A stretch of 41,342 nt of DNA from Betaproteobacteria bacterium. GTDB taxonomy: Bacteria; Pseudomonadota; Gammaproteobacteria; Burkholderiales; Burkholderiaceae_C. Both the position numbers and the translations under genes were made by a program. This document shows positions 1 to 41,342 of this stretch, piece by piece. Where the stretch lies: NCBI GenBank assembly GCA_009921465.1, contig RFXS01000003.1, positions 1 through 41,342 of the forward strand. The letters run 5' to 3'. Position 1 is the stretch's first letter. Every line of letters begins with the position of its first letter. The notes below the pieces were generated by a model that was not told the origin of the DNA, searched no databases, and worked only from the letters and a program-made list of their open reading frames with translations.

Positions 1-738
<738 letters not shown>

Positions 739-775
739 ACCCCTGTTGTCTGAGCTTCTCGCTCTGACCTGCAAA

Positions 776-799
776 GGGCCGCGCAAGCGGCCCTTTTTT
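776..799 (+). terminator. Rho-independent terminator after groEL
   Basis: Perfect stem GGGCCGC-gcaa-GCGGCCC followed by TTTTTT, 38 nt after the groEL stop. Confidence 0.9.
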
Positions 800-876
800 G
801 TTGGGGCAATACCCCATTGGTTGGGGCGGTGTGCAAGGTTTAAAGTCTGGGGCATCTCCACAGCAAAACCACTGCC

Positions 877-1593
877 ATGCCCTTATCCAACGAAACCCGT
901 GCGCGCTTGATGCGCGTGAGCACGGCCACCTTGTGCACCGCCTTGTTCAAACGCGGATTGCGCAACCAGTTCATCCAAAACGTCAGGCCCGTCCAGGCCC
1001 AACCCCAACCCATGGTGGGCGAAGCGTTCACCTTGCGCTACATACCCGCACGCGAAGACCTCAACCCCATCAGCGTTTTTTTAGACCATGCACACCCCCA
1101 GCGTGCAGCCGTTGAAAGCTGCCCGCCAGGCGCAGTGCTGGTCATCGACAGCCGCAAAGATGCGCGCGCCGCTTCGGCCGGTGGCATCTTGGTGTCGCGC
1201 TTGATGAAAAGAGGCGTGGCTGGTGTCGTCACCGATGGGGGCTTTCGCGATTCACCCGAGATCGCCCACATGGCCATTCCTGCCTACCATTCGCGACCGA
1301 GTGCACCGACCAACCTGACTCTGCACCAAGCAATCGACATGAATGTGCCCATTGCCTGCGGTGATGTGGCTGTGTTTCCCGGCGACGTGGTGGTTGGCGA
1401 CGCTGAGGGGGTGGTGGTGTTGCCCGCACACATGGCCGAAGAGTTGTCGATGGAAGCCATCGAAATGACGGCCTTTGAAGACTTTGTCAGCGAGCGGGTG
1501 ATGGCAGGCCAATCCATTTTGGGCCTTTACCCGCCGACGGACGAACGCAACAAAACCGCTTTTGAGGCATGGCGAATCGAAAACAAACGCTGA
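877..1593 (+). CDS. RraA-like / 4-hydroxy-4-methyl-2-oxoglutarate aldolase family protein
   Basis: 238 aa; VAGVVTDGGFRDSPEI and GDVVVGDAEGVVVLP motifs typical of the RraA/HMG aldolase family. Confidence 0.85.
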   Translation: MPLSNETRARLMRVSTATLCTALFKRGLRNQFIQNVRPVQAQPQPMVGEAFTLRYIPAREDLNPISVFLDHAHPQRAAVESCPPGAVLVIDSRKDARAASAGGILVSRLMKRGVAGVVTDGGFRDSPEIAHMAIPAYHSRPSAPTNLTLHQAIDMNVPIACGDVAVFPGDVVVGDAEGVVVLPAHMAEELSMEAIEMTAFEDFVSERVMAGQSILGLYPPTDERNKTAFEAWRIENKR

Positions 1594-1611
1594 GCTTGGC
1601 CGGCTGTACCT

Positions 1612-2553
1612 TCACTGAACCAAGTGCAGCAGTGGTTCGCCGCTGAGCGTGCGCTGGGTGTTAGCGATGGCCACGGCCAAGGCACGCTGAAACATGTCTT
1701 GGGTCAGCCATGCCATGTGCGGGGTGGCCAGCACATCATCACGCGCGAGCAAAGCGTGATCAGCTGGCAGAGGCTCTTGCGCAAACACATCCAAGCACGC
1801 CAATGAAAGTTGGCCTTGCTCCAGCGCATGGATCAATGCAACTTCGTCGACCAACTCGCCACGCGCGGTGTTGACCAAAATAGCCCCCCGCTTAAAGCAT
1901 GCGAATCGCTGTGCATTGAACATCTCTCGGGTCTCAGATGTCAGCGGAATGTGCAAACTGACCACATCGCTTTGCGCCAGCAAATCGTTCAAAGGCATGC
2001 TCGGGCAGGACCATTGAGGACCTGGCCGCCGACTGTGTCCAATGACATTCACGCCCATTGCTTGCAACCAAGGGGCCAATATTTGAGGCACATGGCCGGT
2101 GCCCACCAGGCCCACGGTTTTGCCCCCGAGCTCAAACAATTGGGCTTGCTGTGACTCAGGGATGGCCCATTGACCTTGCCTCAACTGGCCAGCAATCTGA
2201 CCCATTCGCCTGGCCGCCATGAGCATCAAACCCAAGCTCATTTCTGCCACTGCGCGGCTGTTGACACCGGGCATATTGCACACCGACACCCCATGCTGGG
2301 CGGCGCTTGGCAGGTCAATCGTGTTGACACCCACACCTATTTTTTGAATCAAGCGCAACGCAGGGTTGGCTTTGATGCGCTCGGCGGTGACGGGCTGCAA
2401 CACATGCCACAGCACGTCGGTACCGGGCCAATGCCGGGCAAAAGCTTGGGCATCGCTTTCAGGGCAGCACACGATTTGCCAGTCGCTGGGCACTTGCGAT
2501 TCAAGCCACGCCATCAACTCAGCACTTGCATTGAAATGGAACAAGACTTTCAT
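1612..2553 (-). CDS. D-isomer-specific 2-hydroxyacid dehydrogenase, NAD-binding
   Basis: VGLVGTGHVPQILAPWLQAMG, VVSLHIPLTSETREMFN, GAILVNTARGELVDE. Start placed at MKVLFHF (2553), since the longer ORF runs into the upstream enolase-like CDS. Confidence 0.88.
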   Translation of the reverse strand: MKVLFHFNASAELMAWLESQVPSDWQIVCCPESDAQAFARHWPGTDVLWHVLQPVTAERIKANPALRLIQKIGVGVNTIDLPSAAQHGVSVCNMPGVNSRAVAEMSLGLMLMAARRMGQIAGQLRQGQWAIPESQQAQLFELGGKTVGLVGTGHVPQILAPWLQAMGVNVIGHSRRPGPQWSCPSMPLNDLLAQSDVVSLHIPLTSETREMFNAQRFACFKRGAILVNTARGELVDEVALIHALEQGQLSLACLDVFAQEPLPADHALLARDDVLATPHMAWLTQDMFQRALAVAIANTQRTLSGEPLLHLVQ

Positions 2554-2557
2554 AGGG

Positions 2558-3844
2558 TCATGGCTTGGCCAGCCAAGGAAACAAATGGGCCCGCGGGTAA
2601 GCCAGACAGCGACCCAAGTCTTGCTCGATGCGCAAGCCTTCATTCCATTTGGCCATGCGCTCGGAGCGAGAAAAACTGCCCACTTTAAGCTGCGGCACGC
2701 CCCAGCCCACGGCCATGTGAACGATGCTCACGTCTTCGGTCTCACCCGAACGTGCCGAGATGATGCTGTCGATTTGAAGTCGTTGGGCCACATCAAAGGC
2801 TTGCTTGGTTTCGCTGACGGTGCCCACTTGGTTGGGCTTGATCAGCACCGCATTACACGCCCCCAAGCGGGCGCGTTCTTCAATGCGGGGGGCATGGGTG
2901 ACAAAAAAGTCGTCGCCAATGATTTGCAAGCGATGCCCCAACACCTGTGTCATCGCCCGCATGCCTTCGATGTCGTCTTCGGCAAAGCCATCTTCCATCG
3001 AAATGATCGGGTAGTCATGGGCCCATCGGTTGTAGAGGTCCAACAACTGATCACGGTCAAATCGCCGGTTTTCGCTGCGCCAGTGGTAAACGCCTTTGTC
3101 GTGATACTGGGTGGATGCCAAATCCAAACCAATGGACACATCGCGCCCTGGCTGAAAACCAGCGGACTCAATCGCCGTGACCAAGGCCTCGATAGCACCT
3201 TCATTGGAGCCAAACTGTGGCCAAAACCCGCCCTCGTCGGCCACACCCAAGTTCTTGCCTTGCTGGGTCAAGGCCTTGCCTGCGGCGTGGTAGACCTCGG
3301 CCACCCACTCCAGCGACTGTGTGAAGCTCTTCGCCCCGTTGGGGATCGCCAAAAAGTCTTGCAGATCCACACTGCCTTTGGCATGGGCTCCACCACCAAA
3401 AATTTGAATTTCAGGCAAGGGCAATCCCACCTCATCGCTGCCCGACAGATAACGCCACAAAGGCAACTTGGCATGACGACTCGCAGCCCACATGCAGGCC
3501 AAGGACACGGCCGTTGTGCTGTTGCCCCCCACGCGCGATTTATCTGCTGTGCCATCGGCGCGGCAAATGGCTGCATCGATTCCCGATTGATCGTGGATGT
3601 CCATGCCCATCAAAGCCGGGGCGATCACTTCATGGACCGCGCTCACAGCAAGGTCTACCCCCAGTCCCTTGAGTCGTGCGCCGCCATCGCGCAGCTCTTT
3701 GGCTTCGCCTGCGCCTGTGGAGGCACCGGCCGGCGCAATCGCGCGCCCAGTCACACCCGAGGTCAAGCGAACCTCTGCCTCAATGGTGGGGCATCCACGC
3801 GAATCCCATACCGAGCGCGCTCGGACAGACTGAATCTGACTCAT
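2558..3844 (-). CDS. Enolase family protein (divergent paralogue; phosphopyruvate hydratase-like)
   Basis: 428 aa; WDSRGCPTIEAEV, GASTG, VADEGGFWP, ISMEDGF, IIGDDFFVT, LIKPNQVGT, ARSGETED. Enolase fold along the full length, with altered active-site positions. Confidence 0.9.
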   Translation of the reverse strand: MSQIQSVRARSVWDSRGCPTIEAEVRLTSGVTGRAIAPAGASTGAGEAKELRDGGARLKGLGVDLAVSAVHEVIAPALMGMDIHDQSGIDAAICRADGTADKSRVGGNSTTAVSLACMWAASRHAKLPLWRYLSGSDEVGLPLPEIQIFGGGAHAKGSVDLQDFLAIPNGAKSFTQSLEWVAEVYHAAGKALTQQGKNLGVADEGGFWPQFGSNEGAIEALVTAIESAGFQPGRDVSIGLDLASTQYHDKGVYHWRSENRRFDRDQLLDLYNRWAHDYPIISMEDGFAEDDIEGMRAMTQVLGHRLQIIGDDFFVTHAPRIEERARLGACNAVLIKPNQVGTVSETKQAFDVAQRLQIDSIISARSGETEDVSIVHMAVGWGVPQLKVGSFSRSERMAKWNEGLRIEQDLGRCLAYPRAHLFPWLAKP

Positions 3845-4836
3845 ATAGACAATGCTTTCAACGTGATTTCCAAAAATTGATTCAACTCCAAGGGGGAACT
3901 TTGCAGGCCTTGCATGGCCGCATGGCGCACCACTGCGCGCTGGGCGGGTGCTGTCAAATATTCCACGGGGGATTTTCCGTCTACGCGCGCCAGCAATAAA
4001 GCTGGCAGCAACTGGGCTGTGCGCTTTTCAAAGACAGATGCATTCTCCCAGTTCACTGCTGGCATGTATGCGCTGACCATCTGCTGGTAGGACTGGGCCA
4101 GCACAGACGCATGCTGAGGCATCCACACCGCTTTGAGCAACAAATGATTCAAACAAAAAGCAAGGTCAAAGGCCGGGTCGCCGTACCAAGCACATTCGGC
4201 ATCTAAAAATACAGGGCCGTTGGGGCCGCACAAAATATTTTTCGGGCTGATATCCCCGTGCACCAAAGCCAATCGGGTTTGGGCCGTCTGTTCACAAATG
4301 GATTGCAATTGGCTGGCCAAAGTGGGGTGTTGTTGCGCGGTCGCCAGCAAATAGGGCTCCAAGCGCAATGAAAAAAATTCCACATCGCTTTTGAATTTTT
4401 CTGCCAACTCAGGATGTGCGGCTGAGTGCCGATGCATTTGCCCCAAACATGCGCCCACGCTTTGCGCGAATTCCGGTTCAATGTGACCTTTGAGTAAAAG
4501 GCTTTTCCAGACGGGGTGTTTCTCTGGCTCTAAATACGACATGAAAAACAAACCACTGTCCTCATCTCGGCCCAACATGGTTGGCACATGCTGGCCAAAT
4601 AAAGGCCCGACCACTTGATACCAAGCGTATTCGTAAGCATTGCGCGACAGCGGTGCCTCCCAATGGGCGGCCACCTTGAGTTGACTTAGCGCACGTTTGG
4701 CACAAATGCTGTGGTCTGCAAAATCAATGCGCCATATGTCCGATGACACACCACCCGTGAGTTGCACCATCGCTTGCACAGATTGCCCCCGCCCCAAACC
4801 GAGCTTGTGCAGTGCGGCCAGTACGTCTGCATTCAT
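3841..4836 (-). CDS. APH/choline-kinase-fold phosphotransferase
   Basis: LVHGDISPKNILCG and FLDAECAWYGDPAFDLAF (kinase HGD and metal-binding motifs). Start MNADVLAALHKLG; ATGA overlap with the downstream enolase-like start. Confidence 0.85.
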   Translation of the reverse strand: MNADVLAALHKLGLGRGQSVQAMVQLTGGVSSDIWRIDFADHSICAKRALSQLKVAAHWEAPLSRNAYEYAWYQVVGPLFGQHVPTMLGRDEDSGLFFMSYLEPEKHPVWKSLLLKGHIEPEFAQSVGACLGQMHRHSAAHPELAEKFKSDVEFFSLRLEPYLLATAQQHPTLASQLQSICEQTAQTRLALVHGDISPKNILCGPNGPVFLDAECAWYGDPAFDLAFCLNHLLLKAVWMPQHASVLAQSYQQMVSAYMPAVNWENASVFEKRTAQLLPALLLARVDGKSPVEYLTAPAQRAVVRHAAMQGLQSSPLELNQFLEITLKALSI

Positions 4837-4864
4837 GGTTGGAGATCGTTTTGCGCCAGGCCCA

Positions 4865-5653
4865 TCATCGGGGTTGCCATCCCGCTTCTGCCACCACAGG
4901 GTTGCGCAGTACACCTATGCCTTCGATCTCTACCTCCACCACATCGCCTGGCAGCATGGGGCCAATGCCTTGGGGCGTGCCTGTGATGATCACGTCGCCT
5001 GGCCGCAAGGTAATCGCTTGGCTGATGTACGACACCAAGTAAGGCACATCAAACACCAGGTCTGATGTGTTGCTGCTTTGGCGTACCTCCCCATTGAGCC
5101 GCGTGGCAATGGCCAAGTTGCGGTGGTTTAACCCGGTGGCAATCACCGGGCCCAGCGGACAAAAGCTGTCAAACCCTTTCCCAATGAGCAAGCATCCCGC
5201 ATCCATTTCCGCAAATTGAATGGGTCGCTCGCTGACATCATTGGCACAGGTAAAGCCAAATATGTGCGCGTCTACATCGGCGGGGGCAATGCGCCTACCG
5301 CCTTTGCCAATGATGACCGCCAACTCACACTCGTAATCCACACGCTGCCCCTCCATGGGATAGATGATCGCTTCATCGGGTCCAATGGCCGAACTGTCAG
5401 GCTTCATGAAAGTGGCTGCACGGGTTGGCAAAGCATGTCCGGTTTCTTTGGCGTGGGCCGCGTAATTAAAGCCCACGCCAAATATCCGAGGGCGATCTAC
5501 CGGGCAGAGCAAGCGCACTTGAGCGTTGTCGTCGATGTGATCGGTTGGAACCACAGATTCAAACGGCAGGCCACGCAGGCGCCGCCATTGGGTGGGCGAT
5601 ATTTGTTGCCCATAGTGGGCATTGCCATCGACGGTGTAGCGGCCAATGATCAT
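4865..5653 (-). CDS. Fumarylacetoacetate hydrolase (FAH) family protein
   Basis: IFGVGFNYAAHAKETG, VDYECELAVIIGKGGRRI, FGFTCANDVSER, GDVIITGTPQGIGPM. Start placed at MIIGRYTV. Confidence 0.9.
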   Translation of the reverse strand: MIIGRYTVDGNAHYGQQISPTQWRRLRGLPFESVVPTDHIDDNAQVRLLCPVDRPRIFGVGFNYAAHAKETGHALPTRAATFMKPDSSAIGPDEAIIYPMEGQRVDYECELAVIIGKGGRRIAPADVDAHIFGFTCANDVSERPIQFAEMDAGCLLIGKGFDSFCPLGPVIATGLNHRNLAIATRLNGEVRQSSNTSDLVFDVPYLVSYISQAITLRPGDVIITGTPQGIGPMLPGDVVEVEIEGIGVLRNPVVAEAGWQPR

Positions 5654-5688
5654 GGTGAATTCCTTTTCTTGTCTTGCGGCTGCACCCG

Positions 5689-6597
5689 TCAACCCTTGTG
5701 CGGCGAAGCATCGGCCAATGCTTGTTCGATGTCCGTGTCAGACAGTTCGCCATCAAACACCAGCGCCCGTGCGCCCAAGATCACCCCCGGGCCATCGGGT
5801 GGGATCTGCAGGGCTTGGTTCAGGCAAGGGTTGGCTGTCATCACGCCCCAAGGGCTGACATACCAATCGTGCGCACCATTGGCTGGCCATGGTGTGAGGG
5901 CCACCCCCGCACGGTGATCGGCGCCCACCGAACCTGTGCACACATGCCAGGGCAGCTGGTTGCCACTGTGCGAAGTGCTGGCAGATCGGCTTGTCCCGCC
6001 ATGGATCTCTGACATGCCTGGACCGACACGGGCGTTGAACCAAGCATGCCGGGTAGGACCCACGCTGACAGCATGCGTGGCAGCGGTGATGTGTGATCGC
6101 ATTTCAATTTGAAAAGCCTTGAATGCCCCCAAATGACGCACTCGGGTCTGGCGCAACTCGTTGAGGACCTGGCGACCATCTGGGGCACCCCATTCACGCG
6201 GGCCACGCCATTGCAGTTGTTGGGTCAGCACCATGGCGTCGCCTTGCTCTCGGCCTTGAAAATCGGTTTGCAATATCCGACCAGGTGCCCTGCCCTGGAA
6301 CACATCATTGACGTAAAAGTTATAGCTGTACACCTCAGTTCGGTGTTGGGCAGGCACATGCAAGTCCACATGATCTGCACCTACCCATATGGAGTGGTGG
6401 TGCGGATGGTCTGCCGGGCTTTCACTGGTGACCGCAAAGCCAGCTGGGGTGAAAACTGGAAACAGATAGGGCCTGAAAGCACCTTGTGTGAAGCCCAGCA
6501 CCACCTTGCCCCCCCAAAGAAGCAAGGTGCGAGTGCCTGCGGCCCAGGCCCCTTGGGGCAGCTCAATGTCTTCACTGCGAAGACTGAAACCCATCAT
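5689..6597 (-). CDS. DUF6807 / 'PmoA family' protein
   Basis: RPYLFPVFTPAGFAVTSESPADHPHHHSIWVGADHVD and SPWGVMTANPCLNQALQIP resemble DUF6807 proteins. Confidence 0.75.
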   Translation of the reverse strand: MMGFSLRSEDIELPQGAWAAGTRTLLLWGGKVVLGFTQGAFRPYLFPVFTPAGFAVTSESPADHPHHHSIWVGADHVDLHVPAQHRTEVYSYNFYVNDVFQGRAPGRILQTDFQGREQGDAMVLTQQLQWRGPREWGAPDGRQVLNELRQTRVRHLGAFKAFQIEMRSHITAATHAVSVGPTRHAWFNARVGPGMSEIHGGTSRSASTSHSGNQLPWHVCTGSVGADHRAGVALTPWPANGAHDWYVSPWGVMTANPCLNQALQIPPDGPGVILGARALVFDGELSDTDIEQALADASPHKG

Positions 6598-7628
6598 CTG
6601 GCGGCCAATATCCGTCCGACCATGGCTTTTGTTTCTGCGCTCTTGCTGCCGAATTCGTCAAACAACGGTCTGGCCGCAGCAAACCATTTGCCCGACTCTT
6701 CGGCAGACAATTTATGCACGGTGACACCCGCTTTGACCAAATCAGCCAATGCCTCGTCGGTTTTCGCGCGGTTTTCTTTGCGCTGTTCTGCAAATACTTC
6801 TTTGGCACTTTGCCGCACCAAGGCTTGCAAATCGGCCGGCAAGCTGTCCAACCAGCGGGTGTTGACCCGAACGGCCTTGGGCAAAAACCAGTGGTAACTC
6901 AAGGTCAGGTGCTTGGCTTGCTCAAACCATTTGAATCCTTTGATCGAGAAAAAGTCAGCCTCTACCGCATCGATCACGCCGGTGGACAATGCCGTGTATT
7001 GCTCTGCATACGGCAGCGGCGTTGGATTGGCCCCCATTCGACGCCAAAAATCAACCCAGATTTTGATCTCAGGTACCCGAATTTTCAAACCTTTGAGGGT
7101 CTCGAGATTGGTCACTGCGCGCTTGGACAAGATGTGGCGAAACCCCACTTCGGCGTAGGCCACAAATTCGACCCCGGTTTTTTTGCGTGCCACAGCAGAC
7201 ACCTCTTCCCCCAATGGGCCTTGCAAAATTTTGTCCACATGCGCTTCGTCTTTGAAGATAAATCCCGGCGCACCACCGGTGGCAGCTATTTCAGGCGCCA
7301 CCGACTCCTCGGTATCAGGCCCACCAACGGTGCCTTGTATGGTGCCGATGCGGCTTTGCTCTATCAACTGTGTATAGCTTCCCAGTTGACTGCCCGGAAA
7401 ATGCTGGGCGTCAATGCGCCCCCCGCTGCGGGTGTTGAGCAGGTCGCACCACTTTTGCAAAGCCAGTGTCAAAGGCGCACTGATCGCTTCTGAGTGCGCC
7501 ATGCGGAAGGTGAATTTTTGCTGCGCCAATGCAGGCCCCCATACCGCCAATGGAATGGCACTGGCCCCGGCCTGTATCAGTTGTCTGCGCTGCAATCCTG
7601 CTTGGCGCTGTGATGGGTCACGGTTCAT
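6594..7628 (-). CDS. TRAP transporter substrate-binding protein, DctP family
   Basis: Signal-like N-terminus (RRQLIQAGASAIPLAVWGPALAQQ); FRMAHSEAISAP, LKGLKIRVPE, DAVEADFFSIKGFKWFEQAKHLTLSYHW. Confidence 0.92.
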   Translation of the reverse strand: MNRDPSQRQAGLQRRQLIQAGASAIPLAVWGPALAQQKFTFRMAHSEAISAPLTLALQKWCDLLNTRSGGRIDAQHFPGSQLGSYTQLIEQSRIGTIQGTVGGPDTEESVAPEIAATGGAPGFIFKDEAHVDKILQGPLGEEVSAVARKKTGVEFVAYAEVGFRHILSKRAVTNLETLKGLKIRVPEIKIWVDFWRRMGANPTPLPYAEQYTALSTGVIDAVEADFFSIKGFKWFEQAKHLTLSYHWFLPKAVRVNTRWLDSLPADLQALVRQSAKEVFAEQRKENRAKTDEALADLVKAGVTVHKLSAEESGKWFAAARPLFDEFGSKSAETKAMVGRILAAR

Positions 7629-7666
7629 GGCTTGTCTCCTGGAAGTGGTGGTTGCAAATAAATTTG

Positions 7667-7680
7667 TGCTAACGGTAGCA
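7667..7680. promoter_or_regulatory. Candidate LacI-family operator in front of dctP
   Basis: TGCTAACGGTAGCA: 14-bp pseudo-palindrome with central CG (6/7 pairs), 39 bp upstream of the dctP start. Confidence 0.45.
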
Positions 7681-7736
7681 TGAATAATTTATCTGCACAT
7701 ATAAGTATTTACGATATGAACTTAATAACCTAGTTT

Positions 7737-7742
7737 TATAAT
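7737..7742 (+). promoter_or_regulatory. Possible -10 element (TATAAT) for the lacI-like operon
   Basis: TATAAT in an AT-rich divergent intergenic region; no good -35 recognised. Confidence 0.3.
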
Positions 7743-7773
7743 ACTTAATAGTACATTATTGGCGATTAATATT

Positions 7774-7785
7774 GCAATCGTTTGC
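7774..7785. promoter_or_regulatory. Candidate LacI-family operator, GCAATCGTTTGC
   Basis: Fits the LacI/GalR-type core GCAANCGNTTGC with central CG; lies inside the 5' end of the longest called ORF. Confidence 0.5.
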
Positions 7786-7858
7786 GCAAAAAATATTTCA
7801 ATGGCTATACTTGCCTGGCGATACCCTCAACTGTCAGCCACAAACTCGCCCGCAGCAC

Positions 7859-8896
7859 TTGGTCACCATCAAACACATTGCACAGCACTTGGGCGTGGCC
7901 GCCTCCACGGTGGCCCGTGCGCTGAGCCAAGACAAACGCATCAGTGTGGCCACGCAGGCCAAGGTGGCGCAAGCGGCGCAAGAGTTGGGCTATGTGGCGC
8001 ATTCGGCCGCACGCCAAATGCGCAGCCAGCGCAGTGGCATGGTGGGGTTGGTGATCCCAGACGTGCTCAATGCGTTTTACTCTACAGCGGCACAGGCCAT
8101 TTCGCAAAGCTTTGACGAGGCCGGTTACCAAATGGTGCTGTGCATTTCCGAAGACAAACCCGAGACTGAAATGCGCCAAGTGCGCAGCTTGGCAGAAGCT
8201 CGGGTGGACGGCATCGTTTGGGTGCCCTGCGCAAAACCTTTGCCACCCACCATGGCATGGATTCAATCCATTGCCCATGTGCAACTGATACGCAAGTGCC
8301 CTCAAATCAAATCCGATTGGTTCGGCATTGACGACGTGGCCACCACCGAACAAGCCACCCAGCACTTGCTGACTTTGGGCCATCGCCACATTGCCTATGT
8401 GGGCGGACCTAAGTCTTTGAGCACTGGCCGCGACCGCCTCAAAGGCTATACCCGGGCCATGCAAAGTGCAGGCGCAAACATTGACGCACAAGCTGTTTTT
8501 TGCGATGCCCCCGATGCGGTGAGCGGTCAACGGGTCATGCTGCAATTGCTGGCCTTGCAACCCAGGCCCACGGCCGTGGTGGTGTCGACGTCACGCGGAA
8601 CCGAAGGCGTTTTGGAGGCCTTGCGGTTGCGCAGCATCGCTGTGCCACAGGATTTATCGGTCGTTGGTTTCAACGATTCATCCGCCATGGCTTGGTGGGG
8701 CCCCGGGCTGACCACCATGCGAATGCCTGTGCGAGAGGTGGCCAGCGCCAGCGCCAGCCATTTGATCCGAGCTTTGGGTCAAACCAAGTCAGCCCCCGCA
8801 CCCACACCAGGGATGGTGACCCACTATCCACCCACCTTGATGGTGCGCGGCTCCACCACGCGCGCGCCCAACCCTTTGCCACGAAAGTCAATATGA
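7859..8896 (+). CDS. LacI-family transcriptional regulator
   Basis: TIKHIAQHLGVAASTVARALSQDKRIS helix-turn-helix, plus LacI effector domain (VGLVIPDVLNAFYS, GHRHIAYVGG). The longest ORF begins at 7772 (TTG), but the HTH starts at about 7862, so TTG at 7859 (or 7811) is more likely. Confidence 0.88.
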   Translation: MVTIKHIAQHLGVAASTVARALSQDKRISVATQAKVAQAAQELGYVAHSAARQMRSQRSGMVGLVIPDVLNAFYSTAAQAISQSFDEAGYQMVLCISEDKPETEMRQVRSLAEARVDGIVWVPCAKPLPPTMAWIQSIAHVQLIRKCPQIKSDWFGIDDVATTEQATQHLLTLGHRHIAYVGGPKSLSTGRDRLKGYTRAMQSAGANIDAQAVFCDAPDAVSGQRVMLQLLALQPRPTAVVVSTSRGTEGVLEALRLRSIAVPQDLSVVGFNDSSAMAWWGPGLTTMRMPVREVASASASHLIRALGQTKSAPAPTPGMVTHYPPTLMVRGSTTRAPNPLPRKSI

Positions 8897-10728
8897 ACAT
8901 CCTTCGACGAACCTGGGACATGGCCCTGACCGCATTGGGTGGTCTGTGTGTGTCCATGCTGGCCTTGACCGTTTTGTTAACTGTTATGCAAGTGGTTTTC
9001 CGGTATTTGCTGGACGATCCCTTGTCTTGGTCGGAAGAGTTGGCGCGGTGGCTGTTTGTGTGGTCGGTCTTCCTGGGATGCGCTTTGTTGATCAGCCAAC
9101 ACAAGCACATGCGCATGGAGTTTTTGGTCAGCCGGGTGAGTCCTGCGGGCATTCGCCAGCTCGATTTTTTAAGCCAAGTGGTGATGACCGCTGCTTGCTG
9201 CGCCATGCTGGTACATGGGTGGGATTTCTGCAGCCGCGTCACCGGCACCAGTGGCTCGTTGGATTGGCCCTCCAAATACTTGTACATGGCTGTTCCTATG
9301 GGTGCCGCACTGTCGCTGATTTGTTTGGCCATTGAAAACCCCATGCAGTGGCGCTGGCCCGGCTCCAGTTTGGTTGGGTGGATCTTGGGCGTGGTGGTTT
9401 TTCAAACGTTTTTAAGTGCCACCCCATGGATCACCTTTGACCTGAGCGTGGGATGGATGCTGCACATCGTCGCTTTGGCACTGATGTTTTTGGACGTGCC
9501 CATTGCTTATTGTTTGGTGTTTGCCGCCTATGCGTCTTTTGCCAAGCAAGGGGATTTGATGATGCTGCCGATCTCTCAAAGCTTGGCCAGCTCGGTTAAC
9601 TCATTCCTGCTCTTGTCGATTCCCTTCTTTATCTTGGCCGCCCATGTGATGAATGCAAGCGGTATTACCCACCACTTGATTCGCTTCGCATCCGCACTGG
9701 TGGGGCACTTGCGCGGCGGCTTGGCACAAGTCAATGTCGTGACCAACACCGTGATGGGCGGATTGTCCGGTTCGTCACTGGCGGTGGCGGTGGGAACAGC
9801 CAAGGTATTGGTACCTGAAATGGAGAAACGCGGCTACCCCAGGCCGTTTGCTGCGGCAGTGACCAGTTGTGCGTCCACCATTGACAACCTGATACCGCCC
9901 AGCATTGGCATGATTATTTTTTCTGCCGCAGGCGCTGTGTCAGTGGGCGCCTTGTTCACCGCAGGCATATTGCCAGGCTTGTTGATGGCCGTGGCTTTGA
10001 TGCTGACGGTGCACGTCCAAGCCAAGCGCCGTGGCTTGGAGCCCAGTTCAACGCCCATGCCTTGGTCTGACCGCCTGCTCGCCTTTCGCGATGCCATTCC
10101 AGCCTTGCTGGTTCCCTTGTTTGTGGTGCTGGGCATGCGCGGCGGCGCTTTCACTGCGTCAGAAGCCGGTGCGATTGCCGTGGTCTATGCCATCGTGATC
10201 GGGGTGATGACCTATCGTGAATTGAAATGGCAGCACCTGCCCGAGATATTGAAGGAGGGGTTGGGTGACACGGTGGCCATCATCGCCATCGTCGCTGCAT
10301 CTGCGCCATTTGGGTGGGCACTGGGTATCGAGCGAATCCCCCAAAAAATCGCCCAATCCATGGCTTTTTTGGCCGATAACAAATGGGTTTTTTTGCTGGT
10401 TCTGAATGTATTTTTGTTGCTGGTGGGCCTGGCGATGGAATACATCGCCTCACTGGTGATCTTGGTCCCCATTTTGATGCCCATCGCCATGCTGGCGGGC
10501 ATTGATCCGGTGCATTTGGGCATCATCATGGTCATGAACTTGGTATTGGGCGCATTGACCCCGCCTTTGGGTGTGTTGGTTTTTGCCACGGCAAACATTG
10601 CCAAGGTCAAGATCAACGAAGTCTATAAAGAAGTGATGCCCTTCTTCTGGGCCTTGATGGTGGTGCTGGCTTTGGTCACTTATGTGCCCTGGGTCTCGCT
10701 GGGTTTGGGTCAATGGCTGACACCATGA
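8893..10728 (+). CDS. TRAP transporter, fused small (DctQ) and large (DctM) permease
   Basis: N-terminal DctQ features (VVFRYLLDDPLSWSEELARWLFVWSVFLG) followed by DctM (IPFFILAAHVMNASGI, GGLSGSSLAVAVGTAKVLVPEM, IPPSIGMIIFS, LTPPLGVLVFATANIAKV). ATG overlaps the lacI-like stop (ATGA). Confidence 0.92.
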   Translation: MNILRRTWDMALTALGGLCVSMLALTVLLTVMQVVFRYLLDDPLSWSEELARWLFVWSVFLGCALLISQHKHMRMEFLVSRVSPAGIRQLDFLSQVVMTAACCAMLVHGWDFCSRVTGTSGSLDWPSKYLYMAVPMGAALSLICLAIENPMQWRWPGSSLVGWILGVVVFQTFLSATPWITFDLSVGWMLHIVALALMFLDVPIAYCLVFAAYASFAKQGDLMMLPISQSLASSVNSFLLLSIPFFILAAHVMNASGITHHLIRFASALVGHLRGGLAQVNVVTNTVMGGLSGSSLAVAVGTAKVLVPEMEKRGYPRPFAAAVTSCASTIDNLIPPSIGMIIFSAAGAVSVGALFTAGILPGLLMAVALMLTVHVQAKRRGLEPSSTPMPWSDRLLAFRDAIPALLVPLFVVLGMRGGAFTASEAGAIAVVYAIVIGVMTYRELKWQHLPEILKEGLGDTVAIIAIVAASAPFGWALGIERIPQKIAQSMAFLADNKWVFLLVLNVFLLLVGLAMEYIASLVILVPILMPIAMLAGIDPVHLGIIMVMNLVLGALTPPLGVLVFATANIAKVKINEVYKEVMPFFWALMVVLALVTYVPWVSLGLGQWLTP

Positions 10729-11762
10729 ACACTGCCCCAAAAGCTGTGCAATTTGGCGTGATCGGTATCGATCACCGACACATTTACCACCTGATACAAG
10801 GCTTGCTCGATGCAGGGGCTGCTTGTGCGGGCTATGTCAAAAACACCACCGACCCCAAAGTGCTTGAGGGCCTGCAGCAGCGCTTTCCACAACTGCAGGC
10901 CTGTCTGAACGCCGATGAATTGCTACAAAACCCGCGCATCAATTTGATCGTTTGTGCTGCCGTCCCTGCCCAACGCGCTGACATCGCCATCGAAGCCATG
11001 CGGCATGGCAAAGACGTTTTGGTTGACAAACCCGGCGTCACCACCGCTGAGCAATTGATGCGTGTCCAAAAAATGGTCCGCGAGAGTGGACGCATCTTTT
11101 CCATTTGTTTTTCAGAGCGCCACATCGTGCCAGCGGTGCAGCACGCATTGGCACTGGTGCAAGACGGCGCCATTGGCACACCCATACAAACCTTGGGCAT
11201 CGGTCCGCACCGATTGAACGCTGCCATCCGTCCCCCATGGTTTTTTGATCAAGTCCAAATTGGGGGCATTTTGATCGACATTGCATCACACCAAATTGAT
11301 CAGTTCCTGTGCTTCACTTCCAACACCGATGCCCAGGTGGTGCACAGCCATGTGGGACATTACGGCGAGGCAAAGGGTCACACTGACTTCGACAATTTTG
11401 GCGAGGTTATTTTGCAAACGCCCGCCCACCGGGGTTATGTTCGGGTCGACTGGTTCACCCCCGATGGATTGCCCACGTGGGGCGATGGCCGCTTGTTTGT
11501 GATGGGAACCAAAGGCAGCATTGAAATTCGAAAATACCTCGACATCGAGGGCAGAACTGGCACCAATCACTTGTTCTTGGCTGATCAGCATGGCACCCAA
11601 TACATCGATTGCAGCAACATACCGCTGAAATTTTTCAACCAGTTTTTGCATGACGTGACGGAACGAAGCGAAACTTGCATGACGCAAGCACACGTTTTCA
11701 AGGTGTGTGAATTGGCTTTGCAGGCACAATCTTTGGCGATGGAACGAAAGGCATTGACATGA
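10725..11762 (+). CDS. Gfo/Idh/MocA family oxidoreductase
   Basis: VQFGVIGIDHRHIYHLI, ADIAIEAMRHGKDVLVDKPGVTTAEQL; ATGA overlap with dctQM; alternative in-frame start at 10713. Confidence 0.85.
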   Translation: MNTAPKAVQFGVIGIDHRHIYHLIQGLLDAGAACAGYVKNTTDPKVLEGLQQRFPQLQACLNADELLQNPRINLIVCAAVPAQRADIAIEAMRHGKDVLVDKPGVTTAEQLMRVQKMVRESGRIFSICFSERHIVPAVQHALALVQDGAIGTPIQTLGIGPHRLNAAIRPPWFFDQVQIGGILIDIASHQIDQFLCFTSNTDAQVVHSHVGHYGEAKGHTDFDNFGEVILQTPAHRGYVRVDWFTPDGLPTWGDGRLFVMGTKGSIEIRKYLDIEGRTGTNHLFLADQHGTQYIDCSNIPLKFFNQFLHDVTERSETCMTQAHVFKVCELALQAQSLAMERKALT

Positions 11763-12775
11763 AACCCATGGGCATGGCGTTGGTGGGCATTGGTCCTGGG
11801 TCGGTGCCACACCTGCTCAGCTTGAACGACCTGCGATCTGAGGTGGATCTGCGCTGGGCGGTGACACGCCGACCCGATGTGGTCCAAATGGGTCCGTTTC
11901 AAGGCAGCCTGCAGCCCAGCAGCGATTTTCAAGCCATGCTCAACGATTCTGCAGTGCAAGCGGTGATCATTGCCACACCGGCCGCCACCCATTTGGAGAT
12001 GGCCCAGGCCTGCTTTGCCCACGGCAAACATGTGCTGCTGGAAAAGCCTTTGGATGTCTCATTGGCGCGGGCCAAAGCCATTGTCGAAATGGCCCAACAA
12101 CACCAGCGTCAACTGGGTGTGGTGCTGCAACACCGCTTTCGACCCGGCGTCGAACGCTTGCAAGCACTGCTCGATACCCAAGGTCTGGGCACGGTGCAAG
12201 CGGCCTCGGTGAGCATTCCTTGGTGGCGACCGCAAAGCTATTACGACCAAGCGGGGCGTGGCACGGTGGCACGCGACGGCGGTGGTGTGCTCATCACCCA
12301 GGCCATCCATGGCTTGGATGTGTTCCGTTCCTTGGTCGGTGTGCGACGGGTGGTGGCGGCCCAAGCCAGCCGGACTCGCGTGCACCGCATGGAAACCGAA
12401 GATCATGTGCAAGCATTGCTGGAGTTGGGCCAAGGCGCACCGGGTCGGCTGATGGCCACCACCGCGCATTACCCGGGTGGTACCGAACGCATAGAAGTGA
12501 TTGGTCAGCTGGGCACGGCTGTGCTTGAAGGCGGTCATTTGCGGGTGGACTTCATCAGCGGTCAAGCCAGCATCGAGGTGAAGGCAGAGGGCGGCACGGG
12601 TGGTGGGGCCAACATCATGGACTTTCCACACGATTGGCACCGCGCTTTGATCAGCGACTTTGTGGCATCCATACACAGCCGCCGCCCCTCTCGCACGCAC
12701 GGGGCAGAGGCCTTGCAAACCCATCAACTGATCGATGACTTGTTGGCCCGTGCAGGCCAAGTGGTCGACATTTAA
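11759..12775 (+). CDS. Gfo/Idh/MocA family oxidoreductase (second copy)
   Basis: MALVGIGPGSVPHLLSL, AVQAVIIATPAATHLEMAQACFAHGKHVLLEKPLDVSLARAKAIV; ATGA overlap with the preceding gene. Confidence 0.92.
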   Translation: MKPMGMALVGIGPGSVPHLLSLNDLRSEVDLRWAVTRRPDVVQMGPFQGSLQPSSDFQAMLNDSAVQAVIIATPAATHLEMAQACFAHGKHVLLEKPLDVSLARAKAIVEMAQQHQRQLGVVLQHRFRPGVERLQALLDTQGLGTVQAASVSIPWWRPQSYYDQAGRGTVARDGGGVLITQAIHGLDVFRSLVGVRRVVAAQASRTRVHRMETEDHVQALLELGQGAPGRLMATTAHYPGGTERIEVIGQLGTAVLEGGHLRVDFISGQASIEVKAEGGTGGGANIMDFPHDWHRALISDFVASIHSRRPSRTHGAEALQTHQLIDDLLARAGQVVDI

Positions 12776-13452
12776 AAACCATCCACCCCGGCCATGCCCA
12801 AGCCACGCTCCCTGAGCAGCGATGGCAACAGCGTGAGCAAATGCCCTGGCTCTGGCACATGCACACCTTGCCACCCACGGTTTGTGGCAGCTTGCACATT
12901 GGGCACCTGGTCGTCAAAGAAAATCGTTTGGGAAGGTATCAGGCCCAACACATCCTCGGCATGGGCATAGATGACCGGGTCGGGCTTGGCCAATTTCACC
13001 CGTGCAGAAAACACCCCGCCGTCAAAGCAACTGAAAAACGTGTGCGCCTGAATCAAGTGATCGGCATAAGGCTTGGGCATGTTGGACAGGTAAAACAAGC
13101 GCAGACCAGGTGCCGTTTGCGCCAAACGCCACTGGTGCAATTGCTGTAATAAATTCACCGACGGGGCAATGGGCATCAGCGCATGGGCAATGTCCACCAC
13201 CATGGCACGCACTTTTGGCAGAGGTTCTTGCAACAGTTCTGACAATTGTTCAGACACGCCATCGGTGTCCAAATGGCCGGCATCAAAAGCCGACCACGCA
13301 GTTGACCGAAAACAAGTTTGGGCCAGTGCCTGAGACTGCGCACTGGTGCCACTCCGATGAGGGAAAAAGCGCTGCACCAAGGCCACAGGCTCCCACTGAA
13401 TCATCACCTGCCCCAAATCAAACACCAAGTTCAATCGGGTGGACGAGGTCAT
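12772..13452 (-). CDS. HAD-superfamily hydrolase (YihX-like)
   Basis: NLVFDLGQVMIQWEP, FYLSNMPKPYADH, KPDPVIYAHAEDVLGLIPSQTIFFDDQVPNVQAA; ATGA overlap with the pgi stop. Confidence 0.88.
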   Translation of the reverse strand: MTSSTRLNLVFDLGQVMIQWEPVALVQRFFPHRSGTSAQSQALAQTCFRSTAWSAFDAGHLDTDGVSEQLSELLQEPLPKVRAMVVDIAHALMPIAPSVNLLQQLHQWRLAQTAPGLRLFYLSNMPKPYADHLIQAHTFFSCFDGGVFSARVKLAKPDPVIYAHAEDVLGLIPSQTIFFDDQVPNVQAATNRGWQGVHVPEPGHLLTLLPSLLRERGLGMAGVDGF

Positions 13453-14987
13453 TTCAATAAACGCAGCAAGCCTGCGGTGGAGCCGTCCAAACCCTGTGCA
13501 TCGTTGCTGTCCCAACGCTTTGCCAAGTCAAGGGCCAAAGTTTTGCCCAACTCCACACCGAACTGGTCAAAGCTGTTGATTCCCCACACGGCCCCGCTGA
13601 CAAACACCCGGTGCTCGTAAAACGCGATCAAAGCCCCCAAGCTCTCAGGTGTGAGGGCATCGAGCCAGACAAAAGTGCTGGGCCGGTTGCCGCTGAAATG
13701 CCGATGACCGCCCACATCATGCTGTCCCACCAACAGGGCCTGGGCTTGGGCCACGGCATTGGCCAGCAAAGCCCGCTGATGCCCCGACAGGTCGTGCGTG
13801 GCTTTGCGCACAACGATGAACTCCATGGGGACCACGGTGGTGCCTTGGTGAACCATTTGAAAAAAAGCATGCTGGCCGTTGGTGCCGGGTTCACCCCACA
13901 ACACCGGGGCCGTGGCATGCGACAGGCTGTGCCCCTGACGATCCACGCTTTTGCCATTGCTCTCCATCTCGAGTTGTTGCAAAAAAGCGGGCAAACGTCG
14001 CAAGCCACTGTGATAAGGGGCTATGCCACGGGTGGCATGGCCTTGGAAATTGCGCATCCACACGTCAAGCAAACCCATGCGCATGGGCAAATTGGTCTGC
14101 ACGGGTTGACTGCAAAAATGGCGGTCCATGGCATGCGCGCCAGCCAATAATTGGCGAAAACCCGTCTCACCCAAGGCAATGGCAATGGGCAGCCCGATGG
14201 CCGACCACAACGAGTAGCGTCCACCCACCCAATCCCAAAACCCAAAGCATTGGTTGATGCCAAAGTCTGCGGCCGCTTTGCGGTTGCTGGTCAAGGCCGC
14301 GAAGTGGCGAGCGGTGTCTGTGCCACCTTGGCGCACAAACCAGTCACGCGCGCTGTGCGCGTTCATCATGGTCTCGGCCGTGGTGAAGGTTTTCGAGGCA
14401 ATCAAGAACAAGGTGCTTTTCGCTTGCAAGCCCGCCAAGACCGCAGCCAACTCATGGCCATCAACGTTGGACACAAAGTGAAACCGTTTACCCGTGATAT
14501 CAGGCTGGTGTAAAGCACCCACCACCAACTGCGGTCCCAGGTCAGAGCCGCCAATGCCAATGTGGACCACGTCGGAGATCTGAGCGTCGTCCCTGACCTG
14601 CTCGGCATAGGCCAGCATGGCGTCCAAGGTTTCGTGCACCAGGGCCAAGGGTTGGGCCAATGCGCCACCCAAACTTGCTGCAGGCTGGCGCAACAACCAG
14701 TGCATGACCTGGCGCTGCTCAGTGGTGTTGATGGGTTCACCAGCAAACATCGCGTCACGCAAGTCGGCCACACCACACTGTTGGGCCAATGTGTGGAGCA
14801 GGGTTTGCGTTTCATCATTCAATGGGTTCTTGGAAAAATCCACGCCCACACCGACAGCCGACTGACTGAAACGATCGAATCGCTGTGGGTCGCTCTCAAA
14901 CGCGGCGCGGATGTCCCATTCGCCCGCCTTTTGATGCCGCTCAAGCAGCGCCCATGCTGGGGTTTGGTCACAACGCACAAAGTTCAC
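13449..14987 (-). CDS. pgi: Glucose-6-phosphate isomerase
   Basis: VVHIGIGGSDLGPQLVVGAL, FWDWVGGRYSLWSAIGLPIA, GVELGKTLA; GTG start. Confidence 0.97.
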   Translation of the reverse strand: MNFVRCDQTPAWALLERHQKAGEWDIRAAFESDPQRFDRFSQSAVGVGVDFSKNPLNDETQTLLHTLAQQCGVADLRDAMFAGEPINTTEQRQVMHWLLRQPAASLGGALAQPLALVHETLDAMLAYAEQVRDDAQISDVVHIGIGGSDLGPQLVVGALHQPDITGKRFHFVSNVDGHELAAVLAGLQAKSTLFLIASKTFTTAETMMNAHSARDWFVRQGGTDTARHFAALTSNRKAAADFGINQCFGFWDWVGGRYSLWSAIGLPIAIALGETGFRQLLAGAHAMDRHFCSQPVQTNLPMRMGLLDVWMRNFQGHATRGIAPYHSGLRRLPAFLQQLEMESNGKSVDRQGHSLSHATAPVLWGEPGTNGQHAFFQMVHQGTTVVPMEFIVVRKATHDLSGHQRALLANAVAQAQALLVGQHDVGGHRHFSGNRPSTFVWLDALTPESLGALIAFYEHRVFVSGAVWGINSFDQFGVELGKTLALDLAKRWDSNDAQGLDGSTAGLLRLLK

Positions 14988-14990
14988 AGC

Positions 14991-15935
14991 TCAGGCCTTC
15001 ATCAAGGTTTCAAGTTGCACGGCATCGGTACAAAAAGCCCGAATACCTTCGGCCAGTTTTTCGCTGGCCATGGCGTCTTGGTTTAACGCCAGCCTGAAAT
15101 CGGCCTCGTTCAAATGCGGCCAAGGCAGCTCCGTGTGAACTGGGGCATGCGCGTCCAAGGCCTTGGGCAAGGGGTCGCGGCAAGCTTCCAGTTGGGCCAA
15201 CAAGTCTGGGCTGATGGTGAGCAAGTCACACCCTGCCAATGCAGTGATTTGCCCCAGGTTTCGAAAGCTGGCCCCCATGACTTCGGTGGCAATGCCATGG
15301 CACTTGTAGGCATTGAAAATTTGGGTCACCGAAATCACGCCAGGGTCTTGGGCACCGCTGCGCGCAGATTCATCCCAGTCTGCGCCTGCAGCCTTTTTGT
15401 GCCAGTCGTAAATGCGCCCCACAAAGGGCGAGATCAATGTCACCCCAGCTTGCCCACAGGCCACGGCTTGCGCATATGCAAACAGCAAGGTGAGGTTGGT
15501 GCATATACCCTGGTGCTGTAAATGCGCTGCGGCCTGTATACCCTCCCAGGTGGCGGCGATTTTGATCAACACCCGCTCTTTGGTCACGCCCTGGGCTTGG
15601 TACAAGGCCATGATGCGCTGGGCCCGTGCCACCGTGGCGGAGGTGTCAAAACTCAAACGCGCGTCCACCTCGGTGGACACGCGCCCAGGGATGATGGCCA
15701 AAATTTCGCATCCAAAGCGCACGATCAAGCGGTCCATTTGTTCTTCCATCGTCGCTTTGCTGTGCGTCGCAACGGTTTCACGCAACAGTGGAAGGTATTC
15801 GGGCTTTTTCACCGCCTTCAAAATCAGCGAAGGATTGGTGGTGGCGTCTTGGGGCTTGTACTGCGCCAGTTGTAAAAAGTCGCCAGTGTCTGCCACCACC
15901 GTGGTGTACTGCTTGAGGGCTTGCAATTGGTTCAT
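14991..15935 (-). CDS. tal: Transaldolase
   Basis: [15 protein letters not shown]-type N-terminus; [39 protein letters not shown]. Confidence 0.97.
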
Positions 15936-16016
15936 GCCCCTCATTATCCCTGTGTCTGGGCAGGCGCTTTCAGCCTCTTAACGGCATGGGGTTGTTGTTT
16001 TCGTTACAGTGCAAGC

Positions 16017-16913
16017 ATGAATAACATTTTGATATTGGGCGGCAGTGGTTTCATTGGCCGTCACGTGTGCGAGGCTTTGGAGCGCGCTGGTTTGCACAGC
16101 ACTGTGCCCACCCGGCGTTTGCCCGCGCACAGCGTCCAAATGCTGCCACGGGTGAGTGTGGTGCAAGCAGACGTGCACAACCCTGGCGTGTTGGCAGAAC
16201 TGGTGCGTGGACATGATGCAGTGGTCAATTTGGTGGCCATCTTGCACGGCAATGCCCAACAGTTTGACCATGTGCATGTTCAACTTCCGCGATTGCTGGC
16301 CCAAGCTTGCGTGGATCAAGGTGTGAATCGCTTGGTGCACATGAGTGCCTTGGGTGCCCATGTGCAAGGGCCGTCTATGTATTTGCGCAGCAAAGGCCAA
16401 GGCGATGCGCTGCTGCAAAGCATGGCCCAGCAGCATGGCTTGCAACTGACCTTGATGCAACCCAGTGTGGTGTTTGGGGCCGATGACAAGTTCATCAACG
16501 TCTTTGCGCAGCTTCAGGCCTTCACGCCTGTGGTCCCTCTGGCGGGTGCCCAGGCCAAATTTCAACCGGTTTGGGTGCAAGACCTGGCCCAGGCCTTGGT
16601 CCATGCATTGGCCATGCCGCAAAGCCATGGCCAGCGCTACGAATTGGTGGGGCCCGAAGTTTTGACCTTGGCCCAATTGGTGCAGCACGCGGGCCGTTGG
16701 TCTGGGCATCCCAGAACGATTTGGCCTTTGCCCCCCACCCTGGCGCAGGCCCAGGCTTGGTTGATGGAACACCTGCCCGGGCCCACCTTGATGAGCCGCG
16801 ACAACCTCGCCTCCATGCAAGTTGACAATGTGGCCAGCGGGTCTGCGCCTGGATTGCCTGCACTGAACATTCCCTTGCCCACGCGTTTGGACCGTGTTTT
16901 CCCACTCGTTTGA
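16017..16913 (+). CDS. NAD-dependent epimerase/dehydratase, complex I NDUFA9-like
   Basis: NNILILGGSGFIGRHVCEAL, VVNLVAILHG, LVHMSALGA, YLRSKGQGDALL. Confidence 0.85.
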   Translation: MNNILILGGSGFIGRHVCEALERAGLHSTVPTRRLPAHSVQMLPRVSVVQADVHNPGVLAELVRGHDAVVNLVAILHGNAQQFDHVHVQLPRLLAQACVDQGVNRLVHMSALGAHVQGPSMYLRSKGQGDALLQSMAQQHGLQLTLMQPSVVFGADDKFINVFAQLQAFTPVVPLAGAQAKFQPVWVQDLAQALVHALAMPQSHGQRYELVGPEVLTLAQLVQHAGRWSGHPRTIWPLPPTLAQAQAWLMEHLPGPTLMSRDNLASMQVDNVASGSAPGLPALNIPLPTRLDRVFPLV

Positions 16914-16984
16914 CCATTGAAAGAACCCAGCCAGCCCAGCAAAGCATGCCAGGGGATGACCGAGCTTGGGTTTATCATCAATCC

Positions 16985-17410
16985 ATGAAAACACTTCTTG
17001 CACTCACCCTTTGCTTGCTCACACACATCAGCACCTTGGCCCAAACGGGCGGTGACAAAGTGGTTTACCACATTGACCACGCAGCCAGCCAAGCCACCAA
17101 GGGTTTGCGCAATATCCGAAACCATTTGGATGTGGCCCCCGACACCCAAATCATCGTGGTCACGCATGCCGAGGGGGTTGATTTTTTGATGGACGGGGCC
17201 AAAGACAAGCAAAACCCCAACATCGATTACGCCGCTCTGGTGTCGGCGTTGAAGGCGCGCAACGTGCGCTTCGAAGTGTGCGAGATCACTTTGAAAAACC
17301 GCAACCTGAACAAGTCGCAATTCAATATGGATGCCGACTTCACCCCATCGGGCGTGGTGCGCATTGGCCGCTTACAAGCGCGCGAAGGCTACGCCTACAT
17401 CAAGCCCTGA
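16985..17410 (+). CDS. DsrE-family-like secreted protein
   Basis: Signal peptide MKTLLALTLCLLTHISTLAQ; KVVYHIDHA...IIVVTHAEGVDFLMDGA resembles the periplasmic DsrE/F family. Confidence 0.65.
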   Translation: MKTLLALTLCLLTHISTLAQTGGDKVVYHIDHAASQATKGLRNIRNHLDVAPDTQIIVVTHAEGVDFLMDGAKDKQNPNIDYAALVSALKARNVRFEVCEITLKNRNLNKSQFNMDADFTPSGVVRIGRLQAREGYAYIKP

Positions 17411-17430
17411 AGCGCGGGCCACAGTCCGCA

Positions 17431-17459
17431 CTGACACAAGCTTGTCACAAATGTTTCAC
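17431..17459 (+). promoter_or_regulatory. Candidate Pho box (three 7-mers, 11-bp period)
   Basis: CTGACAC-aagc-TTGTCAC-aaat-GTTTCAC, 71 nt upstream of the 17531 ORF; compare PhoB consensus CTGTCAY-N4 repeats. Confidence 0.65.
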
Positions 17460-17530
17460 ACTGGACACGCTTGCGATGTGGTGAGGCTGTGTTAATGTTT
17501 TAGCCTTTCCCATGAAGCCCAAGGTCAACC

Positions 17531-17791
17531 ATGCGTGCCATCAAACAAGTCCGTCGAATCATCCAAGCCGACCCCACTTCAGCTGCAGCCAAAGCGTTTT
17601 CTGATTTGATACTGGCACTCGAATCCGAGGCGGCCTCCCCCATCAAAGGCCTGTATCAACTGTCCCCCAATGACTTTGACTTGGCCATCCAGTTGCTCAA
17701 AGACTGGCGCTTAGACCGCTTTTACGAAGGCAAGGCCAAAGCCTTTGATGTGGCTTATCAGGCCCATGACCTGCAAAAACCATCGGCTTGA
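17531..17791 (+). CDS. Hypothetical 86-aa protein
   Basis: ATG ORF MRAIKQVRRIIQADPTSAAAKAFSDLILALESE...; no family recognised; isolated gene preceded by a Pho-box-like array. Confidence 0.65.
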   Translation: MRAIKQVRRIIQADPTSAAAKAFSDLILALESEAASPIKGLYQLSPNDFDLAIQLLKDWRLDRFYEGKAKAFDVAYQAHDLQKPSA

Positions 17792-17838
17792 CCCGTTCAA
17801 CTTCCCCGTCGCACCTTTCCAAGTCCACCCGTGCGGCA

Positions 17839-19041
17839 TCAAGCCATGTTTGGTGCATGCTCTTGCATCACTTGGCGAAAAATTTTCTCTGTTTTTTGAA
17901 AAATCAGCGGCCACGCTTGACCCAGGGCCGTGATGCGGGCCTCTTGGCCCATTTGCGCGCGCAAATTGTGCTTTTCAGCCATCTCCAGAGCCGCCCCCGC
18001 GAAAGCAGCCTCGTCCCCGGGCTCAATGAGTTGTCCGTTTTCACCACTTCGAATCAATTCGGCAGCGGCTGCATGCCGGTATGCCACCACGGTCAGCGCG
18101 CTGGACATGGCCTCTAAGGTGACATTGCCAAATGTTTCGGTCAAACTGGGAAACAAAAACATATCCCCGCTGGCATAGTGTTGGGCCAAGTCTTCGCCCG
18201 TGCGAAAGCCAGCAAATATCACCTGAGGGTGTTTTTTTTCTAGCGCATGGCGCAGTGGCCCGTCGCCCACCAACACCAACTTTGTATCTTTGCGCACAGT
18301 TTCCAAGCGTTCAAAAGTGGACATGACCACATTGAGATTTTTTTCGGCTGCCAAACGGCCCACGCACAGCAACACCAAGGTGCTGTCATCGGCACCCCAT
18401 TGCTGCCTGAGTGACACAGACCGGCGCATGGGATTGAACAAGTCCGTGTCCACCCCCCTGGGCACGACATGCAATCGCTCAAACCCCATGGCCGCCAGCT
18501 CGGTGGCAAGTCCTGGCGTGGGAACCATGGTTGCCATAGCTGCATTGTGAAATTTGCGCATGTAATTCATGATGGCACCGCGCAACCAACCAATGCCGTA
18601 ATGACCACTGTACGCATGGAAATTGGTTCTGAAGTCGGTGCTGACCGGCAATTTGAGTTTTTTGGCCGCTTGCAATGCCGACCACCCCAGCGGGCCTTCT
18701 GTGGCGATGTGCACCACATCCGGTCGGTGCAGAGTCCACAGACGTGTCAAAGCACGCTTGGCAGGAAAGCCCATTTTCAAGTGCTTGTAAAACGGTATGG
18801 GCATGCCACGCACCAGCGTTTCATCGGTCAGCACCTTGCCGCCCTGATCTGCATCCTTGAGTTGACGAGGGCGAATCAACCACAGCGCATGCCCACGGGT
18901 TTTCAGCCCTTCAACTGTTTTGCTCAGCGTGTGCGCAACCCCATTGATGTCTGGTGGATAGGTCTCAGTGACCACAGCAATTCGCAATGGGGATGAAGAA
19001 CCATTGAAACAAACAACATCGATAGAGGCATCTGAGTGCAT
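17839..19041 (-). CDS. GT4-type glycosyltransferase (MgtA/PimB-like; possible glycolipid glycosyltransferase)
   Basis: LRIAVVTETYPPDINGVAHTLSKTVEGLKTRGH, HIATEGPLGWSALQAAKKL, LLCVGRLAAEKNLNVVM, FLFPSLTETFGNVTLEAMSS. Start uncertain (18987 TTG also possible). Confidence 0.88.
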   Translation of the reverse strand: MHSDASIDVVCFNGSSSPLRIAVVTETYPPDINGVAHTLSKTVEGLKTRGHALWLIRPRQLKDADQGGKVLTDETLVRGMPIPFYKHLKMGFPAKRALTRLWTLHRPDVVHIATEGPLGWSALQAAKKLKLPVSTDFRTNFHAYSGHYGIGWLRGAIMNYMRKFHNAAMATMVPTPGLATELAAMGFERLHVVPRGVDTDLFNPMRRSVSLRQQWGADDSTLVLLCVGRLAAEKNLNVVMSTFERLETVRKDTKLVLVGDGPLRHALEKKHPQVIFAGFRTGEDLAQHYASGDMFLFPSLTETFGNVTLEAMSSALTVVAYRHAAAAELIRSGENGQLIEPGDEAAFAGAALEMAEKHNLRAQMGQEARITALGQAWPLIFQKTEKIFRQVMQEHAPNMA

Positions 19042-19063
19042 AGCAACAATGTGACACCTTTAC

Positions 19064-19081
19064 ATCACAGTTTGATGACAT
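19064..19081 (-). promoter_or_regulatory. Candidate Pho box for the glycosyltransferase gene
   Basis: Minus strand ATGTCAT-caaa-CTGTGAT, 11-bp period, each 7-mer 6/7 to CTGTCAT. Confidence 0.55.
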
Positions 19082-19117
19082 TGGCGCAATAAATTAACAG
19101 CGGCGAATCCCTCAGCA

Positions 19118-19135
19118 GTGTCATCAAAATTTCAC
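19118..19135 (+). promoter_or_regulatory. Candidate Pho box for the 19196 membrane protein gene
   Basis: GTGTCAT-caaa-ATTTCAC, 11-bp period, 60 nt upstream of the start codon. Confidence 0.5.
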
Positions 19136-19195
19136 CGAAATTGGCCACATTTCCCTTATTGTTCGCTTGTCTCTCATCCAACTTTAGGAGAAATC

Positions 19196-19804
19196 ATGAA
19201 AGATTTATTGCAAACTCTGCGCACCCAACGTTGGGATGACCATCGTTACTATCACCACAGCCGCATCAATCAAGCCTTGCATTTGGTCAGTGCGCTTTCT
19301 TTTTTGGTGGCGTATGCGTATTTATTCATCGACCCGGTGGTCTCTGCTTTGATCGCATGGCTGATTTCCATGACCACACGGCAAATTGGACATTTCTTTT
19401 TTGAGCCCACTGGCTTTGATGAAGTCAACAACGCCACGCATGAGCACAAAGAAGATATCAAAGTCGGTTACAACTTGCGCCGCAAAGTGGTGTTGTTGAG
19501 CATCTGCGCCGCCATTCCAGTCATCGCTTATTGGATGCCCGACTACCTCACCTGGGCAGTTCCCCAGGCCTACGAAGACACCCCTGTCCGCATGACCGCC
19601 ATGGCTTGGCTGTTTTTAGGTGTGGCTGGGTTGGTGTTCAGGGTGTTGCAACTTTGGCTGCAAGACGGCTTGATGTCTGGAGTGGCATGGGCTTTGAAAA
19701 TCATCACCGATCCATTCCACGACATCAAAATGTATTACCGCGCACCTTTTTATCTGGCCAAGGGTCAATTGCTTGATCCGATGGAACACGTCAAGTCACA
19801 TTGA
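19196..19804 (+). CDS. Conserved polytopic membrane protein, His-rich; distantly Mpo1/DUF962-like in appearance
   Basis: AGGAG RBS; HHSRINQALHLVSALSFLVAYAYLF, TRQIGHFFFEPTGFDEVNNATHEHKEDIKVGYNLRRKVVLL. Family assignment tentative. Confidence 0.7.
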   Translation: MKDLLQTLRTQRWDDHRYYHHSRINQALHLVSALSFLVAYAYLFIDPVVSALIAWLISMTTRQIGHFFFEPTGFDEVNNATHEHKEDIKVGYNLRRKVVLLSICAAIPVIAYWMPDYLTWAVPQAYEDTPVRMTAMAWLFLGVAGLVFRVLQLWLQDGLMSGVAWALKIITDPFHDIKMYYRAPFYLAKGQLLDPMEHVKSH

Positions 19805-21475
19805 TCACACCGCCCATTTGATTCGGATCATCTCTCGCAATATATCGCGTCGGATGGTCCGATTGCTTTGTCCATTTTCAACCCACCACCATCCATCGTT
19901 TTTCATGGCTTGGGCGGCTTGCGTGAAACGGTTGCAGAAATCGGCAAAGTAGGCATCTTCAAAGGCAAAGTTGAAAATCATTCGACCCGTGCCCACCCAA
20001 CTGAGGGCGATGCCTTGTTCGCGCAAATAAAACTGCAGCATCCAGTTGTAGCGACTGGGGACTTCATAGATGACTGCCCATACTGTCGCCATGCCAACCA
20101 CGCGCACCGGCAAGGCTTGCCCTGCCAATTGTTCATTGAGTTGATGCAATCGATTGATCCACAAGGGCTCCATTTTTCGATAAACATCTTGTATGGCTGC
20201 GCTTTGTACCCGCTTGAGAAACACATTCATGGCGCCCATCACACCCGGATGAGCGTTGAATGTGCCACGTGCAAAACAAATATTGCCGGGGGTTTGTTCA
20301 TCGTAGCGGCGCATCCATTTGGCCTTTCCGCAAACCACGCCAATTGGGAAGCCACCGCCCAAGGTTTTCCCATAGGTGACGATGTCCGCATCCACGCCAA
20401 AGAATTCTTGCGCGCCCCCCAGGCCCAACCGAAAACCCATGAATACTTCGTCCATGATGAAAGCGATGCCTTTTTCATCACAAACCTTGCGCAACTCAGA
20501 GAGCCAACTTGCATAGGCTACTTTGTCATAAGACATGCTTCGCGAGCCATCCATCAAGGTCGAGTCCGTGGGAGCGGCCTTGTTGGGGTGCATGGCTTGC
20601 AAGGGATTGACCAACACGCAGGCAATGTCATTGCGCTGGCGCAAGACTTTGAGGGTTTGCGCATGCATTTCGTTCAAGGTCAGCGTGTCCCCAGATGGTG
20701 GCATGGGGTTGCCAGGGCCGGGTTGCACGTCGTCCCACCAACCATGGTATGCACCGGTGAAACGAACCAATTTTCGCTTGCCCGTGTGGTATCGCGCCAT
20801 TCGCACCGCCTGCATCACGGCCTCTGTACCAGACATGTGAAAGGACACTTCATCCTTGTGCGCGATTTGACACAACATCGAGACGTTTTCTTGCACACAA
20901 GGGTGATAGGCCCCCAAGATGGGTCCCAGTTCGCGCACCAAATCCATGCCCTCTTGCATGCAACTCTTGTAAAAATCGGCTCCAAACAGGTTCACCCCAT
21001 AGCTGCCCGTGACATCCATGTGCCACTGTGCGTCGGCATCGGCTACCCAAACCCCTTTGCTGTGCGCCCAATAACTGCCAATTTGCAGGTTTTCACTCAG
21101 GAATTTCTGAAATTGAAAGGGCACCCGATAACGCGATATCAACTGCATGTCCGACACCATGGGTTTGGTGGCTTGGGTCAGCGCCATTGTTTTCGGACTG
21201 CGCTGTGCCAGCAGGTCACCAAGCCTTTGGAGCGCTTGCTTTCTCTGTGCCTGAACAGCCTCAGGCGCGTGATCAACACAAAACCACCGCTCCACAGGGT
21301 AGTCATAGGCTGGCGCCCAGTTGGCCAATCGTTTGGCCCAACGCAAGTGACCAGCCAAGGATGGGTGCTTGGCCATCGACAGTTGCAAACGCTGCCACAG
21401 CCATCCGCCCCAGTAAAGCGCGGCCAAGGCCGACACAACCATGATCACCAAAGACTGATATATCTCTTCAAACAT
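19805..21475 (-). CDS. Class III PLP-dependent aminotransferase (glutamate-1-semialdehyde aminomutase-like) with N-terminal TM segment
   Basis: N-terminus MFEEIYQSLVIMVVSALAALYWGGWLW (TM). Aminotransferase core: SGTEAVMQAVRMARYHTGKRKLVRFTGAYHGWWDD, FIMDEVFMGFRLGLGGAQEFFGVDADIVTYGKTLGGGFPIGVVCG. Confidence 0.9.
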   Translation of the reverse strand: MFEEIYQSLVIMVVSALAALYWGGWLWQRLQLSMAKHPSLAGHLRWAKRLANWAPAYDYPVERWFCVDHAPEAVQAQRKQALQRLGDLLAQRSPKTMALTQATKPMVSDMQLISRYRVPFQFQKFLSENLQIGSYWAHSKGVWVADADAQWHMDVTGSYGVNLFGADFYKSCMQEGMDLVRELGPILGAYHPCVQENVSMLCQIAHKDEVSFHMSGTEAVMQAVRMARYHTGKRKLVRFTGAYHGWWDDVQPGPGNPMPPSGDTLTLNEMHAQTLKVLRQRNDIACVLVNPLQAMHPNKAAPTDSTLMDGSRSMSYDKVAYASWLSELRKVCDEKGIAFIMDEVFMGFRLGLGGAQEFFGVDADIVTYGKTLGGGFPIGVVCGKAKWMRRYDEQTPGNICFARGTFNAHPGVMGAMNVFLKRVQSAAIQDVYRKMEPLWINRLHQLNEQLAGQALPVRVVGMATVWAVIYEVPSRYNWMLQFYLREQGIALSWVGTGRMIFNFAFEDAYFADFCNRFTQAAQAMKNDGWWWVENGQSNRTIRRDILREMIRIKWAV

Positions 21476-21514
21476 GTGCTTCCCTTTCAGAAGCACCTTT
21501 TGTATTTCAATAGG

Positions 21515-21532
21515 ATGAAACAATGATGACGA
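21515..21532 (-). promoter_or_regulatory. Weak candidate Pho box upstream of the aminotransferase, overlapping the psd start codon
   Basis: Minus strand TCGTCAT-catt-GTTTCAT, 11-bp period, 40 nt upstream of the aminotransferase start. Confidence 0.35.
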
Positions 21533-22392
21533 TTCGACGCTGGTTGCGAAATATGGGCGCGCAAGAGGACTTGAACTTTCTGCTGACAAACCGAATTCCC
21601 AGACTGGCGGCAACCCATTTCATGGGTTGGTTCAGCCAAATACAACACCCCTGGGTGTGCCGGGCATCTATATATATATGGCGTTTATTCACAGACATAG
21701 ATCTGAGCGAAGCAAAAGAGCGAACCTTCGACAGCTTGCATGCTTTTTTTATCCGCGAGCTCAAATCAGGGGCACGCCCCTTGGACCTGCGAGCGGACAT
21801 CTTGACGAGTCCTTGCGATGGCATTTTGGGCAGTTGTGGTGAAGTACATGCGGGGCAGGTTTTTCAAGCCAAAGGTTTCCCGTATCCGCTGCATGATTTG
21901 TTTGGTGACGCCCTTGCAGCGAGCCCCTGGCACGATGGGGTGTATGCAACCATCCGCATCACCTCGGCCATGTACCACCGCTTTCATGCACCATTTGATG
22001 GCCGCTTGCACAGGGTGGACTACCTCAACGGCGACACTTGGAACGTCAACCCCATAGCGTTGCAACGCGTGGAGAAGCTCTTTTGCAAAAATGAGCGCGC
22101 GGTACTGCACATGACCACCGCCGCCAACCACCCCATTGCTTTGGTACCCGTGGCCGCCATTTTGGTTGCCAGCATCAGGCTGCATGCCATTGACACCTTG
22201 CTCCACACCCGGTATCAAGGCCCCCACCGCATTGACACAGACCAGGGCTTTGTCAAGGGCCAAGAAATGGGCTGGTTTCAGCACGGCTCGACCATCTTGG
22301 TCTTTGCCCCCAAAGGGTTTTCGTTGCTGCCTGGCTTAGCTACCGGTAGTGCTTTGAGAATGGGCCAAGCCTTGATGGCCTTTCCCAATTGA
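21523..22392 (+). CDS. psd: Phosphatidylserine decarboxylase
   Basis: SPCDGILGSCGEV, SAMYHRFHAPFDGRLHRVDYLNGDTWNVNP, EMGWFQHGSTILVFAP (GST self-cleavage site). Confidence 0.93.
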   Translation: MMTIRRWLRNMGAQEDLNFLLTNRIPRLAATHFMGWFSQIQHPWVCRASIYIWRLFTDIDLSEAKERTFDSLHAFFIRELKSGARPLDLRADILTSPCDGILGSCGEVHAGQVFQAKGFPYPLHDLFGDALAASPWHDGVYATIRITSAMYHRFHAPFDGRLHRVDYLNGDTWNVNPIALQRVEKLFCKNERAVLHMTTAANHPIALVPVAAILVASIRLHAIDTLLHTRYQGPHRIDTDQGFVKGQEMGWFQHGSTILVFAPKGFSLLPGLATGSALRMGQALMAFPN

Positions 22393-22423
22393 ATCCGTCA
22401 GCAAGGTGGAACCGCACGGCATC

Positions 22424-22463
22424 TCGTCACGATAAGTTCTTAAAAGCTTCACGAAGATTTCAC
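22424..22463 (+). promoter_or_regulatory. Candidate multi-repeat Pho box upstream of ugd
   Basis: TCGTCAC-gata-AGTTCTT-aaaa-GCTTCAC-gaag-ATTTCAC, four 7-mers in exact 11-bp register (second one degenerate), 56 nt upstream of ugd. Confidence 0.55.
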
Positions 22464-22519
22464 GCATTTTTTCGAAACTGTAGGCATCGTTTCATTCGAT
22501 GTTCAAACAGGAGAAGCAA

Positions 22520-23968
22520 ATGCAAATCACCATCATTGGCAGTGGGTATGTGGGCCTGGTCACTGGAACCTGCTTGGCGGAACTGGGCAACGATGTGGTT
22601 TGCCTGGACATGGCTGCCGACAAAATAAGAAGTCTCAACAGCGGCGTGGTGCCCATCTATGAGCCCGGCTTGGACGACTTGGTGGTGCGCAACCGCAAGC
22701 AAGGTCGATTGCAATTCACCACCGATACTGCGCTGGCCATAGAACATGGCGACGTGATTTTCATTGCCGTGGGCACACCCCCACAAGAAGATGGCAGTGC
22801 TGACTTGTCTTATGCCCTGAGTGCCGCCAGCGACATTGGGCGCTGGATGCGCACTGACAAAGTGGTGGTCAATAAATCAACCGTTCCAGTGGGTACCGCT
22901 GAGCGGGTCCACCATGCCATCTCCATTGAATTGAGCAAACGAGGCATTGACTTGGAGGGCACCAACTCATCTGAGGGCAACACACGACTGCGCTGTGCAG
23001 TGGTCTCCAACCCTGAGTTTTTGAAAGAGGGGGCTGCTGTCGAAGATTTCATGCGCCCTGACCGCATCGTGTTGGGTGTATCCAATGACGCACTGGGTCA
23101 GTGGGCCCTGTCACAGATGCGCCATTTGTACGCACCATTCAACCGACACCATGAACGCACCTTGGTGATGTCGCAACGAGCTGCCGAAATGACCAAATAC
23201 GCAGCCAATGCCATGCTGGCCACCCGGATTTCGTTCATGAACGAATTGGCCAACTTGAGTGAGCGCTTGAATGTGGATATTGAGTCAGTGCGGCAAGGCA
23301 TGGGCTCAGATCCCCGCATTGGCTATGGTTTTTTGTACGCGGGCGCAGGGTATGGTGGCTCGTGCTTCCCCAAGGATGTGAAGGCATTGCACCGAACCGG
23401 CATCGAGCAAGGGGTTGCAATGCAAATTCTCAGCGCGGTGGAACATGTGAACCAGCGTCAAAAACACCGCCTCCTGGACAAAGTGATCGCCCAATTTGGC
23501 GGCGATTTGCGGGGGCACACTTTTGGCATTTGGGGCTTGGCCTTCAAACCAGAAACCGATGATATGCGCGAGGCACCGAGTCGCACAGTGATCAATGGGT
23601 TATTGCGTGCAGGAGCGCGGGTGCAAGTCCACGACCCCGTGGCCATGGAGACGGGACAACTGGCTTTGCAAGAAGACTTGATGGACGTTCCTGAACTTTG
23701 GGGCCAGTTGAGTTTTCACGATGACCTCATGGATGCCGCAGATGGTGCGGATGCACTGCTGATCTTGACCGAATGGAAATCCTATCGAAGCCCCAATTTC
23801 CAGCAATTGAAAAGCCGGCTCAAAAACGCTTTGATATTTGACGGGCGAAATTTGTTTGACCCGCAGCAAATGGAACAAGCGTGTTTCTCATACCACGGCA
23901 TAGGGCGCGTGTCGCGCCCCACCACCCCAACGACCTATCCATCAGCAAGCATGGCAACGACCGACTGA
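22520..23968 (+). CDS. ugd: UDP-glucose 6-dehydrogenase
   Basis: [84 protein letters not shown]. Confidence 0.97.
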
Positions 23969-23979
23969 GCCTGGGGCCC

Positions 23980-25218
23980 TCATGGGCCTTGGGTGCTGGC
24001 GGGGTTTCGGCCAACATGCCGCGCACACACCAAGGCCATGCAAGTGGCAATGAGCCCCCCCAATACCCAGGTGATGGTTGCAAAGGGACACTCCAGATAG
24101 AGCAATCCGCTGTAAACGGCCATCATCAAAACCACGCTGGTATTTTCATTCAAGTTTTGAACCGCCACGGAGCGCCCCGCTGTGAGCAATGTGATGCCCC
24201 GATGCTGCAGCAATGCATTCATGGGGACCACAAACAAGCCACTGATGGCCCCGACAAGCAGCATCATGCACAAGGCCATTGGCCAAGTGGTGACCAGATT
24301 CATCAGGGGCAACATGAGCCCCAGCAACACACCCAAGCCAAGCACCCGGGTTGCCCGGTGCAAAGGAACCCATCTCCCAGCCATCCATGCACCCGCGACA
24401 ACCCCTGCAGCGGTACACGCCTGCAAATAAGCCCCTTGATCCAATCCCAGACCCAAAACCTGCTGACACCACAGCAAAACCAGCAATTGCATGGTCGCCC
24501 CCGCCCCCCAAAATAAGGTCGTCACTGCCAAACTGACTTGTCCCATGGGGTCGGACCACATGGCTTTTTGATCCACCCAAAAATCGGCACACACGCGGGT
24601 CAAGTGCCATTGGCTTGCTGTGGGTGTGATGCCACTGTGGGGTATGCCACGCTGAATCAGGGCCACCGCGGCATAAACGCCCATGATCACAAGCACCGAA
24701 GCGCCAAACCGACTGCCCCAGCCACCCCACTTGTTGATGCCATGGACCCAGTGCAAGGTGGTCCACAGATCACTGATCAAAGCGCCCCCCAAGGCAACGC
24801 CCAAAACAGCTGCGCTGACGGTGCTCACTTCGATCCAAGCATTGGCGCTGACGAGCCGCTCGGGTGGCTCCACTTCGGTGATCCAGCCATATTTGGCGGG
24901 CGAGTAAATGGCCGCACCCAAACCCACGCACACATAGGCCAACATCACATCCAAGCCCAGCATCAACGATGCGACTGCCATCAGCTTGAGCGCATTCGCC
25001 CATTGCATGACCATGGGCTTGTGCCATGCATCCGCCAACCGCCCCACCCAAGGAGCCAACAACACATACGACAAGGTAAACCCCATTTTCAACAATGGGA
25101 TCCAGTGGGCTGCTTTGGACTGTTCGACCAGCATGGCAATCACCACCAACAACAAGGCGTTATCAGCCAGTCCGGCCAAACCTTGGGCTGCCATCAAGCG
25201 ATGAAAGCCTGGGCTCAT
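23980..25218 (-). CDS. lplT: MFS transporter, LplT-like lysophospholipid transporter
   Basis: FHRLMAAQGLAGLADNALLLVVIAML, LAYVCVGLGAAIYSPAKYGWITEVEPPERLVSANAWIEVSTV resembles LplT. Confidence 0.85.
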   Translation of the reverse strand: MSPGFHRLMAAQGLAGLADNALLLVVIAMLVEQSKAAHWIPLLKMGFTLSYVLLAPWVGRLADAWHKPMVMQWANALKLMAVASLMLGLDVMLAYVCVGLGAAIYSPAKYGWITEVEPPERLVSANAWIEVSTVSAAVLGVALGGALISDLWTTLHWVHGINKWGGWGSRFGASVLVIMGVYAAVALIQRGIPHSGITPTASQWHLTRVCADFWVDQKAMWSDPMGQVSLAVTTLFWGAGATMQLLVLLWCQQVLGLGLDQGAYLQACTAAGVVAGAWMAGRWVPLHRATRVLGLGVLLGLMLPLMNLVTTWPMALCMMLLVGAISGLFVVPMNALLQHRGITLLTAGRSVAVQNLNENTSVVLMMAVYSGLLYLECPFATITWVLGGLIATCMALVCARHVGRNPASTQGP

Positions 25219-25234
25219 GGAAGCAATGATGCCG

Positions 25235-26008
25235 TCAAGCCGCCTGAACCACGGAGGCGTGAACATAGGATTTGTCGATCAACTGATCCCAATAAATCAG
25301 CTCCAATCGACCGTCCATGTGTTCAACCAATGCCGTTCTGCTCTCTACCCAATCTCCATCGTTGCAATACAAAATCCCATCGATGTGTCGCATTTCAGCC
25401 TTGTGGATATGCCCGCACACAACCCCTTGATAGCCCCGTCGCGCAGCCTCATGGGCGACGGCTTTCTCGAAGTCCGAGACATAGCTCAATGCTTTTTTAA
25501 CTTTGTGTTTCAGATATGCCGACAACGACCAATAGCGCATACCCAACTTGGCTCTGATCCGATTGAAATGTCTGTTCATGCGCAGAGTGAACTCATACAA
25601 ATAGTCACCCACATAGGCCAGCCATTTGGCATACTGAACCACGGCATCGAAGTAATCACCATGTGTCAGCCACAACCTTCTTCCATCTAGCAATGTGTGC
25701 GACCCCTCTTCCATCACCACAATGCCGCCAAAGTGTTGGCTGGTGAATTCACGGGCAAACTCGTCATGGTTACCGGGGATGTAGACCACCCGACAACCTT
25801 TGCGCACCCTGCGCAAAAGCTTTTGAATCACGTCATTGTGTTCTTGCGGCCAGTACCAATTGCGCCTGAGTTGCCAGCCATCCACCATGTCACCAATCAG
25901 GTACAGGTAATCACTTTCGTGGGATTTCAAAAAATCAAGCAAGGCTTGCGCTTGACAACCTGCCGTCCCCAAATGGACGTCCGATATAAATACCGCGCGG
26001 TAATGCAT
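25235..26008 (-). CDS. COG2908-type metallophosphoesterase (UDP-2,3-diacylglucosamine diphosphatase-like; PlcP-like phospholipase C candidate)
   Basis: FISDVHLGTAGCQAQALLDFLKSHESDYLYLIGDMVDGWQLRRNWYWPQEHNDVIQKLL, YIPGNHDEFARE, WLTHGDYFD, GVVCGHIHKAEMR, YCNDGDWVES. Confidence 0.85.
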   Translation of the reverse strand: MHYRAVFISDVHLGTAGCQAQALLDFLKSHESDYLYLIGDMVDGWQLRRNWYWPQEHNDVIQKLLRRVRKGCRVVYIPGNHDEFAREFTSQHFGGIVVMEEGSHTLLDGRRLWLTHGDYFDAVVQYAKWLAYVGDYLYEFTLRMNRHFNRIRAKLGMRYWSLSAYLKHKVKKALSYVSDFEKAVAHEAARRGYQGVVCGHIHKAEMRHIDGILYCNDGDWVESRTALVEHMDGRLELIYWDQLIDKSYVHASVVQAA

Positions 26009-26850
26009 CAAGCTCTCAAAAAATGTCGACGATACTTTTCCGGAATGTCTTTGAGCGCCAGCATCATGGGTAAATCCGCACTGTTGAAGTCCTGATCCCA
26101 AGCAGGCGGACCCAATAATTTAGCCCCTAATCTGAGGTAACCACGGATCAATGGTGGGGGCTCAACCGCCAAGTCGGCTTGCGCTTGGTGCAGTGGCAAT
26201 GCAAATCGCGGGCTGACCCGGTATTCAATGGGTGCCAAGTGTGTCTCCTTCATCCGCGCCCACAGACTGGCGGCCACTTGGGTATTGACCACGCCGTTAT
26301 GCAGCATCGGGATGCTGGCGCAGCCCAACATGGTTTCAAAATGATTTTGTTGCATGAATGCAATCAAAGCACCCCACAAGGCCATGATGACCGACCCTTG
26401 GCGGTGGTCTGGGTGAACACAGCTGCGGCCAAATTCGACCATCCCAGGGCGCAATCCCCGCAAACGCACCAAGTCAAACTCGGTGTCCGTATAAGTGCCC
26501 CCCATGCGTGACGCTTGTGCTGGCACCAATACGCGATAAGTACCCACGACAGGCCCATCAGGGCCCGCGCGCACGGTCAGGTGTTCGCAATAGTCATCAA
26601 ACACATCGATGTCATGCCCTGGCAACGCGCTGGCAATGTGGGCGCCCCATTCGTTGGCAAACACTTGATATCGCAAGCGCTGCGCTTCGCGCACCTCATC
26701 CAAATGTCGTGCCCATTGGATGCAAGCCTTGACCGGCTCTGGCGTTGCATCAGGCCGGGGTGCGGTATGAACATCTTTGACACGGTTGGTGAGATCCAGT
26801 CCCCAACCTGTTGTGATGGTGTGCGTGAGCTGTGCGGACCCAACTGACAT
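26008..26850 (-). CDS. olsB: GNAT acyltransferase, OlsB-like (ornithine lipid biosynthesis, N-acyltransferase)
   Basis: VEFGRSCVHPDHRQGSVIMALWGALIAFM, MLGCASIPM, PPPLIRGYLRLGAKLLGPPAWDQDFNSADLPMML resemble OlsB. Confidence 0.82.
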   Translation of the reverse strand: MSVGSAQLTHTITTGWGLDLTNRVKDVHTAPRPDATPEPVKACIQWARHLDEVREAQRLRYQVFANEWGAHIASALPGHDIDVFDDYCEHLTVRAGPDGPVVGTYRVLVPAQASRMGGTYTDTEFDLVRLRGLRPGMVEFGRSCVHPDHRQGSVIMALWGALIAFMQQNHFETMLGCASIPMLHNGVVNTQVAASLWARMKETHLAPIEYRVSPRFALPLHQAQADLAVEPPPLIRGYLRLGAKLLGPPAWDQDFNSADLPMMLALKDIPEKYRRHFLRA

Positions 26851-26893
26851 GAACGCTCCATTTGTTGCATTCCTGTCAGTGTGTGTGCCTTGC

Positions 26894-26933
26894 GTGACAA
26901 CGCCATGTCTTTGATGTGAAACTTTTTTGACGC
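26894..26933 (-). promoter_or_regulatory. Candidate four-repeat Pho box upstream of olsB
   Basis: Minus strand GCGTCAA-aaaa-GTTTCAC-atca-AAGACAT-ggcg-TTGTCAC, exact 11-bp period, 43 nt upstream of olsB. Confidence 0.6.
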
Positions 26934-27180
26934 GCTGGGTCGATCAGATCCACTTGTCCATGGCACGTGAAAAGCAATCCGTTTTATTGACAAAGGCCTC
27001 GTGCATCCGCACCAACGCGGCTGTTGCGCTGGGGGCCCGGTTGATGCGCCGCGACAAGCAAATCAAATGGGTCTCGTTGGTTTGGCTATCCAGCGGCCAG
27101 AGGCAAAACATCTGTCTGAGCGGTTTGACTATTATGCGTGTGCCCTTAGCATCTGCCTTGCACCCAACCCTCCACAGACC

Positions 27181-28932
27181 ATGCCCACTTCCAAGCCCCC
27201 CAAAACCCTACACATTGGCGAGTCCGGCCTGCGCAAAGGCCTGACCTCGTATGGCGACAAAGAGTTCTCCTTGTTTCTGCGCAAAGCCTTCATCAAGGGC
27301 GCGGGCTACACCGACAGCGCATTGGATCGGCCCGTGGTCGGCATTGCCAATACCGGCAGTGCCTACAACCCCTGCCATGGCAATGCGCCACAACTGATCG
27401 AAGCGGTCAAACGCGGCGTGATGCTGGCCGGGGGTTTGCCCATGGACTTTCCCAACATGTCCATCCATGAGAGTTTTTCCTCGCCCACCAGCATGTATTT
27501 GCGCAACCTGATGGCCATGGAGACCGAAGAGCTGATCCGCGCCCAACCAATGGACGCGGTGGTGTTGATTGGGGGTTGCGACAAAACCGTGCCAGCCCAA
27601 TTGATGGGCGCTGCATCCGCAGGCTTGCCCGCCATCCAACTCATCACCGGTTCCATGTTGACTGGCTCGCACCGCGGCAACCGCGTGGGCGCATGCACCG
27701 ATTGCCGACGCTACTGGGCCCAGTTTCGGGCCAATGCCATCGACAGCGATGAAAAAGACGAAGTCAACCAACAATTGGTGCCCAGCGTAGGCACCTGCTC
27801 GGTGATGGGCACGGCCAGCACCATGGCTTGCATTGCCGAGGCCCTGGGCATGACGGTACCCGGTGGTGCATCCCCACCCGCTGTGACCGCCGAGCGCATG
27901 CGCATTGCTGAAGAGACCGGTGCGCGCGCTGTGCAAATGGCGATAGACGGCTTGACCATTGACCGCATCTTGACCGCCGATGCCTTTGAAAACGCTTGGC
28001 GGGTCTTGCTGGCCATTGGTGGATCGACCAATGGCATCGTGCACTTGGCGGCCTTGGCCGGTCGGGTCGGTTTGGACTTGGACTTGGCAGCTTTGGACCG
28101 CATGGGCCGCAGCACGCCGGTGCTGCTGGACCTCAAACCCTCGGGTCAACATTACATGGAGGACTTTCACCACGCCGGTGGCATGGCCACCTTGCTGCAC
28201 CAACTCAAGCCCTTGCTCAGACTCAATGCATTGACAGTCAATGGGCGCACCCTGGGTGAGAACATCCAAGCCACAGGCCTGCCCCATGCACAAACCGTGG
28301 TGCGCCCATTGGACCAACCGATTTACCCTCAAGGTGGCATTGCGGTGCTGCAGGGCAACTTGGCCCCGGGCGGGGCAATCATCAAACAATCCGCTGCCGA
28401 CCCTGTGTTGATGGAGCACGAGGGCCGTGCCGTGGTGTTTGAAAACAGCGAAGACCTGGCCCAGCGCATTGACCGCGACGACCTGGATGTGAATGCCGAC
28501 GACATATTGGTGCTGAAAAACATTGGCCCCAAGGGTGCACCAGGCATGCCAGAAGCTGGCTATATGCCCATCCCCCAAAAACTGGCCCGTGCGGGGGTCA
28601 AAGACATGGTGCGCATTTCAGATGGCCGCATGAGCGGTACTGCATTTGGCACCATCGTGCTGCATGTCACACCCGAGTCCGCAATGGACGGCCCCTTGGC
28701 ACATGTGCAAACGGGTGACCGCATCCGGCTGAGCGTGGCGCAGCGCCGATTGGACTGGTTGGTCTCGGACGAGGAGTTGCAGCGGCGACGGCAAGCACAA
28801 CCGGTGGTCACACCCAGCGCCACACGCGGCTACCGCCAATTGTTTTTGCAGCACGTGACGCAAGCCGATCAAGGCGTGGACTTTGATTTTTTGCGCCACC
28901 CCGATCACAAGGGCCACACGCCATCAGGCTGA
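27181..28932 (+). CDS. IlvD/Edd family dehydratase (sugar-acid dehydratase-like)
   Basis: GIANTGSAYNPCHGNAPQLIEAVKRGV, LIGGCDKTVPAQLMGA, GTCSVMGTASTMAC, AIGGSTNGIVHLAALAGR, ISDGRMSGTAFG. Confidence 0.92.
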   Translation: MPTSKPPKTLHIGESGLRKGLTSYGDKEFSLFLRKAFIKGAGYTDSALDRPVVGIANTGSAYNPCHGNAPQLIEAVKRGVMLAGGLPMDFPNMSIHESFSSPTSMYLRNLMAMETEELIRAQPMDAVVLIGGCDKTVPAQLMGAASAGLPAIQLITGSMLTGSHRGNRVGACTDCRRYWAQFRANAIDSDEKDEVNQQLVPSVGTCSVMGTASTMACIAEALGMTVPGGASPPAVTAERMRIAEETGARAVQMAIDGLTIDRILTADAFENAWRVLLAIGGSTNGIVHLAALAGRVGLDLDLAALDRMGRSTPVLLDLKPSGQHYMEDFHHAGGMATLLHQLKPLLRLNALTVNGRTLGENIQATGLPHAQTVVRPLDQPIYPQGGIAVLQGNLAPGGAIIKQSAADPVLMEHEGRAVVFENSEDLAQRIDRDDLDVNADDILVLKNIGPKGAPGMPEAGYMPIPQKLARAGVKDMVRISDGRMSGTAFGTIVLHVTPESAMDGPLAHVQTGDRIRLSVAQRRLDWLVSDEELQRRRQAQPVVTPSATRGYRQLFLQHVTQADQGVDFDFLRHPDHKGHTPSG

Positions 28933-29069
28933 AGCCTGCCCCCAGAGGGTGATGGAAAAGGCCTCACAACCAAGGGTTTCACCCAGTCTGTCAGGCCTGT
29001 GTGAACATCACTTGCGTGGGCTTGCAAAGCCATAATCTTTGGCTTGTAACTCCCCTCAAGGATAGACCC

Positions 29070-30038
29070 ATGTCACGCATCAACCGTCGCTCTGGCCTGT
29101 TGGCCTTGGCCTGCCTGTGCGCACCCCACAGTTTTGCCCAGACTGCAGAATGGCCCAAAGCCAAACCCGTGACATTGTTGGTGGCGTTTGCACCAGGCTC
29201 ATCGACCGACATCGTGGCTCGTGCGCTGACCCAAAAGCTCAATGAACTCACCGGGGGCAACTTCATCGTTGAAAACAAGGGTGGCGCGGGTGGCAACATT
29301 GCCACCACCCAAGTCAAACGCGCTGCAGCCGACGGATACACGGTGTTGGTGCACAGCGTGGCCTTTGCTGTCAATCCGTCCTTGTATGCGGATGCGGGCT
29401 ATGACGCCATGAAAGACTTTGCCCCTCTGGCCTTGGGCCCCAAGACACCCAACATCATCACCGTCAACCCCAGCGTGAGCGCCAAAACCCTGCCCGAGCT
29501 GGTTGAGGCGGCCAAGAAGACCCCCATGAGTTACGCTTCATCGGGCATTGGAACGACCACCCATTTGTCCATGGAACGGCTCAAAACCGCGGCCAAGGTG
29601 GACATTGCCCACGTGCCGTATCAACCAGCTGCGGCCATCAATGCGGTGTTGGCCGGTCACACCCCCATGGCATCCACTTCCATGCCACCGGCGGTGCCAC
29701 AAATCAAGGCGGGCAAGCTCAGGGCATTGGCCGTGACAAGTGCCACACGCTCACCCTTGCTGCCCGATGTGCCCTCGATCACCGAGTTTGGTTACAAAGA
29801 GTTTGACGACTACACCTGGTTTTGTTTCATGGCCCCGGTGGGCACACCCCCTGCAGTGGTTGAGCGCTTCAACGCAGCACTCAACCGCGCCATGGAGTCG
29901 CCCGAGGTGACCGAAAAGTTCACCCAACTGGGCCTGGCATTCACACGCAACAACCCGGCCGAGTTTGCGGCCTTTTTGCGCACCGAAGTGCCCAAGTGGT
30001 CGGCCGTGGTGAAAAGCTCAGGCGCCCAAGCCAATTGA
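29070..30038 (+). CDS. Bug-family tripartite tricarboxylate transporter substrate-binding protein
   Basis: Signal peptide; VTLLVAFAPGSSTDIVARALTQKLNELTGGNFIVENKGGAGGNIATTQVKRAAADGYTVLV; no TctA/TctB adjacent. Confidence 0.95.
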   Translation: MSRINRRSGLLALACLCAPHSFAQTAEWPKAKPVTLLVAFAPGSSTDIVARALTQKLNELTGGNFIVENKGGAGGNIATTQVKRAAADGYTVLVHSVAFAVNPSLYADAGYDAMKDFAPLALGPKTPNIITVNPSVSAKTLPELVEAAKKTPMSYASSGIGTTTHLSMERLKTAAKVDIAHVPYQPAAAINAVLAGHTPMASTSMPPAVPQIKAGKLRALAVTSATRSPLLPDVPSITEFGYKEFDDYTWFCFMAPVGTPPAVVERFNAALNRAMESPEVTEKFTQLGLAFTRNNPAEFAAFLRTEVPKWSAVVKSSGAQAN

Positions 30039-30069
30039 GGCTTTGGCACACTTTGGGTGAGAAACAACG

Positions 30070-30912
30070 ATGATGAAATTTTTCAAACTTGCATGCAACG
30101 CGGCATTGGCAATGGCGGTGGCCCTGGTGATGGGTTGCGCGAGCACACCGGTCAGCGACTACCAACCACAGCGGGGCCAAACGGGCAAAGATGTCATTTG
30201 GATACCCACCTCGCCCGAGTTGGTGACCCGCATGTTGAACATGGCCAAAGTCTCCAACCAAGACATCGTCTACGACTTGGGGGCGGGTGACGGCATCATT
30301 GCCATCACCGCTGCCAAGCAGTTTGGTGCACGGGCCTTTGGCATTGAGTACAACCCCCAAATGGCCTTGCATGCCCAAAGCAACGCGCGGATTGCGGGCG
30401 TGGCAGACAAGGTCAGCATCCGCCAAGGGGACATTTTTGAAGAAAAGTTCGACGAAGCCAGCGTGGTCACCATGTACCTGTTGCCCCACCTGAATTTGAA
30501 GTTGCGTCCGACCTTGCTCAAAATGAAACCGGGCACACGCATCGTCTCGCATGCATTTGACATGGGAGAGTGGGAACCAGACGACAGGGTAGGCTTTGAT
30601 TACGCCAGCGCTTACCTGTGGGTTGTGCCCAGCGCCGTTCAAGGCCAGTGGACCTTGCAAGAAGTCGACAGCAGCGCACAGTCGGTGTTGGAGATCGAAC
30701 AAATTTTTCAACGCATCGGCGGCACCATCACCGAGCGAGGCCACAAAAGCCCGCTGCTGGGCGCGCAATTGCGTGGCGACAAAATTGCATTTCAATACGT
30801 GGGCGCTGACCAACAACTGCGCAGCGTCACCGCACAAGTCAGCGGCAAGCGCATGCAAGGCGTGATGACTTTGCAAGGCGGTCAACTGCCCATAGAAGCC
30901 ACTCGCCCTTGA
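30070..30912 (+). CDS. Predicted lipoprotein with class I SAM-dependent methyltransferase fold and C-terminal beta-rich domain
   Basis: N-terminus MMKFFKLACNAALAMAVALVMGCAS (lipobox); DIVYDLGAGDGIIAITAAKQFGARAFGIEYNP (motif I); VVTMYLLPHLNLKLRPTLLKMKPGTRIVSHAF. Confidence 0.85.
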   Translation: MMKFFKLACNAALAMAVALVMGCASTPVSDYQPQRGQTGKDVIWIPTSPELVTRMLNMAKVSNQDIVYDLGAGDGIIAITAAKQFGARAFGIEYNPQMALHAQSNARIAGVADKVSIRQGDIFEEKFDEASVVTMYLLPHLNLKLRPTLLKMKPGTRIVSHAFDMGEWEPDDRVGFDYASAYLWVVPSAVQGQWTLQEVDSSAQSVLEIEQIFQRIGGTITERGHKSPLLGAQLRGDKIAFQYVGADQQLRSVTAQVSGKRMQGVMTLQGGQLPIEATRP

Positions 30913-30953
30913 CCTCACTGCGCACGGACCTGAACAGGCTTTCAAAGTACGGC

Positions 30954-32315
30954 ATGAGCGACCACAGCGACACCCGCAACGAGCCCCAACATCTGCTCAG
31001 CCCATTGGGCGCGATGGCCTTGATTGTGGGCATCGTGATTGGCGCGGGCATCTTCAAAACGCCCAGCATGGTCGCTGGCATCGCTGGCGATGTGGGGTGG
31101 GTGGTGACCATTTGGTTGGTCGGTGCGGTGGTGTCTTTGCTCGGTGCGCTGTGCTACGCCGAGCTGTGCACCGCCTACCCCCACGCGGGGGGTGACTATC
31201 ACTTTTTGCATCGCGCCTTTGGCCGCAACGTGTCGTTTATGTACGCCTGGGCCCGCGCCACCGTGATCAACACAGGCTCGATTGCTCTGCTCTCCTTTGT
31301 GTTTGGTGACTACTTCAGCCAAGTCTGGTCTTGGGGAGCGCATGGCAATGCCTATTGGGCGTTTGCCATTGTGGTGGCACTGACCGCCATCAATATCGTC
31401 GGGGTCAACGCTTCCGCACGGGTGCAAATGGTGTTGACCGCATTCGAGGTGCTGGGCTTGGTCGCCGTGGTGGTCGCGGGCTTTGCCCTGGACACACCCG
31501 CCTCTGCGCCACCGACCGCCTTCTCCAGCACCCCGCCCTTGGCCATGATGGGCTTGGCCCTGGTGTTTGTGTTGCTCACCTTTGGTGGCTGGAACGAGGC
31601 AGCCTATGTATCGGCCGAACTGCAAGGCGATAGCCGCACCATGGTGCGTGTCATCGTGGTGAGCATGTTGATCCTCACCGCCATCTACTTGTTGGTCAAC
31701 ATCGCCTTGTTGCATGGCCTGGGCCTCAAAGGCCTGGCAGAGAGCAAAACCGCCGCGTCTGATTTGCTCGGTCTGGCTTGGGGCCCTTGGGCCCAAAAAG
31801 CGCTGGGCCTGTTTGTGGCCATCGCTGCTTTGACCAGCATCAACGCCACCATGGTGGTGGGTGCACGCACCAGCTTTGCATTGGGTCGAGACTGGCACAG
31901 CCTCAGTGCCTTGGGTCAATGGCAAAGCCAAACCGGCAGCCCCACCCGGGCTTATTTGTTCCAAGCCGTGATCAGCATGCTTTTGATCGCCTTGGGAACT
32001 CAAGAGGCCGACGGGTTTTCAGCCATGGTGGAATTCACCGCGCCCGTGTTTTGGGGCTTTTTGTGCATGGTGGGCTTTTCGCTGTTTTGGTTGCGCTGGC
32101 GCGACCCCCACACACCACGCCCATTCAAGGTGCCTTTGTACCCGGCCACACCGGCGATTTTTTGCATGGCATGTGCTTACTTGACCTACTCCAGCGTTGG
32201 CTACGCCATCAGCCAAAGTGCCATCCATGTGGCCTTGTTTTTATTGCTCAGTGGGGTGCTGGCTTTGGGGGTGCTGCATTGGCGTGAACGGCGCTCAGCC
32301 CCCAGAGAAAACTGA
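30954..32315 (+). CDS. APC-superfamily amino acid permease
   Basis: LGAMALIVGIVIGAGIFKTPSMVAG, AELCTAYPHAGGDYHFLHRAFG, FGGWNEAAYVSAELQ. Alternative TTG start at 30909 overlaps the methyltransferase stop. Confidence 0.92.
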   Translation: MSDHSDTRNEPQHLLSPLGAMALIVGIVIGAGIFKTPSMVAGIAGDVGWVVTIWLVGAVVSLLGALCYAELCTAYPHAGGDYHFLHRAFGRNVSFMYAWARATVINTGSIALLSFVFGDYFSQVWSWGAHGNAYWAFAIVVALTAINIVGVNASARVQMVLTAFEVLGLVAVVVAGFALDTPASAPPTAFSSTPPLAMMGLALVFVLLTFGGWNEAAYVSAELQGDSRTMVRVIVVSMLILTAIYLLVNIALLHGLGLKGLAESKTAASDLLGLAWGPWAQKALGLFVAIAALTSINATMVVGARTSFALGRDWHSLSALGQWQSQTGSPTRAYLFQAVISMLLIALGTQEADGFSAMVEFTAPVFWGFLCMVGFSLFWLRWRDPHTPRPFKVPLYPATPAIFCMACAYLTYSSVGYAISQSAIHVALFLLLSGVLALGVLHWRERRSAPREN

Positions 32316-32345
32316 AACCTTCAAGCAACTGCTGGCACTTGGCCG

Positions 32346-33185
32346 TCACTGCTTTTGAGCGCTCAATGGAACGGCCGGGCTCAGCACCTGTTGCTGCGCT
32401 TGCAAGCGGCCCGCGTCAATGCGGCCACTGACCTTGGCCACGCTGCCATCTGAACGCTGGTATTCAAACTGAAACTCGTTGCCTCGCAAACGGCCCTTGA
32501 CCACTTTGTATGTTTGCCCTTGCAAACTCAGGCTGCCATCGAACATTTGGTCTTTTTGTTGCAGGCTCAGCTGACCAGTTTGCCCGCCCAATTGCACCGT
32601 CCACTGCCCTTCGATGCGAGCTGGGATGATCCAAAAATAACCGCGCCCGCGGTCTGCTTCGATGGTTTCATCGGGCACCCAGTCGTCCATGTTGAAGGAG
32701 TTGGACACCACACGCGTGCCTGGCTTCATTTTTTGCAAGATGGGTTTGAGACGCAAATTGAGTTGGGGCAACAAATACAAAGTGACGACAGTGGCCGATG
32801 AAAAATCTTCCACAAAAATGTCGCCCCGAATGATGCTCACCTTGTCCTTGAGGCCAGCGCGCTCCACGTTGCGCTGGGCCAATGCGGCCATTTCGGGGTT
32901 GAACTCAATCCCAACTGCACGGGCTCCGTGGTAGAGCGCGGCCGCGATGGCGATCTTGCCGTCACCAGCGCCCAGGTCGTAGACCAGGTCTTTGTCGGTC
33001 ACTTGCGCAGTGCGCAACATTTTTTCTATCAACTGATCGGGGCTGGGGACCCACACCACGTCTTTGCCCGATTGGCCCACCGTGGGTTTGTATTGGTCAT
33101 CGCCCAGGGTTTGGGCCGGTGCAGAAATACCCAGGCACAAGCCCAGCAGGCTGGTGATGAAAGACCGTTTGCCCATGTTGCGCAT
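32346..33185 (-). CDS. Exported class I methyltransferase-fold protein, paralogue of 30070..30912
   Basis: Signal-like MRNMGKRSFITSLLGLCLGISAPAQ; DLVYDLGAGDGKIAIAAALYHGARAVGIEFNP; VVTLYLLPQLNLRLKPILQKMKPGTRVVSNSF; GGAG RBS before the ATG. Confidence 0.87.
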   Translation of the reverse strand: MRNMGKRSFITSLLGLCLGISAPAQTLGDDQYKPTVGQSGKDVVWVPSPDQLIEKMLRTAQVTDKDLVYDLGAGDGKIAIAAALYHGARAVGIEFNPEMAALAQRNVERAGLKDKVSIIRGDIFVEDFSSATVVTLYLLPQLNLRLKPILQKMKPGTRVVSNSFNMDDWVPDETIEADRGRGYFWIIPARIEGQWTVQLGGQTGQLSLQQKDQMFDGSLSLQGQTYKVVKGRLRGNEFQFEYQRSDGSVAKVSGRIDAGRLQAQQQVLSPAVPLSAQKQ

Positions 33186-33306
33186 GTTTTCACTCCTTTG
33201 GGGTGCGTGTGAGAAGGGAGGGTTGGCACCAAAGTTTAATGAATGGCGATAACCGTCTCCATCACAAGGGCATGCGTGCACCCATCCTGCGCACGCTGTT
33301 GCCGGT

Positions 33307-34185
33307 TCACAGGTGTGTGCGCAAACTCCAAATTTCAGGAAACAGCACCACGTCGAGCATGCGGCGCAAATACGAAACCCCGCCTGTGCCACCCGTGCCA
33401 CGCTTGAAGCCAATCACCCGCTCCACGGTGGTGAGGTGGCGAAACCGCCACAGCCTGAATGCGTCTTCCAAATCGGTCAACTCTTCTCCCAACTGATACA
33501 AGTCCCAGTGCGTTTCAGGTTCGCGGTATACCCGTAGCCAAGCGGCCTCGACCGCGTCGCTGGCCTCATAAGGCTGTGACCAATCGCGCTCCAAATGGCT
33601 GTCAGGGATGGGCAATCCGCGCCGGGCCAATAAGCGCAACGACTGGTCGTACAAGGACGGGGCTTGCAAGGCCAACTGCACTTGGTGCAGCACATCGGCC
33701 CGGTGGGCATGGGGTTGCAGCATGGCCACTTGTTTATTGCCCATGGCAAATTCAATGCACCGGTATTGGTGGCTTTGAAAGCCACTGGAGGCAGCCAAAT
33801 AAGGCCTGATGGCCGTGTACTCGGGCGGCGTCATGGTGGCCAGTACATCCCAGGCGTGGACCAACTGGGCCATGATGGTGCTGACCCGCGCCATCATTTT
33901 GAACGCCATGCTCAGGCGATCTTGCTCTATGCACTGAATGGCGGCAGCCAATTCATGCAGCATCAGTTTCATCCACAGCTCGCTGGTTTGGTGTTGCACG
34001 ATGAACAGCATTTCATCGTGTGCTGGTGACAGCGGTTGCTGCGCTTTGAGAATGGCATCGAGATGCAAATAGTCGCCATACGACATGTCTTGGCTGAAAT
34101 CCATTTGCGGTTTGTCCTCAGGCGCAGACCCCTTGATCTTGTCGAGGGGCGGGTTTGCTGGGGCGGATGAAAAAGGACAATTCAC
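33307..34185 (-). CDS. kynA: Tryptophan 2,3-dioxygenase
   Basis: [84 protein letters not shown] start chosen; ATG at 34104 is the alternative. Confidence 0.95.
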
Positions 34186-34226
34186 AATGAACTCCGGTGG
34201 TGCGTTGAAGGCCAGGATTGGGTCGG

Positions 34227-35525
34227 TCAGGTGACTTTGTTTTGCACGGCAAAGCGCGCATCGCGCCAGCTTTGCGCGTCCAGCACATCTTTCAAATGCG
34301 CCACGGCCCGCCATACATCTTCAAAGCCCACATACAAAGGTGTGAAACCAAAGCGCATGATGTCGGCCTCACCCAATGCAGGGTCACCGGCGCGAAAGTC
34401 CCCAATCACATCGCGCTCAATCAAGGCTTGCACCACCGCGTAGGCTCCTTCGCTGCGACTGAAACTGACCTGCGAACCCCGCTTGTCGTGCGCCAGCGGG
34501 GTTTCCAGCACCAGGCCATGGCCTGCACATTGGGTTTGCACCAATTCAATGAAGGTATCGGTCAAAGCCAATGATTTTTGACGCAATGCGACCATGCCCC
34601 CCAAGGGCAAACTGCGCTCAAAGGTGGCCAAGCCACAGCCCAGGGCCGCCATGGCCAGCACCGACTGCGACCCACACAAAAACCGCCCCATGCCCGCAGC
34701 GGGCTCATAGCCAGGCGTGAAGGCAAAAGGTCGGGCATGGCCCCACCATCCAGTCAAAGGCTGCTGTGCGCGCTGCACATGCTCAGGTTGGGCCCACACA
34801 AAAGCGGGTGCGCCGGGGCCGCCATTGAGGTATTTGTAACCACAGCCCACAGCGAAATCGGCTTGGGCCGCCTTCAAATTCAGGGGCACCGCCCCCGCGC
34901 TGTGGGCCAAGTCCCACACCGCCAAGGCACCCACGGCATGCGCGGCTTCGCTCCAATGGGCCATGTCCCACATCGAACCCGTTCGGTAATTGACATGGGT
35001 GAGCATCAGCACGCCCACATCGGTGGTGAGGTGTTGGGCCAATTGCGCAGCCTCGACACATCGCAGTTGCCAACCGTGCTGCGCACACAAAGATTCGGCC
35101 ATGTACAAGTCGGTGGGAAAGTTGCCGCGCTCACTGAGCAAAACACGTTGCCCGGGGTGGTCTTGTGCCGCCATGGCCATGGCCATGCTCAGCACCTTGA
35201 ACAAATTGACCGAGGTGGTATCGGTCACCACCACCTCGCCCGCCCCGGCGCCCAACCAGGGCGCTATGCGCTCGCCCAAGATGTGGGGTTGCTCAAACCA
35301 TTGGGCGGTGTTGTAACTGCGAATCAGCCCCACGCCCCACTCTTGTTGCACCACGGCTTGCAATCGATCGGCAGTGGCCCGGGGCAATACGCCCAAAGAA
35401 TTGCCATCCAGGTAAATCATGCCCGGCGGGATTTGAAACTGTTCGCGCAATCCCCGCAACGGGTCTTGTTGGTCCATCTGCTGGCAGGTGTTGAGGCTCA
35501 AATTCATGTGCTGTGGGTTCCCCAT
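34227..35525 (-). CDS. kynU: Kynureninase
   Basis: [59 protein letters not shown]; alternative start 35507. Confidence 0.95.
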
Positions 35526-35705
35526 TGTTCAAACGCTGTCCACATGCAATGGCTGCAATGTGGGCAGGGCGCAAAGTTAGCACCGGCCAAAACACCGTGG
35601 TGTCGGTTATTTACAACTGCTTTCAAATAAACAGGTCACACCGGATGAACCCCCTGGCTCGGTCCCATCCCAGAAAGTCGCGCTGGCCCTGCTACGATTT
35701 GGCGC

Positions 35706-36932
35706 ATGCAAACCTATTTGGTCGGTGGCGCGGTGCGAGACGCATTGCTCGGGGTACCTGACGCAGACCGCGACTGGGTGGTCGTGGGCAGCACACCCGA
35801 AGCCATGGTGGCCGCAGGTTTCACGCCGGTGGGCAAAGACTTCCCGGTGTTTTTACACCCACGCACGCACGAAGAGCATGCGTTGGCCCGCACCGAACGC
35901 AAAACCGCCCCGGGCTACAAGGGTTTTGTGGTGCATGCCGCCCCGGATGTCACGCTCGAGCAAGACCTGGCGCGGCGCGACCTGACCATCAATGCCATCG
36001 CGCAAGACCCCCAGGGCCACTTGATCGACCCGCATGGGGGCCAAAACGACTTGCAAGCCAAACTGCTGCGCCATGTGACCGATGCGTTCCGTGAAGACCC
36101 GGTGCGCATCTTGCGCGTGGCCCGCTTTGCAGCCCGTTGGCCCGACTTTGCGGTGGCCCCGCCCACCCAAACCTTGATGCAAGAGATGGTTCAAGCCGGC
36201 GAGGTCGATGCCCTGGTGCGCGAGCGGGTGTGGCAAGAGTTGGCAAAGGGTCTGATGGCCGCGCGCCCCTCACGCATGTTGCAGGTGTTGCGCGCGTGCG
36301 GTGCTTTGGCGCGCTTGCTGCCCGAGGTGGACCGCTTGTATGGCGTGCCGCAACCGGTGGAGCATCACCCTGAGGTAGACACTGGCGTGCACCTGGAGAT
36401 GGTGCTCGACCACAGCGCCCACATCGGCGCGCCGCTGGAGGTGCGGTTTGCCGCCTTGTGCCACGACCTGGGCAAAGGCCTGACCCCGCAAGACGCCTTG
36501 CCACGCCACATAGGACACGAACAACGCAGCGTGCGTTTGCTGCGCGCACTGGCCCAGCGCCTGCATGTGCCCCAAAGCTGCCACGAACTGGCCGAGGTGG
36601 TGGCGCGCGAGCATGGCCACATCCATGCCAGTGCTTCACTGGGTGCCGCTGCCGCCTTGCGACTGCTGGTGCGCTGCGACGCGCTGCGCCGTCCAGAGCG
36701 TTTTGCTTTGGTGCTTCAAGCCTGCCTGTGCGACGCCCGTGGCCGTTTGGGTTGGCAAGATAGGCCCTACCCCCAGGCCGAGCGAATGCATGCCTTGCTG
36801 CATGCTGCTTTGGCAGTGGACACAGCCAGCGTGGCGCAACAGGCCCAAGCCGAGGGCCTCAGTGGCGCCCATGTGGGCGAGCGCATAGAGGCGGCGCGCA
36901 TCGTGGCTTTGACGCACTGCACGGCTTTATGA
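35706..36932 (+). CDS. cca: Multifunctional CCA tRNA nucleotidyltransferase
   Basis: YLVGGAVRDALLGVPDADRDWVVVG, RRDLTINAIAQD, REDPVRILRVARFAAR, HD-like CHDLGKG. Confidence 0.96.
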   Translation: MQTYLVGGAVRDALLGVPDADRDWVVVGSTPEAMVAAGFTPVGKDFPVFLHPRTHEEHALARTERKTAPGYKGFVVHAAPDVTLEQDLARRDLTINAIAQDPQGHLIDPHGGQNDLQAKLLRHVTDAFREDPVRILRVARFAARWPDFAVAPPTQTLMQEMVQAGEVDALVRERVWQELAKGLMAARPSRMLQVLRACGALARLLPEVDRLYGVPQPVEHHPEVDTGVHLEMVLDHSAHIGAPLEVRFAALCHDLGKGLTPQDALPRHIGHEQRSVRLLRALAQRLHVPQSCHELAEVVAREHGHIHASASLGAAAALRLLVRCDALRRPERFALVLQACLCDARGRLGWQDRPYPQAERMHALLHAALAVDTASVAQQAQAEGLSGAHVGERIEAARIVALTHCTAL

Positions 36933-37005
36933 AGCGCAGCCCAAGCCCTGCCCGGTGCCCATCCAGTACCATGCAGGACTTGTCAGATAAACACCCCCCA
37001 TCCCC

Positions 37006-37782
37006 ATGAAAAAACTGCTCTGTTCCTTGTTTTTGTCTGCCCTGCCCTTCACCGGCTGGGCCCAGGTGGTGCAGTCGGGCGACTGGTTTGACGACATCGC
37101 CAAAGATGCCGATCGGTACTACACCCGCGATCGTTTGACCCGATTGGGCATTGCCGTGGGCTTGGGCGCCGTGGTGGCCAACACCAATGCCGACCAAAGC
37201 ATCCAAAACAGCATCCAAGGCGGGCGCAGCAGCGGTACCGACAGTTTCAGCACCAGCGTCAAGCAAATTGGCGAGTGGAAGTACATGCTGCCCATCTCAT
37301 GGGCGGTGTCGGCCTTGCTGCCCACCGATGTGGGTGGTTTGCAAACTTGGGGCAATTTGACATTGCGCGCCATTGTGGTGGGCACCCCTTCCACCTTGCT
37401 GGTGCAGCGCGCCGCTGGTGGCTCGCGCCCCAACGAAGAGGGTGTGGCCGTGCCAGACTCCAAATGGCGGCCCTTTCAAGACGACAACAGCGTGAGCGGC
37501 CACTCGTTTGTGGGGGCCATTCCCTTCTTGGCCATGGCCGAATTGAATAACTATTCGATTGGTCTGAAAACCCTGGGCTACGCCGCATCTTTGGCCGTGC
37601 CGTTTTCCCGCATGAACGACAACGACCACTACCCTTCGCAAGCCGCGCTGGGCTGGTTCATGGCCTATGAGTCGGTGCAAACTGTGATGGAAAGCGGCAA
37701 GCGCAAAGACACGGCCCTGCGCATCGTGCCCATCCAAATGGCCCACGGCCAGCTTGGTTTGGGGCTGCAAAAAAGCTGGTGA
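37006..37782 (+). CDS. PAP2-family phosphatase-like exported protein
   Basis: Signal peptide; GGSRPNE, DDNSVSGHSFVGAIPF, SRMNDNDHYPSQAALGW correspond to the three PAP2 motifs with substitutions. Confidence 0.8.
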   Translation: MKKLLCSLFLSALPFTGWAQVVQSGDWFDDIAKDADRYYTRDRLTRLGIAVGLGAVVANTNADQSIQNSIQGGRSSGTDSFSTSVKQIGEWKYMLPISWAVSALLPTDVGGLQTWGNLTLRAIVVGTPSTLLVQRAAGGSRPNEEGVAVPDSKWRPFQDDNSVSGHSFVGAIPFLAMAELNNYSIGLKTLGYAASLAVPFSRMNDNDHYPSQAALGWFMAYESVQTVMESGKRKDTALRIVPIQMAHGQLGLGLQKSW

Positions 37783-38709
37783 TCAAGCTGTTGGGGGTCG
37801 GCCTGTGCGCGGACTGCTGGCCATGATCGCGTCAGCCACCGCTCGGTGGGCCAGGTTGAGCGATAAGCCCGCTCGCTGGGTCAGCACAATGGCGCGCGGC
37901 AGCGGTGGGTCCACCAACAAAGACACTTGCAACCGCTTTTGAGCGCGCTCGGGCTCCAGGGCCAAGGGACCGAGCAAGGTGTGCGCAACCCCTTGCATCA
38001 CCGACTCTTTTTGCACCAGCAATGAATCTGCTTGGAGCACCACATTGAGCGCAAAGCCGTGTTGCTGGGCCAAACCATCGAGCGTGTCGCGCCATGCGCT
38101 GGGGCGACACGGCAATACCAGGGGCAGGCCCTTGAGGGCAGCAAAGGACACGGTTTTGCGCCGCGTGAGTGCGTCACCAGGCGGCCCCACCAAATACGTG
38201 CCCACGGTTTGCAGCACTTCGTCTGCGGGACGCAAACCGGCCGGATGCAGGTAGCGCACCGCCATGTCCACGCTGGCACTTTGCAAACTGTGGTCCATCT
38301 GGCTGTCCAATGCCTCGGTCACGATCAGGCGCACCAACGGGTGCTGGGTGCGCAAAGTGGCCAAGGCCGGCATGACCACGGGGCGCACCGCTGAGGGGAT
38401 GACCCCCAATCGCACCTCGCCCACCGCCACGCCCACGCCGTGGCGAATTTCGTTTTGCACGGCCTGGGTTTGCGCCAGCCACCCCCGCACCAAGGGCAAT
38501 ACCCACTGACCGTATTCGCTCAGGTGCAGGCCCCGCGCATGGCGCACAAACAAGGGCGTACCACAGGCGGTCTCGAGTTCGGCCAGTTGGCGGCTGAGCT
38601 GCGGTTGGGCTCGCTCTTGGCGCAAGGCCAAACGGCTCAGGCTGCCTTCTTCGGCCACATCGAGAAACAACTGCCAGGCCGCAGGCCGCATCATCGATAA
38701 ATCGCTCAT
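37783..38709 (-). CDS. LysR-family transcriptional regulator
   Basis: WQLFLDVAEEGSLSRLALRQERAQPQLSRQLAELETACGTPLFVRHARGLHLSEYG HTH, plus LysR effector domain. Confidence 0.93.
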   Translation of the reverse strand: MSDLSMMRPAAWQLFLDVAEEGSLSRLALRQERAQPQLSRQLAELETACGTPLFVRHARGLHLSEYGQWVLPLVRGWLAQTQAVQNEIRHGVGVAVGEVRLGVIPSAVRPVVMPALATLRTQHPLVRLIVTEALDSQMDHSLQSASVDMAVRYLHPAGLRPADEVLQTVGTYLVGPPGDALTRRKTVSFAALKGLPLVLPCRPSAWRDTLDGLAQQHGFALNVVLQADSLLVQKESVMQGVAHTLLGPLALEPERAQKRLQVSLLVDPPLPRAIVLTQRAGLSLNLAHRAVADAIMASSPRTGRPPTA

Positions 38710-38713
38710 GCAA

Positions 38714-38767
38714 GGTATGCCAAATTAGTTATGTCAATGATTTAAAAATCATCATTGACAGCATACC
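38714..38767. promoter_or_regulatory. Nested inverted repeats, candidate LysR-type operator
   Basis: GGTATGC...TGTCAATGAT-N9-ATCATTGACA-GCATACC; both arms perfect, in the lysR/hyuA intergenic region. Confidence 0.6.
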
Positions 38768-38791
38768 CCATCATCCCTAGCATCCCCCCGC

Positions 38792-40879
38792 ATGAAGACC
38801 ACACCCCGATTGCGCGTTGCCGCCGACATAGGCGGCACCTTCACCGACGTCGCCGCCTTTGATGAGCGCCAAGGCCGCTTGTTGCTGGGCAAAACCCTCA
38901 CCACCCCAGACAAATTGGTACAAGGCATCTTGCAGGGGATGGACAAAGCCGGCGTGGCCTTGCCCGAGGCACACTTGTTTTTGCACGGCTCGACGGTGGC
39001 CATCAACACCATGCTCGAGCGAAGTGGCGCACACACTGCCTTGATCACCACCCGTGGGTTTCGCGATATTTACGAAATCGGGCGCATCAATCGCCCCGAC
39101 TCGTTCAATCTGCGGCACCGCAAGCACACCCCCTTGGTCGAGCGCGATTTGCGCTTTGAAGTCACCGAGCGGATGCTGGCCAGCGGCGAGGTTTATGCCG
39201 ATTTGAACGAAGGCGAGGTGCTGTCGGTGATCGAGCGCTTGAAGCAAAAGCAAATCCAAAGCGTGGCCGTTTTGTTTTTGCACGCCTACCGCAACCCGCT
39301 GCACGAGCAACGGGTGCGCGAGTTGCTGCGCCAACATCTGCCCCAAGCCTTTGTATCGATCTCGTCGGATTTGTCGCAGGAGTACCGGGAGTACGAGCGC
39401 ACCTCCACGGTGGTGGCCAATGCCTACATTGGCCCGCGCGTGGACCGCTACCTGGGTGAAATTGAACACACCTTGAAAGAGGTGGATTTCCCAGGTCAAT
39501 TTTTGGTGGTGCAGTCCACGGGTGGCTTGTATGCCTTGTCCGAGGCACGCCAAGACTGCGTGCGCATGATGGAGTCGGGGCCCGCAGCGGGCGTGATTGG
39601 CACCCAGGCCCTGTGCCAGGCCCTGGGCATCGAAAACGCCATCGCTTTTGACATGGGCGGCACCACCGCCAAAGCGGGCGTGGTGCGCAACCACCAGGCT
39701 TTGGTGGCCAACAGCGTGATGATTGGCGGCTACATGACCGGCTTGCCCTTGCTCACGCCCATGATCGACATCCACGAAGTGGGCACGGGCGGGGGCAGCC
39801 TGGCCAGCTTGAGCAGCACCGGGGCATTGCGCGTGGGCCCGCAAAGCGCGGGGGCCTTCCCCGGACCGGCTTGTTACGGCTTAGGAGGCACAGCACCCAC
39901 CGTGACCGACGCCAATGTGCTGCTCGGGCGCATTGACCCAGCGCATTTTTTGGGAGGCGAGATGCAACTCGACCTGACAGCAGCAGAGCGCGCCATGCAA
40001 GCCCACATCGGCAAGCCACTGGGCATGTCGGCCACCCAAGCCGCATCGGGCATCTTGCGCATCGCGGCTGCGGCCATGTCGCACGCGGTCAAAGGCGTGA
40101 CCACCGACCGGGGCCTGGACACGGGGGCGTTTCCCTATTTGTTTGCCTATGGCGGTGCTGGCCCCTTGCATGCGTCCATGGTGGCGCGCGAGTTGCGAAT
40201 TCCGCATGTGGTGATTCCGCGTGCCCCGGGACATTTTTCGGCCTTTGGCATGTTGCTGGCCGATTTCCGCCGCGACCTGGTGCGCTCGCACTTCATCACC
40301 CTGGCCGAGTTGTCTTTGCCCCAATTGGATGCGTGGTTTGTCGAACTCGAGGCCGAAGGTTTGCGCACACTCGATGCCGCCGAGGTAGGCACGCGCAAAA
40401 TCATGGTGCAACGCCATTTGGACATGCGCTACATCGGCCAAGAGCACGCGGTCACGGTTGAGATCCCCTCGGCAGCGTTCAAGCGTAAAAACCTTGACGC
40501 ACTCAAAGCGGTGTTTGACGAAGCCCACCGCGAACGCTATGGGCGCGGCTCTCCCAACGAACCAGCCGAGATTGTCAGCCTGCGCAGCACCGTCATCGGG
40601 GTGCTGAAAAAACCAGTTCTCGAGACCATTGCCAGTGGCACACGCAAGCCCCTGGCCAGCGCCTTGCGCGGCCAACGCAAAGTCTATTTCGAACCCCAAG
40701 GCTGGCTGACCACCCAGGTTTATGCGCGCGAGCAATTGCGCGCCAACAACCGCCTGGAAGGCCCCGCCCTGATTGAGGAACACGCCACCACCACCGTGCT
40801 GCAACCAGGTGACCGCTTGCATGTCGATGCCCACGGCAACTTGCACATCGACGTGGCCCAAACCGAACGCCAGCCCTGA
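38792..40879 (+). CDS. Hydantoinase/oxoprolinase family, subunit A (HyuA-like)
   Basis: LRVAADIGGTFTDVAAFDE, GSTVAINTMLERSGAHTALITTRGFRDIYEIGR, AFDMGGTTAKAGVV, GPACYGLGGTAPTVTDANVLLGR. Confidence 0.95.
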   Translation: MKTTPRLRVAADIGGTFTDVAAFDERQGRLLLGKTLTTPDKLVQGILQGMDKAGVALPEAHLFLHGSTVAINTMLERSGAHTALITTRGFRDIYEIGRINRPDSFNLRHRKHTPLVERDLRFEVTERMLASGEVYADLNEGEVLSVIERLKQKQIQSVAVLFLHAYRNPLHEQRVRELLRQHLPQAFVSISSDLSQEYREYERTSTVVANAYIGPRVDRYLGEIEHTLKEVDFPGQFLVVQSTGGLYALSEARQDCVRMMESGPAAGVIGTQALCQALGIENAIAFDMGGTTAKAGVVRNHQALVANSVMIGGYMTGLPLLTPMIDIHEVGTGGGSLASLSSTGALRVGPQSAGAFPGPACYGLGGTAPTVTDANVLLGRIDPAHFLGGEMQLDLTAAERAMQAHIGKPLGMSATQAASGILRIAAAAMSHAVKGVTTDRGLDTGAFPYLFAYGGAGPLHASMVARELRIPHVVIPRAPGHFSAFGMLLADFRRDLVRSHFITLAELSLPQLDAWFVELEAEGLRTLDAAEVGTRKIMVQRHLDMRYIGQEHAVTVEIPSAAFKRKNLDALKAVFDEAHRERYGRGSPNEPAEIVSLRSTVIGVLKKPVLETIASGTRKPLASALRGQRKVYFEPQGWLTTQVYAREQLRANNRLEGPALIEEHATTTVLQPGDRLHVDAHGNLHIDVAQTERQP

Positions 40880-40887
40880 GAGCGCAC

Positions 40888-41342
40888 ATGAAAAAAATAC
40901 CTCCCAAGCCCAAACAACCAACCCAGCGCGCAGCACCAGCCAAGCGCACCGCCGCCATGAAAAAAGCCGACCCGGTGGCGGTGGAATTGGTGCGCAACAG
41001 TTTGGTGGCGGCCACCGAAGAGATGAAGTCGGTGCTGATGCGCACGTCCTACAACATGATCATCTACGAGGCGCTGGACTTCACCGTGGGTTTGTTTGAC
41101 CGCGACGGCCAAACCCTGTCCATCGGCTTGGGCTTGCCGATGTTCATTCGCGGCATGAGCGACGTGGTCAAGGCCAAAATTGCGCACTGGGGGATGGACA
41201 ACATCCACCCGGGCGACATTTTGCTCACCAACGATGCCTACATCACCGGCGCCCACTTGAATCACCTGACGTTTTCCATTCCCATCTTTCATCAAGGTGA
41301 GATCGTTGCTTTTTCCACCTGCATGGCACATTGGCAAGACAT
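40888..41342 (+). CDS. Hydantoinase/oxoprolinase family, subunit B (HyuB-like), truncated by window end
   Basis: DPVAVELVRNSLVAATEEMKSVLMRTSYNMIIYEALDFTVGLFDRDGQTLSIGLGLPMFIRGM...DILLTNDAYITGAHLNHL. Confidence 0.93.
   Translation, partial: MKKIPPKPKQPTQRAAPAKRTAAMKKADPVAVELVRNSLVAATEEMKSVLMRTSYNMIIYEALDFTVGLFDRDGQTLSIGLGLPMFIRGMSDVVKAKIAHWGMDNIHPGDILLTNDAYITGAHLNHLTFSIPIFHQGEIVAFSTCMAHWQD

Follow-up and report, generated by a model that had tools for sequence, protein, structure and literature searches.

A gene island at positions 17431 to 26933 of the window (the whole 41,342-nucleotide stretch of DNA analyzed) is very probably a PhoB-controlled cluster for membrane-lipid renovation, with a trio of genes (psd, an aminotransferase gene, and an Mpo1-like gene) as one of its components. 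Its predicted effect is to exchange membrane lipids that contain phosphorus for lipids that do not. PhoB-controlled lipid renovation is a well-supported prediction from the sequence, and the compact Pho-controlled module proposed in an initial annotation of this DNA is supported by boxes that are above background and conserved, by the PlcP tree, and by the Pho-gene neighborhood. The new element is the trio, a strict three-gene unit of a second psd, a membrane-anchored aminotransferase, and an Mpo1-like protein, which is linked to PlcP in Burkholderiales. The source organism is a Burkholderiales bacterium, probably of freshwater origin, and many of the related genomes are lake metagenome bins. 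Growth in many lakes is phosphorus limited, and bacteria have in lipid renovation a major means of saving the element.

Organization of the island

All of the genes named in the initial annotation were found at the positions given there, using ORF and profile searches. The first codes for an 86-aa protein (17531 to 17791, + strand) with no known domain (no Pfam or NCBIfam family scores above cutoff) and is a candidate new Pho-regulon gene; of 201 genomes from the family, 26 have a homologue, and 73% of the 26 homologues scored are preceded by a PhoB box of 10 bits or more. A GT4 glycosyltransferase (17839 to 19041, −; Pfam GT4) follows, a candidate diacylglycerol (or phosphatidylglycerol) glycosyltransferase whose closest NCBIfam models, GlcN-PG synthase and monoglucosyl-DAG synthase, both score below cutoff. 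Because it shares only 33% identity with the PA3218-like Agt1, its sugar donor and acceptor are putative; relatives have closer Agt homologues (44 to 50%) as separate genes. The trio comprises the Mpo1-like gene (19196 to 19804, +), coding for a PF06127-related, histidine-rich membrane protein, the class III aminotransferase gene (19805 to 21475, −; PF00202), and psd (21523 to 22392, +), and is followed by ugd (22499 to 23968, +), coding for a UDP-glucose 6-dehydrogenase (TIGR03026 above cutoff, with TuaD as the best model).

The remaining genes form an operon of overlapping genes, olsB-plcP-lplT, on the minus strand. Its first gene, olsB (26008 to 26850; PF13444), codes for an ornithine N-acyltransferase-like protein that misses the OlsB equivalog cutoffs (137.6 versus 350 and 127.9 versus 320 bits), although these are still its best models, and we grade the product from these scores as OlsB-like rather than as a proven OlsB. 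A COG2908-type phospholipase C, assigned by identities and a tree, is encoded by plcP (25235 to 26008), which is overlapped by the lysophospholipid transporter gene lplT (23980 to 25266; NF008397, 435.9 versus a cutoff of 297 bits). The module make-up first proposed needs some revision: the genes are present, but the core is the psd-aminotransferase-Mpo1-like trio, surrounded by a variable set of the others (GT4, PlcP, ugd, olsB, and lplT).

PhoB boxes

An 18-bp PhoB matrix built from 26 congeneric pstS promoters (25 with a site), and hence independent of the island, was used to scan both strands of the 41-kb window. The five top sites all lie in the island: two within an array of three 7-mers, 11 bp apart, that precedes the 86-aa gene (17431 to 17459, +; 18.6 bits at 17431 and 14.6 bits at 17442), one in an array of four 7-mers at 11-bp spacing at the head of the plcP operon, upstream of olsB (26894 to 26933, −; 15.7 bits), and one each for the GT4 gene (19064 to 19081, −; 15.4 bits) and the Mpo1-like gene (19118 to 19135, +; 14.7 bits). 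The sixth-ranked site in the window scores 10.0 bits, and neither the remaining 30 kb of the window nor a 135-kb background from the organism's own genome has a site of 12 bits or more. Among 2,000 dinucleotide shuffles, the observed score was matched by 1 for the 86-aa promoter, 11 for the GT4/Mpo1 promoter, and 8 for the olsB promoter; the strong sites of the initial annotation are thus far above both shuffled and genome background.

Two other proposed sites are unremarkable with the 18-bp matrix: a degenerate PhoB-like array of four units that precedes ugd (22424 to 22463, +; 4.3 bits as an 18-mer) and a site at 21515 to 21532 (−; 4.5 bits) that is part of a weak array over the psd start, facing the aminotransferase gene (21504 to 21532). 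Scores at this level occur in the background at about 0.6 per kb and were reached by 281 of 2,000 shuffles for the ugd site and 357 of 2,000 for the other. A second scoring of 11-bp-phased half-site arrays, with spacers left out, was adopted after the 18-bp matrix had failed these weak sites. By this measure 22424 to 22463 ranks approximately third in the window among 4-unit array regions (0.0023 expected in the segment), and 21504 to 21532 ranks third among 3-unit arrays (0.0013 expected); the olsB array is the top 4-unit array, scoring 22.5, and that of the 86-aa promoter scores 23.6 as a 3-unit array. Because array scoring was chosen after the matrix failure, the ugd and aminotransferase/psd sites weigh less by themselves. 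The proposed 11-bp repeats therefore stand for the five matrix-best sites, at four promoters, whereas the other two fail by the matrix and are rescued by the array score.

Orthologous promoters in relatives hold PhoB boxes far above 652 control promoters, with medians of 14.1 bits for GT4 (84% at 10 bits or more), 14.0 bits for the Mpo1-like gene, and 14.4 bits for ugd. The lplT promoters (median, 0.1) have no box of their own because lplT is downstream within the operon. At the box position over the psd start the median is 9.2 bits in 81 psd starts versus −15.3 at 1,724 control ATGs, and this box is conserved in Burkholderiales and reaches up to 16 bits in another class; given its direction toward the aminotransferase gene and its overlap with the psd start, psd itself may not be activated by it. 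PhoB and PstS are both encoded in the organism's own genome, on contig C172. That 11-bp repeats arose by chance would fit the weakness of two of six sites by the 18-bp matrix, but is exceedingly improbable given the independent matrix, the background, the shuffles, the control promoters, and the conservation; for the four promoters, the background scan and shuffles lead us to reject it.

The COG2908 protein groups with PlcP

The COG2908 protein is 53% identical to its Sinorhizobium meliloti homologue and 55% to that of Pseudomonas aeruginosa, compared with 20 to 27% to LpxH. The S. meliloti homologue adjoins AHL synthase and LuxR genes, a gene order from which we take the locus to be SMc00171/PlcP. 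The initial annotation had favored PlcP, and the phylogeny agrees: the protein groups with S. meliloti PlcP, split from LpxH, with support of 100/100. On this sequence evidence the protein is PlcP, with predicted cleavage of phospholipid to diacylglycerol. Were it LpxH, an enzyme of lipid A synthesis, the phosphate-starvation reading would be wrong for this operon; public records do label homologues UDP-2,3-diacylglucosamine diphosphatase, and no second copy was found in the own genome, which is 58% complete. The LpxH models score far below cutoff on this protein, though, and a distinct LpxH above cutoff is present in 10 of 10 near-complete congeners, which with the tree and the identities makes the LpxH assignment extremely unlikely; we reject it on the tree and the separate LpxH of congeners.

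Linkage and distribution of the trio

The psd, aminotransferase, and Mpo1-like genes form a strict three-gene unit across proteobacterial classes (44 to 45 of 45 and 18 of 18 loci), with the Mpo1-like gene adjoining the aminotransferase gene in 44 of the former loci and all 18 of the latter. No published account of this trio was found in the open-access literature searched. Within Burkholderiales, PlcP is present in 31 of 34 trio genomes versus 117 of 266 others (Fisher P = 6e-8, with kinship ignored), and in 21 of the 31 the two lie within 15 kb of each other. OlsB is coded by 27 of 34 trio genomes versus 188 of 266 others (Fisher P = 0.20), and a special trio-OlsB link was not found at the genome-wide level; since OlsB does not track the trio, the latter is tied more to PlcP/glycolipid renovation than to ornithine lipids.

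Synteny in relatives, a comparison suggested at the outset, places the module amid Pho-regulon genes and links it to PlcP across Burkholderiales. Its neighbors include PstSCA, PhoU, PhoB, PhoR, PhoX, C-P lyase, and a phosphonate-binding protein, as well as Ppk/PPK2, Ppx, a BtaA-family DUF3419 protein, and an OlsA-like acyltransferase; pstS is approximately 16 to 22 kb from the aminotransferase gene in eight congeners, and an Agt1-like glycosyltransferase gene adjoins the trio in another class. The trio could instead serve a general envelope-lipid function that is not starvation specific, lying near Pho genes in Burkholderiales by chance. Consistent with this, the trio occurs without PlcP in several families (7 of 22 genomes that belong to other families and classes, and 3 of 34 at the order level), and its PhoB box is weak or missing in some non-Burkholderiales loci. 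We consider this improbable, as the aminotransferase/psd box is conserved in Burkholderiales and strong in another class, the GT4/Mpo1 promoters score as highly as noted above, and Pho neighbors are recurrent.

Members of the trio

The aminotransferase has a predicted N-terminal helix (residues 2 to 35) and an invariant PLP lysine, K370. Its closest solved relative by sequence, profile, and fold is the MycA aminotransferase domain, which is closer than HemL/glutamate-1-semialdehyde aminomutase (153 bits versus a cutoff of 527). The psd product, of the phosphatidylserine decarboxylase type, scores 150.6 bits with TIGR00163 (cutoff, 111.75); 85 of 86 module copies have an HGST maturation motif versus LGST in six boxless housekeeping copies, a comparison that covers long-type copies only. 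The Mpo1-like protein scores 22.1 bits with PF06127 (gathering score, 24; E = 1.7e-4), and H16, H20, H29, H66, H175, and H198 are invariant in 18 homologues. A PDB sequence search gave no match, nor did a fold search with its predicted model give a significant solved match, and we regard the Mpo1-like assignment, read from the profile, as weak.

Proposed role

We propose that under phosphate limitation phosphorylated PhoB would turn on olsB-plcP-lplT and the GT4, Mpo1-like, and 86-aa genes, and probably also ugd and the aminotransferase gene. Judging from their families, PlcP would remove phospholipid head groups, leaving diacylglycerol that GT4 could glycosylate with UDP-glucose or Ugd-derived UDP-glucuronate, while OlsB would begin ornithine lipid synthesis and LplT recycle lysophospholipids. 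All three trio products (Psd2, the anchored aminotransferase, and the Mpo1-like protein) would work in this phosphate-starvation response too. As a leading but tentative suggestion, the aminotransferase may aminate a keto-lipid, with the trio making or tailoring an aminated phosphorus-free lipid. It is likewise conceivable, if short of probable, that the trio is an unrecognised pathway in several proteobacterial classes that yields a new class of such lipids under phosphate starvation, for example with a beta-amino acyl chain.

Alternatively, the trio might dismantle phosphatidylethanolamine (PE) without any new lipid, Psd2 converting residual phosphatidylserine to PE and PlcP cutting it, with the aminotransferase acting on the PE amine or on freed phosphoethanolamine and so aiding phosphate recovery. 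Class III phosphoethanolamine phospho-lyases do work on phosphoethanolamine, and the class III fold, the strict psd-aminotransferase pairing, and the genome-wide PlcP link would all fit. We nonetheless judge both the dismantling and this use of the aminotransferase rather unlikely: among solved structures the closest relatives belong to the beta-ketoacyl and beta-selective aminotransferases, with no named phospho-lyase among the PDB matches listed; one would hardly expect a membrane anchor on an enzyme whose substrate is soluble; and this reading gives the Mpo1-like protein no role. The strict linkage of the trio, which includes a lipid-type transaminase, amounts to a concrete and testable claim about a membrane lipid not yet described.

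Comparison with known systems

The studies consulted describe lipid renovation for marine bacteria, for rhizobia and methanotrophs, and for Pseudomonas; this cluster would bring it to Burkholderiales. As in OlsBA/OlsF systems, olsB has a PhoB box and an OlsA-like gene is near the module in relatives, and an OlsF-like gene is in the operon, beside the trio, in another family; unlike OlsBA systems, the island has no OlsA, and OlsB shows no preferential co-occurrence with the trio. The N-terminal part of the Mpo1-like protein weakly matches Mpo1/DUF962 2-hydroxy fatty acid dioxygenases (PF06127), with invariant histidines, but the protein is below the Pfam cutoff, is ∼200 aa long, and has extra helices. 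Over its catalytic domain the aminotransferase is nearest, among solved structures, to the MycA aminotransferase domain of mycosubtilin synthase (PDB 6KFM/6KFU), with a profile score of 226 bits and a rank of 1 to 2 in the fold comparison. It differs in being stand-alone and membrane anchored, has no carrier or condensation domains, and shares 27 to 28% identity.

PlcP-Agt lipid renovation is reported for Sinorhizobium, Phaeobacter, Pelagibacter, and P. aeruginosa (PA3219-PA3218/PA0842; PMC4796936, PMC8528852). The island differs in that its plcP shares an operon with olsB and lplT, its GT4 is distant from Agt1, and it adds the psd-aminotransferase-Mpo1-like trio, which was not found in the passages of these papers that were consulted. 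It shares with these systems a PlcP orthologue, a glycosyltransferase, and PhoB boxes, with Ugd as a plausible UDP-glucuronate source, and some relatives have a plcP-agt-like gene pair a few kilobases from the trio, as in PlcP-Agt systems.

Conservation of a three-gene module

The gene content described in the initial annotation for the island (17431-26933) was found as reported, including an Mpo1-like His-rich membrane protein (19196-19804, forward), a class III aminotransferase (19805-21475, reverse), and psd (21523-22392, forward). Scanning named genomes and congeners with the aminotransferase gave more than 100 loci, with strong matches in about 40 of 61 congeners. A strong aminotransferase match is present in 34 of 300 order-level genomes and in 26 of 399 from the phylum. 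Among loci with at least 4 kb on both sides of the aminotransferase gene, its neighbors include psd in 45/45 and the Mpo1-like gene in 44/45, and both adjoin it in all 18 loci from other families and classes. Glycosyltransferase (GT) linkage is looser (42/45 and 13/18, respectively).

In the near-universal layout, the aminotransferase gene is divergent with psd and convergent with the Mpo1-like gene; elsewhere there is a single operon (aminotransferase, GT fusion, psd, and Mpo1-like), followed in some by an OlsF-like gene. We note that an ∼900-aa protein in three trio operons (L252:3674-6352, L253, and L254) has a GT4 part at its C terminus, and its N-terminal half matches no Pfam family. Sphingomonas parapaucimobilis is a named alphaproteobacterial example, in which a methyltransferase gene adjoins and a "hypothetical protein," identified by position alone, occupies the Mpo1-like place. 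In sphingomonad-type loci the Mpo1-like gene has as its neighbor a small gene for a SAM methyltransferase, judged by eye to be PmtA-like (L245:7931-8569, L247:8037-8696, and L303:8478-9131). The window itself has two similar SAM-methyltransferase-like open reading frames (30070-30912 and 32346-33413), possibly paralogues, on either side of a transporter ORF.

PhoB boxes in the island promoters

An 18-bp PhoB-box matrix (consensus TTGTCACAATATTGTCAC) was trained on 26 pstS promoters of congeneric genomes, 25 of which contain the site, with island promoters excluded from motif building. The source genome codes for pstS and an above-cutoff PhoB on one contig. The strong sites proposed from inspection are the five best in the window (14.6 to 18.6 bits; the sixth scores 10.0), and no site of at least 12 bits was found with this matrix in 135 kb of own-genome background or in 30 kb of non-island sequence from the window. 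Comparison with shuffled sequence, as initially suggested, agrees for three promoter regions. The proposed ugd and aminotransferase/psd sites were not recovered by the matrix, but are among the window's best as spacer-free 11-bp-phased arrays (four and three units, respectively), a score chosen after the matrix had failed there.

Median best-site scores across orthologous promoters are 14.1 for GT4, 14.0 for the Mpo1-like gene, 14.4 for ugd, 15.2 for olsB, 14.3 for the 86-aa gene (with boxes upstream of 73% of homologues in the family), 9.5 for the common aminotransferase/psd promoter, 7.7 for plcP, and 0.1 for lplT; the median for 652 control promoters taken at those loci is -0.5, although P values for this comparison overstate independence because the orthologous sequences are akin. 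As plcP overlaps both olsB and lplT, a single box (26894-26933) predicted from sequence probably serves all three.

A PhoB-like box lies on the psd start codon in the window (21504-21532) and its orthologues, oriented toward the divergent aminotransferase gene and at a single fixed position in 71/88 loci. Since the start codon itself supplies part of the motif, 1724 control ATGs were used for comparison, and the ATG-anchored median is 9.2 for 81 psd starts versus -15.3 for the controls. Its score rises to 18.6 bits in a different family of the order and to 16.0 in a different class; the window's own copy is weak (4.0), within the top 2% of control ATGs. Such a box might switch on one of the two genes and block its partner.

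Association with PlcP and Pho functions

Among the 300 order-level genomes, PlcP is present in 31/34 with the aminotransferase versus 117/266 without it (P = 6e-8), and 21 of the 31 pairs are no more than 15 kb apart, both uncorrected for kinship; OlsB has no comparable association in these genomes. Fifteen of 22 trio genomes of other families or classes have PlcP, and in one such group the adjacent GT is an Agt1 homologue (about 49 to 50% identity). De novo clustering of module neighbors, with several clusters named by eye and part of these Pfam checked, gave PhoU, PhoB, PhoR, PstSCA, PhoX, C-P lyase parts, and a phosphonate-binding protein, as well as PPK2, Ppk, Ppx, DUF3419 (BtaA family), and an acyltransferase.

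Possible roles of the trio

The aminotransferase, with an invariant PLP lysine and an N-terminal helix read as a membrane anchor, is nearest to the MycA domain by sequence (166 versus 116 bits for HemL), profile (226 versus 159), and fold. The MycA domain aminates a carrier-bound beta-ketoacyl chain. The module psd is a second copy, another being present in 13/13 genomes, and has HGST in 85/86 cases; six long-type housekeeping copies have LGST and no box. Six histidines are invariant in the Mpo1-like protein, for which a fold search gave no match. Taken together, these features lead us to guess that the product is an aminated phosphorus-free lipid; the main rival is that the trio instead dismantles phosphatidylethanolamine.

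Identity of the COG2908 protein

The COG2908 protein is 53% identical to a Sinorhizobium meliloti protein coded beside AHL synthase and LuxR genes, which we take to be the sinI/sinR-SMc00171 arrangement, SMc00171 being PlcP. The choice between PlcP and LpxH had been left to phylogeny, and it groups with the S. meliloti protein, away from LpxH, in a tree that omits the Pseudomonas aeruginosa protein. In each of 10 complete or near-complete congeners, a true LpxH that exceeds the cutoff is accompanied by a second copy with a low score. PlcP-type proteins (L191, L192, L194, L304, and the other matches of the same homology search) are labeled UDP-2,3-diacylglucosamine diphosphatase (LpxH) in public records, and those tested group with PlcP; widespread misannotation is probable.

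A plcP-like gene is also present on plasmids, NZ_CP042268.1 and L194 (CP075839.1, an about 160-kb P. aeruginosa plasmid); the latter's order of plcP-like, agt1-like, cyaB, and DUF962 (Mpo1-like) genes resembles the chromosomal arrangement. The island protein is 55% identical to a P. aeruginosa protein with a glycosyltransferase and then CyaB coded downstream, an order matching the PA3219-PA3218 arrangement reported in PMC8528852.
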